A program made the position numbers and the translations under genes. A model generated the notes under the pieces. That model did not search any database, had not been told where the DNA came from, and worked only from the letters and a program-made list of their open reading frames with translations. Below, in pieces: positions 1-64,000 of a stretch of DNA of 64,000 bases. The stretch is from Gracilimonas sp. (GTDB lineage Bacteria > Bacteroidota > Rhodothermia > Balneolales > Balneolaceae), in the NCBI RefSeq assembly GCF_017641085.1, contig NZ_JAEPPI010000003.1:124001-188000 (forward strand), given 5' to 3'. The first letter of the stretch is position 1. Each line of letters starts with the position of its first letter.

Positions 1-160
1 AAAGTCCCATAATATTCAACAAGGTAGATTTCCCGCAGCCTGAAGGCCCCATTATGGCTACAAATTCACCCTCTTTGATTTCGAGGTTCACGTTGCTCAA
101 CGCAGTCGTTTCCACTTCTTCAGTGGTATATACTTTCTTAAGGTTTTTTGTTTGAATCAT
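1..160 (-). CDS. ABC transporter ATP-binding protein, LolD/MacB type (N-terminal part, cut by window edge)
   Basis: Reading the complement from the ATG at 158-160 gives an open frame to the window edge: 53 residues beginning [11 protein letters not shown]. It contains the Walker A loop GPSGCGKST at residues 38-46 and the pre-Walker sequence [13 protein letters not shown] typical of the MacB/LolD/FtsE ATPase family. These ATPases power FtsX-like permeases in efflux or lipoprotein transport. The membrane-fusion gene at 665-1921 lies upstream on the same strand, so this is probably the next gene of an ABC-type efflux operon, although an S23-like gene in antisense orientation sits between them. 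The permease would lie beyond the left edge. Family is certain; substrate is unknown. Confidence 0.9.
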
Positions 161-232
161 GGTAGTAAGGTTTAGGTTGTCGGTCTTTTTTAAAATTTTT
201 TGTAAAGAATTTGTTTTTGAGTGCTCTTACTG

Positions 233-265
233 TGTAAGCTGTCAGCCAACAGCAGTCAGCTTACA
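233..265. repeat. Inverted repeat in front of S23-like gene
   Basis: TGTAAGCTG (233-241) and CAGCTTACA (257-265) are perfect 9-bp arms around a 15-nt loop that itself holds CAGCC/AGCAG words. It lies 24 bp upstream of the four-helix-bundle gene. Similar AGCTGTCAGC-type words recur at 3640-3664 and 18200-18232. Role unknown; a small intergenic hairpin or recombination scar. Confidence 0.55.
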
Positions 266-288
266 GGTATTCAATTCAAGGATTACTC

Positions 289-648
289 ATGAGAGATTTT
301 AAAACATTATCAGTTTGGCAAAAAAGTCATGTATTGGCTTTATCTATCTATAACTCGACGGCATCTTTTCCTAAAGAAGAATTGTACGGGCTTATAAGCC
401 AAATGAGGAGATCAGCTTCGTCTATCCCAACTAATTTAGCTGAAGGATGTGGAAGAAATACCCAATCTCAGCTGGCCCACTTCATAAATATTGCTTTGGG
501 ATCAGCATCAGAGCTTCAATATCAACTGATGCTGGCCAAAGATCTGGGCTTTGTTACCGATCATATTTTCAAAGAACAATCAAATAAAGTAACAGAGGTA
601 AAGCGAATGCTGACCTCATTTCATCAAAAAGTGCTGGCTGATAGCTGA
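289..648 (+). CDS. Four-helix-bundle protein of the S23/IVS family
   Basis: 119 residues matching the S23 (23S rRNA intervening-sequence protein) fold: N-terminal F-x-x-L-x-V-W-Q-K, central FPKEELYGLISQMRRSASSI, and the hallmark N-x-A-E-G-x-G-R-N followed by a helix ending in SELQYQL. The family is small, all-helical and pentameric; molecular function is unproven outside its relative Avd, which helps diversity-generating retroelements. No reverse transcriptase is nearby. It sits antisense between two genes of an efflux operon (membrane-fusion protein and ABC ATPase). Two relatives occur at 15404 and 46035, each also lodged inside an operon. Start ATG at 289 fits the family N-terminus. Confidence 0.88.
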   Translation: MRDFKTLSVWQKSHVLALSIYNSTASFPKEELYGLISQMRRSASSIPTNLAEGCGRNTQSQLAHFINIALGSASELQYQLMLAKDLGFVTDHIFKEQSNKVTEVKRMLTSFHQKVLADS

Positions 649-664
649 TGTCTGTACGCTAAAA

Positions 665-1921
665 CTATTCCAAAACCAGCACTTCATTATCCCCAAACGT
701 ATCATAACTGGAGGTAATCACTTTTTCTCCGGGCGATACTCCGCTCAGTACTTCAAAATATTCAGGATTCTGCCGGCCGAGTCTGATATCTCTGCGATAG
801 GCCTTTCCTTCACTTTCATTTACAACAAATACCCAGTTGCCGCCGGTAGTTTGATAAAACCCACCTCTTGGAATCTGAACCGCACTGGCCGATTCCCCCA
901 GCTCAAGACGTATTCTCACTGTTTGTCCCCGGCGCAGGCCTTCCGGTGCTTTATTCACAAATTCCATATCCACTTCAAACTGCCCGTTGTTAATGACGGG
1001 ATAAATTTTTGTAATCACCAGCTCGTGCGATTGCCCGTCAAAAGGGAAAGAGCCCCGGAGCCCCTGCGTTATTCGCGATAAGTGATATTCATCAATGGCT
1101 ACCCGAACTTTGTAACCATCCATGATATCAACCTGACCAATACGCTCACCGGAAGAAATGGACTGCCCCTGGTTTAATTCAATGGTGCTCAATTGACCCG
1201 AAATAGGTGCCGTAACGGATAGGTTATCCAGGATTTGCTGAACGGCTTCCAGATTCTGAAACATTCTGTCTTCGGAATTATTAAGCTGCCTCAGCTGCGT
1301 AATCGTTTGAATGGAATCCTTCTTATAGGATTCGTAGGTCAATTCGTAGCGCCGTTTCTGATACTCATAATTCTCCTTTGTGGTCTGGAATTCTTGTTCA
1401 GAAATCAGATCCCGTTCAACCAGCTTTTTCTGACGATCATACTGCGACTTTAAAATTTCCATTTGGGATTTGGCACTTGCCAGCTGATCCTGAAGCTGCA
1501 GAGTATTCTGTTCCAGGTTTAATCTTGAGTTGCGCACGTTATTGATTTGATCGTAGAGCCCCGAAGTTTGCTGCATCACCTGAAGCTGCAGCCCGGAATT
1601 AGTGAGGGTCAGGATGGTATCGCCTTCCTCAACCATCGTTCCGGATTCAAGAAAAACTTCCTGCACCACGCCGCCTTCAATGGCATCAAGGTAGATGGTT
1701 TGAATAGGCTGAACCGTTCCCGTTACCTGTATAAACTCCTGAAAGGTGTCTTCCTGTACGGTTGCGATGGTTAGTTTTTCTCTTTCCACATTCAACGTAG
1801 ATCGCACATCCATAAACCAAAATGCATACACGCTTAAGCTTGCAAAAGCGAGAACGCCTGCAATCATAAGGAAGCGTTTTAACGTCCAGGTTTTCTTTTC
1901 AATTTTTCGATCCATTCCCAT
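665..1921 (-). CDS. Efflux membrane-fusion protein (HlyD/MacA type periplasmic adaptor)
   Basis: 418 residues. A single N-terminal membrane anchor (about residues 14-36, RFLMIAGVLAFASLSVYAFW) is followed by a barrel-sandwich half (VTGTVQPIQTIYLDAIEGG), a long coiled-coil hairpin (about 125-235, rich in Q/L/N with IRNSRLNLEQN-like heptads), the returning lipoyl half (VTAPISGQLSTIELNQGQ) and beta-barrel plus membrane-proximal domains ending in GEKVITSSYDTFGDNEVLVLE. Such adaptors link an inner-membrane ABC permease to an outer-membrane channel. The ABC ATPase at 1-160 is the likely partner. A sigma-54 promoter candidate lies 49 bp upstream, pointing at this gene, and the NtrC-type regulator is divergently encoded, so control by that pair is likely. 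Confidence 0.88.
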   Translation of the reverse strand: MGMDRKIEKKTWTLKRFLMIAGVLAFASLSVYAFWFMDVRSTLNVEREKLTIATVQEDTFQEFIQVTGTVQPIQTIYLDAIEGGVVQEVFLESGTMVEEGDTILTLTNSGLQLQVMQQTSGLYDQINNVRNSRLNLEQNTLQLQDQLASAKSQMEILKSQYDRQKKLVERDLISEQEFQTTKENYEYQKRRYELTYESYKKDSIQTITQLRQLNNSEDRMFQNLEAVQQILDNLSVTAPISGQLSTIELNQGQSISSGERIGQVDIMDGYKVRVAIDEYHLSRITQGLRGSFPFDGQSHELVITKIYPVINNGQFEVDMEFVNKAPEGLRRGQTVRIRLELGESASAVQIPRGGFYQTTGGNWVFVVNESEGKAYRRDIRLGRQNPEYFEVLSGVSPGEKVITSSYDTFGDNEVLVLE

Positions 1922-1969
1922 TCGTAATCGTCCAGCCGGTTTTTATGTAGTTAATTTTTGAAGTAGATA

Positions 1970-1985
1970 ATCAAGATACGTGCCA
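1970..1985 (-). promoter_or_regulatory. Candidate sigma-54 (-24/-12) promoter for the efflux operon
   Basis: On the minus strand the sequence reads TGGCACGTATCTTGAT. It matches the sigma-54 consensus TGGCACG-N4-TTGC(A/T) at all seven -24 positions and at TTG plus the final T of the -12 box; only the C of GC is replaced by A. It lies about 50 bp upstream of the adaptor gene start (1921), a sensible leader length. The neighbouring divergent gene encodes a sigma-54 activator. Confidence 0.6.
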
Positions 1986-2050
1986 AATTAAATGAATGTG
2001 TGCTAAAAGTGAATTAAGGATGATTCTTTCCTGATTAATGTTCACATTCC

Positions 2051-2063
2051 AACATCAGATGTT
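2051..2063. promoter_or_regulatory. Palindrome, possible enhancer (activator) site
   Basis: AACATCAGATGTT is a perfect 13-nt dyad (AACATC-A-GATGTT). It lies roughly 80-90 bp upstream of the predicted sigma-54 start point, the usual distance for an NtrC-family enhancer. The link to the regulator at 2266 is an inference from position only. Confidence 0.4.
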
Positions 2064-2150
2064 CGATATCGTACACTTCGATTGTGGAATTATAGGGACT
2101 AGACTATCTCAAAGGGTAAATGTTACATCTGGTATGATATTAGCTAATAA

Positions 2151-2248
2151 GTGTCAAAATGCTAAAGTGTTGGAGTGTTACTTTTTTGATTTTTGAATAC
2201 GCACACACTTTAACACTTTAACACTTTAGTACTTTAGCACTTCAACAC
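2151..2248. repeat. CACTTTAA word repeat forming an imperfect hairpin
   Basis: The right arm (2203-2248) is a run of 8-mers: ACACTTTA, ACACTTTA, ACACTTTA, GTACTTTA, GCACTTCA, ACAC. The left arm (2151-2180) is the degenerate complement (GCTAAAGTGTTGGAGTGTTA), so the block can fold back on itself around an AT-rich loop with T-runs. It fills most of the 344-bp divergent gap between the adaptor and the regulator, whose start codon is 18 bp beyond. Could be a REP-like element or contain binding sites; the sequence does not decide. Confidence 0.6.
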
Positions 2249-2265
2249 AATCTCACTTAAACTAA

Positions 2266-3639
2266 ATGAAGAAAACAGGCCGAATACTTGTAGTGGATGA
2301 TGATACCGATGTGCTGAATGCAGCCCGTTTGTATTTAAAGCAGCATGTTGAAAAAGTGGATGTCGAAAGCAATCCCAAGCTGATTCCTGCCCTGATGAAA
2401 GAATATGATTACGATGCCATATTGTTAGATATGAACTTCCATGAGGATGTGAGCAGCGGGGAAGAGGGTTTCTATTGGCTGGAGAAAATCCTGGAGATAG
2501 ATCCGGCGATGGCCGTGGTGTTGATAACGGCTTATGGTGACGTGGAAAAAGCAGTTCAGGCAGTAAAAACAGGTGCCTCTGATTTTGTACTAAAGCCCTG
2601 GCAAAATGAAAAACTGCTGGCCACCGTCACTTCGGCTATGAATCTGAGTCAGTCTAAAAGGGATTCTCAGAAACTACGAACACAAAATGCCGCGCTAAAA
2701 GCGGATATGGAACAGCCATATCAGAATATTATCGGGAAAAGCCGGGCGATGGAGCAGGTTTTTCAAACCATTGAAAAAGTGGCAAAAACAGACGCCAACG
2801 TTTTGATTACCGGGGAGAACGGAACAGGAAAAGAACTGGTGGCCCGGGCATTGCACAGGCGCTCAAACCGAAGTGAGAATGCTTTTATTACCGTTGACAT
2901 GGGAGCTTTGCCAGAAGGCTTGTTCGAAAGTGAATTATTTGGCCACGAAAAGGGCGCCTTTACCGATGCTAAAGAATCACGGGCCGGTCGGTTTGAAATA
3001 GCCCACGGAGGAACGCTCTTTCTTGATGAGGTTGGAAACACACCGCTTCAGTTGCAGCCTAAGCTTTTATCTGCTTTGCAAACCCATGAGATTCGGAGAA
3101 TCGGTTCCAACAAAACCACAAAAATTGATATTCGGCTGATTTGTGCAACCAACGAAAGCTTGGGGGAGATGGTGGAGAAACAGGAATTTCGTCAGGACCT
3201 GCTTTACCGGATCAACACCATTGAGATTAAGTTGCCACCACTTCGGGAGCGTACGGAAGACATTCCTTTGCTGGCTGAACATTTTTTGAAACAGTACAGA
3301 TCGAAGTACAAAAAAGAAATCAAAGGGATCACGGATCAGGCATTGAATCACCTTAAGGAATATCACTGGCCGGGTAATATCCGGGAGCTGGAACACGCCG
3401 TTGAGCGGGCGGTTATTATGACGGACGAAGAGCAGCTGCAGAAGGGTGATTTCCTGCTTACCTCCGTTTCAGGTAACGATCATAAACTGCCGGTATCGGG
3501 ATTGAACCTGGAAGAAGTGGAAAAGACGGTGATCCGCAAAGCAATGGATAAACACGGTGGTAATATATCGCATGCAGCGGAAGAGTTGGGACTAACCCGG
3601 GCGTCTCTGTACCGAAGATTGGAGAAATATGGACTGTAG
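2266..3639 (+). CDS. NtrC-family sigma-54-dependent response regulator
   Basis: 457 residues in three domains. The receiver (1-125) has the acidic pocket DDD at 11-13, phospho-acceptor D55 and the late lysine in FVLKPW. The AAA+ domain (about 150-390) has Walker A GENGTGKE near 182-189, Walker B TLFLDEV and arginine fingers in LLYRINTIEIKLPPLRERTEDI. A Fis-type helix-turn-helix closes the protein (GNISHAAEELGLTRASLYRR). The sigma-54-contact loop reads GAFTDA (230-235) rather than GAFTGA, a variant I believe is common in Bacteroidota-like homologues. The kinase gene follows 75 bp downstream. Likely target is the divergent efflux operon. Confidence 0.93.
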   Translation: MKKTGRILVVDDDTDVLNAARLYLKQHVEKVDVESNPKLIPALMKEYDYDAILLDMNFHEDVSSGEEGFYWLEKILEIDPAMAVVLITAYGDVEKAVQAVKTGASDFVLKPWQNEKLLATVTSAMNLSQSKRDSQKLRTQNAALKADMEQPYQNIIGKSRAMEQVFQTIEKVAKTDANVLITGENGTGKELVARALHRRSNRSENAFITVDMGALPEGLFESELFGHEKGAFTDAKESRAGRFEIAHGGTLFLDEVGNTPLQLQPKLLSALQTHEIRRIGSNKTTKIDIRLICATNESLGEMVEKQEFRQDLLYRINTIEIKLPPLRERTEDIPLLAEHFLKQYRSKYKKEIKGITDQALNHLKEYHWPGNIRELEHAVERAVIMTDEEQLQKGDFLLTSVSGNDHKLPVSGLNLEEVEKTVIRKAMDKHGGNISHAAEELGLTRASLYRRLEKYGL

Positions 3640-3714
3640 CTGTCAGGCTTCAATGGTCAGCTGACATTACTATTCTGATACCTGAAACCAAAGCAATGTA
3701 AATGATAAAACATC

Positions 3715-5079
3715 ATGATTAAAAGCTTCCGATTTGGAATCATACTACGCATTCTGATGCTGGCTGCAACCTTGCTGCTGGTGTGTTACCTGGTGCTCGA
3801 AACGGAGTACTACGTGAGCATGGTGATTCTGGGAGCTATTATCGTCGGGCAGGTGATTGCTTTGATAAGGTACCTGGAACGAACCAATGTATTACTCACC
3901 CGTTTTTTGGAGGCTATTCGATATTCAGACTTCACAGGAGCTTTCAGAAATCATGGTTTGGGTAGTAACTTTGATGATTTAAATGCGGCTTTCAGTGATG
4001 TTATCGAAAAATTCAAAGAAGAGCGCAGCAAAAAAGAGGAAAGCATTCGATACCTGGAAACGGTGGTTCAGCACATCGGTATTGGCTTGGTTTGTTTTAA
4101 TGGAAAAGGAGAGGTGGTTTTACTGAATACCGCAGCCAAACGGCTGTTTAAAGTAGCGACCTTACGGACTCTGGATTCCCTTAAAAATATATCCGGGTCG
4201 CTCTATAAAACCGTAAAAAAACAGAAGGGAGGCAATCGAAGCCTGATTCGGGTGACTATCCAAAACGAAACGCTGCAGCTGGCGATGTATGCCACCGAGT
4301 TCAGGATGAGAGACGAAGCGTACAAGCTCGTTTCATTTCAGAACATTCATACCGAGCTGGAGGAAAAAGAGATGGAGGCCTGGCAAAACCTTACCCAGGT
4401 TCTGGCTCACGAGATTATGAACTCCATCACCCCGATTTCATCCCTTTCCGGCACGGTGAAAATGTTGCTTGAGGAGAATATGGTTCCGCGAGAACATCAT
4501 GTAGAGCTGAATCAGGAAACCATTGAAGATGTGACTGATGCCTTGACGACCATCAGTAACCGAAGCCAGGGACTCATGCGGTTTGTGAATTCTTATCGTG
4601 ATTTTACCCAGATTCCGGAACCGAGTTATGAGCTTTTCAAGGTGAAAGAAGCACTGGACCGAACCGCCAGCCTAATGAAGACAGAAGCCGCCAAAGAGGG
4701 CATACAAATCAAGGTAGAAGTAGACCCGGAAAGCCTGGAACTCACCGCTGACCCTCACCTGGTTGAACAGGTCCTGATCAACCTGGTTAAGAATGCGATT
4801 CGGGTTTTGTCCGATCAGGAAGATGGGGTAATTTTGATGAAAGGAGGGATAGAGGAATCAGGTAAAGTGATTATTCAAATTCAGGATAACGGGCCGGGTG
4901 TGAAGAAAGCTATGAAAGAGAAGATATTCATCCCGTTTTATACGGTGGGCAGTAACGGGAAAAGTAAAGGATCAGGTATTGGGCTGAGCCTTTCCCGACA
5001 AATAATGCGGCTCCATGGCGGCAGCCTGATTTTGAATTCCGAAACCGGAAAAGGTTCAACTTTTACCTTGCGGTTTTAA
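3715..5079 (+). CDS. Membrane sensor histidine kinase, NtrY-like
   Basis: 454 residues. Two N-terminal membrane helices (about 8-27 and 33-52), a short HAMP-like linker, a PAS-like segment (about 110-215, LETVVQHIGIGLVCFNGKGEV), an H-box VLAHEIMNSITPISSLSG with the phospho-histidine, then the ATPase domain with N-box (LINLVKNAIRVL), G1 (DNGPGV) and G2 (GSGIGLSLSRQI). It lacks a periplasmic sensing loop of any size, so the signal is probably membrane or cytoplasmic. Cognate partner is the upstream sigma-54 regulator; the two form an operon divergent from an efflux operon, consistent with envelope or drug stress sensing. Confidence 0.92.
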   Translation: MIKSFRFGIILRILMLAATLLLVCYLVLETEYYVSMVILGAIIVGQVIALIRYLERTNVLLTRFLEAIRYSDFTGAFRNHGLGSNFDDLNAAFSDVIEKFKEERSKKEESIRYLETVVQHIGIGLVCFNGKGEVVLLNTAAKRLFKVATLRTLDSLKNISGSLYKTVKKQKGGNRSLIRVTIQNETLQLAMYATEFRMRDEAYKLVSFQNIHTELEEKEMEAWQNLTQVLAHEIMNSITPISSLSGTVKMLLEENMVPREHHVELNQETIEDVTDALTTISNRSQGLMRFVNSYRDFTQIPEPSYELFKVKEALDRTASLMKTEAAKEGIQIKVEVDPESLELTADPHLVEQVLINLVKNAIRVLSDQEDGVILMKGGIEESGKVIIQIQDNGPGVKKAMKEKIFIPFYTVGSNGKSKGSGIGLSLSRQIMRLHGGSLILNSETGKGSTFTLRF

Positions 5080-5085
5080 CCCAAT

Positions 5086-5157
5086 AAATAACTCTTCCAA
5101 AGTTGTAAAGGGACTATAATTAATATTTAATCCGGTATTACTTTGGAAGAGTTATTT
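5086..5157. terminator. Long perfect inverted repeat between convergent genes (bidirectional terminator)
   Basis: AAATAACTCTTCCAAAG (5086-5102) and its exact reverse complement (5141-5157) form a 17-bp stem around a 38-nt loop. It fills the gap between the kinase stop (5079) and the convergent gene end (5169), the expected place for a shared terminator. Arms end in AT-rich tracts rather than a clean T-run. Confidence 0.6.
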
Positions 5158-5168
5158 CTATCTAAAGC

Positions 5169-5879
5169 TCACCCATAAATTTCACCATGCAGGTATTTTA
5201 AACGAATTGGCTCGTCAAACTTCTCGATGGCATATCTCAACATAGTTCTCGGCATGTTCCGGTAGTATTTTTTCAGGAATTCTTCTTCCATACCCAGATC
5301 GCGGTTTCCGATTTCACGCAGCATCCAGCCTACAGCTTTTTGAATAAGATCGTGATCATTATGCACCAGTATCTCAGCGATAGCCAGCGCATCTTCGAAG
5401 TCATTCTGCCTGATGAAATGATAGCACGTAATCATGGCGATTCGCTTTTTCCAGAGATCATTGGATTTAGCAAAATCATACAACAAACCCCGGTCTTTAT
5501 CTTCCAAAAAAGGGCCGAGGATCTTATGGCAGGAACTGTCGATGATATCCCAATTATTAAAGCCGGCGAGATTGTTAAGATACACTTTCGTCATTTGTTC
5601 GAGTTCTTCGTCCCCGCCTTTCTCAACCTTATAAACCATCAACAGGGCTGCCGTAAGTCGGACTTCATGAATCTTATGTTGCAGTAACTTCCCAATTTCT
5701 GATGCAGGCAGCTCCCTGTATTTTTTAGCTACTTTTCGTTGATCGGGAACTTTGATGCCCAAAAACTCATCGCCTTCACCATATTCTCCCTGGCCCGATT
5801 TAAAAAACCGCCTGGAGTGCTTCGCCTTCTCAGGGTCAGCATATTTTTTCAGTTCGTTGATGACGTCTTGCTGGTTCAT
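5169..5879 (-). CDS. DNA alkylation repair protein (AlkD-like HEAT-repeat glycosylase)
   Basis: 236 residues with the family pattern: FFKSGQGEYGEGDEFLGIKVPDQRKVAKKY near the N-terminus, helical HEAT-like repeats, WDIIDSSCHKILG and a C-terminal QKAVGWMLREIGNRD. The W/D pair in NWDIID and the R in GWMLREIG correspond to residues that contact alkylated DNA in AlkD. Cytoplasmic base-excision repair of N3/N7-alkylpurines is the family function; activity here is inferred. Monocistronic, convergent with the kinase gene. Confidence 0.92.
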   Translation of the reverse strand: MNQQDVINELKKYADPEKAKHSRRFFKSGQGEYGEGDEFLGIKVPDQRKVAKKYRELPASEIGKLLQHKIHEVRLTAALLMVYKVEKGGDEELEQMTKVYLNNLAGFNNWDIIDSSCHKILGPFLEDKDRGLLYDFAKSNDLWKKRIAMITCYHFIRQNDFEDALAIAEILVHNDHDLIQKAVGWMLREIGNRDLGMEEEFLKKYYRNMPRTMLRYAIEKFDEPIRLKYLHGEIYG

Positions 5880-6008
5880 GTCCGGTACATTAAAAAGGCT
5901 CCGACGCAGAGCGTCAGGAGCCAGTATTAGTTTAGAGTCAAGACTAGCGAAGCCATTCTTATATAGAATATAAAACCTCGTGCTGATCGCTCCGCGTCGG
6001 TACGAACG

Positions 6009-9000
6009 TTAGTGACTGCCAAAGCAGGTACACTGCAATCCGGCTGCTTCAAGGGTGATGGCATGCCAGTCGAATTCATCTCGGTAGCCATCTCGTTCCC
6101 ACCAGAAAGGAAGTCGCTCCTTAAGCTGGTTGCCCACTTCATTCATGGTTGCAGCATCAAACAAGCGGCCGTTTACCATGGTATAAGTAACTGAATTTGT
6201 GTTTCGGATATCTTCCAGGGGATTTTCATCCAAAACGATCAGGTCGGCCAGTTTCCCAACTTTCAGGGAACCTATTTTATGATCCATTCCCAGGTAATGA
6301 GCTCCGTTCAGGGTGGCTACTCTGAGGGCTTCCATGTTAGACATGCCGCCCTGCTCAAACATCCAGAGTTCCCAGTGGGCTCCCAATCCCTGAAGCTGAC
6401 CATGTGCCCCGAGGTTTACTTTCACACCGGCATCGGCCAGCATTTTATCAGACTCGGCGGTCAAAATATGGCCGTTTTCGTATTCTTCGTCAGGAATCAT
6501 AGTACGATGACGGGAGCGGGGATCAATTACACCGCGGGGAGTGAAGGTCAGCAGTTTCTCATTTTCCCACACATTATTCTTCTGATAGAAATAATATTCA
6601 CCGCTCATACTGCCATAATTTACAACGTGGGTAGGTGTATATCCGGTTTCACTGGCGCCCCAAAGCTGAATTACATCTTTATAAAGAGGAGCAACCGGGA
6701 TGTTATGCTCAATACCGGTATGTCCGTCAAGAATCATGCTCATGTTATGGGTGAAAGTGGAACCGCCCTCAGGCATCACCATCATTTCCAGTTCCTGTGC
6801 AGCTTTGATAACCTGCTGGCGCTGGTTTCTGCGAGGCTGGTTATAGCTCTTCACAGAGAAAGCTCCCCAGGCTTTGGTTCTTTCGAGCGCAAAAAGCGCA
6901 TCTTCGTAACTGTTGATTTCCGTTTTGATGGATCCATCAGCTCCGTATAAAATCACCCCGGTGGAGAATACCCGAGGGCCTACCATATGTCCGGCTTTGA
7001 TGGCTTCAGCATGAGAGAAAATCATTTCCGAATTGGAAGACGGGTCATGAGCCGTGGTTACCCCATAAGCGAGGTTCGCATAGTACTCCCATTGCTGCTG
7101 CGGACTAACTCCCAACCGGAAATTCCCAATGTGGGCATGTACATCTACAATACCGGGCATGATGGTTTTGCCGGTGGCGTCAATCACTTTTGCTGAAGAT
7201 GGAATTTGAATATCGGTTCCCATGGCAGCAATTCTGTTGCCTTCTACCAATATGGAGGCGTTTTCGAGAACGGTATCTCCCTGCATGGTGATGATCCGTG
7301 CATTGGTGAAAGCAATAGAGCCTTCGGGAACATAGGTTTCAATATCGAGCTCCAGTTTTTTACCGGTACTTGGCGGCTCAGGTAGTGAATCGGGAGCGCC
7401 GTCCACGAAAGAAAATGTCTCTTTCAGATCCACGGTAAAATATTCCTCTCCGAGGGTCCAGTGAAGCTTGTCACTTTCTGCCGACCAATGCATATGATAA
7501 CCGGCCTCGGAAGACACCTGTTTTACAGGAACGGATTTTGTATTCGGTTCCAGCTCTATGGTTTTTCCGGTTTTGGGGATCGGCGCTATATAAACTTTGT
7601 GGAGGTTAGAAAAAGCCATCCACTCTCCGTCAGGACTTGGAACAAATTCGTGCCCGTAACTGGAAGTGAAGTGGGTTTGCTCGTCTTCCCCACGCAAGTT
7701 CACGCTTTTGTACGATTTGTTTATAGCTCCAAAAATATATCCGCCCGTTTGGTAGTAAATACGATCTCCTTTGGCGTTGAACCGTGGCATAGCGCCCTCG
7801 TCCGTAATCATGGTTTCGGTTCCTCCCCGAGCAGGGATGGTATAGATTCCCGGGTTCAATGTATGTACAAAGCCCTGCTGTCCGTTACCACTTTCTTTGC
7901 GAAATACAATGGTGTTTCCGTCCGGTGAGAAGCGCGGTTCCCGATAAATGCCTTTTTCAGAAGTTACCTTTGTGGGTGTGGAAGTTCGCTGCCCTGAATT
8001 CAATTGAACCACATTCACTGCCCCCATATTCTCATCACTCCAGGAAACATAAGCAATGGATTTTCCATCAGGAGAGAAAGAAGGCTCAAACTCAAAATCT
8101 GTTGAATTGGTTACACGGCGGGGGGTTCCATCCGGGAGCAGCTTAGTCCAAAGGTAGCCGGCTGCGCTCCAAACCAGGTTACGACCATCAGGCGAAGTGA
8201 CCAGTTGTCGGACAGCTTTTACTCTGAACTGATCGGGCGCAATATCCTGCTTGAATCGAACCGCCTTCACGATATTGTGTGAAGATTCAACCTCAAAAGG
8301 AATAATTTCAGATTCACCGGTACGAGTATCAACTTTGTTGATTTTACCATTTGCCCAAATGATGATGTGCCGGTTATCAGGCAGCCAGTTAAAGTTGGCA
8401 TAAGGGCCGAAAATGGCCCAGGCTTCTTGCATATCCTTACTAAGGTTATCATACACCGGGTATTCTCTTCCCGTATCCAAATCCCTCAAATATAGAACGG
8501 ATTTTGTGCGAACCCGGCGAACAAAAGCCAGTGTCTCCCCATCCGGTGAAATTTGTGGCCTGATTGCACCTCCATTTCCTCCGGTTACAGTCTCAATTTC
8601 TCCCTCTTCCCGGTCATAACGTTTGATAGCATAAATCTGGCTATTCGGATCTTTGTTGTATTGGAAAAATCCCCCGGGATAAACATCCTGGCTGTAGTAC
8701 ACATAACGACCATCCGGAGAAACCCATGGCTCGCCGATATCCTGCTGGGCATTGGCTTTTTCCACCAGTTGAATTCCGCTGCCGCCTGATTTGTGATACA
8801 TCCAGATTTCACCGGCACCTAATGAGCGGGTGGACGAAAAGTGTTTTTTAGCGATGATGTATTCACCGTCCGGAGTCCATACTGCGTTGTTTAGTAACCG
8901 GAAGCTTTCGTCGGTCACCTGCCGGGCATTTTTTCCGTCCAGGTCCATCACCCAGATATTGTCGCCACCGCCGGCATCGCTGGTAAAGGAGATGTGCATG

Positions 9001-9281
9001 CCATCGGGGCTGAATCGCGGTTGTACCTCATAGGCATGTCCGCCTCTAAGCAGTGTTGCGTCGCCGCCATTCACCGACATGATGTAAATATCGCCCAATA
9101 AGTCGAACACAATCTCCTGTCCGTCGGGGCTTACATCCAGGTTCATCCAGGTACCTTCATCGGTGGTGAATGAAACATGGGTGGAGTCGCCAAGCGGGGG
9201 ATTGGTGATATCCCATTTATTCTGGGCATGAGTTGTTGAGAGTAGTATAAAGGTAGAAAGAATGCAGGCTAAGTATTTCAT
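6009..9281 (-). CDS. Secreted PD40 beta-propeller/amidohydrolase fusion
   Basis: 1090 residues. A signal peptide (about 1-19, ILSTFILLSTTHAQ) precedes two TolB/PD40-like propeller stretches (about 45-620) with repeated SPDG motifs (DVSPDGQEIVFD, RFSPDGMHISFTSD, QISPDGETLAFV, SFSPDGKSIAYVSW). The last 420 residues are an amidohydrolase barrel: GIVDVHAHIG supplies two metal histidines, then AHDPSSN, EHNIP and LGAHGQLQGLGAHWE, with KVGKLADLIVLDENPLEDI at the end. Related proteins are annotated as periplasmic peptidase-like amidohydrolases; substrate unknown. The gene is monocistronic and divergent from the propeller kinase, separated by 157 bp. Confidence 0.9.
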   Translation of the reverse strand: MKYLACILSTFILLSTTHAQNKWDITNPPLGDSTHVSFTTDEGTWMNLDVSPDGQEIVFDLLGDIYIMSVNGGDATLLRGGHAYEVQPRFSPDGMHISFTSDAGGGDNIWVMDLDGKNARQVTDESFRLLNNAVWTPDGEYIIAKKHFSSTRSLGAGEIWMYHKSGGSGIQLVEKANAQQDIGEPWVSPDGRYVYYSQDVYPGGFFQYNKDPNSQIYAIKRYDREEGEIETVTGGNGGAIRPQISPDGETLAFVRRVRTKSVLYLRDLDTGREYPVYDNLSKDMQEAWAIFGPYANFNWLPDNRHIIIWANGKINKVDTRTGESEIIPFEVESSHNIVKAVRFKQDIAPDQFRVKAVRQLVTSPDGRNLVWSAAGYLWTKLLPDGTPRRVTNSTDFEFEPSFSPDGKSIAYVSWSDENMGAVNVVQLNSGQRTSTPTKVTSEKGIYREPRFSPDGNTIVFRKESGNGQQGFVHTLNPGIYTIPARGGTETMITDEGAMPRFNAKGDRIYYQTGGYIFGAINKSYKSVNLRGEDEQTHFTSSYGHEFVPSPDGEWMAFSNLHKVYIAPIPKTGKTIELEPNTKSVPVKQVSSEAGYHMHWSAESDKLHWTLGEEYFTVDLKETFSFVDGAPDSLPEPPSTGKKLELDIETYVPEGSIAFTNARIITMQGDTVLENASILVEGNRIAAMGTDIQIPSSAKVIDATGKTIMPGIVDVHAHIGNFRLGVSPQQQWEYYANLAYGVTTAHDPSSNSEMIFSHAEAIKAGHMVGPRVFSTGVILYGADGSIKTEINSYEDALFALERTKAWGAFSVKSYNQPRRNQRQQVIKAAQELEMMVMPEGGSTFTHNMSMILDGHTGIEHNIPVAPLYKDVIQLWGASETGYTPTHVVNYGSMSGEYYFYQKNNVWENEKLLTFTPRGVIDPRSRHRTMIPDEEYENGHILTAESDKMLADAGVKVNLGAHGQLQGLGAHWELWMFEQGGMSNMEALRVATLNGAHYLGMDHKIGSLKVGKLADLIVLDENPLEDIRNTNSVTYTMVNGRLFDAATMNEVGNQLKERLPFWWERDGYRDEFDWHAITLEAAGLQCTCFGSH

Positions 9282-9438
9282 AAGTAATTCAGGAGTAGGT
9301 TGATTGTGACGATAATACCAAATTATGAGTTAAAATTGGAATGCCATTACTTGAGTTAAATTCTTACAGATTATTAATGTAGATATACAATTAAATTTAT
9401 AATATTTGTTTGATTCAGGTTTCAGCTAATAACGGAGA

Positions 9439-12429
9439 TTGATTATTAAGCGGTTTACATTATTAGGGTTTTTTGCACTTTGGCTTTGTGTAGCCCAAGC
9501 TCAAAAATATAATATAAAAACCTACTCGGTTAACGACGGCCTTCCATCCAGTCAGGTTTATGATATTCACTTGAGTGACAATGGATTCGTATGGTTCGCA
9601 ACGGCCTATGGCCTGGTGAAGTTTGATGGGTTCGAATTTGAAACTTATGATAAAAAAAATGGGCTCAGAGATGAAATTATCTATGATATCTTTGAAGATT
9701 CAAAAAAAAGATTCTGGGTATCTACTGAAACAGGAGGAGTTGGATTATTAGAGGGGGATTCTGTTAGATACGATCCGGAATTTTCGGTGTTGGATACCAT
9801 GCTGATAAATTATGTGATTGAGTCACCGGGCAAAGAAATCTGGTTCGGCACCGATGCACATGGAGTGATGGTTTGGGATGGTTCGTCTTTCGATAGAATA
9901 ACAACAGACACAGGGCTTCCAAGTAATCAAATTTGGGATATTCAATTCCTAAGAGAAAACGAGGTCTGGATTGCAACGATGAATGGGGTGGCTGTTTATA
10001 AAGAAGAACACGGTATTTTTAAATCCTGGAAAAAAGAAGATGGGTTAAGCGGAGAGATTACATACCAGGCTTTTGAGGCTTCTGATAATACGATTTGGAT
10101 CCCGACCAATTCAGGCATAACACTTATAAGTGCACAGGATGAGCTGACTACCATCACGGAAATCAATGGTCAGAAACTGGGATATATATACAATATTGCT
10201 GAAGATGATGATGGGTTGATTTGGATAGGAACCGAGCGGAAAGCGTTATACTGGTTTGATGGAGAAGATTATACCCACATCACCAAAAAAAATGGATTGA
10301 GCAGTAACTATATCTACCGTCTGATTAAAGCAGCTGATGGCACCATTTGGGTTGCAACAGATGGAAATGGAGTAAGTATTTTTAAAGACAAGCAATTCAG
10401 GTTTTTTGATAAAGATAGCGGAGTTCTTTCGAATGGAGTTTATAGCCTTTTCCAGGATGAAGATGGTGTAATCTGGTTTGGTAAAGAAGACGGACTTGGA
10501 AGCTATAATGAAGGGAAATTTAAAACTTATGAGGTACCCAACGAAATCTTTGATGAGGATGAAATTTGGGATATCGAGCAACTGCCCAACGGGAACCTGT
10601 TATTACTAACCTATAACTACTGGATTCTCGAATTTGACGGGGAGAGGTTTTTCCGTTCATCCATGAATGAACCGCTGATGGATTATTATATCAATGATAT
10701 CATGGTGGAGGAGAATGGTGATATTTGGATAGGTACCGGTCAATCTTTGATTAAATATGACAACGGAAATCTTGAGGTTTTTAATCCAAGCGAGGAGTAC
10801 TGGCAAGCATACATCAACCTGATTTATAGTGACAGCAAAGGAAATTTGTGGTTGGGAACAGAAGGAGGGCTTGCAAAATTTGATGGCGAAGATTTTGTTT
10901 ATTTTACTGAAGAAGAGGGTTTAAGAGGTTCCAGTGTATATGGGATAAAAGAAGACTTCAGAGGGAATATCTGGATCGGAACTAATAAAGGTCTTTCTGT
11001 TATTAAGGGTTTTGGAGAAGAGGGTTCATCGGTAGAAATAGAAGTTTTTGAACCAGATGAAATCTTTTTACCTGAAACAATATCTCTGCTTTTTGATGAT
11101 AATGGAGGACTTTGGCAGGGAACCAATGGCGGTCTAAATTATTATGATGTAGAACAGTGGTATAAGAGCGGAACCATGAATAAAGTGCACTTTGCACTTA
11201 GGGAATATGGAAAGGGGTTGGAATTTAATGGGGCAGCCGCATTGGCAGCAGCAGACGGGTACCTGTGGTTTGGAACTGCTTCGAACGGTCTGTTACAATA
11301 TAAATCCGAGAAGCCACCAACCTCCATTCACAGAAAATCTCCATCAACTTTTATAAGAAAGGTTTATGTAAACGAAAGAAAAGTATATGACCAAAGCACT
11401 ACATCTGACGATTTCAATGGACTTAAACTGAAGCACAACCAAAATAATGTTGAAATAGAATATGGAGCGGTAAACTATAAAGATCCTTACCGAATGTTCT
11501 ATCGGTATAGATTGAACGGATTTGAAGAGAAATGGAATACCGGCTACGATAAAAGAGAGGCTGTATATACGAATCTGAGCCCGGGAGAATATTCCTTTGA
11601 GGTCATGTCGAAGTCTCCCGCATCGGATTGGAGTAATCAGGCCGCTGCTATTACTATAGAAATAGCTAAACCTTTTTGGTTAAGTGGCTGGTTTATCCTT
11701 TTATGCGTAGTTACCGGCGGAGGAATCATCTTTTTTACTGTTCAGGTATATGTAAACATCGTTGAAAAGAGAAAATTAAAGGAACTTGTTGATGAACAAA
11801 CAGCTGATTTGAAAGAGGCTCTTTCTGAAAAAGAAGTACTTCTTAAGGAAGTTCATCACAGGGTTAAGAACAATATGGCTGTAGTTTCAGGTTTGCTGGA
11901 TTTGCAAAGTTGGAAGATGGATGATGGGCATGCAAAATTAGCTTTAGAGAATAGCAAGCTACGAATACAAACAATGTCTTCTATCCATGAAAAGCTATAT
12001 CAGAATAAGGACCTTTCTAAAATTGACTTTAAGACATTTGCAGAGGATTTGGTGCGAAATGTCGCAAGCTCTCTTAAAGGGGATGATAAGGAAGTAACAG
12101 TTGATTTAGATATTGAGGAGGGGAGTATTAGTGTAAATTCCGCTATCCCATGTGGTCTCATTCTGAATGAAGCCTTGAGTAATTGTTATGAACATGCTTT
12201 TAAGGAAACCGATAAGGGGAGTATTAAAGTCTTCTTCCGGTCGATTAATGAGCATGAGTATAAGTTGGAAGTGAAGGATGATGGAATTGGTATTCCTGAA
12301 CAGCTGATCAATTCTAAATTGTCTACGCTTGGGCTTACACTCATCAACTCATTGGTTTCACAAATAAAAGGAACTGTTGAATACAAAAATGAAAAAGGGA
12401 CCACTATCAGCATAGTGATCCCTAAATAA
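9439..12429 (+). CDS. Two-component propeller sensor kinase (HisKA_2 type)
   Basis: 996 residues. Signal sequence (MIIKRFTLLGFFALWLCVAQ), then about twelve reg_prop repeats (GLPSSQVYDI, GLPSNQIWDIQF, GLSSNYIYRLI, IWIGT/VWVAT signatures) forming periplasmic propellers to about residue 640, a Y_Y_Y domain (FRYRLNGFEEKWN-like, ending SPGEYSFEVMSKSP), one membrane helix (about 750-772), and a HisKA_2 kinase core (LLKEVHHRVKNNMAVVSGLL) with an HATPase domain (IPCGLILNEALSNCYEHAF, DDGIGIP). No receiver or DNA-binding domain, so it must signal to a separate regulator. The start is unusual: TTG at 9439 only 1 nt after GGAG, with ATT at 9442/9445 the only alternatives before an upstream stop. Confidence 0.9.
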   Translation: MIIKRFTLLGFFALWLCVAQAQKYNIKTYSVNDGLPSSQVYDIHLSDNGFVWFATAYGLVKFDGFEFETYDKKNGLRDEIIYDIFEDSKKRFWVSTETGGVGLLEGDSVRYDPEFSVLDTMLINYVIESPGKEIWFGTDAHGVMVWDGSSFDRITTDTGLPSNQIWDIQFLRENEVWIATMNGVAVYKEEHGIFKSWKKEDGLSGEITYQAFEASDNTIWIPTNSGITLISAQDELTTITEINGQKLGYIYNIAEDDDGLIWIGTERKALYWFDGEDYTHITKKNGLSSNYIYRLIKAADGTIWVATDGNGVSIFKDKQFRFFDKDSGVLSNGVYSLFQDEDGVIWFGKEDGLGSYNEGKFKTYEVPNEIFDEDEIWDIEQLPNGNLLLLTYNYWILEFDGERFFRSSMNEPLMDYYINDIMVEENGDIWIGTGQSLIKYDNGNLEVFNPSEEYWQAYINLIYSDSKGNLWLGTEGGLAKFDGEDFVYFTEEEGLRGSSVYGIKEDFRGNIWIGTNKGLSVIKGFGEEGSSVEIEVFEPDEIFLPETISLLFDDNGGLWQGTNGGLNYYDVEQWYKSGTMNKVHFALREYGKGLEFNGAAALAAADGYLWFGTASNGLLQYKSEKPPTSIHRKSPSTFIRKVYVNERKVYDQSTTSDDFNGLKLKHNQNNVEIEYGAVNYKDPYRMFYRYRLNGFEEKWNTGYDKREAVYTNLSPGEYSFEVMSKSPASDWSNQAAAITIEIAKPFWLSGWFILLCVVTGGGIIFFTVQVYVNIVEKRKLKELVDEQTADLKEALSEKEVLLKEVHHRVKNNMAVVSGLLDLQSWKMDDGHAKLALENSKLRIQTMSSIHEKLYQNKDLSKIDFKTFAEDLVRNVASSLKGDDKEVTVDLDIEEGSISVNSAIPCGLILNEALSNCYEHAFKETDKGSIKVFFRSINEHEYKLEVKDDGIGIPEQLINSKLSTLGLTLINSLVSQIKGTVEYKNEKGTTISIVIPK

Positions 12430-12449
12430 CCGTTAATTAGTTTCTTACT

Positions 12450-13214
12450 TTATTTAGATTTGAACTTCTTGATGAAGTTTTTGGTGAAATCAGACAGCAC
12501 CAATCGACCGCTGATTTCAGCCCGTTGTTCAAGCAGTAAATCCCAGTCTTCGGTTCCTTTCCAGAGAACGGCTTTCAGATTTTTCATGGCTTCAGGGCTG
12601 CTTTTGGCTAATTCGGAAGCTAATGTCCTTACAGCCTGGTCCAGATCGTAAGTAGAACCGAAAATTTTGTTGAATAAGCCATTCTCCAGCGCCCATTCCG
12701 CATCGTACCAGTTAGTGGCGTCAATAGAAAGAGCTGAAAAAGCACTCTTGCCAACCTTCCGCTCAACGGCCGGACCAACTACAAACGGCCCGATGCCGAG
12801 TGCAAGTTCGCTCAGTTTGATATCTGCTTTTTCTTCGGCAAAGGTATAATCTCCGGCTGCAGCAATCCCAACTCCACCGCCTACAGTTTTACCATGAACT
12901 CTCACGATGATGAGCTTCGGGCAGGTACGCATGGCATTTAAAACCAGGGCAAATCCCATGAAGAATTCTTTCCCTGTATCGTAGTCATCGATGGCAATGA
13001 GCTCGTCAAAAGATGCACCGGCGCAAAAAGCTCCGTCACCGCGACTTTGGATTACAAGAACCCTGATATCATCATTCTCGCCTGCCTCGGTGATAGTCTG
13101 TGCCAATTTTCTGAGGATGGCTCCGGGTAAAGAATTCCCTTTGGGGTGGTAGAACTCAATAGTCCCAATGTTGTTGTTGATAGTGAGATTTACTGCTCCG
13201 TTCTGTTCTGACAT
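12450..13214 (-). CDS. Enoyl-CoA hydratase/isomerase family protein (PaaF position, LiuC-like active site)
   Basis: 254-residue crotonase. The oxyanion-hole motif GDGAFCAGASFDELI and the GKTVGGGVGIAAAGDYTF loop are present. The first catalytic Glu of typical hydratases (GG-N/C-E-LA) is missing, while the second is kept in KLSELALGIGPFVVGP; this pattern resembles methylglutaconyl-CoA hydratases (LSEVRIGLAP). It is the last gene of the paa run, downstream of paaZ, where PaaF (2,3-dehydroadipyl-CoA hydratase) would be expected. Function as PaaF is plausible by position but not certain. Tail-to-tail with the propeller kinase gene, 20 bp apart. Confidence 0.82.
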   Translation of the reverse strand: MSEQNGAVNLTINNNIGTIEFYHPKGNSLPGAILRKLAQTITEAGENDDIRVLVIQSRGDGAFCAGASFDELIAIDDYDTGKEFFMGFALVLNAMRTCPKLIIVRVHGKTVGGGVGIAAAGDYTFAEEKADIKLSELALGIGPFVVGPAVERKVGKSAFSALSIDATNWYDAEWALENGLFNKIFGSTYDLDQAVRTLASELAKSSPEAMKNLKAVLWKGTEDWDLLLEQRAEISGRLVLSDFTKNFIKKFKSK

Positions 13215-13241
13215 TTTTTCCTATTTCAAAGTTTGTTTAAA

Positions 13242-13320
13242 AACCGCAGAGTGCACAGAGGATTCGCAGAGTTCGCAATGAAGACTCTGCGTCCTTTGCG
13301 CAAACTTGGCGGTCTTTGCG
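13242..13320. repeat. CGCAGAG/CGCAAAG word repeat, imperfect hairpin
   Basis: ACCGCAGAGTGCACAGAGGATTCGCAGAG on the left is answered by CTCTGCGTCCTTTGCG and GGCGGTCTTTGCGTTT on the right, giving an imperfect stem of 7- to 9-nt words. A second member of the same family lies at 16432-16515. Both sit between paa genes. REP-like intergenic element; function unknown. Confidence 0.65.
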
Positions 13321-13327
13321 TTTAAAA

Positions 13328-15394
13328 TTACTGTTCGTCTATAGGTAATTTGTTTTTCCTCTTCATAAGAGTCAAAATAGTGTATTCCGCAACAACGACA
13401 TTCTCCTGATTTGTTACTTCCACATCCCAATAAACCACTCCGAAAGGAAATGGATCATCTTTCTTTTGCTGGCGGACATTCTTTCGTTTAAGGATCAATT
13501 TAGCCTGAATGGTATCGCCTGGGGCAACTGGAGCCACGAACCGTAGATTTTCCAGGCCATAATTAAGCATCACCGGACCTTCATCGGGATCAACAAACAA
13601 ACCTGCTGTAGCTGAAAGTACGAAATAGCCATGGGCTACAATCTTGCCAAACAGAGACCGGGATGCAGCTTCAGGATCGGTGTGTGCATAAAAATGATCT
13701 CCGCTTAATTCTGCAAATTCTTCAACGTCTTTATCAGTAACAGTTCGCTTATCAGTGGTTAAAGCTTCGCCGATCTTAAGCTCTTCAAAGTACTTCTGGA
13801 AGGGATGCTTATCCGATTCCTCGGTTTCAGCTCCTTTGATGTGTTGATTAACAATATTTCGAAGAGTAGTAGGCGATCCCTGTAAGGCAACCCGCTGCAT
13901 GTTATGAAGCACAGCACGTGCCCCACCCAGCTCTTCACCGCCACCGGCATGTCCGGGTCCACCATGCACAAGGGAGGCTATGGGTGATCCATGTCCGGTA
14001 GACTCCTCGGCGGAGTTCCGGTTGATCACCATAAAACGCCCGTGGTAAGGAGCGCATCCCAGGGCAACCTCTTGCGCAATTTCATCATCAGCGGTAAAAA
14101 GAGAGCCCACGAGTGAGCCATTTGCTTTATTGGCAAGGTCGATGGCCTCCTGCGTGTTCTTGTAAGGCATGACGGTTGTCATTGGGCCGAAAGCCTCTAG
14201 CCGGTGAATGTCATCAACCTGCATGGGCTTGTGACAAACAAGTACTCTTGGGTTAGTAAAAGCACCATTTTGTTTACCGGTTGAAGCATACACCGTTTCT
14301 GTAATCTCTGATAGCTGCTGTAGCTGTTCTTCAAAACGTTCAGCCTGAAGGTTGCTGGCCAAAGGGCCCATCCGTGTTTCCTTCTCAGCAGGGTGACCTA
14401 TTGTTGTTTTCTCCAGCCGGGCTTTCAGTGCTTCAATGACATCATCAACCAAATTCTCAGGAACAATGGTCCGCCGGATGGCCGTACATTTTTGCCCGGT
14501 TTTAACGGTCATTTCATTCGATACTTCCCTGATGAAAAGTTTAAATTCTTCCATCTCGGGCGTTACATCTTCCCCAAGAATAGAGCAATTGAGTGAATCG
14601 GCCTCCAGGTTAAAAGGCACGTTGTTTGCGATGATATTGGGATGTGCCTTCAGTTTTTTTCCAGTGACGGCTGATCCGGTGAACGCCACCATGTCTTGGC
14701 TAATCAGGTGATCCAATAAATCGCCAGGCTTATCTGCGGCAATAAATTGAACAGATCCTTCCGGAAGGATGTCCGCCTCTATCATATCTTTGAAAACTTC
14801 CCAGGCAAGATAAGAACCAGTGGGAGCCGGCTTTACGATAACGGGCATACCGGCAATGATGGCTGGTGCCAATTTCTCCAGCATTCCCCAAACCGGAAAA
14901 TTAAATGCATTGATGTGAACGGCCACTCCGTGACGAGGAACGCAAATATGTTGCCCCATGAAGGTGCCTTTGCGGGAAAGTCGTTCAGTGTCACCTTCCA
15001 CATGCCAGGGCAGGTCCGAAAGTTCCCGGCGTGATTTACTGGAAATGCCAAAAGCGGTAATCAGCCCCCCTTCAATATCAATCCAGGAATCTTTGCGGGT
15101 GGCGCCTGTATGGGTAGAGATTTCATAATACTTCTCCTTTCGCTCCATCAAATACTGCCCAAGAAATTTAATCTTGAAGGCCCGCTCGTGGATACTCATC
15201 TCGCGGAGTTTTGGTCCGCCCACTGTACGTGCATACTCCAGCGCTGACTTGTAATCAATCTCGGCTTCCACCATTTGGGCAACCGGCTCGTTAGTTACGG
15301 CACTAACCAGGTCAGTTTCTGCACCTTCATTGAGCCATTCGCCTTTAATGTAGCTGGTAACTCGTATTTGGTTTCTGGTTTCTTGTTCTTTCAT
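13328..15394 (-). CDS. paaZ: PaaZ: oxepin-CoA hydrolase / 3-oxo-5,6-dehydrosuberyl-CoA semialdehyde dehydrogenase
   Basis: 688 residues, the full length of bifunctional PaaZ. The N-terminal aldehyde dehydrogenase half has the cofactor motif FTGSAVTGKKL, the base Glu in NLEADSLN and the catalytic Cys in TGQKCTAIRR. The C-terminal MaoC hot-dog hydratase (about 550-680) has FAELSGDHFYAHTDPEAA with the Asp/His pair and GKIVAHGYFVLS. The enzyme opens the oxepin ring of the PaaG product and oxidises the resulting aldehyde. It follows the S23-like gene by 9 bp and paaY beyond that. Confidence 0.96.
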   Translation of the reverse strand: MKEQETRNQIRVTSYIKGEWLNEGAETDLVSAVTNEPVAQMVEAEIDYKSALEYARTVGGPKLREMSIHERAFKIKFLGQYLMERKEKYYEISTHTGATRKDSWIDIEGGLITAFGISSKSRRELSDLPWHVEGDTERLSRKGTFMGQHICVPRHGVAVHINAFNFPVWGMLEKLAPAIIAGMPVIVKPAPTGSYLAWEVFKDMIEADILPEGSVQFIAADKPGDLLDHLISQDMVAFTGSAVTGKKLKAHPNIIANNVPFNLEADSLNCSILGEDVTPEMEEFKLFIREVSNEMTVKTGQKCTAIRRTIVPENLVDDVIEALKARLEKTTIGHPAEKETRMGPLASNLQAERFEEQLQQLSEITETVYASTGKQNGAFTNPRVLVCHKPMQVDDIHRLEAFGPMTTVMPYKNTQEAIDLANKANGSLVGSLFTADDEIAQEVALGCAPYHGRFMVINRNSAEESTGHGSPIASLVHGGPGHAGGGEELGGARAVLHNMQRVALQGSPTTLRNIVNQHIKGAETEESDKHPFQKYFEELKIGEALTTDKRTVTDKDVEEFAELSGDHFYAHTDPEAASRSLFGKIVAHGYFVLSATAGLFVDPDEGPVMLNYGLENLRFVAPVAPGDTIQAKLILKRKNVRQQKKDDPFPFGVVYWDVEVTNQENVVVAEYTILTLMKRKNKLPIDEQ

Positions 15395-15403
15395 TCCTTT
15401 AAT

Positions 15404-15769
15404 TTACTTTTGTGATCTTTCAACAGATTGAATAAAAAGATTCAATTTTCTTCCAAGCTTGTCATTAAGCTCAATGAGCTCTTTGTAAAAGGCTTCATTA
15501 TTTAAAGATTTGGTTTCGAATAGAGAATCAAGGTGATCCCGTGTTTCATCGTTAGAAGCTAATGCAAAAATAAGAAACCGAATATACTCCTGAGTATATC
15601 TTCTTCTTCCATAACCCTCTACAATATTTGATCTTACCGATTTTGAAGATCGACGAATTTGACTGGCAGTTTCAAACTGTTCGAATTTTGGTAAAGAAAA
15701 GGTCATTTTGTGAATCCTATTAGATTGTTCTTTAGCCAGCTTCCAAATTTCTTGATTTCTATAGCTCAT
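15404..15769 (-). CDS. Four-helix-bundle protein of the S23/IVS family
   Basis: 121 residues: [19 protein letters not shown], then [23 protein letters not shown], a helix [19 protein letters not shown] and a C-terminal amphipathic helix. It differs from the copy at 289 (EGYGRR against EGCGRN), so the two are not a recent duplication. It lies between paaY and paaZ, same strand, 9 bp before the paaZ start, so it is probably cotranscribed. No role in phenylacetate breakdown is known for this family. Confidence 0.88.
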
Positions 15770-15812
15770 TTCAAAAGTGTCAATTTAAGAGAAGTAGAAC
15801 TAGAATCCAGTT

Positions 15813-16415
15813 TCAAGAATCCAGTTTCGAGTTCCCCCACGTCTCATATCCCATCTGTTGGACTTCCCGATCTTCAGGGACTTCCCGCAACGGTTTACAT
15901 TCTTTCAGAGTCTCATGAAGTTCGCCCGGCAGTTGCTGATATAATTCAGTTCCTTTTGATTTCCAGGCCGCCATTTCATCCGTCACATCTTTAACGATTT
16001 TTGCAGGATTCCCCACAACAACTTTCCGGTCTGGAATTTCCATTCCTTCCGGCACAAAAGCTAATGCCCCTACTATGGATTCTTTTCCAATTTTCACGTT
16101 ATCCATGATGACAGCATTCATTCCAATCAGGCAGTTCTTCCCGAGATGCGCTCCATGAATGATAGCTCCGTGTCCCACATGGGCGCTTTCTTCTAAGGTA
16201 ACCGTCACGCCGGGAAACATATGGATGGTACAGTTCTCCTGAACATTGCAACCATCTTTGATAACGATTTTACCCCAATCACCACGAATAGCCGCACCCG
16301 GACCTATGTACACATCTTTCCCTATAATCACATTGCCTGTTACCGCTGCCTGAGGATGCACAAAAGCCGATTTGTGAACGACTGGTTTGAAGCTATTAAA
16401 CTCATAAATTGCCAT
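15813..16415 (-). CDS. paaY: PaaY-like gamma-carbonic anhydrase family hexapeptide protein
   Basis: 200 residues of left-handed beta-helix hexapeptide repeats (VTGNVIIGKDVYIGPGAAIRG, HMFPGVTVTLEESAHVGHGAIIHGAHLG). The three zinc histidines of the gamma class are visible in IHMFPG, HVGHG and IHGAH. The C-terminal extension ECKPLREV is typical of PaaY, a thioesterase-like house-cleaning enzyme for CoA esters that accumulate in phenylacetate degradation. Within the paa cluster, downstream of paaJ. Confidence 0.88.
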   Translation of the reverse strand: MAIYEFNSFKPVVHKSAFVHPQAAVTGNVIIGKDVYIGPGAAIRGDWGKIVIKDGCNVQENCTIHMFPGVTVTLEESAHVGHGAIIHGAHLGKNCLIGMNAVIMDNVKIGKESIVGALAFVPEGMEIPDRKVVVGNPAKIVKDVTDEMAAWKSKGTELYQQLPGELHETLKECKPLREVPEDREVQQMGYETWGNSKLDS

Positions 16416-16431
16416 AGATCACCATTTTTTG

Positions 16432-16515
16432 AACCGCAAAGAGCGCTAAGGTTACGCAAAGTTCGCAAAGAAATTACTTAGCGTTCTTTGCGAGATCTCC
16501 GCAGACTTTGTGGTT
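16432..16515. repeat. CGCAAAG word repeat, imperfect hairpin
   Basis: AACCGCAAAGAGCGCTAAGGTTACGCAAAG then TTCGCAAAGAAA, answered by TTAGCGTTCTTTGCG and CTTTGTGGTT. Same family as 13242-13320, with the units CGCAAAG and complement CTTTGCG repeated in register. It fills the paaJ-paaY gap, so it is probably transcribed and folded in the operon mRNA. Confidence 0.65.
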
Positions 16516-16520
16516 GATTA

Positions 16521-17729
16521 CTATGTTTTCTCCAGAATGACTGCCATTCCTTGCCCAACACCTACACATAGCATGCATAAAGCATATTTGTGTGAATCTT
16601 TTTCGTGAAGTTCTACAGTGGCTGTTTGCAATAGTCGCTGTCCGGTCATGCCCAATGGGTGTCCTAAAGCAATAGCTCCTCCGTTCGGGTTGAGCCGGGG
16701 ATCGTTATCATCCATTTCCAGCATTCGTGTTACACCTAAAGATTGGCCTGCAAATGCTTCATTCAATTCAATTACATCCATGTCGTCCAGTTTCATTCCC
16801 GCTCGTTTCAATACTTTTTGAGCGGCTTCAACCGGACCTAATCCCATAATTCGGGGCTCAATACCTGACACGGCATGGGCTACAATTCGGGCTTTGGGTT
16901 TGAAACCAAAATCCTTCACGGCTTTATCTGAAGCGACCAGCAAGGCTCCGGCACCATCATTCAGACCTGATGCATTTCCAGCAGTAACGGTCCCGTCTTT
17001 CTTGAATGCAGGACGAAGTTTAGCCAATACTTCAGCAGTAGTATCCGGACGCATAAATTCATCATGTTCAAATAAATATGGATCTTGTTTTCTGCGGGGA
17101 ATTTCTACGGGTACAATTTCTTTAGCCAATCGACCAGAATCGCGCGCAGCTCCGGCTTTTTGTTGACTCCAGGCTGCAAATTTATCCTGATCTTCCCGGC
17201 TGATAGTATGCATTTCCACTACATTTTCTGCGGTCATCCCCATTCCATCGGTGCCGTACATCTCTTCCATTTTAGGATTGATGAACCGCCAGCCGAAGGT
17301 TGAGTCATGCATTTCAGTAGTTCCGGAATAGGGAGAGGAACCCTTTCCTAAAACAATGGGTCCGCGGGTCATGTGTTCCACTCCTCCGGTAATAAATACG
17401 TCTCCTTCGCCGGCTTTTATGGCATGGTAAGCCTTTACGGTGGCACTCATACCTGAGGCACATAATCGGTTCACGGTTTCACCTGGAACAGAAACAGGAA
17501 TTCCAGCCAATAATGAAGCCATGCGAGCAACATTTCGGTTATCTTCCCCAGCTTGGTTTGCACAGCCTAAAATCACATCCTCAATCGCTTCAAGATCTAA
17601 CCCCGGGTTTCTGTTTATAAGTTCTTTGATGGGAATTGCCGCCAGATCATCAGCCCGGATGGGAGAAAGCGATCCTTTTAATTTTCCAATGGGAGTTCGT
17701 ATTCCGTCAACGATATATGCTTCAGACAT
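16521..17729 (-). CDS. paaJ: PaaJ: 3-oxoadipyl-CoA / 3-oxo-5,6-dehydrosuberyl-CoA thiolase
   Basis: 402-residue thiolase. Nucleophilic Cys in ETVNRLCASGMSA, substrate/His motif NEAFAGQ, catalytic His in GGAIALGHPLGMTG and the second Cys in CMLCVGVGQGMA. MSEAYIVDGIRTPIGKLKGSL is the standard N-terminus. Its position between paaI and paaY supports the phenylacetate assignment; thiolases of fatty-acid and aromatic pathways are otherwise hard to tell apart. Compare the beta-oxidation thiolase at 46406. Confidence 0.93.
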   Translation of the reverse strand: MSEAYIVDGIRTPIGKLKGSLSPIRADDLAAIPIKELINRNPGLDLEAIEDVILGCANQAGEDNRNVARMASLLAGIPVSVPGETVNRLCASGMSATVKAYHAIKAGEGDVFITGGVEHMTRGPIVLGKGSSPYSGTTEMHDSTFGWRFINPKMEEMYGTDGMGMTAENVVEMHTISREDQDKFAAWSQQKAGAARDSGRLAKEIVPVEIPRRKQDPYLFEHDEFMRPDTTAEVLAKLRPAFKKDGTVTAGNASGLNDGAGALLVASDKAVKDFGFKPKARIVAHAVSGIEPRIMGLGPVEAAQKVLKRAGMKLDDMDVIELNEAFAGQSLGVTRMLEMDDNDPRLNPNGGAIALGHPLGMTGQRLLQTATVELHEKDSHKYALCMLCVGVGQGMAVILEKT

Positions 17730-17757
17730 ATAATTTTAAATTTTGAATTCTAAATTT

Positions 17758-18180
17758 TTAATTACCCAAATCATGCTGCTTTCCTGTCCTGTAAACCGTA
17801 CCTCTGAACTCAGCAACCAGATCTTTATCCTGATTGGATACCTTTACCTTATAAACCCCGATTGTTCGTCCATTTTGAAGTTCTTCGGTTTCAGCCGTTA
17901 AAACATCCCCAACAGATATTTTTTTGGTGAAGTTGATATTATTCTCCAAAGCCAGTGAAATAGCCCCTCGGGAATTTGAGGCAAAAGCCAAGGCGCTGTC
18001 CGCGAACGAAAAAGTAATCCCGCCATGACAAACACCAAATCCATTGGTCATTTCTTCTCTGATTTCCATCGAGAGTTTGCAATAACCGGGTGCCGATTCC
18101 AATACCTCGATACCCATCCACTGTGAGAACGGGTCGTTTGCGAGCATATGGTTTATAACAGGATTGATGTCTTTACTCAT
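17758..18180 (-). CDS. paaI: PaaI: hot-dog hydroxyphenylacetyl-CoA thioesterase
   Basis: 140 residues. The PaaI signature NGFGVCHGGITFSFADSALAFASNSRG carries the HGG active-site segment and the conserved Asp. The family hydrolyses ring-hydroxylated phenylacetyl-CoA and rescues CoA from dead-end products. Located between paaH and paaJ, same strand, 28 bp before paaJ. A distant PaaI-like paralogue lies at 41295. Confidence 0.92.
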   Translation of the reverse strand: MSKDINPVINHMLANDPFSQWMGIEVLESAPGYCKLSMEIREEMTNGFGVCHGGITFSFADSALAFASNSRGAISLALENNINFTKKISVGDVLTAETEELQNGRTIGVYKVKVSNQDKDLVAEFRGTVYRTGKQHDLGN

Positions 18181-18227
18181 AGTTTTGGTGCAAAGTTATC
18201 AGCCGTTAGTAGTTTGATAGCTGACCG

Positions 18228-19403
18228 CTATTCTTCATAAAAATTCTTTTCCTGAGCCACCATTTTCTTCAACAATGGGTTTGGGCGATATCGGTCTTCC
18301 CGGTATTCAACCTGCAGGGCTGTCATTCGGTCAAGCACATTTTTGAGCCCAATTTCATCGGCCCATTTCAGGAGACCTTTGGGATAGTTGACTCCATTTT
18401 GCATGGCCAGGTCAACGTCTTCAATAGATGCGATGTTCATAAATACAGCATCGCAAGCTTCGTTGATGAGCATCGTCAGTATCCGGTTGAAGATTGTCTC
18501 ACCAAGCTCTTTATCCTTTGTGGGAGCCGGGTTATCTGCTCCTTCCCGGTAGTCATAAAAACCGCGTCCCGATTTTCTACCTAACCAGCCGGCTTCTACC
18601 ATTCGTTTCTGTGCAAAGGAAGGTTTGAATCTTGGGTCATAATAAAACGCCTCAAATACCGAGCAGGTAACTTCATAATTTACATCATGCCCGATCAGGT
18701 CCATGAGCTCAAAAGGCCCCATTCGGAAGCCTCCAATTTCCTTCATGGCCCAGTCGATGGTAGCGGCGTCAGCGATGCCTTCTTCATAAATACGCAGCGC
18801 TTCCCCGTAAAAAGGCCGGGCAACCCGGTTTACAATAAAGCCGGGAGTGTCCTTACCTGAAACGGTGATTTTGTCCCAGCTTCGAATAAATTCTTTGGTA
18901 GATTTGAAGACATCGTCTCCGGTGGCGATACCGGGAATAACCTCTACTAACTTCATAAGGGGAGCGGGGTTGAAAAAATGGACGCCTAAAAATCGCTCGG
19001 GCTTTTTAAGGGCTGATGAAATAGCGGCAATAGAGAGGGATGAAGTGTTGGACGCCAGCACGGAATCACGGGGAACAATCGCCTCCAGCCTGGAAAAAGT
19101 ATCTTTTTTTACATCCAGATCTTCAACAATAGCTTCAATCACAAATCCGCATTCCCCGAAACCGGTGATATTATCCACAAACTCAATGCGATTTAAGATA
19201 CCATCCACTTCATCCTGAGTCATTCGCTCTTTTTCGACCTGCCGGGCAAGAATACTTTCCAGTCCCGCTTTGGATTTTTCAAGTTGTTCAGGATAAGCAT
19301 CGTATAAGAAAACGTGGTGACCTTGAGTAGCGGCAACCTGTGCAATTCCGGTTCCCATTGTTCCGGCTCCAACTACGCCGATTTTCGCATCGTTGTTAAT
19401 CAT
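18228..19403 (-). CDS. paaH: PaaH: 3-hydroxyadipyl-CoA dehydrogenase
   Basis: 391 residues from the ATG at 19401-19403 (MINNDAKIGVVGAG). The open frame extends 30 residues further to a TTG, but the NAD-binding motif IGVVGAGTMGTGIAQ starts right after this ATG, so the shorter form is chosen. The Rossmann part has the catalytic His in LGVHFFNPAPLMKLVEVI. Two HCDH C-terminal domains follow (NRVARPFYGEALRI and INEACDAVFMN). Converts 3-hydroxyadipyl-CoA to 3-oxoadipyl-CoA for PaaJ. Upstream it faces the toxin-antitoxin pair. Confidence 0.92.
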   Translation of the reverse strand: MINNDAKIGVVGAGTMGTGIAQVAATQGHHVFLYDAYPEQLEKSKAGLESILARQVEKERMTQDEVDGILNRIEFVDNITGFGECGFVIEAIVEDLDVKKDTFSRLEAIVPRDSVLASNTSSLSIAAISSALKKPERFLGVHFFNPAPLMKLVEVIPGIATGDDVFKSTKEFIRSWDKITVSGKDTPGFIVNRVARPFYGEALRIYEEGIADAATIDWAMKEIGGFRMGPFELMDLIGHDVNYEVTCSVFEAFYYDPRFKPSFAQKRMVEAGWLGRKSGRGFYDYREGADNPAPTKDKELGETIFNRILTMLINEACDAVFMNIASIEDVDLAMQNGVNYPKGLLKWADEIGLKNVLDRMTALQVEYREDRYRPNPLLKKMVAQEKNFYEE

Positions 19404-19516
19404 AAGTAAATATCGTGTTTTATCGTCTGAAAAATCGCTTCCAAGATAAGGAATCTGAGACGGAATGCGTTGTAAATTGAGGGAAATTTTCAAACTTGAA
19501 AGTAATAAGGAAAAAA

Positions 19517-19533
19517 GATATCATAATGATATC
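19517..19533. promoter_or_regulatory. Perfect palindrome, likely operator of the toxin-antitoxin pair
   Basis: GATATCATAATGATATC is an exact 17-nt palindrome centred on one A. It lies 22 bp before the antitoxin start. Ribbon-helix-helix antitoxins of this type bind such dyads to repress their own promoter, so autoregulation is the natural reading. Confidence 0.65.
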
Positions 19534-19554
19534 AAATAAATAAGAGGTATAATT

Positions 19555-19791
19555 ATGCCTGACGTTTTAGTAAGAAATATTGATGAGAAAACGCTTAATA
19601 ACTGGAAGAAGAGAGCAAAGAGGAACAACCGTTCGCTACAAGCGGAATTGAAAGATGTGATAGATTCTCTGGGTAGAACCGATCCGGAAGAAGTAAAAAA
19701 AGAAATAAGGGCTACTTTAGAAAAATATAAAGCAGAAGGAAGGCAATTTTCTGACAGCGTTGAACATATACGGGAGATTCGTGACCGGTGA
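19555..19791 (+). CDS. FitA/VapB-like ribbon-helix-helix antitoxin
   Basis: 78 residues. The N-terminal half is a FitA-type ribbon-helix-helix: MPDVLVRNIDEKTLNNWKKR, then AKRNNRSLQAELKDVID. The charged C-terminal tail (EHIREIRDR) would wrap the toxin. The stop overlaps the toxin start by 11 nt, typical of translationally coupled pairs. A perfect palindrome 22 bp upstream fits autoregulation. The pair is inserted on the opposite strand between paaH and paaG. Confidence 0.88.
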   Translation: MPDVLVRNIDEKTLNNWKKRAKRNNRSLQAELKDVIDSLGRTDPEEVKKEIRATLEKYKAEGRQFSDSVEHIREIRDR

Positions 19792-20206
19792 TCTAAAAGT
19801 TATTGATGCATCTTTAGCGCTGAAGTGGGCTATTAACGAGCAGCATTCAGAAGAAGCATTATCACTCTTGGATGAGTTGGATGTATTCATTTGCCCGGAG
19901 GTTTTCTATTTGGAAATTGATGCAGTGTTAACAAAAAGGGTAAGAATTAGAGAATTAGAAGCACAGGAGGCAAAAGAAATAAAAAATAACTTTCGGGCAT
20001 TGCCTTGTAAATTGATTTCCCATTCCCAAATTGATGAGATAGCTTTTGATCTTTCCACCTCATTTAACATCAGCTATTTTGATGCTTTGTACCTTTCAAC
20101 AGCCTTGAAGTTTAATACGGTTGTTCAAACCGCTGACGTTAGGTTTTTTAATGAGCTTCAAAATACGGATTACAAAAATCACATTGAGAAGATTCAGGGA
20201 GTTTAA
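19781..20206 (+). CDS. VapC-type PIN-domain toxin (ribonuclease)
   Basis: 141 residues from GTG at 19781, which has GGGAG 5 nt upstream and begins VTGDLKVIDASLALKW; a TTG at 19760 would give a longer form. PIN acidic residues are visible: D in VIDASLA, E in FYLEIDAVL, D in YFDALYLSTAL and D in VVQTADVRFF. Family members cleave tRNA or rRNA and are neutralised by the upstream antitoxin. Converges on the DUF4260 gene with a 4-nt overlap. Confidence 0.88.
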   Translation: MTGDLKVIDASLALKWAINEQHSEEALSLLDELDVFICPEVFYLEIDAVLTKRVRIRELEAQEAKEIKNNFRALPCKLISHSQIDEIAFDLSTSFNISYFDALYLSTALKFNTVVQTADVRFFNELQNTDYKNHIEKIQGV

Positions 20207-20580
20207 CCTCCAATACTACCCAAATGTGTGTGCTTGAAATCATCTGGGAATTTGAGTCCATAGCCAAAAATACGATCAAAGGCAGCATGACTCAAGAACA
20301 CAATTCCTATTGCAATAAGCCATTCTATTTCTGCAAAAAATCCAGCTAGGACAAGCACGATCATTAATCCCTTATGATGGAAGAAATTGTAGATCCATGA
20401 ACCGATATTCGTGTTAATTAGGTAGGCAGCAAATGAGATATCAGGAAGGAAGAAGAGCAGGGCGAAGATCCACCAACTGTATGATGTAACGAATCCAAAG
20501 AGAATTACGGAACCGATGAAGAGTGCGAGTTCTTCAAGATTGAGAAGGAGTTTTAGGTGTTTACTAAGTTCAATATTCAT
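20203..20580 (-). CDS. DUF4260 family membrane protein
   Basis: 125 residues with about four hydrophobic helices (LALFIGSVILFGFV, WWIFALLFFLPDISFAAYL, GLMIVLVLAGFFAEIEWLIAIGIVFLSHAAF) and the DUF4260 signature HAAFDRIFGYGLKFPDDFKHTHLG with conserved His/Asp. Inner membrane protein of unknown function. It lies inside the paa cluster, next to the toxin gene, and has no known connection to either. Confidence 0.85.
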   Translation of the reverse strand: MNIELSKHLKLLLNLEELALFIGSVILFGFVTSYSWWIFALLFFLPDISFAAYLINTNIGSWIYNFFHHKGLMIVLVLAGFFAEIEWLIAIGIVFLSHAAFDRIFGYGLKFPDDFKHTHLGSIGG

Positions 20581-20611
20581 AATGAAGAGTTGTTAATAAC
20601 GTACAAGGGTC

Positions 20612-20705
20612 GATCACAGATTACGCAGACTTCACTGATTAGTTGTAGAATATCGAGTAGATCAAATAAATCAGTGAAATTCCTCAATCATTAAAATCTG
20701 TGATC
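20612..20705. repeat. Nested inverted repeat (ATCACAGATT / TTCACTGATT words)
   Basis: Outer arms GATCACAGATT (20612-20622) and AATCTGTGATC (20695-20705); inner arms TTCACTGATT (20631-20640) and AATCAGTGAA (20669-20678). All four arms are perfect. It directly abuts the paaG stop codon (20706). A half-copy (AATCAGTGAAATCCGCACAATC...) appears at 21600-21640 and a related ATCCGTG pair at 60921-60977. Confidence 0.65.
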
Positions 20706-21485
20706 CTATTGACCTTTGAACTCCGGTTTCCTTTTCTCCATAAAAGCTTTTACTCCCTCATTGTAATCGTGGGTTTTACCGGCTTCAGCCTGAAGTTTGG
20801 CTTCCAGTTTCATTTGTTCTTCAAGACTGTTTGAAAATCCAGCATTGAATCCGCGTTTGGTAAGCCCAAATCCTTTGGTGGGCATGTTGGCCAGTTTTGA
20901 TGCTATAGCTTTTGCTTCGTCCATGTATTTCCCGGTGGGATAGGCTTTCCAGATCATGCCCATTTCAACGGCTTCTGCTGCAGAGACTTTTTCACCCAAG
21001 AAAGTGAGAGCCGTGGCACGGGCAAGTCCTATGAGTCTGGGTAAAATATAGGTGCCGCCACTGTCCGGGATCAACCCAATTTGTGAGAAGGACTGAATGA
21101 AAGATGCTTCCTCACTGGCAATAACAATATCACAGGCAAGGGCGATGTTGGCTCCGGCTCCGGCAGCTGTTCCGTTTACGGCACAAACCACCGGCTTCTC
21201 CAATTTTCGAATTCCTTTAATTATGGGAATATAGGTGTGATGCACAATTTCACTTAAATCACGATCGGGGTCGTTTGAGACTTCCGTTGCCTCTGCTAAA
21301 TCCTGTCCGGCACAAAAGGCACGTCCCTCACCGGTAAGTAACACGCAGCGTACTTCATCATCTGATTCGGCGCGATGGAGGGCTTCTTTGAGCTGATTGG
21401 CCATTTCGAAGATAAAGCTGTTGAGCTTGTCGGGGCGGTTCAGGGTGATGGTGAAAATGCCATTACTTAAAGTAGTCTGAATCAC
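20706..21485 (-). CDS. paaG: PaaG: ring-1,2-epoxyphenylacetyl-CoA isomerase
   Basis: 259-residue crotonase. It has the oxyanion motif GRAFCAGQDLAEA, the NGTAAGAGANIALACD loop, and the PaaG-type catalytic Asp in IGLIPDSGGTYILPR, where ordinary hydratases have Glu. It converts the epoxide made by PaaABC into oxepin-CoA. The start is GTG (complement of 21483-21485); no in-frame ATG is close. Between paaD and the DUF4260 gene, same strand. Confidence 0.92.
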   Translation of the reverse strand: MIQTTLSNGIFTITLNRPDKLNSFIFEMANQLKEALHRAESDDEVRCVLLTGEGRAFCAGQDLAEATEVSNDPDRDLSEIVHHTYIPIIKGIRKLEKPVVCAVNGTAAGAGANIALACDIVIASEEASFIQSFSQIGLIPDSGGTYILPRLIGLARATALTFLGEKVSAAEAVEMGMIWKAYPTGKYMDEAKAIASKLANMPTKGFGLTKRGFNAGFSNSLEEQMKLEAKLQAEAGKTHDYNEGVKAFMEKRKPEFKGQ

Positions 21486-21635
21486 GGATCTGGCAGATTA
21501 AAGGATTAAATGGATTTTAGTTTGAGATGAAGTTATAGAATGAGGGCCTTTTCACAAAAAATTGTTATCCAAATAATTGGAGTAACTACTGAATGCAAAA
21601 AATCAGTGAAATCCGCACAATCCCAAAATCCGTGC

Positions 21636-22142
21636 TCATATACACTTAAAATGCTCGAAGGGCTGATCGCAGTTATTACAGAAATACTGAGATTTGCAGG
21701 CTGTAGATCCGAATTGACTTACCAGCTCTGTCTCGAATGAATCACAAAAAGGGCAGGGAATAACTTTAGTGCTGGAAAGGCTTTTCAGGAAATCTTCTTC
21801 CTCTTCGGATTTTTCCGGAGGGGCAATACCATAATCTTTCAGCTTTGATTTTGCCTCGTCGGTCATCCAGTCGGTGGTCCAGGTCTCAGCGAAGTCGAGT
21901 TTAACGGAATAGTTTTCAACGTGACGTTCTTCCAGCTTCTCATTTACGAGCTTCTCAATGGCGTTCATGGCCGGGCAACCGGAGTAAGTGGGGGTGATTT
22001 TAACTAATACTTGCCCATCTTCAACCTCAACTTTTCGGGCAATACCCATCTCCACGATATTCAATACAGGAATTTCGGGATCGGTAACCTCTTTGAGGTA
22101 CTCCCAAATCTGCTCCTTAGTGTGTAGCTGGATTGTTGACAT
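21636..22142 (-). CDS. paaD: PaaD: phenylacetyl-CoA epoxidase maturation protein (MIP18/DUF59 family)
   Basis: 168 residues. The DUF59 domain (VTDPEIPVLNIVEMGIARKVE, then TPTYSGCPAMNAIE with its conserved Cys) is followed by a zinc-ribbon tail with CPFCD and CNNCD. PaaD is required for the epoxidase, probably for metal-cluster assembly of the reductase PaaE. It is therefore notable that no paaE is in this window. Downstream of paaC. Confidence 0.93.
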   Translation of the reverse strand: MSTIQLHTKEQIWEYLKEVTDPEIPVLNIVEMGIARKVEVEDGQVLVKITPTYSGCPAMNAIEKLVNEKLEERHVENYSVKLDFAETWTTDWMTDEAKSKLKDYGIAPPEKSEEEEDFLKSLSSTKVIPCPFCDSFETELVSQFGSTACKSQYFCNNCDQPFEHFKCI

Positions 22143-22158
22143 TATTTATGCCTTAGTA

Positions 22159-22240
22159 ATGAGTAGTGAGGATTGAGATATGAGTTGCAAGTCATAAATT
22201 TTGAAAACTAACGACTCAAAACTCATTCCTCACTACTCAT
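22159..22240. repeat. Inverted repeat in the paaC-paaD gap
   Basis: ATGAGTAGTGAGGA (22159-22172) and TCCTCACTACTCAT (22227-22240) are perfect 14-bp arms; the loop contains further partial complements (ATGAGTT / AACTCAT-like). It fills the gap between paaC and paaD and would fold in the operon transcript, possibly adjusting expression of the downstream genes. Confidence 0.65.
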
Positions 22241-22247
22241 ATGAATT

Positions 22248-23033
22248 TCATTTCCACTCCGCATCGGGATAGGAACGTCGCAGGAACTGCATCTGGGCTA
22301 ATAAATGTCCCAAATGTTCGGTGTGAATTCCCTTTCGGCTTCCGCTCATCATAAACTGATCCCAATCTGTAACCGTGAGTGTGGCTTCCGTTAGAGTATC
22401 TTCCACCAGTTTCTTGAATTCCTTCCTGAACTCAGATGAATCAATTGCGATTCCTTCTTTCATTAATAAATCGTCAACCTCATCCATATAGAACAGCTCA
22501 TCGAGGTACATCCACAACTCATCGAAGGATTCCTGAATGCGATTATGGCTTTCCTCGGTTCCGTCACCCAGGCGCAATACCCACTCCCGGCTGTGCCGCA
22601 GGTGATATTTTATTTCTTTGAGATGCTTGCTGATCATTCCGGAAAATTGCTCGTCATCAGCTTCTTTCAGTCGCTCGTATTGGAAGTAACTGAAAGCACT
22701 GAACAAAAATTGTCGGGCTATGGTAAATCCGAAATCACCTTTGGGTAATTCGCAAAGCTGTAGGTTGGTGAAGTCACGGTCATCCCGGAAGAAAGCAAAG
22801 TGATCCTCATCATGGCCTTCACCCTCAACTTCAGCGGCATATTCATATAAGGCGGTGGCGTGTCCGATTAAATCCAGCGAGATGTTAGCCAATGCCAGGT
22901 CTTCTTCAAGCTGTGGGCCGTGTCCACACCATTCAGCGTTGCGCTGTCCTAAAATCAAACGGTCGTCGGCTAGCCTCAACAGGTATGTTAAAAAGGCTTG
23001 TTGCTTAGTCAATTCTTTGGTAGCTGTACTCAT
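22248..23033 (-). CDS. paaC: PaaC: structural subunit of phenylacetyl-CoA epoxidase
   Basis: 261 residues of ferritin-like helices: LRLADDRLILGQRNAEWCGHGPQLEEDLALANISLDLIG and a C-terminal LGHLLAQMQFLRRSYPDAEW typical of PaaC. The subunit supports PaaA and lacks a full di-iron site. Its ATG overlaps the paaB stop by 4 nt, indicating translational coupling. Confidence 0.95.
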   Translation of the reverse strand: MSTATKELTKQQAFLTYLLRLADDRLILGQRNAEWCGHGPQLEEDLALANISLDLIGHATALYEYAAEVEGEGHDEDHFAFFRDDRDFTNLQLCELPKGDFGFTIARQFLFSAFSYFQYERLKEADDEQFSGMISKHLKEIKYHLRHSREWVLRLGDGTEESHNRIQESFDELWMYLDELFYMDEVDDLLMKEGIAIDSSEFRKEFKKLVEDTLTEATLTVTDWDQFMMSGSRKGIHTEHLGHLLAQMQFLRRSYPDAEWK

Positions 23034-23332
23034 GATCTTTTCTTTACGGCTCTTGGTACACTGTAAAACTGAGGGTGTCGGTAGGGTTTGTCGTTGGCCG
23101 GGTCGAAAAACGGACCCATATCTTCAGGTGTGGAAGCGGTTATGTATTTCGATTCAACCACCCAGATACTTACGCCTTCATTTCTACGTGCGTAGGTATC
23201 CCGAGCATTTTGCAAAGCCATTTCTTTGTCCGAAGCATGTAAGCTTCCGGCATGCTCATGGGGTTTCCCGGATTTTGGTTGAGTGAAAACCTCCCACAGA
23301 GGCCAATTGTCTTTGTTGTTTTCTTCTGACAT
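23030..23332 (-). CDS. paaB: PaaB: phenylacetyl-CoA epoxidase subunit
   Basis: 100 residues, the usual length of PaaB. WPLWEVFTQPKSGKPHEHAGSLHA followed by DKEMALQNARDTYARRNEGVSIWVV is the family pattern. PaaB bridges PaaAC heterodimers in the epoxidase complex. Lies between paaA and paaC, overlapping paaC by 4 nt. Confidence 0.95.
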   Translation of the reverse strand: MSEENNKDNWPLWEVFTQPKSGKPHEHAGSLHASDKEMALQNARDTYARRNEGVSIWVVESKYITASTPEDMGPFFDPANDKPYRHPQFYSVPRAVKKRS

Positions 23333-23426
23333 TAATAATCTGTTTTCGAAGTTAAGAAAGGAGTCAAAACTCAGTATTCAGTCGTCAGAATATTCTGAGT
23401 TCAGACTGCTGTGTTCTGAGTTCTAA

Positions 23427-24371
23427 TCACGATGCCTTTTCCTGGCTCAATTTCTTTTTGCGGGCGTAAGCATTTGCAGCTTCACGAACCCACTCACCAT
23501 CTTCATGAGCTTTACGGCGGGCTTTTATTCGATCCCGGTTCATGATGCCATTACCTTTAACCACGTTCCAAAATTCATCCCACGGAATGTCGCCGAAGTC
23601 CCAATGACCGGTTTCTTCATTATATTCAAGGTCCGGATCGGGCAGGGTTACGCCTATAGCTTCCGCTTCCATCACCATGCGATCCACAAAATGCTGACGC
23701 AGCTCATCATTGGTTTTCAGTTTTACCTGCCATTTAATGAGTTCGGCACTGTTTGGGGAATCAGAATCGTGCGGACCAAACATCATCAGGCTTGGCCACC
23801 ACCAGCGGTTAACAGAATCCTGGGCCATTTTTTGTTGCTCAGGAGTTCCATCCGCCATTTTGGCGAGCATCTCATACCCTTGTTTCTTATGAAAGCTTTC
23901 TTCCTTACAGATACGAACATTCGCCCGGGAGTAAGGACCGTAAGAAGAACGGGCCAGCATGGTTTGATTTACGATGGCCGCTCCATCTACCAGCCAGCCA
24001 ATGGCGCAAATATCGGCATAGGTCATAGTTGGGTAGTTGAAAATGCTGGAATACTTAGCGCTGCCATATAGATACTGATCAACAAGTTCGCTGCGATCAA
24101 TGCCAAGCGTTTCGGTTGCACTATATAAATAGAGTCCGTGCCCGGCTTCGTCCTGAACTTTGGCTAAAAGCACCAATTTTCTTTTCAGTGATGGAGCCCG
24201 TTCAATCCAGTTTCCTTCCGGTAACATACCCACAATTTCGGAGTGAGCATGCTGGCTCATCATCCTGATTAATTGCTGCCGATACCGTTCGGGCATCCAG
24301 TCTTTGGGCTCTATTTTTTCTCCCGCATCAATGCGGGCTTGAAATTCGTCTAACTTTTCTTGGTTTTCCAT
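23427..24371 (-). CDS. paaA: PaaA: catalytic di-iron subunit of phenylacetyl-CoA epoxidase
   Basis: 314 residues. Di-iron ligands are visible in [16 protein letters not shown] and [17 protein letters not shown] (E-x-x-H pairs), with [17 protein letters not shown] near the N-terminus. PaaA inserts oxygen into the ring of phenylacetyl-CoA using electrons from PaaE. It is the first gene of the paa run; its upstream gap (244 bp, divergent) holds two AAGCGCTT/AAGCGGTT-like sites and an inverted AAAAAGAGTA pair. Confidence 0.96.
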
Positions 24372-24393
24372 GGTGTGAATATACGATTTTTTT

Positions 24394-24405
24394 GGAAGCG
24401 CTTTT
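24394..24405. promoter_or_regulatory. GGAAGCGCTTTT site upstream of paaA
   Basis: GGAAGCGCTTTT lies 23-34 bp before the paaA start codon. The identical 12-mer recurs upstream of hppD (25221-25232). A related GAAAAGCGGTTT is at 24534-24545 and GGAACCGCTTTC upstream of fadD (41779-41790). The central CG in a partial dyad resembles LacI/CcpA-type operators. No matching regulator gene is in the window. Confidence 0.4.
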
Positions 24406-24615
24406 CAATCCTGACAACAGGAATTTAAAAAGAGTAGTTCGGGAATTGAAATGAAAAGTGATTACGATGTAGTATCCTAAACTGGTTAGCTGTAAAATGG
24501 CTTGTGGATATTAAAATGCTTTAGGGTTGTAACGAAAAGCGGTTTAAATACTCTTTTTCGTGTGGAATATTAGCAGTTTGAATGGTAACGTTGATTAGGA
24601 AAAAAGAAGGGTGCT

Positions 24616-24996
24616 ATGAAAGATGTTCCAAAAAAAATATCTCGGTTAGTAATATGGCTGATCAGTCTGTTCGGAATTATTTTATTTGTGAATCCGCTTC
24701 GGGATGGACTAAGCATTTCACAAAGAATAGTGCTTATAGCATTGTGTCTGCTATTTGGCGTTGTTCCAGTAGCAATGCGCAGGACTAAGTCACTTCAAGA
24801 AATTGTTGAAGACGAGAAAAGTATGACTTTGCTTGGTTTGGGTTGCTTGATGCTGATCTATTGTATTTCCGAGTCTTTTTATTATGAATTCTTTTCTAAA
24901 GAAGCATTGCTGGCTTGGTTTGCGGGAATTATTAGTTTTGCTTTTTCGATCATACTTATCGTAGCTCCAGGAAATAATCAAAAACTGAGTTTATAG
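24616..24996 (+). CDS. Small integral membrane protein, unknown function
   Basis: 126 residues with four predicted membrane helices (about 13-31 LVIWLISLFGIILFV, 40-58 RIVLIALCLLFGVVPVA, 77-95 LGLGCLMLIYCISESFYY, 101-121 LAWFAGIISFAFSIILIVA) and short basic loops. I recognise no family. It has GAAGGG a few bases before the ATG and is divergent from paaA. It could be coexpressed with nothing else nearby; the next gene hppD is 277 bp away. Confidence 0.6.
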   Translation: MKDVPKKISRLVIWLISLFGIILFVNPLRDGLSISQRIVLIALCLLFGVVPVAMRRTKSLQEIVEDEKSMTLLGLGCLMLIYCISESFYYEFFSKEALLAWFAGIISFAFSIILIVAPGNNQKLSL

Positions 24997-25002
24997 GTAA
25001 AT

Positions 25003-25034
25003 GATGTAAAGCAAAAAATGCCTGTCTTTACATC
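25003..25034. repeat. Short inverted repeat after the membrane-protein gene
   Basis: GATGTAAAG (25003-25011) and CTTTACATC (25026-25034) are perfect 9-bp arms with a 14-nt loop just past the stop at 24996. The rest of the 277-bp gap (to 25273) is unusually GC-rich for intergenic DNA and holds small self-complementary words (GAAGCTGGAGCTTCC at 25127) but no supportable gene. Confidence 0.4.
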
Positions 25035-25220
25035 GTTGCGAAGAACCACCTTTGCAACGCAACTTGAGAAGCTCGGGCTTCCTGATACTGTTAAGAGCCA
25101 GTCTACCCGGAAACCACAATACTGGAAGCTGGAGCTTCCCGGAAGGAGTGTCGCAGCCGGAAAGCCAATAATCGAGTAGCATTTCGCGAAATCTCCTGCC
25201 GTGCAAATTTTTACTCTTAT

Positions 25221-25232
25221 GGAAGCGCTTTT
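25221..25232. promoter_or_regulatory. GGAAGCGCTTTT site upstream of hppD
   Basis: Identical 12-mer to the one in front of paaA, here 42-53 bp before the hppD start. See the paaA entry; a shared operator for aromatic-acid catabolism is an inference. Confidence 0.4.
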
Positions 25233-25273
25233 TATTTTGTACTTTCATGGGTGAGTAAAGATTAAGTAAAAGC

Positions 25274-26416
25274 ATGGATATGGCGAACCAATCAGATACC
25301 CTGGACCGACCCCTCGAAGAGAAATTTGATGATCATCTTGGCTTACAGGATGTGGACTATGTGGAACATTATGTGAACAACGCCAAGCAGGCGGCTCATT
25401 TTTATATCACCACTTTTGGGTTTGAGATGAAGGCCTATTCGGGATTAGAAACGGGTATTCGCGACCGGGCTTCTTATTACCTGGAACAGGGGAATATCCG
25501 GTTTGTCATTTCGGCTCCGCTAAACAGCGGTTCACCCATTGCAGAGTTTGTTCAAAAGCATGGGGACGGCATCAAAGATATTGCCATGCATGTGGAAGAT
25601 GTGGACCGGGCGTTTAATGAATCGGTGAAAAGGGGTGCTGAGCCGGTTTTGGAGCCTCATGATATGAAGGACGAACACGGTACCATCCGCAAGGCAGCCA
25701 TTAAAACGTACGGAGATGTGATCCACTCTTTTATAGACCGGTCGAACTACAACGGCTTGTTCATGCCGGGATTTCAAGCTAAGGAAAGCCTGGTAAAAGC
25801 AGACCCGGTTGGTGTTGAGTTTGTGGATCACTGTGTAGGAAACGTGGAGCTGGGCCGAATGGAAGACTGGGTGGACTTTTACCGGGATGTGCTGGGCTTC
25901 ACCCAATATATTAGTTTTGATGACAAAGACATCTCTACCGAATATTCAGCGTTGATGAGCCGTGTGATGGCCGGTGGGCGCGGGATGATAAAATTCCCGA
26001 TCAATGAGCCGGCAGAAGGAAAGAAGAAATCCCAGATTGAAGAATACCTGGATTTCTTCGAAGGGCCGGGCGTGCAGCACGTAGCTCTGCTGACCGGTGA
26101 TATCATCGATACCGTAGGAAAGCTGAGAGATCGCGGCGTTGAATTCCTGAAAGTGCCCACTACCTATTATGAAGAATTGGAAGACCGGGTGGGTAAAATT
26201 GATGAGCCTATCGACAAGCTGGAAGATTTGGGAATTCTGGTTGACCGCGATGATGAAGGATACCTGCTTCAGATTTTCACCAAGCCGGTAGTGGATCGGC
26301 CAACTTTATTCTTTGAAATCATTCAGCGAAAAGGAGCCCGCGGTTTCGGAAAAGGAAACTTCAAAGCCCTATTCGAAGCCATCGAACGCGAACAAGACGC
26401 CAGAGGCAACCTTTAA
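25274..26416 (+). CDS. hppD: 4-Hydroxyphenylpyruvate dioxygenase
   Basis: 380 residues with two vicinal-oxygen-chelate halves. The iron ligands of the family are seen in [16 protein letters not shown] (His), [14 protein letters not shown] (His) and [16 protein letters not shown] (Glu). The C-terminal [18 protein letters not shown] is diagnostic. It turns 4-hydroxyphenylpyruvate into homogentisate for the next gene. ATG at 25274, with a second in-frame ATG at 25280. Forms an operon with hmgA, 84 bp apart. Confidence 0.96.
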
Positions 26417-26418
26417 TC

Positions 26419-26493
26419 AATTTAAAATTCAAGATTAAAAATTAAGAATTGGAGTGAGCCAATTTTAAATTTTTAACTTTTCATTTTTAATTC
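26419..26493. repeat. AT-rich inverted word repeat between hppD and hmgA
   Basis: TTTAAAATTCAAGATTAAAAATTAAGAATTGG faces CCAATTTTAAATTTTTAACTTTTCATTTTTAATTC across GAGTGAG. The arms are long but imperfect. A related AATTTTAAATTTTGAATTCTAAATTTTTAATT block follows the paaJ start at 17730-17762. Probably a member of the intergenic hairpin class in this genome. Confidence 0.5.
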
Positions 26494-26500
26494 AGAAGTC

Positions 26501-27658
26501 ATGTACTACCACGCATTAGGGAAAATCCCGCATAAACGTCACACCATTTTTCGTCGTCCGGATGGAGAGCTATATACGGAAGAACTTTTCGGGGCGGAGG
26601 GTTTCCACGGAAACAGTTCGTTGCTCTATCACCATCATATGCCTACACGGGTGGTTAAAATTGAAGAAGGGGCAGAGGTTGTTGTTAAAAAAGCGGATGA
26701 AAAAACGCTCCGGCATCGCTTACTGAAGACGAAGGACGTCCCTGCCGGCGGAGATCCCATTACCGGTCGTAAAGTGCTGATGTTCAATAACGACATTCAG
26801 ATTGGAACAGCCCGCCCTAACGGAAATATGGATTATTTCTATCGCAATGGGGAACATGATGAGCTGATTTTTATCCACGAAGGCGAGGGACATATACAGT
26901 CTGTTTTCGGCCGGCTCGATTTTGGCTATGGCGACTATATTTTCCTTCCCCGCGGAACCACCTATCAAATGAGTTTTGAGACGGATGAAAATCGGTTCCT
27001 GTTTGCTGAATCCACCGGGCCTATTGAATTCCCTAAGCGTTACCTGTCTGAAATGGGGCAGTTTATGGAGAATTCTCCCTTCTGTGAGCGGGATTTCCGG
27101 CTTCCTTCCGAGCAGCTTTTCTTCCCGGAAGAAGGCGAGTTTGAAGTGCGTATTAAAAAAGGAGGGCGTTTTCATCATTACACCTTTGATCATCACCCCT
27201 GTGATGTAGTCGGTTGGGATGGATATCTGTATCCGTGGATTTTCAACATTAAAGATTTTGAGCCGATCACCGGACGTATCCATCAGCCGCCACCGGTTCA
27301 CCAAACCTTCCGTGGTCACAATTACGTGGTATGCAGTTTCTGTCCGCGTAAATTCGATTATCATCCCGAATCCATTCCGGCACCTTACAACCACTCCAAT
27401 GTAGATTCTGATGAAATGATCTATTATGTGGAGGGGGATTTCATGAGCCGGGAAGGAATTGGCTATGCGGATATTACTTTACATCCCGGGGGCATCCCAC
27501 ATGGACCTCAACCCGGTAAAGCCGAAGCGAGTATTGGAGCCGAAGAAACCGATGAATATGCGGTTATGATAGACACTTTCCACCCGATGTATGTAACCGA
27601 AGAGGCCATGCGATTAGATGACCCGAGTTATCCGTATTCCTGGATTGAAGATAAGTAA
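26501..27658 (+). CDS. hmgA: Homogentisate 1,2-dioxygenase
   Basis: 385 residues with family blocks LYHHHMPTRV, FIHEGEGHIQSVFGRLDFGYGDYIFLPRGT, RPNGNMDYFYRNGEHDEL and the C-terminal HPGGIPHGPQPG. Cupin histidines and glutamate for Fe(II) lie in VDSDEMIYYVEGDF and HPGGIPHGP. It cleaves the ring of homogentisate to maleylacetoacetate. Isomerase and fumarylacetoacetase are not in the window. Shorter than the eukaryotic enzyme (about 440), normal for the bacterial clade. Confidence 0.94.
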   Translation: MYYHALGKIPHKRHTIFRRPDGELYTEELFGAEGFHGNSSLLYHHHMPTRVVKIEEGAEVVVKKADEKTLRHRLLKTKDVPAGGDPITGRKVLMFNNDIQIGTARPNGNMDYFYRNGEHDELIFIHEGEGHIQSVFGRLDFGYGDYIFLPRGTTYQMSFETDENRFLFAESTGPIEFPKRYLSEMGQFMENSPFCERDFRLPSEQLFFPEEGEFEVRIKKGGRFHHYTFDHHPCDVVGWDGYLYPWIFNIKDFEPITGRIHQPPPVHQTFRGHNYVVCSFCPRKFDYHPESIPAPYNHSNVDSDEMIYYVEGDFMSREGIGYADITLHPGGIPHGPQPGKAEASIGAEETDEYAVMIDTFHPMYVTEEAMRLDDPSYPYSWIEDK

Positions 27659-27664
27659 AGTTCA

Positions 27665-27780
27665 ATTCTGACTGGTGACGATCGCTCTGCGTGGTCACCA
27701 AATTTGCTCCGAGCAAATAAAAAATCCCGGTAATCCATAAATCCTGCGAATCAAGGTTCAAAATTAGCTTCTGAACCATG
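27665..27780. repeat. Small hairpins and AATCC words after hmgA
   Basis: GGTGAC/GTCACC arms (27675-27702), the perfect TTTGCTCCGAGCAAA hairpin near 27703-27718, then AATCCCGGTAATCCATAAATCCTGCGAATC words. Further on, 27826-27862 repeats CTAACACCTAAAACCTAACACCTACACC. Together these fill the 264-bp gap before the M61 gene. No gene or clean terminator seen. Confidence 0.4.
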
Positions 27781-27922
27781 ATTTCAATGATTAAAGGATT
27801 AGCAAGATTACTAAACTCAGACTCGAACTACTAACACCTAAAACCTAACACCTACACCTTGTAACTAATCCCTATCCTCTCCATATTCCCGCCCATCTAT
27901 TTTTAAATTTCAAAACTCTGTC

Positions 27923-29713
27923 ATGAGAAAAGTTTTTCTGCTATTCACGTTTTCACTCATCACTTTATCACTCTCCGCTCAAACGACAACCAGGTACGAA
28001 ATTTCCTTCGAAAATGCGGTTCATCACGAAGCTGAAATTTCAGTGATTTATACCAACCTGGAGAATAAAGTACTGGAAGTGCGAATGAGCCGGACTTCTC
28101 CCGGTCGATATGCGCTCCACGAGTTTGCAAAGAATGTATATGGGGTAAAAGCCACCGACGGCAAGGGAAAGGAGTTGGAAGTGACCCGTCCAAATCCGCA
28201 CCAATGGAATGTAAGCGGACACGATGGAACCGTGAAATTTGAGTACACCCTGTTTGCCAATCGGGGAGACGGTACCTATTCGCAGGTAGATGAAACCCAT
28301 GCCCACCTCAACATACCGGCGACTTTCGCCTGGGCCAGGGATTACGAACACCGCCCGATTGAAATCACCTTTGATGTGCGTGAAGATCTGAACTGGAAAG
28401 TGGCAACGCAGCTAAAACCTCTCGAAGGAACGACTTATTACGCGCCCGACCTCTATTATTTCCTGGACAGCCCGGTGGAGATTGCGGATTTCCATGAGCG
28501 GCAGGAAGCCATTGATGGTCAGCTTATTAAAATGGCTTTGCATACCCCGGCAACGGATGAAGAAGTAGATGAATACTTTGGTAAAGTGATGGCCATCGTG
28601 AATGCACAGGTCAACCTATTCGGAGAGCTTCCTGAATTTGACTACGGTGAGTACGTATTTCTGAATTGCTTTATGCCCAATGCCAGCGGAGACGGGATGG
28701 AGCACCGCAATTCCACCATTGTAACCAACTCAAAACCTATAGACCAACCACTTGGGAATACCAGCTTGGGAACGGTATCTCATGAATTTATTCATGTCTG
28801 GAACGTGGAGCGTATTCGCCCGGCCAGCCTGGAGCCCTTCAATTTTGAGGAAGCCAATATGAGTGGCGAGCTCTGGTTTGCTGAAGGCTTTACCAGCTAT
28901 TACGATGACCTGATTCTGCACAGGGCCGGAATTAACACTGCAGCAGAATATGCGGAAGCCCTGGATGGCGGATTGAACTATGTAATCAACAGGCCCGGAC
29001 GACAGTTTTTCTCTCCGGTTGAAATGAGTTACCAGGCCCCGTTTGTGGATGCAGCCACGTCCGTAGATCCTCAGAATAAAACAAACACCTTCATTTCTTA
29101 TTACACCTATGGAAGCGTGCTCGGACTCGGGCTGGATCTTTCACTCAGAAAAATGGACGGCAACAAAAATCTCGATGACTTCATGAAGCTGATGTGGAGA
29201 GCGTTCGGGAGAACGGAAGTCCCTTATACCAATCGTGATATTCATGAAATGCTGGTTGATTATGCGGGCGAGGATTTTGCCGATGAGTTTTTCGAGAAAT
29301 ACATTTTTGATAGTCAGCTGCCGGATTATGAAAGTCTGTTGGCAGATTTTGGGATATCACTGACCAAAGCAAATCCCGGAAAAGCCGTACTTGGAACAGG
29401 TATTGAAATTGAAGATGGGGTCGGTAAGCTGGAATCCAATGCGCTGATTGGTTCACCGATTTATAAAGCAGGGATTGAATCAGAGGATGAAATCGCAACT
29501 ATCGCAGGAACTTCTTTGAGTGAGGTGGAAAGCGTGGATGATATCCTTAGCGAATACAAACCCGGGGATGAAATCGAAATTACGTTTACCCGTTGGGGAG
29601 AAGAGAAATCAGCTTCTGTGACTTTGGCCGAAGACTCGACTCTTAAATCAGAGCTCAATCAAAAGGCGGACAGAACCGCTAAACAGCGAAGAGATGCATG
29701 GTTAAAAAAGTAA
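27923..29713 (+). CDS. M61 family metallopeptidase with PDZ domain, secreted
   Basis: 596 residues. Signal peptide MRKVFLLFTFSLITLSLSAQ, an N-terminal beta domain, the zinc motif HEFIH (about 287-291, in GTVSHEFIHVWNVERIRP) with the third ligand in LWFAEGFTSYYDDL, and a C-terminal PDZ domain (about 480-570, IYKAGIESEDEIATIAGTSL). M61 peptidases are glycyl aminopeptidase-like periplasmic enzymes. Monocistronic by spacing; the gene downstream is a lipoprotein pair. Confidence 0.93.
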   Translation: MRKVFLLFTFSLITLSLSAQTTTRYEISFENAVHHEAEISVIYTNLENKVLEVRMSRTSPGRYALHEFAKNVYGVKATDGKGKELEVTRPNPHQWNVSGHDGTVKFEYTLFANRGDGTYSQVDETHAHLNIPATFAWARDYEHRPIEITFDVREDLNWKVATQLKPLEGTTYYAPDLYYFLDSPVEIADFHERQEAIDGQLIKMALHTPATDEEVDEYFGKVMAIVNAQVNLFGELPEFDYGEYVFLNCFMPNASGDGMEHRNSTIVTNSKPIDQPLGNTSLGTVSHEFIHVWNVERIRPASLEPFNFEEANMSGELWFAEGFTSYYDDLILHRAGINTAAEYAEALDGGLNYVINRPGRQFFSPVEMSYQAPFVDAATSVDPQNKTNTFISYYTYGSVLGLGLDLSLRKMDGNKNLDDFMKLMWRAFGRTEVPYTNRDIHEMLVDYAGEDFADEFFEKYIFDSQLPDYESLLADFGISLTKANPGKAVLGTGIEIEDGVGKLESNALIGSPIYKAGIESEDEIATIAGTSLSEVESVDDILSEYKPGDEIEITFTRWGEEKSASVTLAEDSTLKSELNQKADRTAKQRRDAWLKK

Positions 29714-29808
29714 TGCTGATTAATTCCTGCAATGGTATTTCACCCCGAATGCTCTTATAATAAGCCTTCCTTTAAACAGGGAGAGAGACTCTACAAGCTT
29801 AATATGTT

Positions 29809-30570
29809 ATGGATTTTGTGTATATGAACAGCCGTTTTATAGTGAAATTTGTTAAATCGTTTTTTTTGATGGTATTAGTGGTGGGATTATCGGCATGCAA
29901 AAGCTCGGAGTCGGTAAGCAATAATTCGGAATCAGATAAAGAGACGGCTACTGAGCAAAGTGTGGACAATGATTCAGGGATGACTACCGCCGAAATGGAA
30001 GCTTTGTATTGGGCCCGACAAGACAGTGCCCGGATGAACTTCACCAAAGCCGATGTAAAGTTTATGACCGGGATGATTGCTCACCATGCACAGGCACTAA
30101 TCATGTCGCGACTTGCACCGGAAAATAACGCAAGTCCTCAGATCCAAACCCTGGCTGCCCGCATTATCAATGCCCAGAAAGATGAAATCCGCTCTATGCA
30201 AACCTGGCTCCGTGATCGTGATCAGCCGGTTCCTGAAGTACATATCGAAGGATTGAACCTGATGATTCATGGGCTTGGGGAAGATCACATGAAAATGGAT
30301 CACACCAATATGGCAGGAATGTTATCACCGGCTCAGCTAAAAGAACTCAGTGAAGCCACAGGCGAAGAATTTGACCGTCTGTTTCTGAAATATATGATCG
30401 ACCACCATAAAGGGGCAGTAACGATGGTCACCAAATTATTTGATACCGATGGAGCCGCTCAGGACGATGCCGCATTCCGTTTAGCATCAGACATTCAGGT
30501 AGATCAGCGGACGGAAATTGACCGTATGCAGCTGATGCTGGACCGGATGACTGCAGCTAATGGCCAATAA
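29809..30570 (+). CDS. DUF305 lipoprotein
   Basis: 253 residues with a lipoprotein signal ending in VVGLSAC; the ATG at 29824 (MNSRFIVKFVKS) may be the true start, shortening it by five residues. Two DUF305 ferritin-like halves carry the hallmark MTGMIAHHAQALIMSR and YMIDHHKGAVTMV, followed by the paired FRLASDIQVDQRTEIDRMQLML. The His/Met-rich face suggests metal (copper) binding, inferred from the family. Followed 37 bp later by a LVIVD lipoprotein, probably one operon. Confidence 0.9.
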   Translation: MDFVYMNSRFIVKFVKSFFLMVLVVGLSACKSSESVSNNSESDKETATEQSVDNDSGMTTAEMEALYWARQDSARMNFTKADVKFMTGMIAHHAQALIMSRLAPENNASPQIQTLAARIINAQKDEIRSMQTWLRDRDQPVPEVHIEGLNLMIHGLGEDHMKMDHTNMAGMLSPAQLKELSEATGEEFDRLFLKYMIDHHKGAVTMVTKLFDTDGAAQDDAAFRLASDIQVDQRTEIDRMQLMLDRMTAANGQ

Positions 30571-30607
30571 AGAATATCACGTCAACAAAAACACAGAATA
30601 CGTACTT

Positions 30608-32593
30608 ATGAACAAATCGAAACTATTTTTTATGCTGATGGTGTCGGTATTGATTGGTGCCTATGGGTGTTCGTCATCTTCCATGATGGACGACTCAAGC
30701 TCACCGTCAATGATGCCATCTATTGAACCCAAGCCGGTAACGGAAGCAAACCCGCCCAGTCCCGACCCTCGGGTAGGGCTGAAAGCCGGTTTATTTGATG
30801 CCGAAGAAGCCAGCTGGAATCTGAATATGCTGTCTCAAACACCTCCGCCCGAAGATTTTGTGGGTGTTACGAATTCTGACCTGGCCTTTAAAGGTAACTA
30901 TGCTTTTCAGGGGAATTATAATGGCGTGATTGTATGGGATGTATCCAATCCCCGATCCCCGGAACTGGTTGTTGATTACCTGTGCCCGGCTTCGCAGAGT
31001 GATGTTTCTGTGTATGGAAATCTTCTTTTTGTTTCCGGTGAAGGCTTGGGTGGTCGACTTGATTGTGGCACCGAAGGAGTGCAGGAAACAGTGAGTGAAG
31101 AACGACTTCGCGGAATCCGTATTTTTGATATTACCGATGTCAAAGAGCCAAAATATGTGTCCAACGTTCAAACCTGCCGTGGTTCACACACGCATTCCGT
31201 TTTAAAAGATCCTGAAGATGACGAAAACGTTTATATCTATGTGTCAGGGTCAGCGCCGGTTCGTCCGAATGAAGAATTGCCCGGATGTTCAGCTGCCATG
31301 CCGGATGAAGATCCGAATTCCGCCTTATTCAGAATTGAGGTAATTAAAGTCCCGCTGGATAATCCTGAAGAAGCAGCTATTGTAAATTCTCCCCGAATTT
31401 TTGAAAACCTGACAGCTGCTCCAACCCACGGTATGGCTCCGGCCGACAAAGCAGCGTTGGAAAAAGCGAAAGAAGAAGGAGCTTTTACAGCCGAAATTTT
31501 TGGTCAGGAACGAGTAATTCCTGGGCGGTATGTACGAATGATTCTATCGAATGTAGCCCAGCAGCGAGCCGGAGAAGGTGCAGAACCTACAGCGGCTGAC
31601 AGTGCTTATCTCCGTGAAAATATCCAGATGATGGTGGACCAGCAGTTTGGAGTCGGTGGAGATGAAGAAGACGATCGCGGACCAAACCAGTGTCACGACA
31701 TCACCCTTTATCCGGAGATTGGTTTAGCCGGGGGTGCTTGTGAAGGCTACGGACTCTTACTGGACATTACTGATCCTGTAAACCCTAAGCGGGTAGATGC
31801 GGTTGCTGATTCAAACTTCTCATACTGGCACTCTGCTACCTTCAGTAACGATGGAAGCAAAGTATTGTTCACGGATGAGTGGGGCGGTGGCGGTCAGCCA
31901 AAATGCCGTGAAACGGATCCTTACGAGTGGGGAGCTAATGCCCTGTTCACCATCAATGAGAACAATAAGATGGAATTCGAAAGCTACTATAAACTCCCTG
32001 CTCCACAAACCACAGAGGAAAACTGTGTAGCTCACAACGGATCTCTTATTCCGGTTCCGGGACGGGAGATTATGGTTCAGTCGTGGTATCAGGGTGGTAT
32101 TTCTGTGTTTGACTGGACCGATCCATCCAACCCGGTTGAAATTGCTTTTCACGATCGTGGCCCGGTTGATTCTACCCGTATGGCGAACGGCGGAAGCTGG
32201 TCGGTGTATTGGTACAACGGTATGATCATCAACTCTGAAATTGCCAGAGGACTGGATATTTTTGAGCTGGAAGCCAATCCGCTACTCACTCAGAATGAAA
32301 TCGATGCAGCGAATACGGTAACGCTCGATTACCTGAACGCTCAGGGACAGCCTATGTTTGAATGGCCTACAACCTATGCGTTAGCCAAAGCTTACGTAGA
32401 TCAGCTTGACCGCGATGGAGAAATGAGTGCATCAGAAATTTCAGCACTCCGATCCGGTATTGCGAAAGCAGAGAAGTCATCCGGTTCAGAAAAATCAGCA
32501 CTACTGGCTGAATTAGCTGACGGAATTGATGCTTCGGGTTCTGCAAAAGCAGGAAAGCTGGCTGAAACACTTCGTGATTTGGCATCTATGTAA
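30608..32593 (+). CDS. LVIVD-repeat lipoprotein, propeller-like
   Basis: 661 residues from ATG 30608 (MNKSKLFFMLMVSVLIGAYGC, lipobox IGAYGC); a frame-open ATG at 30560 lies inside the DUF305 gene and lacks a signal, so it is rejected. LVIVD-type blades: GVIVWDVSNPRSPELV, GIRIFDITDVKEPKYVSNV, GLLLDITDPVNPKRVDAV, GISVFDWTDPSNPVEIAF. HTHSV, CHDITLYP and YWHSATF are histidine-bearing loops. The C-terminus has a Ca-loop-like QLDRDGEMSASE and an alanine/lysine-rich helical tail. Pairing with DUF305 is recurrent as far as I know; function unknown. Confidence 0.85.
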   Translation: MNKSKLFFMLMVSVLIGAYGCSSSSMMDDSSSPSMMPSIEPKPVTEANPPSPDPRVGLKAGLFDAEEASWNLNMLSQTPPPEDFVGVTNSDLAFKGNYAFQGNYNGVIVWDVSNPRSPELVVDYLCPASQSDVSVYGNLLFVSGEGLGGRLDCGTEGVQETVSEERLRGIRIFDITDVKEPKYVSNVQTCRGSHTHSVLKDPEDDENVYIYVSGSAPVRPNEELPGCSAAMPDEDPNSALFRIEVIKVPLDNPEEAAIVNSPRIFENLTAAPTHGMAPADKAALEKAKEEGAFTAEIFGQERVIPGRYVRMILSNVAQQRAGEGAEPTAADSAYLRENIQMMVDQQFGVGGDEEDDRGPNQCHDITLYPEIGLAGGACEGYGLLLDITDPVNPKRVDAVADSNFSYWHSATFSNDGSKVLFTDEWGGGGQPKCRETDPYEWGANALFTINENNKMEFESYYKLPAPQTTEENCVAHNGSLIPVPGREIMVQSWYQGGISVFDWTDPSNPVEIAFHDRGPVDSTRMANGGSWSVYWYNGMIINSEIARGLDIFELEANPLLTQNEIDAANTVTLDYLNAQGQPMFEWPTTYALAKAYVDQLDRDGEMSASEISALRSGIAKAEKSSGSEKSALLAELADGIDASGSAKAGKLAETLRDLASM

Positions 32594-32618
32594 ATCCGGA
32601 TCACCGATAAATATATTC

Positions 32619-32660
32619 AAACCCCGGTTTAGCGAAAGCTGATCCGGGGTTTTTTGTTTT
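32619..32660 (+). terminator. Rho-independent terminator after the LVIVD gene
   Basis: AAACCCCGG (32619-32627) pairs with CCGGGGTTT (32644-32652), 9-bp GC-rich stem with a 16-nt loop, followed by TTTTGTTTT. Placed 25 bp after the stop codon. Confidence 0.85.
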
Positions 32661-32671
32661 ATGAGCCAGTC

Positions 32672-32692
32672 ATCCCGGACTTGATCCGGGAT
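32672..32692. repeat. REP-like hairpin ATCCCGGA-CTTGA-TCCGGGAT
   Basis: Perfect 8-bp arms with a 5-nt loop, in the wider phrase GTCATCCCGGACTTGATCCGGGATC that occurs as an extragenic palindrome in many bacterial genomes. Single copy in this window. Confidence 0.6.
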
Positions 32693-32788
32693 CTCCTTTC
32701 ATGAGAATGAAAAGAAAACCCTGATATCCATTGTTGCACCTCTGCCCATCCATCCCCATATTCTGCAAATTTTAAACCTAATCGAGCC

Positions 32789-34135
32789 ATGAAAAAACTT
32801 CTGACCATCAACCTTCTGATTATTCTTTCCCTTCCACTTTCAGCCCAAAACTATCCGCACATTTTGCCAATGAAGGAACGGGCAGCGGTAATTAATGACA
32901 TGCTTAAGGATAAAGTCGAACATTATCTTCCGGAGATGATGAGGGAAACCGACATCGATATGTGGATTGTGGTTTCGAGGGAATACAATGAAGATCCGGT
33001 GATTGAAACCATGCTTCCGGCTACATGGCTGGCGGCGCGGCGCCGTACTATTTTGGTGATGCATGATTTGGGTCCTGGAAAGGGCGTTGAAACCCTGGCA
33101 GTGGCCCGGTATGATGTGGGAGAAGTTTTTAAGAAAGCGTGGGATAAAGAGAAGGAACCCAATCAATGGAAGCGGCTGAAAGAGATTATCGAAGAAAGGG
33201 ATCCTGAAAGAATTGGTATCAATATTTCTGAGATTTGGGGACACGCAGATGGCATGGTGGTAACCGATTACGAGGAAATGAAAGAAGCCATTGGCAAGAA
33301 ATACACGGATCGCTTGGTTTCAGCTGAGAAACTGGCTGTTCGCTGGCTGGAAACCCGCACGGAGAAAGAAATGCAGGTGTATCCGCAGATTGTTCGGATT
33401 GCCCACCAGATCATAGCGGAAGGGTTTTCGGATGCTGTTATTCAGCCGGGGATCACAACAACTGAGGACGTGGTCTGGTGGTACCGGGAAAAGATCAGGG
33501 AGTTGAAACTGATCACATGGTTTCATCCCAGCGTATCCATCCAACGGGCGGACCCCGAATCTTTTGATCACCTGAGAACCTTTGACAGTCGGCCCGGAGA
33601 AAACGTGATCATGCCCGGAGATCTACTGCATGTGGATTTTGGTATCAAGTACCTGAGGCTCAATACGGATACCCAGCAGCATGCTTATGTACTTCGTCCG
33701 GAAGAAACTGAAGTGCCGGATTACCTGGTGCAGGCTTTTGAAAATGGGAATCGCCTGCAGGATATCTTCACCAGTAATTTTAAGGAAGGAAGAACCGGTA
33801 ATGAAGTATTGAAGATGTCGCGTGAGCAGGCTATCGAAGAGGGACTCAAGCCAAGTATCTATACGCACCCAATTGGTTATCACGGTCATGCTGCGGGGAC
33901 CACACTTGGTATGTGGGATGCTCAGGGGGGCGTGCCCGGCGATGGTGATTACCCGTTACATTTGAACACAGCTTATTCCATTGAGCTGAATGCCGCTACC
34001 TACATTGAAGAATGGGGCAAAGAAATCCGGATTATGCTGGAAGAAGATGCTTTTTTCGATGATTCCGGCGTGTGGTATATTGATGGTCGTCAACGTGAAA
34101 TCTTGATGATTCCAAGAGTCCCGGCAAAGCAGTAA
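32789..34135 (+). CDS. Secreted M24 family metallopeptidase (Xaa-Pro aminopeptidase-like)
   Basis: 448 residues. Signal peptide MKKLLTINLLIILSLPLSAQ, an N-terminal creatinase-like domain, then a pita-bread fold with metal ligands D in LLHVDFGIKYLRLNTD (two Asp), His in YTHPIGYHGHAAG and two Glu in SIELNAATYI and IMLEEDAFF. All five metal ligands appear intact. Probably cleaves N-terminal residues from peptides outside the cytoplasm. Monocistronic. Confidence 0.9.
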   Translation: MKKLLTINLLIILSLPLSAQNYPHILPMKERAAVINDMLKDKVEHYLPEMMRETDIDMWIVVSREYNEDPVIETMLPATWLAARRRTILVMHDLGPGKGVETLAVARYDVGEVFKKAWDKEKEPNQWKRLKEIIEERDPERIGINISEIWGHADGMVVTDYEEMKEAIGKKYTDRLVSAEKLAVRWLETRTEKEMQVYPQIVRIAHQIIAEGFSDAVIQPGITTTEDVVWWYREKIRELKLITWFHPSVSIQRADPESFDHLRTFDSRPGENVIMPGDLLHVDFGIKYLRLNTDTQQHAYVLRPEETEVPDYLVQAFENGNRLQDIFTSNFKEGRTGNEVLKMSREQAIEEGLKPSIYTHPIGYHGHAAGTTLGMWDAQGGVPGDGDYPLHLNTAYSIELNAATYIEEWGKEIRIMLEEDAFFDDSGVWYIDGRQREILMIPRVPAKQ

Positions 34136-34152
34136 AGGAAGAACTCAGTAAA

Positions 34153-34205
34153 CAGGACTCAGAATTCAGAACAGGATTGTTTTGGCTCCTGAATTCTGAG
34201 TCCTG
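34153..34205. repeat. Perfect 17-bp inverted repeat (CAGGACTCAGAATTCAG)
   Basis: CAGGACTCAGAATTCAG (34153-34169) and its exact complement (34189-34205) around a 19-nt loop. The right arm runs into TGATTTTCTTT so it may terminate the M24 transcript. The same 15-mer core recurs at 57912-57926, and degenerate versions occupy 23369-23424 (ACTCAGTATTC ... GAATATTCTGAGT). Confidence 0.65.
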
Positions 34206-34297
34206 ATTTTCTTTGACCATCTATTAAAACTTTCTGACCGAACCCGCTTTGCCTTTTTGAAATTCATCCGTTACCATCCAAAAAAAGTTGAAGCACC

Positions 34298-35950
34298 ATG
34301 GAATTCAATACCTTAGAAGAAAAGATTGTACACGCCCGAACGCTCGAAAATCCCCCGGAGGATTTGCAGGATGATTTCTTTAGTCTGTTGAAAAGGGGAA
34401 TAGGAAGCGATAAAACATATCTTATCTACAGGGACGCCGGGCAGAATCGTACAGAAATTTCTTATCGGGAGTTCTATGAGCATGTAGTAAACACAGCCCG
34501 TTTTTATCAAACAAGAGGACTTCAGCCCGGAGATAAAATTGCCACTATTTCACACAATCACTGGCATACGGTGGTTCAGTATTTCGCTGCCTGGTTCTGC
34601 GGGTTAGTGGTGGTGCCGGTAAATCTCGGGGAAGATGATAACCGGATCGCCTACATCCTGGAAAATGCTGAAGTGAAGCTGGCCCTTGTACGAGATGAAT
34701 ATGCAGAACGCATTCAGGCTATTATTGACAAGGCCGGTGAGCTTAATGAAATTGAAGTAGTGAAATGTGATGAATCCGTCGACTCTTTTTCAACTGAGGA
34801 CGGTGAGCTTCGGGAAGTAGAAGTTAATATCGAATCTGAAGCACTGATAGTATTTACCTCCGGTACCACCGGAAACCCGAAAGGCGTTGTTTTAACACAA
34901 CGTAATTTACTGGAAGACGCCCGAACTATTAGTCAGTGGCACAACATTGATGGTCAAACAAAAATGATGTGTGTATTGCCTATTCATCATGTAAATGGCA
35001 CGGTTGTGACTATGATAACGCCGTTTTTTGTGGGTGGATCTACTGTCCTGAACCAGAAGTTTAGTGCGGGACATTTTTTTGAAGCTATTGAAGAAGAACA
35101 GGTTCATATTGTGAGTGTGGTGCCCACATTGCTTCAGTATCTTACCAATTACTATGAAGGTAAGGAAGCTCCGGAGTCAGAACAATTCCGACATATCATC
35201 TGCGGTGCAGGCCCGCTGACGGTGAAAGTTGCACAAAACTTTGAAGAGAAATTCGGGATACCAATAATTCACGGGTATGGTCTTTCGGAAACCACCTGCT
35301 ATTCATGTTTTATTCCGGCCGAACAACCCGAGAAGGAACACAATAAATGGATGCGGGATTTTGGCTATCCAAGTATTGGAATTCCGGTTCCGGCCAATGA
35401 GATGGATATTCAGGATGAAGATGGAAACTCTGTTCCTGAAGGCGCGCGGGCAGAAATTGTAATCCGGGGTGTGAACGTGATGAAAGGATATTTCAACAAC
35501 CGGGAAGCCAATGAGTCGGCCTTTAAGAACGGCTGGTTTCGAAGCGGGGACGAAGGATTTATAAAAAAGGATGAGGAAGGAAACCGATATTTTTTCATTA
35601 CAGGTCGGTTGAAGGAGTTGATTATCCGGGGCGGCATTAACCTGGCTCCGCTGGAGATTGACGAAGTGATTAACAAAGCCCCGGGCGTAAAAGCCGGAAT
35701 TTCGGTGGGCTTCGAAAATGATTGGTACGGGGAGGAAGTTGGGGCGTATGTGCAGCTCAAAGAAGGAGCCAAGCAAGACAAAAAAGCTATTTTAGACTAT
35801 TGTAGAGAACACCTTCCGTTCTCAAAAGCCCCCAAGGTGGTTGTGTTCGGCGAGGAACTTCCGGTCACCTCCACGGGAAAATACCAGCGTCTGAAAGTAG
35901 CCCACCTGTTTGAAGAGTGGAAAGAGGTGCAGTTCACCAAACAAGATTAG
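34298..35950 (+). CDS. AMP-forming acyl-CoA synthetase / ligase
   Basis: 550 residues. P-loop ALIVFTSGTTGNPKGVVLTQ, the A5 motif IIHGYGLSETTC, the hinge region NRYFFITGRLKELIIRGG and the C-terminal catalytic lysine in PVTSTGKYQRLK. It is a class I adenylate-forming enzyme (fatty or aromatic acid). Its length and motifs do not match PaaK (about 430 residues), so it is not a replacement for the missing phenylacetate ligase, though low specificity cannot be excluded. Monocistronic. Confidence 0.88.
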   Translation: MEFNTLEEKIVHARTLENPPEDLQDDFFSLLKRGIGSDKTYLIYRDAGQNRTEISYREFYEHVVNTARFYQTRGLQPGDKIATISHNHWHTVVQYFAAWFCGLVVVPVNLGEDDNRIAYILENAEVKLALVRDEYAERIQAIIDKAGELNEIEVVKCDESVDSFSTEDGELREVEVNIESEALIVFTSGTTGNPKGVVLTQRNLLEDARTISQWHNIDGQTKMMCVLPIHHVNGTVVTMITPFFVGGSTVLNQKFSAGHFFEAIEEEQVHIVSVVPTLLQYLTNYYEGKEAPESEQFRHIICGAGPLTVKVAQNFEEKFGIPIIHGYGLSETTCYSCFIPAEQPEKEHNKWMRDFGYPSIGIPVPANEMDIQDEDGNSVPEGARAEIVIRGVNVMKGYFNNREANESAFKNGWFRSGDEGFIKKDEEGNRYFFITGRLKELIIRGGINLAPLEIDEVINKAPGVKAGISVGFENDWYGEEVGAYVQLKEGAKQDKKAILDYCREHLPFSKAPKVVVFGEELPVTSTGKYQRLKVAHLFEEWKEVQFTKQD

Positions 35951-35987
35951 CCATTAACTGTACCACCGGCACCCTGCTAATACTGGT

Positions 35988-36015
35988 TATAAACTGCATA
36001 ATAATGCAGTTTATA
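35988..36015. repeat. 12-bp inverted repeat TATAAACTGCAT-AATA-ATGCAGTTTATA
   Basis: Perfect arms at 35988-35999 and 36004-36015 with a 4-nt loop. It lies 38 bp after the ligase stop and 64 bp before the FG-GAP gene. No T-run, so either a weak terminator hairpin or an operator for the downstream gene. Confidence 0.45.
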
Positions 36016-36078
36016 TAGTCATACATATTTAATTACTTACAGCAGGTAACAGTTGAACAGTAAAAACACGGGGTATAA

Positions 36079-39000
36079 ATGCATAATATAAGCTTCAGTT
36101 TATCCATATTCGTACTGCTGGGAAGTTTCCTGATATCAGGGGTGGAGGCTCAGCAGGTTGAACTCAAAGAGAATAAAAACGGTACAGTCGAGTTAATTAC
36201 GGATTTTAATAAAAGTGCATCACAGCATTATTTATTTCGAAGTAAGTCGATGAGCGTGGAGGACTACACGACGGTAGATCCACTCATGAAATGGGGGCAT
36301 ACACAGCCCTGGGCCGATCCCAAGATTAACTTTGCACCAACAGGGATTTCACAAGCCGTAGGTGACCTGGATGGAGACGGAACTACGGATTTCATCAGAA
36401 CCTATGAAGTATGGGATGAAAGAACGGATGACTTATCGGACCGGGTACCTAAGACCCTGGTTTTTTTGGGTTCGGGTAATCAGATTGATCATGATTTTAT
36501 AATCTATGACCGGTTACTGCCTATAGGTGATATTGCCAATACCGGCCAGTCTCAGCTTGTTAGTCAGGACGAAGCCGGAGTAACCCTGTATCAGTTTAGC
36601 AGTACCAGCTTTACAACTTCCTCCATTTCCATACCGGAACTAGAAGACCTGGACATTCCCTTTTCCAGCTTTAATATTACCCGGAAGGATATCGACGGGA
36701 ATTCTATAGATGATGTTATCATCCCTTCAGGAAACACCATATATATAGGTTTGATTGACAGCACGCTGGAAAATTCATCGGTTCTGGAGTTTGATATAAG
36801 TACGCAAATTGAGTTTCAGTTTTTCACCATCACTAACATTGAATATGTAGGGTGGAATGGAATTTCATACATACTTGCCACCGTGCGGAATGGACGCACT
36901 AATGGTCATTATATATATGTCATGGAGTTGGACCTTACGGCAGAAACCATCTCTCGTGTACAGTCCAGTAAGTTCTCTATGAACAGTTTCTTTTCTACAA
37001 TTACTCTGGCAGAAGATAGTAACGGATTTCCAAATATTGTTGTGTCCGGTAATGAAAATGAAACAGATTCGACGGGAGGGGCTTACTTGAAAATGTATAC
37101 CATGTCGAATGATACGAGTTTATATAAAAATCAGCCCGCAGAATTGGATTCTTTGGAAGGTTTTGCTGTCGGTGATCTAAACGGAAACGGATGGTCAGAC
37201 CTGGTCGTGGATTACTATGGTGAATATAACTTTGCAAGTATCAACCCGTCCGATACCTCGCTTAGCATCGAAGGGGTTATAGGAACACCCCTCGGCAATA
37301 ATGAATTTGTATCTGTTGACCGGAGCTTTTATCCCCAGGGCGATTTAAATAATGATGGTTATGATGATGCACTACTTTACGTCAGGAACGATGATGTATT
37401 TGGTCAGCTTAGGCTTGAAGGGGTGAGCCCAAACGGAACGGTTAATTATGCCAATCCTACCGAATATCTCTATAATGCCGGGGATTACAGGGTAACACGA
37501 ATTGAAGGAACATTTACATTCGGTGATATTTCCGGAAACGGCCTCGACGATTATGGTTTAATCGTATCGGATGGGTTAAGCGGAAGCCTGGATATTTATG
37601 AAGGCGGTAGTGATGGTTCGGCAACTATTGGCACTATTGATTTACCGGGGTTTGTTCAATATGTGACATCCGGCGACTTTAATGTGGACGGCCGGGAAGA
37701 TATATTAATGCTGATTTCCATAGATGTTGGAACTGACGAAAACCCGGAAAGGTCGAACGAATTACATTTTTATCAACTCGGGTCCACCTCGCCTTATCAT
37801 GTGATTAAAGGTCAGGATTTTCAGCCGGGTCTGGATGACTACAATAATTTCATAGGTACCATATCTAATGCCGGCGATATTAATGACGACGGACTAGAGG
37901 ATATACTGGTGGGCGCTCCTTTCCGGGGATTAACACCGATTGGTATATACTACGGCAGTGCATCCCTTTCACTAAACCCGGATGCCCAGGTATCTTTTCC
38001 CGAAAACCCGGACATAAACTATAGCTTTGGATGGGGTGGAACTCTTCAGGGCGGCTTTGATTTTAACGGAGATGGCGTTGATGATTTCCTGATTGGCAAT
38101 AATAATGAAGTGGATCTAAACGACATACCTGACGGAGCCACTTTCGTGAATGATGGCGCCATTCATGTATTTTACGGTTCATCAGGAACCAATGACTTTT
38201 CAGGAGGTGCCGATGTAACCCTGAAATCAGATAGCTCAGCCTACAGCGATAATACCTGGCATTGGATTTTCGGATTTAATCAGGTTGCTCATGGGGACTT
38301 TAACGGTGACGGAGCTACTGATCTGGCGATTAAGCCTTTCCGGCATATTGAATTCAACGATATAAACCAGGGCAGGCCGGGTATTCATATATTTCACGGG
38401 GGTGCTAATTTTGATGGTCAGCCTGACCAGGTGCTTCCCCTTCTTGAGGAAATACATCAGCCTTCCAGGCTTGGAACAGGTAGCGATACCACCGCATTTT
38501 CTGGCCGGGCAGAAATTTCAGCAGTGCCCGATATAAACGGGGATGGAGCGGACGAACTACTGTATATTGGCCCGCAATATGAGAGAAACGGTTCCTTCTT
38601 CTTTGGAGGAGACACATTATCTTCTACGCCGGATGCCGTATTGAAAGCCCCGAATCAAAGTGTAGGCTTCAACACCAATGGAAACTTCATCAACCGGCAG
38701 TATCGTATGTCGATCGGGGAAATGACCGCATCGGGTGTTACCTCGGTACTGGTTTGGCAGCAGGGAGATCTGAATTTCATGGATACACCGGCCTATATAT
38801 ATGAACTGTCACAAATGGCTGTATCTAATGAAGAGCCGGCAGCATCCGGTACGCCTAAGAGCTTCAAACTGGAGCAGAACTACCCGAATCCTTTTAACCC
38901 TACCACGAATATTCAGTTTAATATTCCACGAGCAACAGATGTTACGCTGAAGATCTATAATATACTGGGGCAGGAAGTGATGACGGTACTTAACGACTTT

Positions 39001-39120
39001 AAGTCAGCCGGAACTCACACCGCAACTTTTGATGCCGGCAATCTGGCCAGCGGTATCTATATTTATAGATTACAGGCCGGCGAGTTAAGTCTTCAGCGCA
39101 GAATGACGCTCATCAAATAG
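36079..39120 (+). CDS. FG-GAP/VCBS repeat surface protein with T9SS-like C-terminal sorting tail
   Basis: 1013 residues. After a signal sequence (to about residue 24), about ten FG-GAP/VCBS repeats with calcium loops: GDLDGDGTTDFI, KDIDGNSIDDVI, GDLNGNGWSDLV, GDLNNDGYDDAL, GDISGNGLDDYG, GDFNVDGREDIL, GDINDDGLEDIL, DFNGDGVDDFL, GDFNGDGATDLA, PDINGDGADELL. The last 80 residues are a type IX-like sorting domain (LEQNYPNPFNPTTNI, YNILGQEV, GIYIYRLQAG). A beta-propeller surface or secreted protein; ligand unknown. The dense repeats suggest a large cell-envelope adhesin-like product. Followed by a terminator. Confidence 0.92.
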   Translation: MHNISFSLSIFVLLGSFLISGVEAQQVELKENKNGTVELITDFNKSASQHYLFRSKSMSVEDYTTVDPLMKWGHTQPWADPKINFAPTGISQAVGDLDGDGTTDFIRTYEVWDERTDDLSDRVPKTLVFLGSGNQIDHDFIIYDRLLPIGDIANTGQSQLVSQDEAGVTLYQFSSTSFTTSSISIPELEDLDIPFSSFNITRKDIDGNSIDDVIIPSGNTIYIGLIDSTLENSSVLEFDISTQIEFQFFTITNIEYVGWNGISYILATVRNGRTNGHYIYVMELDLTAETISRVQSSKFSMNSFFSTITLAEDSNGFPNIVVSGNENETDSTGGAYLKMYTMSNDTSLYKNQPAELDSLEGFAVGDLNGNGWSDLVVDYYGEYNFASINPSDTSLSIEGVIGTPLGNNEFVSVDRSFYPQGDLNNDGYDDALLYVRNDDVFGQLRLEGVSPNGTVNYANPTEYLYNAGDYRVTRIEGTFTFGDISGNGLDDYGLIVSDGLSGSLDIYEGGSDGSATIGTIDLPGFVQYVTSGDFNVDGREDILMLISIDVGTDENPERSNELHFYQLGSTSPYHVIKGQDFQPGLDDYNNFIGTISNAGDINDDGLEDILVGAPFRGLTPIGIYYGSASLSLNPDAQVSFPENPDINYSFGWGGTLQGGFDFNGDGVDDFLIGNNNEVDLNDIPDGATFVNDGAIHVFYGSSGTNDFSGGADVTLKSDSSAYSDNTWHWIFGFNQVAHGDFNGDGATDLAIKPFRHIEFNDINQGRPGIHIFHGGANFDGQPDQVLPLLEEIHQPSRLGTGSDTTAFSGRAEISAVPDINGDGADELLYIGPQYERNGSFFFGGDTLSSTPDAVLKAPNQSVGFNTNGNFINRQYRMSIGEMTASGVTSVLVWQQGDLNFMDTPAYIYELSQMAVSNEEPAASGTPKSFKLEQNYPNPFNPTTNIQFNIPRATDVTLKIYNILGQEVMTVLNDFKSAGTHTATFDAGNLASGIYIYRLQAGELSLQRRMTLIK

Positions 39121-39141
39121 ACGAAAATAACATTCAATTAT

Positions 39142-39180
39142 AAAGCCCGGCTTCAGTTAAGGATCCGGGCTTTTTAATTT
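39142..39180 (+). terminator. Rho-independent terminator after the FG-GAP gene
   Basis: AAAGCCCGG (39142-39150) pairs with CCGGGCTTT (39165-39173), then TTTAATTT. GC-rich 9-bp stem with 14-nt loop, 22 bp after the stop codon. Confidence 0.85.
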
Positions 39181-39331
39181 CTGTATAGAGATTTGAATAG
39201 AAATAAGTAATCATCCCTGTATTCTTTTTTAAAAAATGAAATCAGGCATTTCCTGAATTTAGGACCAAATTGTACTCACATTCCCGGATAAAATCTAAAA
39301 CTCTACTCTATTTTATCCCGAATGTATTTTG

Positions 39332-40153
39332 CTATACACATTCATAATACACGCCCTCATGGTGCATAAAGGTGCTGTCTTTTCTGTTTAGGTCCAGCGG
39401 GTCGCCATTAAAATTTGTGGCACGGAATCCAAGTTCGTGAAATATGCAGGCAGTGGCCGCGAAATCCCAAAGACTGCCTCCGCCAATTTCTTTCTTGGGG
39501 TGCTTAATCATATTAGCGGGAGTATGTTGTACTACTTTGATGGCGTTCAGAACCGAGCCGCCGCCCTGTAGTACCCGTAAGCCTGTTAAATTCAGTTCGC
39601 CCACTTTATGATGAAGGTGCCTCATCAGCTCATCCGGTCGGGGAGTTTTGGTTAATGGCTTGTCGGTGATATGGGTGAGGTAATCATTGGGTTCGGGAAG
39701 TTTCCAGCGCTTATCATTTTTAAAGACCCTATGTCCTTTAGCAGCATGATAGAGGGTTTCAGTGCTGGGGTCGTATATGACGCCAATCACGGGTGTTCCG
39801 GCCCGGGAAACAAGGGCTATAGATACCGAGAAATCCGGTATTTTACGGCTTAAGGCCAGGGTGCCGTCGATGGGGTCCACGCACCAGAAATAATCTTTTT
39901 CAAACCTGCTGCCATCGTCTTCGGTTTCTTCTGTTAGCAGGGCTATATCATGTTCTTCACAAGTGGGAAGCAAGTATGAAAGAATCTCATCTTCACATTC
40001 CTTATCCACTTTAGTCACGATTTGAGAAGCATAATTACTTCCGCCATCAGGCTTTAACTTCACATCAATGGTAGTATCCAAATAAGATTTTATGATGCGG
40101 CCGGCAGCTAATGCGGCTTCCATAGCAGTTTCTTTAAGAGGTAACAGGTTCAT
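39332..40153 (-). CDS. Inositol-monophosphatase-fold phosphatase, CysQ-like
   Basis: 273 residues. The metal motifs of the family: LTEETEDDG (Glu), [16 protein letters not shown] (Asp-x-Ile-Asp-Gly-Thr) and [18 protein letters not shown] (Trp-Asp). It hydrolyses small phosphate esters, most likely 3'-phosphoadenosine 5'-phosphate (CysQ) or an inositol/nucleotide phosphate. It overlaps the upstream kinase gene by 20 nt, which suggests coexpression and possibly a paired phosphorylation/dephosphorylation step, although that is inference. Confidence 0.85.
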
Positions 40154-41102
40154 CTAAAAGGTTATTTATCACTTCGTTGGTTACACGCTCACTATAGCTG
40201 TTGATTTTCCAGTGCCCCGGGCTCCATCCCTTAAGAAACCGGTGGAAGTCTGCCCAGGCTACCCGGTATAAAGGTCGCCATTCCTTTTCAAGGTCTGGGT
40301 TTTGCTCGCCCGTTGACTGTTGTAAATAGCTGAAATAGGTGTCCAGAATCTGTTCCTCGAGGGCTTCACACTCTTCCTCATCCAGGCAGCTTCCGATAAA
40401 ATAGGCCAGATCTTTCATGCCACAGCCTCCTCCCACATACTGAAAGTCTACGGCTGCAACTTCTCCACGCTCCGAAAAACAAAAATTTGCCAGCTTTGCG
40501 TCTCCGTGCACAAAAGTCTTAAACCTGCAGGCTTTCAGTTTTTGATCAATAATGGAGGCGGCCTTTTTCAGGTGCTCGTCGCTTAATGCCTCAAGTTCCT
40601 GAGGGCGAGTTTCTAAATGCCAGTAGGTGCCCTGATCCCATAATCCCTCCGGGACCATACCCAAGTAACTGCCATGAAAATCCGCCAGCCATTTTAGAAT
40701 TGGGGTGATTTCTTGCCAGCTTACCGACGTTTTTCGGAGCGGGTAACCCGAGGCATTCAGGTCTTCCAGAACCATAAGTACATCATGTTCCTTATGATTA
40801 ATGGCCAAACAGCGGGGTAGCCGGGCTTTGGATTGATGACTGTACTGCTCGTACCAGGTGGTTTCCACTTCGTAAGACTTGAGCTTGCGCTGATGGCCGA
40901 TATCGGAGTTCCAACCCCGGGGATGTTGTTGGGACTTTTCCGTTTGAACGTGCTTTACCACCACATTGGAAACCTGCGCTCCTTCGAGATGTATGCGGAG
41001 GATCTTTCCGTAACCACTCCAAAGCTCCTGTATAACTACCTCATCGCTGATGGAGGTAGCACCGGTGCATTCTAAGATGAAAGTTTTAAACGATTCATTC
41101 AT
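40134..41102 (-). CDS. CHK/EcKL-like small-molecule kinase (phosphotransferase family)
   Basis: 322 residues from the ATG at 41100-41102 (MNESFKTF); the open frame reaches a TTG six codons earlier. APH-fold catalytic loop [13 protein letters not shown] (His-Gly-Asp and the Asn) and the metal motif [20 protein letters not shown] match the CHK/ecdysteroid-kinase-like group rather than aminoglycoside kinases. Substrate unknown. The gene runs 20 nt into the CysQ-like phosphatase. Confidence 0.8.
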
Positions 41103-41294
41103 TGATCCGGAAGATAGCAAAGATATGGCAGTGGATTGGAAGGGAGTTAAGTTACCAATGGTGATACTTGCTCAGGGAGAAAAATAAATAGTTCATCCCA
41201 AACCGGTAGCTCGATCCATCACCAATCAAATTAGCAGAATTGCGATAACCCGATTAACGATTTGCGAATAACGAATTTACGTACCACTGAAATA

Positions 41295-41732
41295 TCAACT
41301 ATCAGGTCGATTAATCACAGCCAGGGTACACCGCGAAGAACACACCAGCTTTTCCCGTTCATCGCGAAGCTCACATTCCCAGACCTGAATTTTTCTTCCA
41401 ACATGAACAGGCTTTGCAGTTCCTGTTACTTTTCCTCCCATCTTCACTGACCGGATGTGATTGGCATTTATCTCCACTCCTACCACTGTTTGACTGGTCT
41501 CGTCCAATTGAAACCAGCCGCCTACCGAACACAACGTTTCGGCGAGGGCAACAGAAGCTCCGCCATGTAATACCCCGAATGGTTGCACCGAATTTTCATT
41601 TACCGGCATGGTGGCTACCATTTTGTCTTTGGCCACGTGCTCAAACTCCATCCCCAAAGCATGCCCCATATGCTTATGGGAAAAGTTGAAATAAATCTCG
41701 GCTTTCTTTTTTAGATCCTCTTGGATGAACAT
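41295..41732 (-). CDS. PaaI-family hot-dog thioesterase
   Basis: 145 residues. MGHALGMEFEHVAKDKMVATM, the active segment PFGVLHGGASVALAETLCSVGG, and GVEINANHIRS are typical of 4HBT/PaaI (uncharacterised protein family 00369) thioesterases, including menaquinone-pathway DHNA-CoA thioesterases. Divergent from fadD, 115 bp away, so a role in acyl-CoA turnover during beta-oxidation is plausible. Distinct from the paa copy at 17758. Confidence 0.88.
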   Translation of the reverse strand: MFIQEDLKKKAEIYFNFSHKHMGHALGMEFEHVAKDKMVATMPVNENSVQPFGVLHGGASVALAETLCSVGGWFQLDETSQTVVGVEINANHIRSVKMGGKVTGTAKPVHVGRKIQVWECELRDEREKLVCSSRCTLAVINRPDS

Positions 41733-41778
41733 GAAATTTGAATTTGATTAACAGTGTTAAGTTATTAAAATAAAGATC

Positions 41779-41790
41779 GGAACCGCTTTC
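41779..41790. promoter_or_regulatory. GGAACCGCTTTC site upstream of fadD
   Basis: This 12-mer agrees at 10 of 12 positions with GGAAGCGCTTTT in front of paaA and hppD. It lies in the divergent gap between the thioesterase and fadD, 58 bp before fadD. A GTGTAT/ATACAC dyad follows at 41806-41825. Inference from similarity only. Confidence 0.35.
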
Positions 41791-41847
41791 AAATGAATAG
41801 TGAAAGTGTATATTAGAAAATACACGCAAACATGATAGGAAAATAAT

Positions 41848-43641
41848 ATGAAATACGAACCTACCACGATTTTGTCTGTCGTCTCTGAAGGAATTGAAAA
41901 AAATGAAACAGGGATATATTCGGCTGTAAAGCGGGATGGAAAATGGATTGAAACAACCATTGATGATTTTAACCAGATGGTACACGACCTGGCCATGGGC
42001 TTGTATGAGCTGGGCGTTCGAAAAGGAGATAAGGTTTCTCTGCATGCTGAAAACAGTACGGAGTGGCTGGTCATTGACCAGGCCATTCTATCTTTGGGGG
42101 CGGTTGTAGTGCCCATCTATACCACTCAGCCCGGCGAGCAGATTAAATATATTCTGGAGAATTCCGAGGCAAAGGTTCATTTTGTATCTAACGACGAAGT
42201 GTTTGCGGAAACCAAGCCACTGATTAAAGGTGTCGATAACGTGAAGGCGATCATCTCCATTCTAGGTTCAAACCATAACAAGCTCAAGACTTTTGATGAA
42301 ATCCTGGAAATGGGGCACAAGAAAGGGGAGGAAGATCCGAATTTGTTTGATAAGCTTCGCAGCGACGTACAACCTGATGACCTTGCTACGCTGATCTATA
42401 CTTCAGGGACCACCGGTGTACCTAAAGGAGTGATGCTGACCCACAACAATATTGCCGGGAATGCTCTGGCCTCGCACGAAATTTTTCCTTTCGACCCTAA
42501 AGAGCACGATGAACCAAAGGTCCTTTCCTACCTGCCGCTGGCGCATATGTTTGAACGTACAGCATCCTATATCTATGCCTATGTGGGGGTTCCTCCTTAT
42601 TACATCGATGAGGTGGAGGAGATACGGGATGATTTTCAAGCCGTGAAGCCCATCTACATGGTTACCGTACCGCGATTGCTCGAGAAAATTGTTACCGGTA
42701 TAAAAGTTAAAGGACAGGAATTCAGCGGACTGAAAAAGCAGCTTTACTACTGGGCGGTTAATTTGGCTGAAGAGTATGATCCGGAAGATCCGCCTGCTTC
42801 CTGGAAATGGAAAATTGCCGACAAGCTGGTGTATGCTAAAATCCGGGAAATGTTTGGTGGAAACCTGGTGGGGCTTAATGTGGGGGGAGCTGCACTTTCA
42901 CCGAATATCGCTCGTTTTATGAACGGAATTGGGATTTATTGCGGGTTGGGATATGGACTCACAGAAACTTCCCCGGTACTTACCGGGCCACCTGTGGGGG
43001 AACTCCGAATCGGTTCATCCGGAAAGCCGCTGGTGGATGTGGAGCTCAAAATTGCCGAGGATGGAGAAATTCTGGCTAAAGGCCCGAACATCATGAAAGG
43101 CTATTACAAAATGCCGGAAAAAACCGAGGAGGCAATTGACAAAGACGGCTGGTTTCATACCGGAGACATCGGGCATATTGATGAGGATGGATGGTTGTTT
43201 GTAACCGACCGGAAGAAATCGCTTTTTAAACTTTCAACGGGTAAATATGTAGCTCCGCAACCGATAGAAAATGCTTTGGTGAACAGCGGGTTTATTGAAC
43301 AGGCGGTAGTTGTAGGAAGTGAGCATAAATTTTGTGGTGCCTTAATTGTCCCGAACTGGGAGAACATGAAAAAACGGTTTAAGTCAACCGGACACGACTT
43401 CCCGGAAGATAATCCTACTGAGAATGAGTTTGTGATCAAGAGAATTCAGAAGGAAATAGACAAAGTGAACGAGGAGCTTTCCAAGTGGGAGAAAGTGAAA
43501 AAGTTCAAGCTGTTGAAAGATCAGTTTACCATTGATGACGGGGAAATCACACCCACGCTTAAAATTAAACGAAATGTGATCAATGAGAAATACAAAGAGC
43601 AAATCGACAGTATCTATGCAGAAGAAGAGGAAGAATCTTAG
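41848..43641 (+). CDS. fadD: Long-chain fatty acid-CoA ligase
   Basis: 597 residues. ATP motif LIYTSGTTGVPKGVMLTHNN, the long-chain group's LPLAHMFERTASY, the gate YGLTETSPV, WFHTGDIGHIDEDGWLFVTDRKK and the C-terminal lysine in GEITPTLKIKR. The sequence resembles the eukaryote-like long-chain ligases (LPLAHMFER) more than E. coli FadD. First gene of a beta-oxidation operon; the next starts 11 bp after its stop. Confidence 0.92.
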   Translation: MKYEPTTILSVVSEGIEKNETGIYSAVKRDGKWIETTIDDFNQMVHDLAMGLYELGVRKGDKVSLHAENSTEWLVIDQAILSLGAVVVPIYTTQPGEQIKYILENSEAKVHFVSNDEVFAETKPLIKGVDNVKAIISILGSNHNKLKTFDEILEMGHKKGEEDPNLFDKLRSDVQPDDLATLIYTSGTTGVPKGVMLTHNNIAGNALASHEIFPFDPKEHDEPKVLSYLPLAHMFERTASYIYAYVGVPPYYIDEVEEIRDDFQAVKPIYMVTVPRLLEKIVTGIKVKGQEFSGLKKQLYYWAVNLAEEYDPEDPPASWKWKIADKLVYAKIREMFGGNLVGLNVGGAALSPNIARFMNGIGIYCGLGYGLTETSPVLTGPPVGELRIGSSGKPLVDVELKIAEDGEILAKGPNIMKGYYKMPEKTEEAIDKDGWFHTGDIGHIDEDGWLFVTDRKKSLFKLSTGKYVAPQPIENALVNSGFIEQAVVVGSEHKFCGALIVPNWENMKKRFKSTGHDFPEDNPTENEFVIKRIQKEIDKVNEELSKWEKVKKFKLLKDQFTIDDGEITPTLKIKRNVINEKYKEQIDSIYAEEEEES

Positions 43642-43652
43642 GATCTAAATTT

Positions 43653-45998
43653 ATGAGCACAAAGAAATATTCGATCAGGAAAGTAGCCGTATTAGGGTCA
43701 GGAGTGATGGGGAGCCAGATTGCAGCGCATTGCGTAAATGCCGGACTGGATGTGGTGTTACTGGATCTTAAAAGTGATGATCCCATTCGCCCCAATAAAA
43801 TGGTGGAAGAAAGTCTTCAAAAAGCTTCGAAGATGAAGCCGGCACCCTTCGGAAAACCGGATTTGGCGAAACGAATCGAAATTGGAAATTTCGAAGATGA
43901 TTTTGATGAGCTAAAAGAGGCTGACTGGATTTGTGAAGTGATCGTAGAGAAGATGGACATCAAAAAAGATATGATGTCTCGCATTGAAAAGGTTCGTAAG
44001 CCGGAAACCATTGTCAGCTCCAATACATCCGGGCTTCCAATAAGTGAGATTTCCGAAGAATGCAGTGACGATTTTAAAGCCCATTTTCTGGGAACGCATT
44101 TCTTTAATCCACCCCGGTATATGAAGCTTCTGGAAGTAATTCCAACTGCAACCACTTCCGAAGATGTAACTGAATTCATGCACCGCTTCTGTGAGAAAAC
44201 ACTCGGCAAAGGGGTCGTGATTTGTAAAGACACACCCAACTTTATCGCCAATCGGATTGGGATTTTCTCCATCGCTAATATCATGCCTTATTTCTTTGAT
44301 GGTGACTTCCGGGCTGAAGAAATTGACTTGCTAACCGGAACACTCACCGGGTATTCCAAAGCAGCCACCTTCCGAACGGCAGACATGGCCGGACTGGATG
44401 TTACCAATCATGTAGCCAAAAACCTGTATCCATCCATTCCGGATGATGAAATGCGGGAGACTTTCAACCTGCCGAAAGAATTCGAAAAAATGGTGGAAGA
44501 AGGCATAATTGGCAATAAAGCCGGGAAAGGGTTTTACACTAAGCAGGATGGGGAATATCTCGTTCTCAATCCAAAGAACTTTGAATATGAGTCGCAGCAA
44601 CAATTGGAAGACCCAATTCTGGATGAAGCCAAAAAAATAAAAGACACGGAAGAGCGACTGAAATTTCTGGTTTTCTCAGGCGAGAAAATTGGTGATTTCC
44701 TTTGGAATGTGCATCGGGATTTACTGCTGTATGCAGCCAATCGAATTCCTGAAATTACCGATTCCCCTCTTTCCATCGACCGCGCCATGCAGTGGGGGTT
44801 TAACTGGGAGATGGGCCCTTTCGAACGCTGGGATGCCTTAGGACTTAACAACATGGTAGAGCGGCTTGAGAAGGAAGGTGCTGCAGTTCCTGAGTTAATA
44901 AGTGAAATGCTGGATGCCGGAATATCTTCTTTTTATGAAGATGGAAAGGTGTACGATCCTCAATCTAAAGCCATGGTAGATATTCCGCCGGAGGCTAAAG
45001 GAGAAGTCAAGGTCCATCATCTTCGTAAGCAAAAATCTCCGGTTATGGAGAACAACAGTGTGTCCCTTCACGATATGGGTGATGGAGTTGCACTGTTTGA
45101 ATTCCACACCCCAAATTCTACACTGGGCAGCGAGCTGGTTCAGTCCCTGTATAATTCGCTGGATACGGTCAAAGATCAATTTGATGCACTGGTTATCAGT
45201 CATGATGCCGACAACTTCGCTTTTGGAGCCAACCTCAAGGAGGCCCTGGTTGCCAAGCAGAATAACGATTGGGACAGCGTGGTGGAAGCTGTTGAAAACT
45301 TCCAGAAAACAGCCGTTGCTCTCAGGTATGCTCCATTTCCGGTAGTGGCTGCTCCTTTTGGGAAGACTTTGGGCGGAGGCGTAGAATTTTGCCTGTATTC
45401 GGATAAAGTAGTGGCCCATCATGAATTGTATATGGGCTTGGTAGAAGTTGGAGTCGGGTTAATTCCGGCCGGTGGAGGAACCACAGAGCTGCTCCGAAGG
45501 GCCATGGGAAAACTGGAGGGAGATGCAGATCCATTGCCTTTTATCCGGGAGGTATTCAAGACTATCGGGATGGCAAAAGTATCGGAAAGCGCTCACCGGG
45601 CTCATGAACTTGGCTACATGAGGGCTTCCGATACAATTGTTATGAATCGTGATCTTTTAATCAAAAGAGCCAAAGAAGAAGCTCTGAACTTAGTTCACGC
45701 GGGTTATCAGTCGCCGGCTGAAACCCCGGTTAAAGTGTTAGGAAAGACTGCTCTTTCTGCCATGAAACTCATGCTCCATGTTATGCATGAAGGAAAGTAT
45801 ATCACTGATTACGACAAAGTGGTAGCCGAACGGGTGGCCTATGTGTTGGCCGGTGGAGATCTAAGTGAAGTCCAGGAAGTCCCGGAATCTTATCTCTTGA
45901 AGCTGGAAAGGGAAGCAATCCTTGAATGCCTGCAGGATGACCGAACACTGGCCCGAATGGAACACATGCTGAAGAAGGGAAAACCGTTAAGGAATTAG
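43653..45998 (+). CDS. fadN: FadN-type bifunctional 3-hydroxyacyl-CoA dehydrogenase / enoyl-CoA hydratase
   Basis: 781 residues in the FadN order, dehydrogenase first: NAD motif VAVLGSGVMGSQIAAHCVNAG (about 8-28), catalytic His in LGTHFFNPPRYMKLLEVI, HCDH C-terminal domains, then the crotonase-like half (about 475-690) with NFAFGANLKEA and GKTLGGGVEFCLYSDK, in which the Glu of GGGVE is present. Matches B. subtilis FadN rather than E. coli FadB, whose domains are reversed. Between fadD and fadA, interrupted downstream by a broken S23 gene. Confidence 0.93.
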   Translation: MSTKKYSIRKVAVLGSGVMGSQIAAHCVNAGLDVVLLDLKSDDPIRPNKMVEESLQKASKMKPAPFGKPDLAKRIEIGNFEDDFDELKEADWICEVIVEKMDIKKDMMSRIEKVRKPETIVSSNTSGLPISEISEECSDDFKAHFLGTHFFNPPRYMKLLEVIPTATTSEDVTEFMHRFCEKTLGKGVVICKDTPNFIANRIGIFSIANIMPYFFDGDFRAEEIDLLTGTLTGYSKAATFRTADMAGLDVTNHVAKNLYPSIPDDEMRETFNLPKEFEKMVEEGIIGNKAGKGFYTKQDGEYLVLNPKNFEYESQQQLEDPILDEAKKIKDTEERLKFLVFSGEKIGDFLWNVHRDLLLYAANRIPEITDSPLSIDRAMQWGFNWEMGPFERWDALGLNNMVERLEKEGAAVPELISEMLDAGISSFYEDGKVYDPQSKAMVDIPPEAKGEVKVHHLRKQKSPVMENNSVSLHDMGDGVALFEFHTPNSTLGSELVQSLYNSLDTVKDQFDALVISHDADNFAFGANLKEALVAKQNNDWDSVVEAVENFQKTAVALRYAPFPVVAAPFGKTLGGGVEFCLYSDKVVAHHELYMGLVEVGVGLIPAGGGTTELLRRAMGKLEGDADPLPFIREVFKTIGMAKVSESAHRAHELGYMRASDTIVMNRDLLIKRAKEEALNLVHAGYQSPAETPVKVLGKTALSAMKLMLHVMHEGKYITDYDKVVAERVAYVLAGGDLSEVQEVPESYLLKLEREAILECLQDDRTLARMEHMLKKGKPLRN

Positions 45999-46034
45999 AA
46001 TATAGATTTTAGATAAAAGATTTAAGATTGGAAG

Positions 46035-46386
46035 ATGCATAATTACAAACAGCTGGAGGTATGGAATAAAGCAGTTGAGTTAGCTTCTTCTATATTATAG
46101 TGTGACCAAGAAATTTCCAGAAGAAGAAAAGTTTGGCATTATTTCGCAAATGAGAAGATGCTCTGTTTCAATTAGTTCAAACATAGCAGAAGGAGCTGGA
46201 AGAAACTCTGACAAGGAATTTCGACAATTACTGAATATTTCATTTGGGTCATGTTCCGAATTGGAAACGCAATTAATTATTAGCCATAACCTTGAGTATT
46301 TGACAAAAAGTGAGTTTGAAAAACTAACAGCAGAGTTAACTGAGATTCAAAGAATGTTGTTCACTTTAATAAAAAAATTCTCTTAA
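46035..46386 (+). pseudogene. Four-helix-bundle S23-family gene with one-base frameshift
   Basis: Reading from ATG at 46035 gives MHNYKQLEVWNKAVELASSIL then a stop TAG at 46098. From 46102 the next frame gives VTKKFPEEEKFGIISQMRRCSVSISSNIAEGAGRNSD to 46386, the rest of the family sequence. Removing one T near 46093-46097 restores ASSIYSVTKKFPEEE, matching LSIYNSTASFPKEE of the copy at 289. So the gene is intact except for one inserted base, or the read has an error. It lies between fadN and fadA. Confidence 0.8.
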
Positions 46387-46405
46387 ATCTTTTATCTAAC
46401 ATCTT

Positions 46406-47590
46406 ATGTCTACTAAAACAGCATACATCGTTGCAGCAGCACGAACAGCTTGTGGTAAAGCTAATAAAGGATCACTTCGTTTTACGCGGCCGGATTCTAT
46501 GGGGGGAGAGGTAGTCAAAGATCTTCTGAACAGAACTAAAGGATTAGAGGCTGAGCAGGTTGAAGATGTTATAATGGGTTGTGCCTTTCCGGAGGCGTCA
46601 CAGGGACTAAATGTGGCCCGACAGATCGCTTTGTTGGGTGGATTGCCAGACTCAGTTCCGGGTGTTACCGTAAACCGGTTTTGTTCCTCGGGGTTGCAAA
46701 CCATTGCCATGGCAGCAGAACGTATCATGGCTGGTGGCGCTGATGTGATCATTGCCGGAGGAGTAGAATCCATGAGCCTGGTCCCAATGGGAGGAATGTC
46801 GGTTCAACCCAACCCGGAGTTGGTTGAAAATAAGCCGGGCGTGTATGTAAGCATGGGTATCACGGCTGAAAATGTAGCCAATAAGTACGAAGTCAGCCGT
46901 CAAGATCAGGATCAATTTGCATATCAAAGTCACCAGCGGGCGATAAAAGCCTGGGAAGATGGAAAGTTTGACAGCCAAATCACTCCTGTAGAAGTCCATG
47001 AAAAGAAAGTAACGGCTGATGGGGAAGTAGTAGAGGAATCATTCACCTTTAAACAGGATGAAGGCCCCAGAAAAGATACTTCGGTTGAGGCACTATCGGG
47101 ACTGCGGCCTGTGTTTAAAAATGAAGGAAGTGTAACAGCCGGTAACTCATCTCAAATGAATGATGCCGCAGCCGGGGTAGTGGTTATGAGTGGTGAAATG
47201 GTTGAGAAGCTTGACCTGAAACCTATGGCCAGATATGTAGGCTTTCAGGTAGCAGGAGTAGCTCCTCAAATTATGGGCATAGGACCGATTGAAGCTGTTC
47301 CAAAAGTACTGAACAAAACCGGATTGAAATTATCGGACATTGATTTGATAGAACTTAATGAGGCTTTTGCTTCACAGTCGCTGGCGGTAATTCGTGAGCT
47401 TGGGTTAGACCAGGAAATCACAAACGTAAATGGCGGAGCTATAGCCATGGGGCACCCGCTTGGTTGTACCGGGGCCAAATTGACCACGCAGATTCTTTAC
47501 GAGATGAAAGAACGCAATTCAAAATATGGATTGGTTACCATGTGTATAGGCGGCGGAATGGGTGCTGCCGGTATTTTTGAAAATCTTTAA
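46406..47590 (+). CDS. fadA: Acetyl-CoA acyltransferase (beta-oxidation thiolase)
   Basis: 394 residues. Nucleophile Cys in [22 protein letters not shown], base His in [17 protein letters not shown] and final Cys in [12 protein letters not shown]. Thiolase cleaving 3-oxoacyl-CoA. It follows fadN (with the S23 pseudogene between) and precedes the dienoyl-CoA reductase gene, so fatty acid oxidation is the natural assignment. Confidence 0.93.
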
Positions 47591-47670
47591 TTAAGGACGA
47601 CCATTGACAAGCGATGACTGCCGGTCATCAGTAGTCTGTTTTTACAGGTCGCTCGCCAATACAGGAAATT

Positions 47671-48522
47671 ATGTTTAAAGAAGACACGCTATCAGGACAA
47701 ACAATCTTAATTACAGGTGGGGGCAGTGGCTTGGGGCTTTCTATGGCTAAGGGTTTTGCCCGATGCGGAGCAAAAATTGCCATCTGTGGGCGTACGGAAA
47801 AGAAGCTGGAAAAGGCCGTCAAGGAGATAGAAAAAGAAGGGGAAGGGATTGTAGCACGTTATTATCAATGTGATGTACGAGATTATGATGGTGTAACAAC
47901 GATGTTTGAACAAATCATAGACGATTTTGGAGCTATTACCGGTTTAGTGAACAATGCAGCCGGGAATTTTCTTTCCGCTTCGGAGGATCTTTCACCAGGT
48001 GGATTTAAAGCCGTGGTAGATATTGTCCTTCATGGTAGCTTCAATTGTACACATGTATTTGGTAACTACCTTATCGACAATGAAAAGGAGGGTAATATTT
48101 TAAACATGGTAACCACCTATGCCGAAGGTACGGGGTGTGCTTTTGTGTTGCCCTCAGCCTGCAGTAAAGCGGGAGTGTTAGCGATGACCCGTTCACTTGC
48201 CTTTGAATGGGCTACATACGGAATCCGATTAAATGCTATAGCCCCCGGCCCTTTCCCTACCGAGGGCGCCTGGTCAAGATTGGTGCCTAAAAAAGTGTTG
48301 GAGAAGAATTTTAAGAATAAGATTCCTGCAAAAAGATATGGCGAGCATGAAGAGCTCGCCAATCTTGCAATCTTTCTTATGTCTGACCTCGCTCCCTATA
48401 TAACCGGGGAATGTGTGGTTATTGACGGAGGAGAAAGGCTTCAGGCCGGTCAGTTCAACTTCGTGGACGGTTTGATGTCGCGCAGTAAACTGAAAAAATT
48501 ATTTAAAGCAATGAAGCCTTAG
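47671..48522 (+). CDS. SDR-type 2,4-dienoyl-CoA reductase (DECR1-like)
   Basis: 283 residues. Rossmann motif TILITGGGSGLGLSMAKGFA and NNAAGNFL. In the usual SDR YxxxK position the sequence is PSACSKAGV, so Tyr is absent. Human DECR1 has the same arrangement (PSASAKAGV) and uses a Tyr earlier, in VTTIYAETG; here VTTYAEGTG keeps that Tyr. GAWSRL and FAFEWATYGIRLNAIAPGP also match DECR1 blocks. This gives an NADPH-dependent reductase for polyunsaturated acyl-CoA, unlike the iron-sulfur flavoprotein FadH of E. coli. Last gene of the fad operon. Confidence 0.85.
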   Translation: MFKEDTLSGQTILITGGGSGLGLSMAKGFARCGAKIAICGRTEKKLEKAVKEIEKEGEGIVARYYQCDVRDYDGVTTMFEQIIDDFGAITGLVNNAAGNFLSASEDLSPGGFKAVVDIVLHGSFNCTHVFGNYLIDNEKEGNILNMVTTYAEGTGCAFVLPSACSKAGVLAMTRSLAFEWATYGIRLNAIAPGPFPTEGAWSRLVPKKVLEKNFKNKIPAKRYGEHEELANLAIFLMSDLAPYITGECVVIDGGERLQAGQFNFVDGLMSRSKLKKLFKAMKP

Positions 48523-48557
48523 TGGAATTGATTCTCACTGTCACTATTACTTTAGGA

Positions 48558-48713
48558 TCAGGAAATAGCCAGTCCTAATGCCAGTGCAGAGATGATCAAA
48601 ACGTAATAGAAACGTTTCACATTTTTATCCGGCTTATGAAGGCCAAAAATGTTCTTAAAGATGTAGTGGTCAAATCCTAACTTGTAATATTTTTCATATA
48701 ACTTAGCTCTCAT
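48558..48713 (-). CDS. Small membrane protein of 51 residues, unknown function
   Basis: On the complement, ATG at 48711-48713 is preceded by the strong ribosome site GAGGAGGTGC (48719-48728) and opens a 51-residue frame ending TGA at 48558-48560. It starts MRAKLYEKYYKLGF, is basic and aromatic in its first 35 residues (FKNIFGLHKPDKNVKRFYY) and ends in one hydrophobic helix VLIISALALGLAIS. It lies 40 bp downstream of the Pho-box-controlled gene on the same strand, so it may share its transcript. Confidence 0.65.
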   Translation of the reverse strand: MRAKLYEKYYKLGFDHYIFKNIFGLHKPDKNVKRFYYVLIISALALGLAIS

Positions 48714-48753
48714 AATAGCACCTCCTCATTTTTTTGGTGCGGTTTATTTTTAT

Positions 48754-49155
48754 TTAATTTTCTTCCAGATCAGCAAGTCTCTTTTCAAGCTGGTCTATTT
48801 GTTGTTCAATTTGTTTGATAGCAAGCTGCTGTTTATCAGCCTTTACTACTTTACCGTCAATCACGGTTTCGACAGAAATTCGCTCTCCCTTATCAAATGT
48901 AGAGGTTGTGACGATATCTCCGTCTATAGAGGAATACAGTGCCCACTTACCGTGGGGCTTAAATAAGTCTCCTTCTTTCCAATACTGCCCTTCCTGAACA
49001 ACGGCTCCCTCAGCATTATAAAATTTGACGCTGAAAATGTTGTCTTCAATATGTGCCAACACTCGCTCGTGTTTCTCATTGGTAACGTTCTGCTGGGCAA
49101 ACAAACCAGTAGAAAAAACGGCAATAAACAGTATGGGTAAAAATTTTGTCTTCAT
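48754..49155 (-). CDS. Secreted 133-residue protein behind a Pho-box-like array
   Basis: Signal peptide MKTKFLPILFIAVFSTGLFA, then a small beta-rich region with KFYNAEGAVVQEGQYW, FKPHGKWALYSSIDGDIVTTSTFDKGERI that resembles MORN/YwqK-type repeats, and a coiled coil (IKQIEQQIDQLEKRLADLEE) at the C-terminus. I do not recognise a named family. The upstream array of six TTAAC elements at an 11-bp period predicts phosphate-starvation control. SD GAGGAA lies 6 nt before the ATG. The 51-residue gene downstream may be cotranscribed. Confidence 0.75.
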   Translation of the reverse strand: MKTKFLPILFIAVFSTGLFAQQNVTNEKHERVLAHIEDNIFSVKFYNAEGAVVQEGQYWKEGDLFKPHGKWALYSSIDGDIVTTSTFDKGERISVETVIDGKVVKADKQQLAIKQIEQQIDQLEKRLADLEEN

Positions 49156-49184
49156 AGATTTCCTCTTGTTGTGTCTACCCCAAT

Positions 49185-49244
49185 GTTAAGGAATTGTTAA
49201 CTTAAAGTAAATGGCATGTTAACGAAAAGTTAACATTAAGTTAA
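49185..49244 (-). promoter_or_regulatory. Six-copy, 11-bp-period TTAAC array (Pho-box-like)
   Basis: On the plus strand GTTAA begins at 49185, 49196, 49218, 49229 and 49240, and GTAAA at 49207: six elements in exact 11-bp steps. Read toward the gene at 49155 these are TTAAC-N6-TTAAC direct repeats. PhoB/PhoP regulators bind direct repeats with 11-bp spacing (B. subtilis TT(A/T/C)ACA boxes), so this is the right geometry. The nearest repeat ends 29 bp before the start codon. Confidence 0.75.
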
Positions 49245-49252
49245 CACAGGGC

Positions 49253-50107
49253 TCAGAGGAACTGTGAGAGGCGTTTTTCTATGCTTTCAATTTGCAGGGA
49301 AAGCTGATAGGAGTCATAAGCGGTGTAGGGTGTCTCCCTGTCCATTTGTATAGACTTCAAAAACATGAGGGCTGTTTTCTCGGCTGATTTCGCAGGATCA
49401 AAGCCCTGTTTTTCAAAAAAGAGGTGGTTTCCTGAATTGAGCCTGCCGATACGAATATTCTGAGAGGGAACATTGCATTCCAGGATCTCTTGTTTGGTGG
49501 AAGCAATGCGTTTGTGAGTGTTTTCGGCCGCCCCGGTGTAAATTCTGATATCGGCTGTTGAGCCATTATCAAACCGAAGGAAAATGTGAATGGTTACAGG
49601 ATGTTTGCCTTCGAGATTGATGGCTTTGGCTTCTGCATGATGGATACCGCTGTCTATCCATTTCATGCACAATCCGAGTTCGTCGATCCAAAAATGGCGA
49701 AATTCTTCACCGGTGCCAAGGAATTGAGTATGGTTGACCTCACGGGTGATGCTTAGAAAAACCGGCCGGGACATACGGTCCATCATCCATTGAGTGGCGG
49801 GGGCGAGAGTTGGCCAATGGGAAAACTGTACGTGGACGCCTGCTTCTTTGGTAGCCCGATAGATTTTCTCCAGCTTTTGGGTGTTGGTGGGCTGACGGGA
49901 AATGAGAAAACAGTTCAACCCCAACTGAATGCCTTCGAGGAGTATATCAAGGTTCTGTTCCGTCTCATCTATTAAAAGACAGGCATCAACAGTGCCAACT
50001 TCCCTGATACTCGGGCAAAGCTCTACTTCCTGAACAATGCGGTGAGGGCGTAAATGCTGCTCCCAGGCTACTGCCCGTTTTGCATCTCCTACAATTCCAA
50101 CTTTCAT
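49253..50107 (-). CDS. Gfo/Idh/MocA-like oxidoreductase fold, degenerate
   Basis: 284 residues from the ATG at 50105-50107 (the open frame runs two codons further to a TTG). KVGIVGDAKRAVAWEQHLRP and the beta-alpha rhythm to VELCPSIREVGTVDACLLID suggest a Rossmann fold of the Gfo/Idh/MocA type; LNCFLISRQPTNTQKLEKIY stands where the family has its EKP motif, so the lysine is lost. HFWIDELGLCMKWID occupies the catalytic-helix region. Probably non-canonical or non-catalytic; I cannot name a role. It lies directly upstream of the Pho-like array on the same strand. Confidence 0.55.
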   Translation of the reverse strand: MKVGIVGDAKRAVAWEQHLRPHRIVQEVELCPSIREVGTVDACLLIDETEQNLDILLEGIQLGLNCFLISRQPTNTQKLEKIYRATKEAGVHVQFSHWPTLAPATQWMMDRMSRPVFLSITREVNHTQFLGTGEEFRHFWIDELGLCMKWIDSGIHHAEAKAINLEGKHPVTIHIFLRFDNGSTADIRIYTGAAENTHKRIASTKQEILECNVPSQNIRIGRLNSGNHLFFEKQGFDPAKSAEKTALMFLKSIQMDRETPYTAYDSYQLSLQIESIEKRLSQFL

Positions 50108-50216
50108 AAGCAATTTGATCCCGTTTAGTTGGGTCTCAAGATGCTAATGAGGAGGGAATTTTACAACAATGCGGAATTTGGGGTGTGTAATAAGTTAATC
50201 TCTGATGAATAGATGT

Positions 50217-50399
50217 TCAGTCGGGCATTACAATGGCAAGAATAAAATAAGCCAGTACAGCCGTCCCGAAACTGGAAACGAGGATAATAGCAAAAATAAT
50301 ACGGACAAGGGTTGGGTCCCATCCGAGATACTCAGCAAAACCTCCGCAAACGCCGGCAAGCATTTTGTCTGTTCTTGATTTTCTTAATTTAGCTGGCAT
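50217..50399 (-). CDS. PspC domain protein, single-domain
   Basis: 60 residues, the minimal PspC domain: MPAKLRKSRTDKMLAGVCGGFAEYLGWDP then a membrane helix TLVRIIFAIILVSSFGTAVLAYFILAIV. PspC proteins sense envelope stress with other Psp members; no pspA or pspB is nearby. Monocistronic. Confidence 0.88.
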   Translation of the reverse strand: MPAKLRKSRTDKMLAGVCGGFAEYLGWDPTLVRIIFAIILVSSFGTAVLAYFILAIVMPD

Positions 50400-50476
50400 G
50401 TTGATATAGTTAGTTTGATTATAATCTAACCTTTCGGTACGCCATCTAAAAAAAGATGTTTCAAAAAAAGTTCAAA

Positions 50477-50503
50477 TAAAAAAGCGGAGCTGCTAACTCC
50501 GCT
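50477..50503 (-). terminator. Rho-independent terminator for the BlaI/BlaR-type operon
   Basis: Read on the complement: AGCGGAG (from 50503), TTAGCAG, CTCCGCT, then TTTTTT. A 7-bp GC stem with 7-nt loop and a clean T-run. It ends the minus-strand pair about 38 bp past the stop at 50542. Confidence 0.8.
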
Positions 50504-50541
50504 AATTTACTATGTTTAAATTTTTGATTAGTGCTGGTATT

Positions 50542-52362
50542 CTATCCTTCGTTACGTTCTGCCTCTGATTTTTTAACGGGTGGAGGTGGGGGAGTCGAAA
50601 ACTCTGAGTCCTCCAATTTAAAATTAATGGATAGCGCATATTGTACCCGAACCGGGCGATCTTTTTGATAGCCGGGCGTAAACCGGGCTTGTTTTATTAC
50701 TTCAAGCGCCTGTTCATCACAACCTCCACCAATGCCCCGAACAACCTTGGCATTCTCTACATTACCTTGTTCATTTACGATAAATTGCACTGTAACTCTG
50801 CCTTCAATTCCCGCTTTACGGGCCATTTCAGGATATTCTACTTTAGACATTAACGCAGCCATACCGCCTTTCAGCTTGGGCATCTCTTCCACAACTACGA
50901 AGTAATCGCCAAGATCTTCTTGATCACCAGCAGTAGGAACTGACGGAGGTGGAGGTGGAATTTTGGCGTTTACATTTTCAGATGTCCAAAACAGAGGGGG
51001 ATATTTTTTAAACTGTTCTGATATTTTACTGTTATGCGATACCCAAATAGGGGCATTAGAGATTCCCTTCAGGATTTCAGCAGATGAATTTAATACTACA
51101 CTAAGCTCACTTATTTTAAAGCTAAGTGTATTGCCTTCAATTTTACCAGCTTGAATTCCACCGTCAAAATTCTGGGGTGCAATTTTAAAAGCTCCGTATT
51201 CGGATGCTACAATACTAATCGCTCCGAGCCCTCCGACTGAAATATCCCTTAGATTTCTATAATCTAATGAGACTCCGTTTATAGAGAGGGTTGCATCATT
51301 AATATTAATTTTGGCATTCTCAAGTTCCTCGAGTGAAGCCATTTCCGGCCCTCTTAAATCAGAACAGGCAATAGGCAGGGTAATCCCCAATATCATCAGG
51401 AATAAAAAGAAGATGCTTTGCCTGAACGATGCTTTATGTAATTTGTGATATTTCATGGTCTTAATACGTTTTTTGAGTGTTGAATTTTTGACTGCCATAC
51501 TCACCGAGAGTTTTCCAACACCGGTGCTGAGTGGCACTAATTCATACAAGAGATTGGCATAAGACTTAATGGAGAAATCGGATTTGGAAAGTACCTCCTG
51601 ATCGCAACTGATTTCGCGATAGGTGTCGATCTCTTGGTTGCCGTATCGGATTAACGGGTGAAACCAAAACAGAGATTCGATCATGGACAATGCCAGCTGC
51701 AGCAAATAATCACCCCGCTTAATGTGGATGAGCTCATGCTGCAGGGCCATGTCCAGTTTTTCCGGTTCATGTTGCAGAATTTTTGGAAGGACAATCACCG
51801 GTTGCTTCCATCCAAATGTGAATGGAACCAACGGATGATCATGAAAAGCCAATTTCACCGGTTTGTTATTGGGCCGGTCAATTTCATGCGGGATTTCCTG
51901 CAATTCCGTAATGCTTAAGTTTTTGTATAAAGATTTCAGTGCCGCATAACTACTGATGAGTCTTCCGATCATAAAAATGGAGATCAGGCAAATTATTATG
52001 GTGGCTGCTCCTATAAAAAAAGAGGGTTCCTGCCATTGGATAGCAGATAGTTCCGCAGAAGAAGGATTAGCACCGGGTACTATCTCAATAGGATTTTGAA
52101 CTACAAAAAAAGCGGTCTCCAGGTTGGATGAAGCAAACCATTCCGGCACTTTACTCATGATGGCCGCAACTGCTATGCCCAGCGGCAGGGAAAGGATGGC
52201 TGCTGTTCTCAGATGATAATGAAACAACGGATTCAGTTTTTCACGCGTTTTCAGAAACAGAAAAGCCAGGGCACAGCAAATAGTCCAAATCATGATGGGA
52301 AACCAAAAGGTATCCAGGCTTACATTACCAATTACTTTGATCAGTTCGGTGAGTTCATACAT
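50542..52362 (-). CDS. M56/BlaR1-type membrane peptidase fused to a TonB C-terminal domain
   Basis: 606 residues. Membrane helices near 14-34, 46-63, 110-130 frame a cytoplasmic gluzincin domain with zinc motif HELIH (in DMALQHELIHIKRGDYLLQL), a further helix near 310-330, then a periplasmic region (about 340-450) and a TonB_C fold at 515-595 (VEYPEMARKAGIEGRVTVQFIV, VVRGIGGGCDEQALEV). M56 peptidases sense ligands and release BlaI-type repressors by proteolysis; the TonB_C part replaces the penicillin-sensing domain of BlaR1. It starts 1 nt after the repressor gene stop. Confidence 0.88.
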   Translation of the reverse strand: MYELTELIKVIGNVSLDTFWFPIMIWTICCALAFLFLKTREKLNPLFHYHLRTAAILSLPLGIAVAAIMSKVPEWFASSNLETAFFVVQNPIEIVPGANPSSAELSAIQWQEPSFFIGAATIIICLISIFMIGRLISSYAALKSLYKNLSITELQEIPHEIDRPNNKPVKLAFHDHPLVPFTFGWKQPVIVLPKILQHEPEKLDMALQHELIHIKRGDYLLQLALSMIESLFWFHPLIRYGNQEIDTYREISCDQEVLSKSDFSIKSYANLLYELVPLSTGVGKLSVSMAVKNSTLKKRIKTMKYHKLHKASFRQSIFFLFLMILGITLPIACSDLRGPEMASLEELENAKININDATLSINGVSLDYRNLRDISVGGLGAISIVASEYGAFKIAPQNFDGGIQAGKIEGNTLSFKISELSVVLNSSAEILKGISNAPIWVSHNSKISEQFKKYPPLFWTSENVNAKIPPPPPSVPTAGDQEDLGDYFVVVEEMPKLKGGMAALMSKVEYPEMARKAGIEGRVTVQFIVNEQGNVENAKVVRGIGGGCDEQALEVIKQARFTPGYQKDRPVRVQYALSINFKLEDSEFSTPPPPPVKKSEAERNEG

Positions 52363-52363
52363 G

Positions 52364-52744
52364 TTACTTGTCCTCCATGTTGTCTATCATGTCGCGGAGT
52401 TCCTTCAGTTCCTCCTCGCTGAGGTTTTCTCTCTTCACCAGCGTTTGCACCAGGGCAGAGGTTGATCCCTTAAATACTTTATCAATCATGCCGGATACCA
52501 GGCTCGACTGCACCTCTTCCGGCTTTTTACGGGCGCTGTATACATAGGTCACGCCGTCTTTACGATACTTTAAATATCCTTTGTCGTTTAAATTCTTCAT
52601 GATGGTCATGACGGTGGTATAAGCCACTTTACGTTCCTTCAGGATTTCTTCCTGCACCTGAGCAACGGTAGCTTCCCCCATTTCCCACACGTGGTGCAGG
52701 ATTTCCATTTCCGATTCTCCAAGGGGTGTCAATGATTTTCTCAT
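52364..52744 (-). CDS. BlaI/MecI/CopY-family transcriptional repressor
   Basis: 126 residues with the winged-helix core MEILHHVWEMGEATVAQVQEEI and the dimerising tail SEEELKELRDMIDNME. The family represses its own operon until its M56 partner cleaves it; the partner gene follows with a 1-nt gap. A dyad AATACTA/TAGTATT upstream (52766-52785) is a good operator candidate. Confidence 0.92.
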   Translation of the reverse strand: MRKSLTPLGESEMEILHHVWEMGEATVAQVQEEILKERKVAYTTVMTIMKNLNDKGYLKYRKDGVTYVYSARKKPEEVQSSLVSGMIDKVFKGSTSALVQTLVKRENLSEEELKELRDMIDNMEDK

Positions 52745-52765
52745 AGGTCTAAGTCTGAATTAGTT

Positions 52766-52785
52766 AATACTAATATAATAGTATT
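52766..52785. promoter_or_regulatory. Dyad AATACTA-N6-TAGTATT, candidate BlaI operator
   Basis: Perfect 7-bp arms 22 bp upstream of the repressor start codon. BlaI-family operators contain TACA/TGTA dyads; here the core is TACTA/TAGTA with an AT spacer, so the match to the consensus is partial and position is the main argument. Confidence 0.5.
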
Positions 52786-52807
52786 TAATTAAAGTTCAAG
52801 ATTCTAT

Positions 52808-53296
52808 TCATAAAACAGCATCGATATGCTTTAAAAGCTCTTCCAACTTATTTGTGATAACGAGATCTTTATATCTAAATTCCTGGAAGAAGGAAATCGA
52901 CTCCGGACTTTGGTTCAGTAAAAGGATGGGTTTTTGTGCTTTGATGGCCAAAGCAATTTCCGAGGCGGTACCCGGTCCAATACCAACCCCGATCACTACA
53001 TCAGCCGTAAGAACATTGATGTTATTCCGTGCACTGCCCATTCCCGTTTTAATGGGGATATCTACAAATTCGGATTGATCCTCTCCATTTTCGGATGGCA
53101 GAATTCCTAAAGTGGTTCCTCCGGCCGATTTTGCTCCTTTCATAGCGGCTTCCATCACACCCGAAGCCCGCCCGCCGATTAATACATAATAGTGGTTTTC
53201 AGCCAGTAGCTTGCCCAGTTCAAAAGCTACTTCGAGATCGTTATCGGTTGCGCTTGAACCGGGGCCCATTATTCCGATGATTATTTTCTTATCCAT
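52808..53296 (-). CDS. SLOG-domain protein of the TIGR00725 family
   Basis: 162 residues from the ATG at 53294-53296 (MDKKIIIGIMGPGSS); the frame opens 21 residues earlier but the extension (MIIACRTFL...) is unlikely. GIMGPGSSATDNDL, GGRASGVMEAAMKGAKSAGG and GIGPGTASEIALAIKA are the Rossmann-like nucleotide-binding motifs of LOG/DprA-related proteins. Function of this branch is not established. Divergent from a photolyase gene, 73 bp apart. Confidence 0.82.
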   Translation of the reverse strand: MDKKIIIGIMGPGSSATDNDLEVAFELGKLLAENHYYVLIGGRASGVMEAAMKGAKSAGGTTLGILPSENGEDQSEFVDIPIKTGMGSARNNINVLTADVVIGVGIGPGTASEIALAIKAQKPILLLNQSPESISFFQEFRYKDLVITNKLEELLKHIDAVL

Positions 53297-53369
53297 ATTG
53301 AATGATACTTTAAAGCGCGTTAAGATTCGAGTAAGGAACGTTCTGCATGCAATTATCAATTTCTAAGGC

Positions 53370-54929
53370 ATGAGCCGTACATATTTAACTCACATAGATT
53401 CATCTATAAAGCAGGAAGATCTGCGAAACCATCAAAAGGCTGTGTTTATTTTGCATGATCAGCTGAATCTGGATGCCTGGCCCAGCCGGGTTCGTGAAGA
53501 AAAACCGTTGCTGATATTTATAGAGTCAGCCAAGAAGGGGAATTCCCTGCCCTATAATAAAAAGAAATTGATTTACCTGCTGAGCAGCATGCGGCACTTT
53601 GCCCTTGAATGTGCCGATGCCGGATTTCCAGTGCTCTATCATTCCACAAAAAAACATTATGATGAGGGGCTGAAGGATATCCTTTCACAAAATCCCGGAT
53701 TGGAATTGACCTATATGACTCCTTCCGAATGGGATTCAAGAGAGCGGCTTCGGCAGGTTCAATCGGCGTATGAAGAACGGGTGCAGGAAATCCCCAACAA
53801 CTTTTTCCTGGCGGATGCCGAGGAATACAAGGAGAAAGTAGCCAATGGCTGGGTGATGGAATATTTCTACCGCGAAATGCGCCGTAAAACAGGCTACCTG
53901 ATGAATGGCGATCAGCCCGAGGGCGGCGAGTGGAATTACGATGAAAAGAATCGTGAGAAACTTCCCAAAGGTCACCCGGTTCCTGAGATAGCGGAGACGG
54001 AAGTGGACGAAGTGACACAGGAAGTAATCGATATGGTGGAAGAGTGGTTTCCAGATCATTTCGGAAAGAGCGAAGACTTTACATATGCGGTAACCCGCCG
54101 GCAGGCTTTATACCGTCTCAACGAATTCATTGATGAACGACTGGATGAATTCGGGCCGTACGAGGATGCGATGGCCCAGGGTGAATACGATCTGTTTCAT
54201 TCGCACTTGTCTTTATATATGAACAACGGACTTATTCTCCCCAAAGAAGCCTGCGATAAAGCAGAAGAGGCCTATGAAAAGGGGAGTGCCCGGTTAAATT
54301 CAGTTGAAGGTTTTATTCGACAGATTATAGGATGGCGGGAATATGTACGGATCTATTATGAAGGAATGATGCCGGAAGTCCGCGAGGCCAATCACTTCAA
54401 TTTCACCAAAAAGCTCCCGGAAATGTACTGGTCGGGAGAGACCAACATGAACTGTATGAGCGAGTGCCTGAAGCCGGTTATTGAAAAAGGCTATTCGCAT
54501 CACATTCCCCGGCTGATGGTGCTTAGTAATTTCAGTAATCTTACTGAAACCGACCCTCGAAAACTGAACCGATGGTTTCACCTGGCCTATGTAGATGCCT
54601 ACGAATGGGTGGTGCTGCCCAATGTGCTGGGGATGTCAACCTTTGCGGATGGAGGAGTTTTAGCATCCAAGCCGTATGTGAGCAGTGGGAATTACATCAA
54701 CAAAATGAGCGACTACTGCAAGCATTGCGAGTATAAGATCAGCAAGAAAACGGGGGATGATGCCTGTCCTTTTAACTATCTCTACTGGAATTTTATCGAC
54801 AAGCAACGGGAAACGTTCACTCAAAACGGCCGGGCTAATTTTATGGTGAATATGTTTGATAAGAAATCGGAGGAGGATAAAAAGGCCATTTGGGAAAGCT
54901 CGGAGAAATTCATTGATAGGCTACATTAG
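53370..54929 (+). CDS. FeS-BCP photolyase/cryptochrome ((6-4)-photolyase type, PhrB-like)
   Basis: 519 residues. The N-terminal antenna-like domain KAVFILHDQLNLDAWPSR, the FAD region RRQALYRLNEFIDER and EYVRIYYEGMM, and the four-cysteine iron-sulfur signature: one Cys in NMNCMSECLKP, two in DYCKHCEYK and one in DDACPFNYLYWNF, which ligate a 4Fe-4S cluster in this class. Class members repair (6-4) photoproducts. First gene of a run that ends with a class II CPD photolyase, so the locus could repair both main UV lesions. Confidence 0.9.
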   Translation: MSRTYLTHIDSSIKQEDLRNHQKAVFILHDQLNLDAWPSRVREEKPLLIFIESAKKGNSLPYNKKKLIYLLSSMRHFALECADAGFPVLYHSTKKHYDEGLKDILSQNPGLELTYMTPSEWDSRERLRQVQSAYEERVQEIPNNFFLADAEEYKEKVANGWVMEYFYREMRRKTGYLMNGDQPEGGEWNYDEKNREKLPKGHPVPEIAETEVDEVTQEVIDMVEEWFPDHFGKSEDFTYAVTRRQALYRLNEFIDERLDEFGPYEDAMAQGEYDLFHSHLSLYMNNGLILPKEACDKAEEAYEKGSARLNSVEGFIRQIIGWREYVRIYYEGMMPEVREANHFNFTKKLPEMYWSGETNMNCMSECLKPVIEKGYSHHIPRLMVLSNFSNLTETDPRKLNRWFHLAYVDAYEWVVLPNVLGMSTFADGGVLASKPYVSSGNYINKMSDYCKHCEYKISKKTGDDACPFNYLYWNFIDKQRETFTQNGRANFMVNMFDKKSEEDKKAIWESSEKFIDRLH

Positions 54930-54998
54930 CCGACCACTTCTTTTGCAAAAATCGCTGAATTTCCGCTTATTCCATAACACACTAAAAAACGGGGTTTT

Positions 54999-55673
54999 AT
55001 GGAAAAGGAAACAAAATTGCTAACCGGGGCAGTGGTGCTCGGGGCCATCGGCTTCTTCATTCCGCTTTATTTCGGCAAAGCCTGGATGGCACTGTTCATT
55101 GCGTTACTCATCGGCATCATATTCCTGGGAAGAATGGTCAGCCTGAGTAAAAACACATTCGAATCTCAAAATGCTTACCGGGTAGTTTACGGGTTGGTAA
55201 TATTGGTCGTTTTATTTAATGCCATTGCTTTTGCCAACGACTATGGCCGGCGGGATTTTCAAAAAAACATTCTTCTTGAAATCAGGAAGACTATCGATAC
55301 CGGTGTAACCAAAGCGGATGTTCAGGAGAAGCTGATTTACGTACTCGGCCAGTATCATCAAAACGACCGGGAATCGGTTGTGGAAACGTTCCGGGAGCTG
55401 ATGCCTGAAAAATTAGGGGAAAACGGAGTATATATATCTGATTTCGATCTGCAAAACACTAAAATGGGGACTAATCCGGAACCGGGTGAAAGTGAGGGTA
55501 TAAATCACTTCTATGAAATTGATGAGGAAGCCGATGAGATTAAAGTAATGGTGGTTGGTGAAATTTCTTTAGGAGAAGATCCGGAATATGAGAACTACGA
55601 CGGACGAAAGGGAAAGTATGAAATGCTGTTCACACTGAACGAAGAGGGGGTACGATATGAAGTTCTCAATTAG
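54999..55673 (+). CDS. Membrane protein of unknown function, two N-terminal helix pairs
   Basis: 224 residues. Helices near 5-23 (LTGAVVLGAIGFFIPLYFG), 27-45 (LFIALLIGIIFLGRMV) and 62-80 (VVYGLVILVVLFNAIAFA), then a soluble C-terminal domain (85-224) with EIRKTIDTGVTKADVQEKL, QNDRESVVETFRELMPEKLG and acidic EYENYDGRKGK. No family recognised. It overlaps the next gene by 17 nt with SD GAGGGGG for that gene inside its 3' end, so the pair is translationally linked. It lies between two photolyase genes. Confidence 0.6.
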   Translation: MEKETKLLTGAVVLGAIGFFIPLYFGKAWMALFIALLIGIIFLGRMVSLSKNTFESQNAYRVVYGLVILVVLFNAIAFANDYGRRDFQKNILLEIRKTIDTGVTKADVQEKLIYVLGQYHQNDRESVVETFRELMPEKLGENGVYISDFDLQNTKMGTNPEPGESEGINHFYEIDEEADEIKVMVVGEISLGEDPEYENYDGRKGKYEMLFTLNEEGVRYEVLN

Positions 55674-56361
55674 AAGATTCAATGAATGGCTGATTGTGAT
55701 AATGATAGTAATTCTGGTTCCTGCACTCTTCTATTATATTCGTGGCGAGCTAAAATTCCTGCCAAATGATCTACACTATGTATTCAATATTCAACCGGCT
55801 ACCGTAATTCTAGGGCATAATACTATGTATGCTATCGATATATTTAGCGGTAATAGTCCTGTGGATTATTCATGGAGCTGGAGGTCAGTTTCAATGTATC
55901 TAAATGTCGTATTATATCTGATGCTGGGGCCTTATTTATTTCTGATGGGATATAAAAAAGCTAAACATCAGGAGAACCGGCCCAAACCCTGGTATTGGTA
56001 TGTTGGGGCTTCCTTGTGTATCGGATCATTGTTAATTATTCCAAGCGAAATCATGAAGCAAAAGGTATTAGCGAATACCAAAACTAGTGCAGCCGAAAGC
56101 AGGCAGCGCGATATGATGAGAACGGAACTTGCCGAAGTAGGATTTGCTTTGGCTCAATATGAAATTTTGGAAGACGGCATAGACGAATCATTTCAGGTGG
56201 AAGACCTCAATTTGGAAGGACTTAAGTTTCAGTATACGGTTGAAAGTGTGCAGTTTGATACGCTCATAACATTAGTAGGATCAATACCTGACCAGCCGGA
56301 AGTTACCGTTACGATGGAGGTGCGTCCATATAACCAAAGTGTTATAAAACAACGGAATTAG
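55657..56361 (+). CDS. Membrane protein of unknown function, partner of the preceding gene
   Basis: 234 residues. Helices near 10-28 (WLIVIMIVILVPALFYYI), 78-96 (YLNVVLYLMLGPYLFLMGY) and 113-130 (YWYVGASLCIGSLLIIPSE); a soluble C-terminal domain starts near 137 (TKTSAAESRQRDMMRTELAEVGFALAQYEI) and ends in QPEVTVTMEVRPYN. No family recognised. Same overall design as its upstream neighbour (three helices, then a soluble tail), overlapping it by 17 nt. Cotranscribed with photolyases by position. Confidence 0.6.
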   Translation: MKFSIRRFNEWLIVIMIVILVPALFYYIRGELKFLPNDLHYVFNIQPATVILGHNTMYAIDIFSGNSPVDYSWSWRSVSMYLNVVLYLMLGPYLFLMGYKKAKHQENRPKPWYWYVGASLCIGSLLIIPSEIMKQKVLANTKTSAAESRQRDMMRTELAEVGFALAQYEILEDGIDESFQVEDLNLEGLKFQYTVESVQFDTLITLVGSIPDQPEVTVTMEVRPYNQSVIKQRN

Positions 56362-56404
56362 TTGATCCTGAATTTGGTTTGCCCGAACAGAAAGCAAACC
56401 AATT

Positions 56405-57883
56405 ATGAAAAACATCAACAGCTACCGAAAGTTTAAGCGCAACGACAAGGAAGTGAACCCGGAGGGAGAGTATATCTTGTATTGGATGCAGGTCAACCGC
56501 CGGTTTCAGTACAACTACGCCCTTGAGTATGCCGTCGCGCTTTCCAACAAATATGAAAAGCCCCTGCTAATTTACGAGGGATTGAATGTGGATTATCCCT
56601 GGGCATCCGACAGGCTGCATACCTTCATCATGCAAGGGATGAAGGAGAATCTCGACTATGCAGTGCAAAAAGATCTGAACTACTTCAGCTACCTGGAGCC
56701 TGAGGCCAAAGCCGGTAACGGACTTTTTTACGAACTGGCTGATCATGCCGCTGCCATTGTTTCGGATGAATACCCGGTTTTCATCATCCGGACACATAAC
56801 GAGAAAGTAGCTGACAAGGTTGATGTGCCGTACGTTACCATCGATTCTAATGGTATAATCCCCTTGGGAATCACGGATAAAGATCCCTATTCAGCATACC
56901 TTTTCCGAAAGGTGATGCAGGAGCATTTTCTGGAAGCCTATACTCATCCACCCAGGCAAAATCCGGTGGATGATTTGGAGATTCAGAAGAATGTGGAGTT
57001 ACCGGATTCCTTCCTGAAGAAATATCCCCCCGCAGATGAGAAGCTGGAAAATATTGAGCAAACGGTATCAGAACTGACTATTGACCATTCGGTTAAACCG
57101 GCTGATTTAGACGGCACCCGGCAGGCTGCTTTAGGGAAATTGGGGCATTTTGTAGCGCATAATCTCCATCAGTATGATGATAAACGTAACGACCCGGATG
57201 CAAAGGCTTCCAGTGGATTGAGTCCGTGGCTGCACTTTGGAAAAATCAGCGAGTATGAAATTGTGAAAACGGTGCTTGATCACCAGCCGGAAGGGTGGGA
57301 CCTGGATTCCATCACCCCTAACAACGGAAAGAACTCGGGCTTTTTTAATGGAGACCCAAACATCGAAAGTTTTTTGGATGAAGTGATCACCTGGCGGGAA
57401 GTTGGCTTTCATTATGCGCATCACCGTCCGGATTATGATCAATTTGAAAGTTTACCGGATTGGGTTAAGAAAACCACCTCGAAACATGAAGGGGACAAAC
57501 GGGAATGGATTTACAGCCTGGAAGAATTCGAGCAGTCCCAAACGCATGATGAAATCTGGAATGCAGCCCAAACCGAACTCCGTGAAACGGGGGTGATGCA
57601 TAACTACTTACGGATGCTGTGGGGAAAGAAAATCATCGAATGGACACCGGATTACCGCACGGCTTTGGATTACATGATCGAGCTCAATAACAAATATGCG
57701 CTGGATGGACGAGACCCCAACAGCTATTCCGGAATTTTCTGGTGCTTTGGCCGCTTTGACCGCGCCTGGCAGGAACGGCCGATCTTCGGCAAGCTCCGCT
57801 ACATGACCAGCGATTCAACCCGTAAAAAGGTGAAGCTGAAGCAGTATTTGGATAAGTTTGGGAATCAGAAGAGTTTGTTGTAG
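56405..57883 (+). CDS. Class II CPD photolyase
   Basis: 492 residues. Class II hallmarks: YILYWMQVNRRFQYNYALEYA at the N-terminus and, in the FAD-binding helical domain, LSPWLHFGKISEYE, EVGFHYAHHRPDY, TGVMHNYLRMLWGKK and DGRDPNSYSGIFWCFGRFDRAW. It repairs cyclobutane pyrimidine dimers with blue light. The last 32 codons (57785-57883) are duplicated in diverged form at 59314-59412, beyond the following lipoprotein gene. Confidence 0.92.
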   Translation: MKNINSYRKFKRNDKEVNPEGEYILYWMQVNRRFQYNYALEYAVALSNKYEKPLLIYEGLNVDYPWASDRLHTFIMQGMKENLDYAVQKDLNYFSYLEPEAKAGNGLFYELADHAAAIVSDEYPVFIIRTHNEKVADKVDVPYVTIDSNGIIPLGITDKDPYSAYLFRKVMQEHFLEAYTHPPRQNPVDDLEIQKNVELPDSFLKKYPPADEKLENIEQTVSELTIDHSVKPADLDGTRQAALGKLGHFVAHNLHQYDDKRNDPDAKASSGLSPWLHFGKISEYEIVKTVLDHQPEGWDLDSITPNNGKNSGFFNGDPNIESFLDEVITWREVGFHYAHHRPDYDQFESLPDWVKKTTSKHEGDKREWIYSLEEFEQSQTHDEIWNAAQTELRETGVMHNYLRMLWGKKIIEWTPDYRTALDYMIELNNKYALDGRDPNSYSGIFWCFGRFDRAWQERPIFGKLRYMTSDSTRKKVKLKQYLDKFGNQKSLL

Positions 57884-57910
57884 TGATTGGGGAGAAGAAG
57901 TAGTCAGGAG

Positions 57911-57926
57911 TCAGGACTCAGAATTC
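57911..57926. repeat. TCAGGACTCAGAATTC word (second copy)
   Basis: Same sequence as one arm of the inverted repeat at 34153-34205. Here it stands alone after a GTCAGGAG half-copy, just beyond the photolyase stop. Marks a dispersed intergenic word. Confidence 0.45.
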
Positions 57927-58127
57927 CGAATTACTTTTAGTGAGTGGGTTCAAGCATAGGACTTGATAGCTATCTCTATGAGCTGGGATCTATGCTTAAG
58001 CACGAATAATTCTGACTTCCTATTCAAGCCATAGATGAGATAAAGGGGTTTAACAATTTTGTTGTTACTGACTATATTTCTCGAAACACATATTTTGCAA
58101 CAATTATAAGTTTTGGAATTTTTTGCA

Positions 58128-59297
58128 ATGAACAACTTTTCTGAAATAGAATACTGTACCGCCATTAGCTCATCTCTTAATGGTAATTCCTTTGGAAAAG
58201 GTTGGTTGCTGCTGGTTGTGATTTGCTTATTCATTGCCGGTTGTGGAACCGATGCCATGAAAGAAGTTTCTATTTCCGGGGAATGGAATGTTGTCGGATT
58301 TGAAGGGGAAAATGTACAATTTGTCCGTTCAGGGAGTGAAGGTATTTTTCTTGCTACCGAAACCGAACTTTATGAAAGTGATGCTGCTGATCTTTCGAGC
58401 TGGACGTCAAAGAATATGAGCCAAGTATTGAAAGAGGGAGAACGTATCCGGGATTTTCTTGTATTTAATGAGGCAGAAATTTTAGGGGTTGTGTTGTACA
58501 AATATGACGAGTCACCTGAAGAACATGAAGATTATTGGGATAATTTTGTATCCTTGTTTCGAACTACAGATGGAGGGGAGACCTGGGAGCCGCTATATAA
58601 TGAATTCACCGAAAACGGAGCTAATGTAGGAAATGTAGCAGCAGAACCGAACATGGAGACCATATATGCGGGCCACGCCGGTAACGTGGCTCAATCTAAA
58701 GACCGTGGCGTAAGCTGGTCGCCCTTACACTGGGGTAATGAAGATAAAAAATGGGAGCCTCAGACCAACGTATCCTTTATCAAAGTGAATCCATTTTATA
58801 CCGATGTAATCTGGAGCATAGGCAGTGGTATTACTACCGGCCCCTTAATTATCAGGACGCTCAACAAAGGCGAAAGTTGGGAAATATATAACCCCATTTT
58901 TGCAGATGGATACGGCGGAGGGCCCTTGCGGGATGTGGAATTTGCTCAAAGCAATGATGATAAGGTAATGGTTGGGATGGCAGACTGTATACAATTAACC
59001 AAAAATTCCGGTGAAAGCTGGGAAAGAATATATGAGGACAAAGCTGTTTTTGCCCTGGAACGGGGAACAGTGACCGATGAAGCGGTGTACGCATCGGGGC
59101 GAATTTATTGGGGTGAACATAGCGGAAGGCTCTACATTGCATTCACACCTGATTTTGGAAAAAACTGGCAAACATTTTTCTACCAGGAAGGCCCCAATGA
59201 TGCCATTGTTAACGACCTGGCGGTTACGGAAATAAATGGGCAGGAGACGGTACTATTAGCAACAAATCAGGGGCTGTATAGCTTTTCAGTTGATTGA
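58128..59297 (+). CDS. BNR/Asp-box repeat lipoprotein
   Basis: 389 residues from ATG 58128 (MNNFSEIEYCT); a TTG opens the frame five codons earlier. The N-terminus is long before the lipobox LFIAGC (about residues 36-41), odd for a lipoprotein, so the true start could be internal. Asp-box repeats (S/T-x-D-x-G-x-x-W) are seen in RTTDGGETWEPL, SKDRGVSWSPL, LNKGESWEIYN, KNSGESWERIY and TPDFGKNWQTFF, as in sialidase-type or photosystem-assembly propellers. Surface-exposed propeller of unknown ligand. It sits between two copies of the photolyase 3' end. Confidence 0.8.
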   Translation: MNNFSEIEYCTAISSSLNGNSFGKGWLLLVVICLFIAGCGTDAMKEVSISGEWNVVGFEGENVQFVRSGSEGIFLATETELYESDAADLSSWTSKNMSQVLKEGERIRDFLVFNEAEILGVVLYKYDESPEEHEDYWDNFVSLFRTTDGGETWEPLYNEFTENGANVGNVAAEPNMETIYAGHAGNVAQSKDRGVSWSPLHWGNEDKKWEPQTNVSFIKVNPFYTDVIWSIGSGITTGPLIIRTLNKGESWEIYNPIFADGYGGGPLRDVEFAQSNDDKVMVGMADCIQLTKNSGESWERIYEDKAVFALERGTVTDEAVYASGRIYWGEHSGRLYIAFTPDFGKNWQTFFYQEGPNDAIVNDLAVTEINGQETVLLATNQGLYSFSVD

Positions 59298-59313
59298 AGA
59301 ATCGTATCTCACC

Positions 59314-59412
59314 TTCGGCAAGCTCCGTTACATGACCAGCGATACAACCCGTAAGAAGGTAAAGCTGAAGCAGTATTTGGATACATTCGGAAATCAGAAA
59401 TCATTATTGTGA
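59314..59412 (+). pseudogene. Diverged duplicate of the class II photolyase C-terminus (32 codons plus stop)
   Basis: Encodes FGKLRYMTSDTTRKKVKLKQ and on to NQKSLL-stop, with no start codon of its own. Compared with 57785-57883 it differs at 15 of 99 bases but only 2 of 32 residues (S to T, K to T); most changes are synonymous. The homology begins abruptly at TTCGGC in both copies. It is a remnant of a related but not identical photolyase gene. Confidence 0.85.
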
Positions 59413-59416
59413 AAAC

Positions 59417-59450
59417 ACCGTAGGGGTAATTCATGAATTACCCCTACGGT
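59417..59450. repeat. 34-bp perfect palindrome ACCGTAGGGGTAATTCA...
   Basis: ACCGTAGGGGTAATTCA and its complement TGAATTACCCCTACGGT abut without a spacer. It starts 5 bp after the photolyase remnant. Resembles GTAGGGGCAATTCATGAATTGCCCCTAC-type extragenic palindromes I know from cyanobacteria. A second ACCGTAG-cored hairpin lies at 60977-61024. Confidence 0.75.
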
Positions 59451-59544
59451 TGGTGGCTGCCCATATTAAGACCACTATATTCTTGATGGTTTCCACCTGT
59501 TAAAACACATATCTTACATATGATTTAATTCCCAAGCCCAATTC

Positions 59545-60915
59545 ATGGATCTTTTCGAAGAAAAAAAGTCTGGTGGTTTTCAATCTTCTTCCCAAAAAGA
59601 AAATCCGCAGTTTAGCGAGCCGTTGGCAACCCGGATGCGTCCGCAGTCGCTGGATGAATTTGCCGGACAGGAGCATTTGGTTGGTGAGGGTAAAATGCTG
59701 CAGCGGATGATTGATACCGGCATTATTGGTTCGTTGATTTTTTACGGTCCTCCCAGTTCAGGTAAGACCACGCTCGCTCATGTAATTTCAAGAGAGATTA
59801 AAGCACAGTTTGAAGTGATCAATGCGGTGCTGGATGGGATTAAAGAGCTTCGTAATGTGGTGGATAAGGCGGAGAAATTGAGAAAGCTTAACGGACGGAA
59901 GACCATTCTTTTTGTGGATGAAATTCACCGCTGGAACAAAGCCCAACAAGATGCTTTGCTACCACACCTGGAATCCGGGATTATCACTCTTGTGGGGGCG
60001 ACTACAGAAAATCCCTTTTATTCACTGGTAAATCCGTTGCTCTCCCGATGCCAGTTATTTGAGCTCCATCCTCTGACGACCAAAGACGTTCGCCTGATGC
60101 TGAACCGGGCTCTGGAGGATAGTGAGCGCGGCCTGGGAGATAAGAACATCGAAGTTACCGAAGATGCCTTTAACCATTTGGCAGAAATGGCCGGGGGCGA
60201 TATTCGAAATGCGCTAAATGCGCTGGAGGTTGCCGTCCTTTCCAGCACCCCCGATGATGACGGCAAGATTACCATCAGTCTGGAAGTAGCCAAAGAGAGT
60301 ATCCAACGGCGAAATGTGCGCTACGACCGAACCGGGGATGAGCATTATCATTATGCCTCTGCCTTTATCAAATCCATGCGCGGTTCTGATCCCGATGCGG
60401 CCTTGTACTGGATGAATGCGATGCTGGAAGGCGGGGATGATCCGAATTTTATTTTCAGGCGCATGTTTATTTTTGCCAGTGAGGATGTGGGCCTTGCCGA
60501 GCCGAATGCCATCACCATTGTGAACTCTTGCCAGGAGGCTTTTATGAAGTGTGGCATGCCGGAGGGGATGTATTTTCTGTCGCATGCGTGTTTGTATTTG
60601 AGTCAGTGCCCGAAGAGTAACAGCACCAAAGCTATTTTTGAGGTGAACCGGGAAATCAGCGATCGGGGAGTTAAGGATATTCCACCCTATCTGAAAGACA
60701 AAACGGCCAATAAGAAAGGGGCAAAATACCTGGGTGTTGAGAATGCTTCCGAGAACTATAAATATCCACACAGCCACCCGAATAATTGGGTTGATCAACA
60801 GTATCTGCCGGACGATTTAAAAGACAAGAAATGGTACGAGGCCGGCACCCAGGGAAGAGAAGCCTTGCTGTGGAAAAAATGGCAGGAGATAAAAAACCAA
60901 AAGCCGGAAAAATGA
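59545..60915 (+). CDS. rarA: RarA/MgsA replication-associated recombination ATPase
   Basis: 456 residues. After an N-terminal [11 protein letters not shown] segment, Walker [14 protein letters not shown] (about 67-79), Walker [21 protein letters not shown], sensor-1 [23 protein letters not shown] lid, and the C-terminal MgsA tetramerisation domain [20 protein letters not shown] with AYxLG...PHDHPNNW-like [17 protein letters not shown]. RarA acts at stalled replication forks. Adjacent to two photolyases and a macrodomain gene. Confidence 0.96.
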
Positions 60916-60920
60916 TAGAA

Positions 60921-60977
60921 CACGGATGACATGTTTTAAGCCGATCTAAGCTGATTTAATAATACAGCTCATCCGTG
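60921..60977. repeat. CACGGATGA / TCATCCGTG inverted repeat
   Basis: Perfect 9-bp arms at 60921-60929 and 60969-60977 after the rarA stop. The right arm runs into the next hairpin (60977-61024). Same word type as the ATCCG/ATCACAG family at 20612 and 21600. Confidence 0.5.
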
Positions 60978-61024
60978 ACACCCACCGTAGAGACACAAAA
61001 TCTTGTATCTCTACGGTGGGTGTC
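60977..61024. repeat. Palindrome GACACCCACCGTAGAGA..., overlaps macrodomain stop codon
   Basis: GACACCCACCGTAGAGA (60977-60993) and its exact complement (61008-61024) around CACAAAATCTTGTA, which itself holds ACAA/TTGT. It lies between the convergent rarA and macrodomain genes and provides the last base pair of the macrodomain stop codon, so it may double as a bidirectional terminator. Confidence 0.7.
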
Positions 61025-61559
61025 AGGTAGTGAATATTTTTTTCATGATTTGCTGATGGACAGTTAAATCATCCTCATCAAATAAAATGAACCGGATGGT
61101 TTTTACCTGTTCCAATTCCGGGGCCATTTCTTTTAGGGTGTTAAATGCAATTGTAGCTGCTTCTCTCATCGGGTATCCAAAAGCCCCGGTCGAAATAGCG
61201 GGAAAGCCAATGGAAGAAATCTTGTGTTTTTCGGCCAGTCTCAGTGCGTTTCTGTAGCAGGAAGCCAAAAGTTGATCGCTTGGTTCATCCCGCCCATAAA
61301 CAGGGCCAAGGCAGTGAATCACATAGTCATTGGGGAGGTCATGGGCTCCGGATATCACGGCTTCACCTGGAGTGATGGGTGCTTTGGTGCGGCATTCCTT
61401 AGCTAATCCCGGGCCGGCCGCACGGTGAATGGCTCCGGCCACCCCGCCACCGGTTGTCAGCTGAGCATTGGCGGCATTTACAACGACTTCCACATCATCC
61501 TGGGAAGCAATATCGCCTTGCACACATTCAATGCTTATATTTTCAATAGATATCTTCAT
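61023..61559 (-). CDS. Macrodomain protein (O-acetyl-ADP-ribose deacetylase type)
   Basis: 178 residues, a stand-alone macro domain of the MacroD/YmdB group: EVVVNAANAQLTTGGGVAGAIHRAAGPGL with the catalytic Asn/Asp region, and the phosphate loop ISTGAFGYPMREAATIAF. Removes ADP-ribose from acetylated metabolites or proteins. Convergent with rarA. Confidence 0.93.
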   Translation of the reverse strand: MKISIENISIECVQGDIASQDDVEVVVNAANAQLTTGGGVAGAIHRAAGPGLAKECRTKAPITPGEAVISGAHDLPNDYVIHCLGPVYGRDEPSDQLLASCYRNALRLAEKHKISSIGFPAISTGAFGYPMREAATIAFNTLKEMAPELEQVKTIRFILFDEDDLTVHQQIMKKIFTT

Positions 61560-61700
61560 GCCGATTCGGTTTGCTGCTAATTAGGAGTAAAAGTGTAAAT
61601 CATTACCGATAAACTCAAAAACCGGTGAGATTTAAAATTCACTGATCACCGAAAAATGAATTGGAATGTTTTTTTAAAGTAATTGGTATGTTGAAGGAGA

Positions 61701-62291
61701 ATGCAAAGTCAGTTTAAAACAGGATTAATGAATCTAAAAATTATCAGCAGTACCGATCGCCCGAACTCAAATGCCCTTAAAGTTTCCCGATATGTACAGG
61801 GATTGTATGCAGAAAAGGGAGCGGATGTGGAAGTAATCAGCCTGCAGGATTTCCCCTTGGAAGAAGTTGTAGGCGGAAGGTATGGTAAAAAGCTTCCTGC
61901 TATTGAGGAGTTCAGAAAGCCGGTGTTGGAAGCAGACGGATTGGTATTTGTGATCCCGGAATATAACGGCAGTTTTCCGGGGATTTTAAAAGTTTTTGTG
62001 GATTATCTGCCTTTTCCAAAAGCTTTCGAAAAAATGCCAATGGCTTTTATCGGTGAGGCAAACGGTGCTTTTGGTGGATTGCGTGCCGTCGAGCAATTTC
62101 AGATGGTTGCAAATTACAGGAATGCACTTCAGTTTCCGGAGCGGGTTTTTATCTCCCGGGTAGAAAAAGAGTTCTCGGAAACAGAGGGAATTAACGATGA
62201 CTTCCAGCAAAACTTACTCGAATCACAAGTGGAAAACTTTGTGAAGTTCGTAGAATCCGTAAAGCAAAAAGAAATGGATCAGCTGGTTTAA
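61701..62291 (+). CDS. NADPH-dependent FMN reductase family flavoprotein
   Basis: 196 residues. Flavodoxin-like core: IISSTDRPNSNALKVSRYVQ (phosphate loop), LVFVIPEYNGSFPGILKVFVDYLP (FMN ring) and GEANGAFGGLRAVEQFQ. The FMN_red fold starts at residue 12, so the ATG at 61728 (MNLKII) is an equally good start; both have poorly spaced ribosome sites. Quinone or flavin reductase role. Its stop abuts the stop of the convergent response regulator with no gap. Confidence 0.88.
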   Translation: MQSQFKTGLMNLKIISSTDRPNSNALKVSRYVQGLYAEKGADVEVISLQDFPLEEVVGGRYGKKLPAIEEFRKPVLEADGLVFVIPEYNGSFPGILKVFVDYLPFPKAFEKMPMAFIGEANGAFGGLRAVEQFQMVANYRNALQFPERVFISRVEKEFSETEGINDDFQQNLLESQVENFVKFVESVKQKEMDQLV

Positions 62292-62996
62292 TTACCCGTT
62301 TCGAAGCATATATCCAACACCGTGTAAAGTAATTAGGTAACGTGGATCGTCGGGGTGAACTTCAATTTTGGCTCTCAGCTTTGAAATGTGAACGTCCACC
62401 GTTCGGGTATTTGTGCTAAACTCATAGCGCCATACTTTTTCCAGCAGTTCATCTCGCGATACCGGTTCGTTAGCACTTTTCAGCAGATAGCGGATCAGTT
62501 CGACTTCCCGGGAAGTCAATTCAATTTCCTGTCCATCCGGGCGGTGAACAACAGACTCATGAAGGTCAATTTTTATAGGACCCAATTGCAAGATGTCCAC
62601 TTCGCCGGAAGTGGAATACGTGCCGGCGCGTCGTAACCGGGCTTCAATGCGGGCAAGGAGTTCCTTCACCCCAAACGGTTTGGTGAGGTAGTCGTCGGCG
62701 CCAAGATTCAGCCCTTTAACTTTATCCGGCTCCTGATCTTTGGCTGTAAGCATGATAACGGGGAAAGTAAATTTGTTATCCCGGATTTCCTCCAGAATAT
62801 CATAGCCACTTTTACCGGGAAGCATGATGTCCAGAATCATGATATCCGGCTTATGCTCTTTTACCATTTCCACGGCTTGCGTACCCTCTTCACTTACTAA
62901 AACATCGTACCCTTCACTTTCCAATGTATCCCGAAGTGTAAAAACAAGGCTTGGCTCGTCTTCCACAACGAGCACTTTCATGCGTTTATCCGACAT
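62292..62996 (-). CDS. OmpR/PhoB-family response regulator
   Basis: 234 residues. Receiver with EDE pocket, phospho-acceptor Asp in IMILDIMLPGKSG and LTAKD, K in DDYLTKPFGVKELLARI; winged-helix DNA-binding domain with ELTSREVELIRYLL, TRTVDVHISKLRAKIE and the wing YLITLHGVGYMLR. It overlaps the kinase gene by 11 nt. This class includes PhoB, and it is the only such regulator near the Pho-like array at 49185, but that link is not shown by sequence. Confidence 0.94.
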   Translation of the reverse strand: MSDKRMKVLVVEDEPSLVFTLRDTLESEGYDVLVSEEGTQAVEMVKEHKPDIMILDIMLPGKSGYDILEEIRDNKFTFPVIMLTAKDQEPDKVKGLNLGADDYLTKPFGVKELLARIEARLRRAGTYSTSGEVDILQLGPIKIDLHESVVHRPDGQEIELTSREVELIRYLLKSANEPVSRDELLEKVWRYEFSTNTRTVDVHISKLRAKIEVHPDDPRYLITLHGVGYMLRNG

Positions 62997-64000
62997 ATTT
63001 CGTGTGCTTATTTAAATTTTCTGTTGGCGAGGAAGCAGTCTGTACGTTTTGCAGCTGTTCTTTCGTAACGTCATCTCCATCCAATTTAGGAAATCTCACA
63101 ATAAATGTTGTGCCTTTGCCCGAACTACTTTTCACTTCAATCTTTCCGCCATTCAGGCTAACCATATTCCGTACGATACTTAATCCCAATCCATGTCCTT
63201 TAATTTTGGTGCTCTTTGAATCGGAATCGTCAACCCGGTAAAACTTTTTGAAGATGTTCTTTTGTTCTTTTTTAGGAATTCCCATTCCATGATCCGAGAT
63301 GCTGAAAAAGACATTGTCTTTGTTGGATGAAATCTGGTACTCGATGCATTTCTCATCCTTGCTATATTTGATGGCGTTTTCCGTAAGGTTGTGGACGATA
63401 GTTTCAAAGCTGTCGCTGTCGATCAAACACATAGCATCTTCAGCAGAAGATTTAAACTTCACTTCAAATCCCTTGTTTTCAATATACTCCCGATTTTCAT
63501 TCAGGAACTTGTTCATCAGATTGTGAATACTGTAAGGAGCGGCTTTAATCATGTTCTGACCAGAGTCTACACGGGCTACATCCAGAAGTTTTTCAATCAT
63601 GCTTCTTAGCCGGATAGACTCATTATAAATATGTTCGCCATACTGCTTCAGCCGTTTGGGTTCGGTGACCCGCCCATCGGAAATGTTTTCGCCTGCAGCC
63701 TGCATCACTGCCAGGGGTGTTTTCAGTTCGTGGGTTACATTAGCAAGAAAGCTGGCCTGCCGCTGTGCTAAATGTCGCTCGCGCTGTGCCGTCACAAACA
63801 TGAAGATTAGTGCCCCCAGTAAGAACAGCACGGCCACCCCAAGTACAATCAGGTTTTTGATAAGGGTTTCGTTATAGGCATTAGTAACCGGCGCATCCAG
63901 AAAAGCAAGATTCAACGACCAGTTGTCGAAGAAGCCGGAGCCGGAGAACCCCATCACATGGTCTCTCAGGTCGCGGTCGTATTGTATGGTAGTATCATTA
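62986..64000 (-). CDS. Sensor histidine kinase (C-terminal part, cut by window edge)
   Basis: The frame is open past 63957 to the window edge (upstream codons read ...NDTTIQYDRDLRDHVMGFSG), so the gene starts outside. A membrane helix (LIVLGVAVLFLLGALIFMFV) follows a periplasmic sensing region. Then HisKA with FLANVTHELKTPLAVMQAAG (phospho-His), and an ATPase domain with VHNLTENAIKYS, DHGMGIPKKE and GHGLGLSIVRNMVS. Cognate to the response regulator overlapping its 3' end by 11 nt. Signal unknown because the sensor region is incomplete. Confidence 0.93.
   Translation of the reverse strand, partial: NDTTIQYDRDLRDHVMGFSGSGFFDNWSLNLAFLDAPVTNAYNETLIKNLIVLGVAVLFLLGALIFMFVTAQRERHLAQRQASFLANVTHELKTPLAVMQAAGENISDGRVTEPKRLKQYGEHIYNESIRLRSMIEKLLDVARVDSGQNMIKAAPYSIHNLMNKFLNENREYIENKGFEVKFKSSAEDAMCLIDSDSFETIVHNLTENAIKYSKDEKCIEYQISSNKDNVFFSISDHGMGIPKKEQKNIFKKFYRVDDSDSKSTKIKGHGLGLSIVRNMVSLNGGKIEVKSSSGKGTTFIVRFPKLDGDDVTKEQLQNVQTASSPTENLNKHTKYVG

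Follow-up and report, generated by a model that had tools for sequence, protein, structure and literature searches.

Six phased boxes resembling a Pho operator precede two conserved genes of no known role in Gracilimonas (Balneolaceae)

Results

Genes and features of the locus

We analysed a 64,000-nt stretch of Gracilimonas sp. DNA (hereafter the window), which belongs to a genome of 3.49 Mb (G000) and was compared within the Gracilimonas group of the Balneolaceae (the genus; ten genomes including this one) and across 92 genomes of the family. The array described here lies between the end of a 286-aa gene and a 133-aa gene, which is followed by a 51-aa gene, all on one strand. The features of the locus are as follows.

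49253-50113, minus strand: 286-aa gene without a Pfam match
49184..49244, minus strand: predicted six-box operator phased at 11 bp, one strong copy per genome in ten of ten genus genomes
49181..49188, minus strand: candidate -7 promoter element TAACATTG; it overlaps box 6 and differs from the consensus TAnnTTTG at one position
48754..49155, minus strand: 133-aa protein with an apparent signal peptide and a predicted beta-meander and C-terminal helix, without a Pfam family
48718..48740, minus strand: 5-bp hairpin, GCACC...GGAGGTGC, over the ribosome-binding site of the 51-aa gene, sole copy in the window
48558..48713, minus strand: 51-aa protein with one membrane segment predicted from sequence (residues 32-50), second gene of the presumed operon

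The 133-aa protein, which appears to carry a signal peptide, had no match over cut-off in Pfam (best E 0.024) or NCBIfam (best E 0.0036; 17.6 bits, cut-off 90) and no clear sequence match in the PDB. Its predicted model (pLDDT 82), a seven-stranded meander with a C-terminal helix, has the look of a single-sheet domain such as MORN or OspA/TarM, but no match was significant, and a fold search against the PDB gave none at E 0.001 or better. In the VIA comparison, in which Z values under 8 are common, SdgB was best (Z 7.5, rmsd 3.4, 75 aligned), and SET7/9 (Z 6.3, rmsd 3.5, 74 aligned) was the only MORN protein recognised among the 50 matches listed. For the 51-aa protein, a search for phage matches found none. 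The arms of the hairpin before its gene are identical in the genus orthologues printed in full and its fold z-score is weak (-1.5); translational control of the 51-aa gene by this hairpin is possible. Further out, past the upstream neighbours of the array, the minus strand encodes a BlaI-type repressor and a fusion of an M56 peptidase with a TonB C-terminal domain (50542-52744).

Sequence, phase and significance of the array

Read on the minus strand, the array is TTAACT TAATG TTAACT TTTCG TTAACA TGCCA TTTACT TTAAG TTAACA ATTCC TTAACA, then TTGGGGTAGACACAACAAGAGGAAATCT and the ATG at 49155; from 49244 down to 49184 its boxes are thus TTAACT, TTAACT, TTAACA, TTTACT, TTAACA and TTAACA, and the last starts 34 bp upstream of the ATG of the 133-aa gene. 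An earlier sequence-only reading had placed the elements at 49185, 49196, 49207, 49218, 49229 and 49240, and both these coordinates and the exact 11-bp steps are correct. It had also spoken of six TTAAC boxes; six boxes there are, and on the minus strand, where the genes lie, five are TTAAC and box 4 is TTTAC.

The array is far beyond chance. TTAAC-N6-TTAAC occurs five times in the window, every time within the array, against 0.10 expected, and no six-box stretch with at least 24 of 30 matching letters arose in 50 shuffles of the window. The six-box weight-matrix score of the array, from a matrix that includes the array itself, is 55.2, compared with a best of -6.2 in 20 shuffles. Conservation across the ten genus genomes supports the significance of the array independently. 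A search of Rfam found nothing at the locus.

A/T-rich DNA phased near the helical repeat could be intrinsically bent or act as an UP-element, raising the output of a strong constitutive promoter with no specific regulator involved, and the -7-like element overlapping the last box would suit such an arrangement. The conserved letters, however, are TTAAC and not A-tracts: across 54 orthologous boxes, the T at position 3 and the A at position 5 are invariant and the C is kept in 52, while the spacers vary. The same word also recurs before phosphate genes, as described below, and we consider an effect of DNA shape or an UP-element highly improbable. Box 4 is TTTAC in all nine aligned genus orthologues, and the G002 array has weaker boxes 1 and 3 (GTAAC and GTAAT) but intact boxes 4 to 6.

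Conservation in the genus and family

The 133-aa protein was matched in nine of the ten genus genomes (our own counted), each time with the array before its gene. The exception is G006, which lacks the 133-aa gene and has the array before the 51-aa gene instead. R1, a sequence-only model built from the array, found one strong array per genome throughout the genus (E 7e-10 or better). Across the family, scanned with stricter filters that lose weak matches, R1 matched at E 0.01 or better in 28 of 92 genomes. One locus was read in each of the 18 matching genomes outside the genus, and 13 of these are homologues of the array locus, with the array ahead of one or both of the 133-aa and 51-aa genes; the remaining five (L082, L084, L086, L087 and L088) lie off-site, with the pair in L087 near a homologue of a 375-aa transporter candidate described below. 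The sequence-only reading had named the 133-aa gene as the target and the 51-aa gene as perhaps one. The former stands, and the latter was understated; the 51-aa gene has at least an equal claim to be the target, as four genomes carry the array before it without an intervening 133-aa gene.

We also read 24 loci with weak R1 matches, of which ten fall within an open reading frame and have the appearance of chance matches, three are ppk1 promoters (L104, L112 and L054), and nine showed no interpretable pattern. In the other two (L107 in G005:C11 and L065 in G006:C4), phased TTAAC boxes, scoring 14.5 in both, are flanked on one side by a small gene (87 aa) of winged-helix-like type and on the other by a divergent gene that resembles a sensor kinase, the gene names being our own reading of the frames.

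Recurrence of the boxes before phosphate genes

The sequence-only reading had proposed a genome scan for the exact repeat TTAAC-N6-TTAAC, which showed no enrichment: seven forward and six reverse pairs were present genome-wide, compared with eight and six in the reversed control, and eight other exact-pair loci lay at no obvious phosphate genes. The exact word alone would therefore have revealed no regulon, and it was dropped as a search tool in favour of a profile. At one exact pair (L010:242-1399; own genome C1:321 kb), about 100 bp separate the boxes from the gene of a 385-aa, apparently exported protein without a Pfam match at E 0.01, which might be a Pho-type porin.

The profile was a six-position weight matrix made from the 54 array boxes only, and pst loci were chosen by protein family and not by box. 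PhoU, Na/Pi cotransporter, PHO4 and PstC were not found above cut-off in our own genome; therefore, relatives were used for the pst comparison. PstC passed the cut-off in two of ten genus genomes; across the family it did so in 28 of 92, while 29 of the 92 have a match at E 1e-40 or better. The pst set comprised 28 stretches from 27 of the 29 genomes, including L157 (G006) and L158 (G002), with G071 and G074 left out. PstS was found by BLASTP in 24 stretches and not identified in four; its identity was only 24-29% in five loci (G016, G066, G067 and both of G069). Among side observations on the distribution of pst, all 12 genomes of genus g3 have pst and no array match, and 22 of the 28 genomes of genus g11 lack both an R1 match and a PstC match at E 1e-40.

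The pst operon of G006 shows the canonical gene order and canonical sequences (pstS, pstC, pstA, pstB and phoU, frames read). Directly before pstS and on the same strand stand six boxes, TTAACATCTCT CTAACATAGAG GTAAAACAAAT TTAACATTAAA ATAACAGAAGG GTAAAG, which together outscore every other six-box site within 14 kb (21.5, compared with a best of -3.5 in 60 shuffles). Six boxes also precede pstS in G030 (17.9 versus a best of -0.5 in 30 shuffles), and four were found in G037 before pstS (26.6 versus -4.7 in shuffles) and in G072, where PstS was not identified (27.4 versus 2.5). Six tandem copies had been taken as unusually long in the earlier reading; with six boxes before pstS in G006 and G030, the number is not unique.

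Over the whole set, the best 11-bp pair upstream of pstS had a median score of 14.3 (n = 24), compared with 2.8 for 112 control genes from the same stretches. A pair score of at least 8 was reached by 19 of the 24 pstS loci versus 25 of the 112 controls at period 11, and by at most 10 of the 24 at periods 7 to 10 and 12 to 16; 16 of the 24 exceeded the 95th percentile of the controls. The Mann-Whitney p for pstS versus controls, 1.7e-9, is too good because 12 of the 24 loci come from one genus and the comparison is not phylogenetically independent. A pair of score 8 before PstS was not found in G002, whose pst is divergent, in G016, G020 and G065, or at the second pst locus of G069. The divergent pst-like operon of G002 (L158; G002:C13) lies near an Rrf2-like regulator gene by our own reading, with no Pho-type box before its PstS.

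Polyphosphate kinase (ppk1, by Pfam) provided a second phosphate gene. In the eight genus genomes read (all but G007 and G008), a pair stands 62 to 71 bp upstream of the start used: TTAACG CTAAG TTTACA in six genomes, TTAACA CTAAG TTAACA in G005, and the weaker TTAACG CTAAG TTTATA in G001. The score was 12.3 or more in seven of the eight loci, compared with a 95th percentile of 6.5 and a maximum of 11.0 in 41 window controls; these sites were first found through the R1 model search itself. Na/Pi cotransporters were not found above cut-off in our own genome and G003, and of the six such genes scored in the genus, three reach 9 and the others 2.1 or less.

A third candidate target is a membrane protein with the boxes in every genus genome.

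L094:1480-2607 (own genome C3:830 kb): 375-aa membrane protein (alignment A3), transporter candidate, found in ten of ten genus genomes

The upstream pair of its gene is conserved (score 10.5 to 15.6 in ten of ten, compared with the same 41 window controls), and a TACCCTTGG-like element follows 15 bp on from where the last box starts. Four genomes of genus g19 were read (L077, L078, L080 and L085), and in them the array is followed on the same strand by a homologue of the 133-aa gene and then by the transporter candidate. The protein has two internal P-V/M-S-T-T copies, PVSTT and PMSTT, one per half, which resemble the PVSTTH of E. coli PitA, and weak matches to the PiT family (PF01384; E 0.1 to 1) were seen in three orthologues. 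In contrast, none of the ten genomes holds a candidate over the family cut-off, and a profile comparison with PitA aligns only 29 columns with a probability of 1.7%; homology to PitA is unproven. A homologue of the candidate had no Pfam match at E 0.01, searches for a PDB sequence match and a plasmid match found none, and its structure model was set aside (pLDDT 36). With these motifs and the Pho-type pairs upstream, the 375-aa protein is a candidate phosphate transporter for genomes in which Pst, Na/Pi and PHO4 proteins were not found above cut-off.

The sequence-only reading had staked its Pho-box proposal in part on recurrence of the array at phosphate genes, and the boxes do recur, before pstS, ppk1 and the transporter candidate. 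Pho boxes are direct repeats of 11-nt period with about seven conserved and four less conserved nucleotides, and within a lineage they are shared by pst and further phosphate genes; the array and its boxes agree with this description.

Candidate regulator

Five OmpR-family regulators are over cut-off in our own genome. One, at C2:454 kb, is the top of the five against the PhoB model TIGR02154 (234 bits; curated cut-off 296) and by identity to E. coli PhoB (40%), and it keeps a PhoB-like helix, DRTVDVHVRKIR (E. coli: DRTVDVHIRRLR). It is followed by a PnpS/PhoR-like kinase, whose best NCBIfam match is PnpS (275 bits; cut-off 400). Another kinase scores slightly above this one against E. coli PhoR, and the kinase assignment is ambiguous. 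The regulator within the window (62292-62996) best matches YycF. Upstream of the phoB-like gene itself, the best pair scores 8.3 and that of another regulator gene reaches 8.1; autoregulation is not convincing.

Direct repeats of 11 bp are general for the OmpR family, and the array could belong to one of the four other regulators, which would bind head-to-tail in the same mode and answer a different signal. The number of family members in the genome leaves room for this, a strong array that is single-copy in each genus genome would suit a dedicated regulator, and the PhoB candidate is below its curated cut-off. Against it, the same boxes stand before pstS in several genera and before ppk1, and the C2 regulator with its DRTVDVHVRKIR helix is the closest of the five to PhoB. 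We therefore consider another regulator unlikely, and the C2 protein is the best candidate for a PhoB-type regulator of the array.

Promoter and direction of control

The last box continues into TAACATTGG; the opening eight letters of this sequence are one off TAnnTTTG, described as the -7 consensus of Bacteroidetes (PMC7366714). The element TAACATTG is present in nine of nine genus orthologues and in six of the ten family arrays printed. A sigma70-type promoter (box 5 TTAACA as -35, 17 bp, TAGACA as -10) was rejected; TAGACA is not kept in L026, L027 and L030, whereas TAACATTGG is kept.

PhoB-type regulators can repress as well as activate. With box 6 overlapping the candidate -7 element, a bound regulator might hold the operon off in starvation and leave it on at high phosphate. 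However, boxes 1 to 5 all sit on the upstream side of the -7 element, in the position of an activator, and the promoter of the transporter candidate has 15 bp between the start of its last box and the -7-like element. Moreover, box 6 reads GTAACATT in six of the ten family arrays printed, in which the letters of the -7 element are kept rather than those of the box. We consider repression decidedly unlikely. These letters suggest that box 6 may be kept more for the polymerase than for the regulator, which would leave boxes 1 to 5 at the activator position.

Absence of the 133-aa gene and presence of Pst

In 23 genomes the array is at this locus, and four of them, from four genera, have no 133-aa gene there (G006, G030, G034 and G091; absence is genome-wide for G006 and at the locus for the other three). 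These four are exactly the ones with a canonical pst operon, compared with none of the 19 that have the 133-aa gene. Their PstS proteins are 67 to 100% identical to that of G006, and each has an upstream pair of 13.8 or more; G002, which has the 133-aa gene, carries the divergent pst type without a box. Fisher's p for 133-aa absence versus canonical pst, uncorrected for kinship, is 1.1e-4 in the 23 genomes and 2.6e-4 among the 19 that are at least 90% complete, or 1.3e-3 in the latter if G002 is counted as pst. In a tree of the two flanking genes (19 of the 23 genomes), deep branches are weak (supports 22 to 35), and the four losses may represent two to four events.

PstC at E 1e-40 or better was present in five of the 23 array-locus genomes (the four above and G002), compared with 24 of the 69 others. 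Thus, presence of the array does not exclude pst, and only absence of the 133-aa gene tracks it. This pattern suggests, without demonstrating it, a role for the 133-aa protein that becomes dispensable where Pst is present, and it hints at Pst-independent phosphate uptake.

Discussion

Our results point to a Pho-type operator. Published Pho boxes are 11-nt direct repeats, and those of E. coli PhoB and B. subtilis PhoP are head-to-tail repeats bound by an OmpR-family phosphate regulator (PMC4415409), as we propose here; the E. coli core described in the same source is CTGTCAT, whereas the array has TTAAC. The array also differs from these boxes in its six copies, in standing before genes without a known role, and in belonging to a genome without Pst and PhoU above cut-off. 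The PhoP word of B. subtilis is TT(A/T/C)ACA, which fits TTAACA and nearly TTTACT. In Synechocystis, the PhoB core is TTAA in three tandem direct repeats, and mutating any of the three is described as reducing or abolishing binding (PMC11126600). The likeness to this cyanobacterial (SphR) box lies in the tandem repeats and the core word; the phylum, targets and number of boxes differ. Closer by relationship, PhoBR is present in the wider group: the Pho response of F. johnsoniae is described as including a polyphosphate-kinase-like gene (PMC8115612), and a phoB deletion in B. fragilis as leaving only a trace of pstC expression (PMC3547664). In the accessible parts of these two accounts, we found neither a box sequence nor the 133-aa and 51-aa genes. 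Literature searches, with most subscription papers outside their reach, found nothing joining "Pho box" and Balneolaceae, and none of the matches listed for PhoB binding or the Pho regulon together with Balneolota or Rhodothermota treated both subjects. The 11-nt Pho-box repeats and the tandem TTAA core are known, and the proposed operator would be a new case of such a switch, before genes without a known role.

We propose, with a probability of roughly 85%, that the array is a PhoB-type Pho operator that switches the 133-aa/51-aa operon under phosphate scarcity. When phosphate is scarce, a PhoB-type response regulator would become phosphorylated, the best candidate being the OmpR-family protein that adjoins the PnpS/PhoR-like kinase on contig C2. 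The phosphorylated regulator would bind the 11-bp TTAACA repeats head-to-tail. Occupied repeats just upstream of and overlapping the -7 element would then turn on the 133-aa and 51-aa genes, which we infer to form one transcript. The same boxes would control pst where it is present, ppk1 and the PiT-like transporter candidate. By this reasoning the two conserved proteins are likely parts of the phosphate-starvation response, and the 133-aa protein is probably an envelope protein that aids phosphate acquisition.

A further reading would make the 133-aa and 51-aa proteins and the PiT-like transporter a new uptake or sensing module that replaces Pst in Balneolaceae without PstSCAB-PhoU, that is, a PhoB regulon without Pst; we regard this as tentative and rather doubtful.

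The proposed operator provides a concrete Pho-box word for Balneolaceae, TTAACA in 11-bp repeats, and would tie two conserved proteins without known function, as well as a candidate transporter, to phosphate. Phosphate sensing and uptake in bacteria without recognisable Pst and PhoU thereby become testable with named genes.
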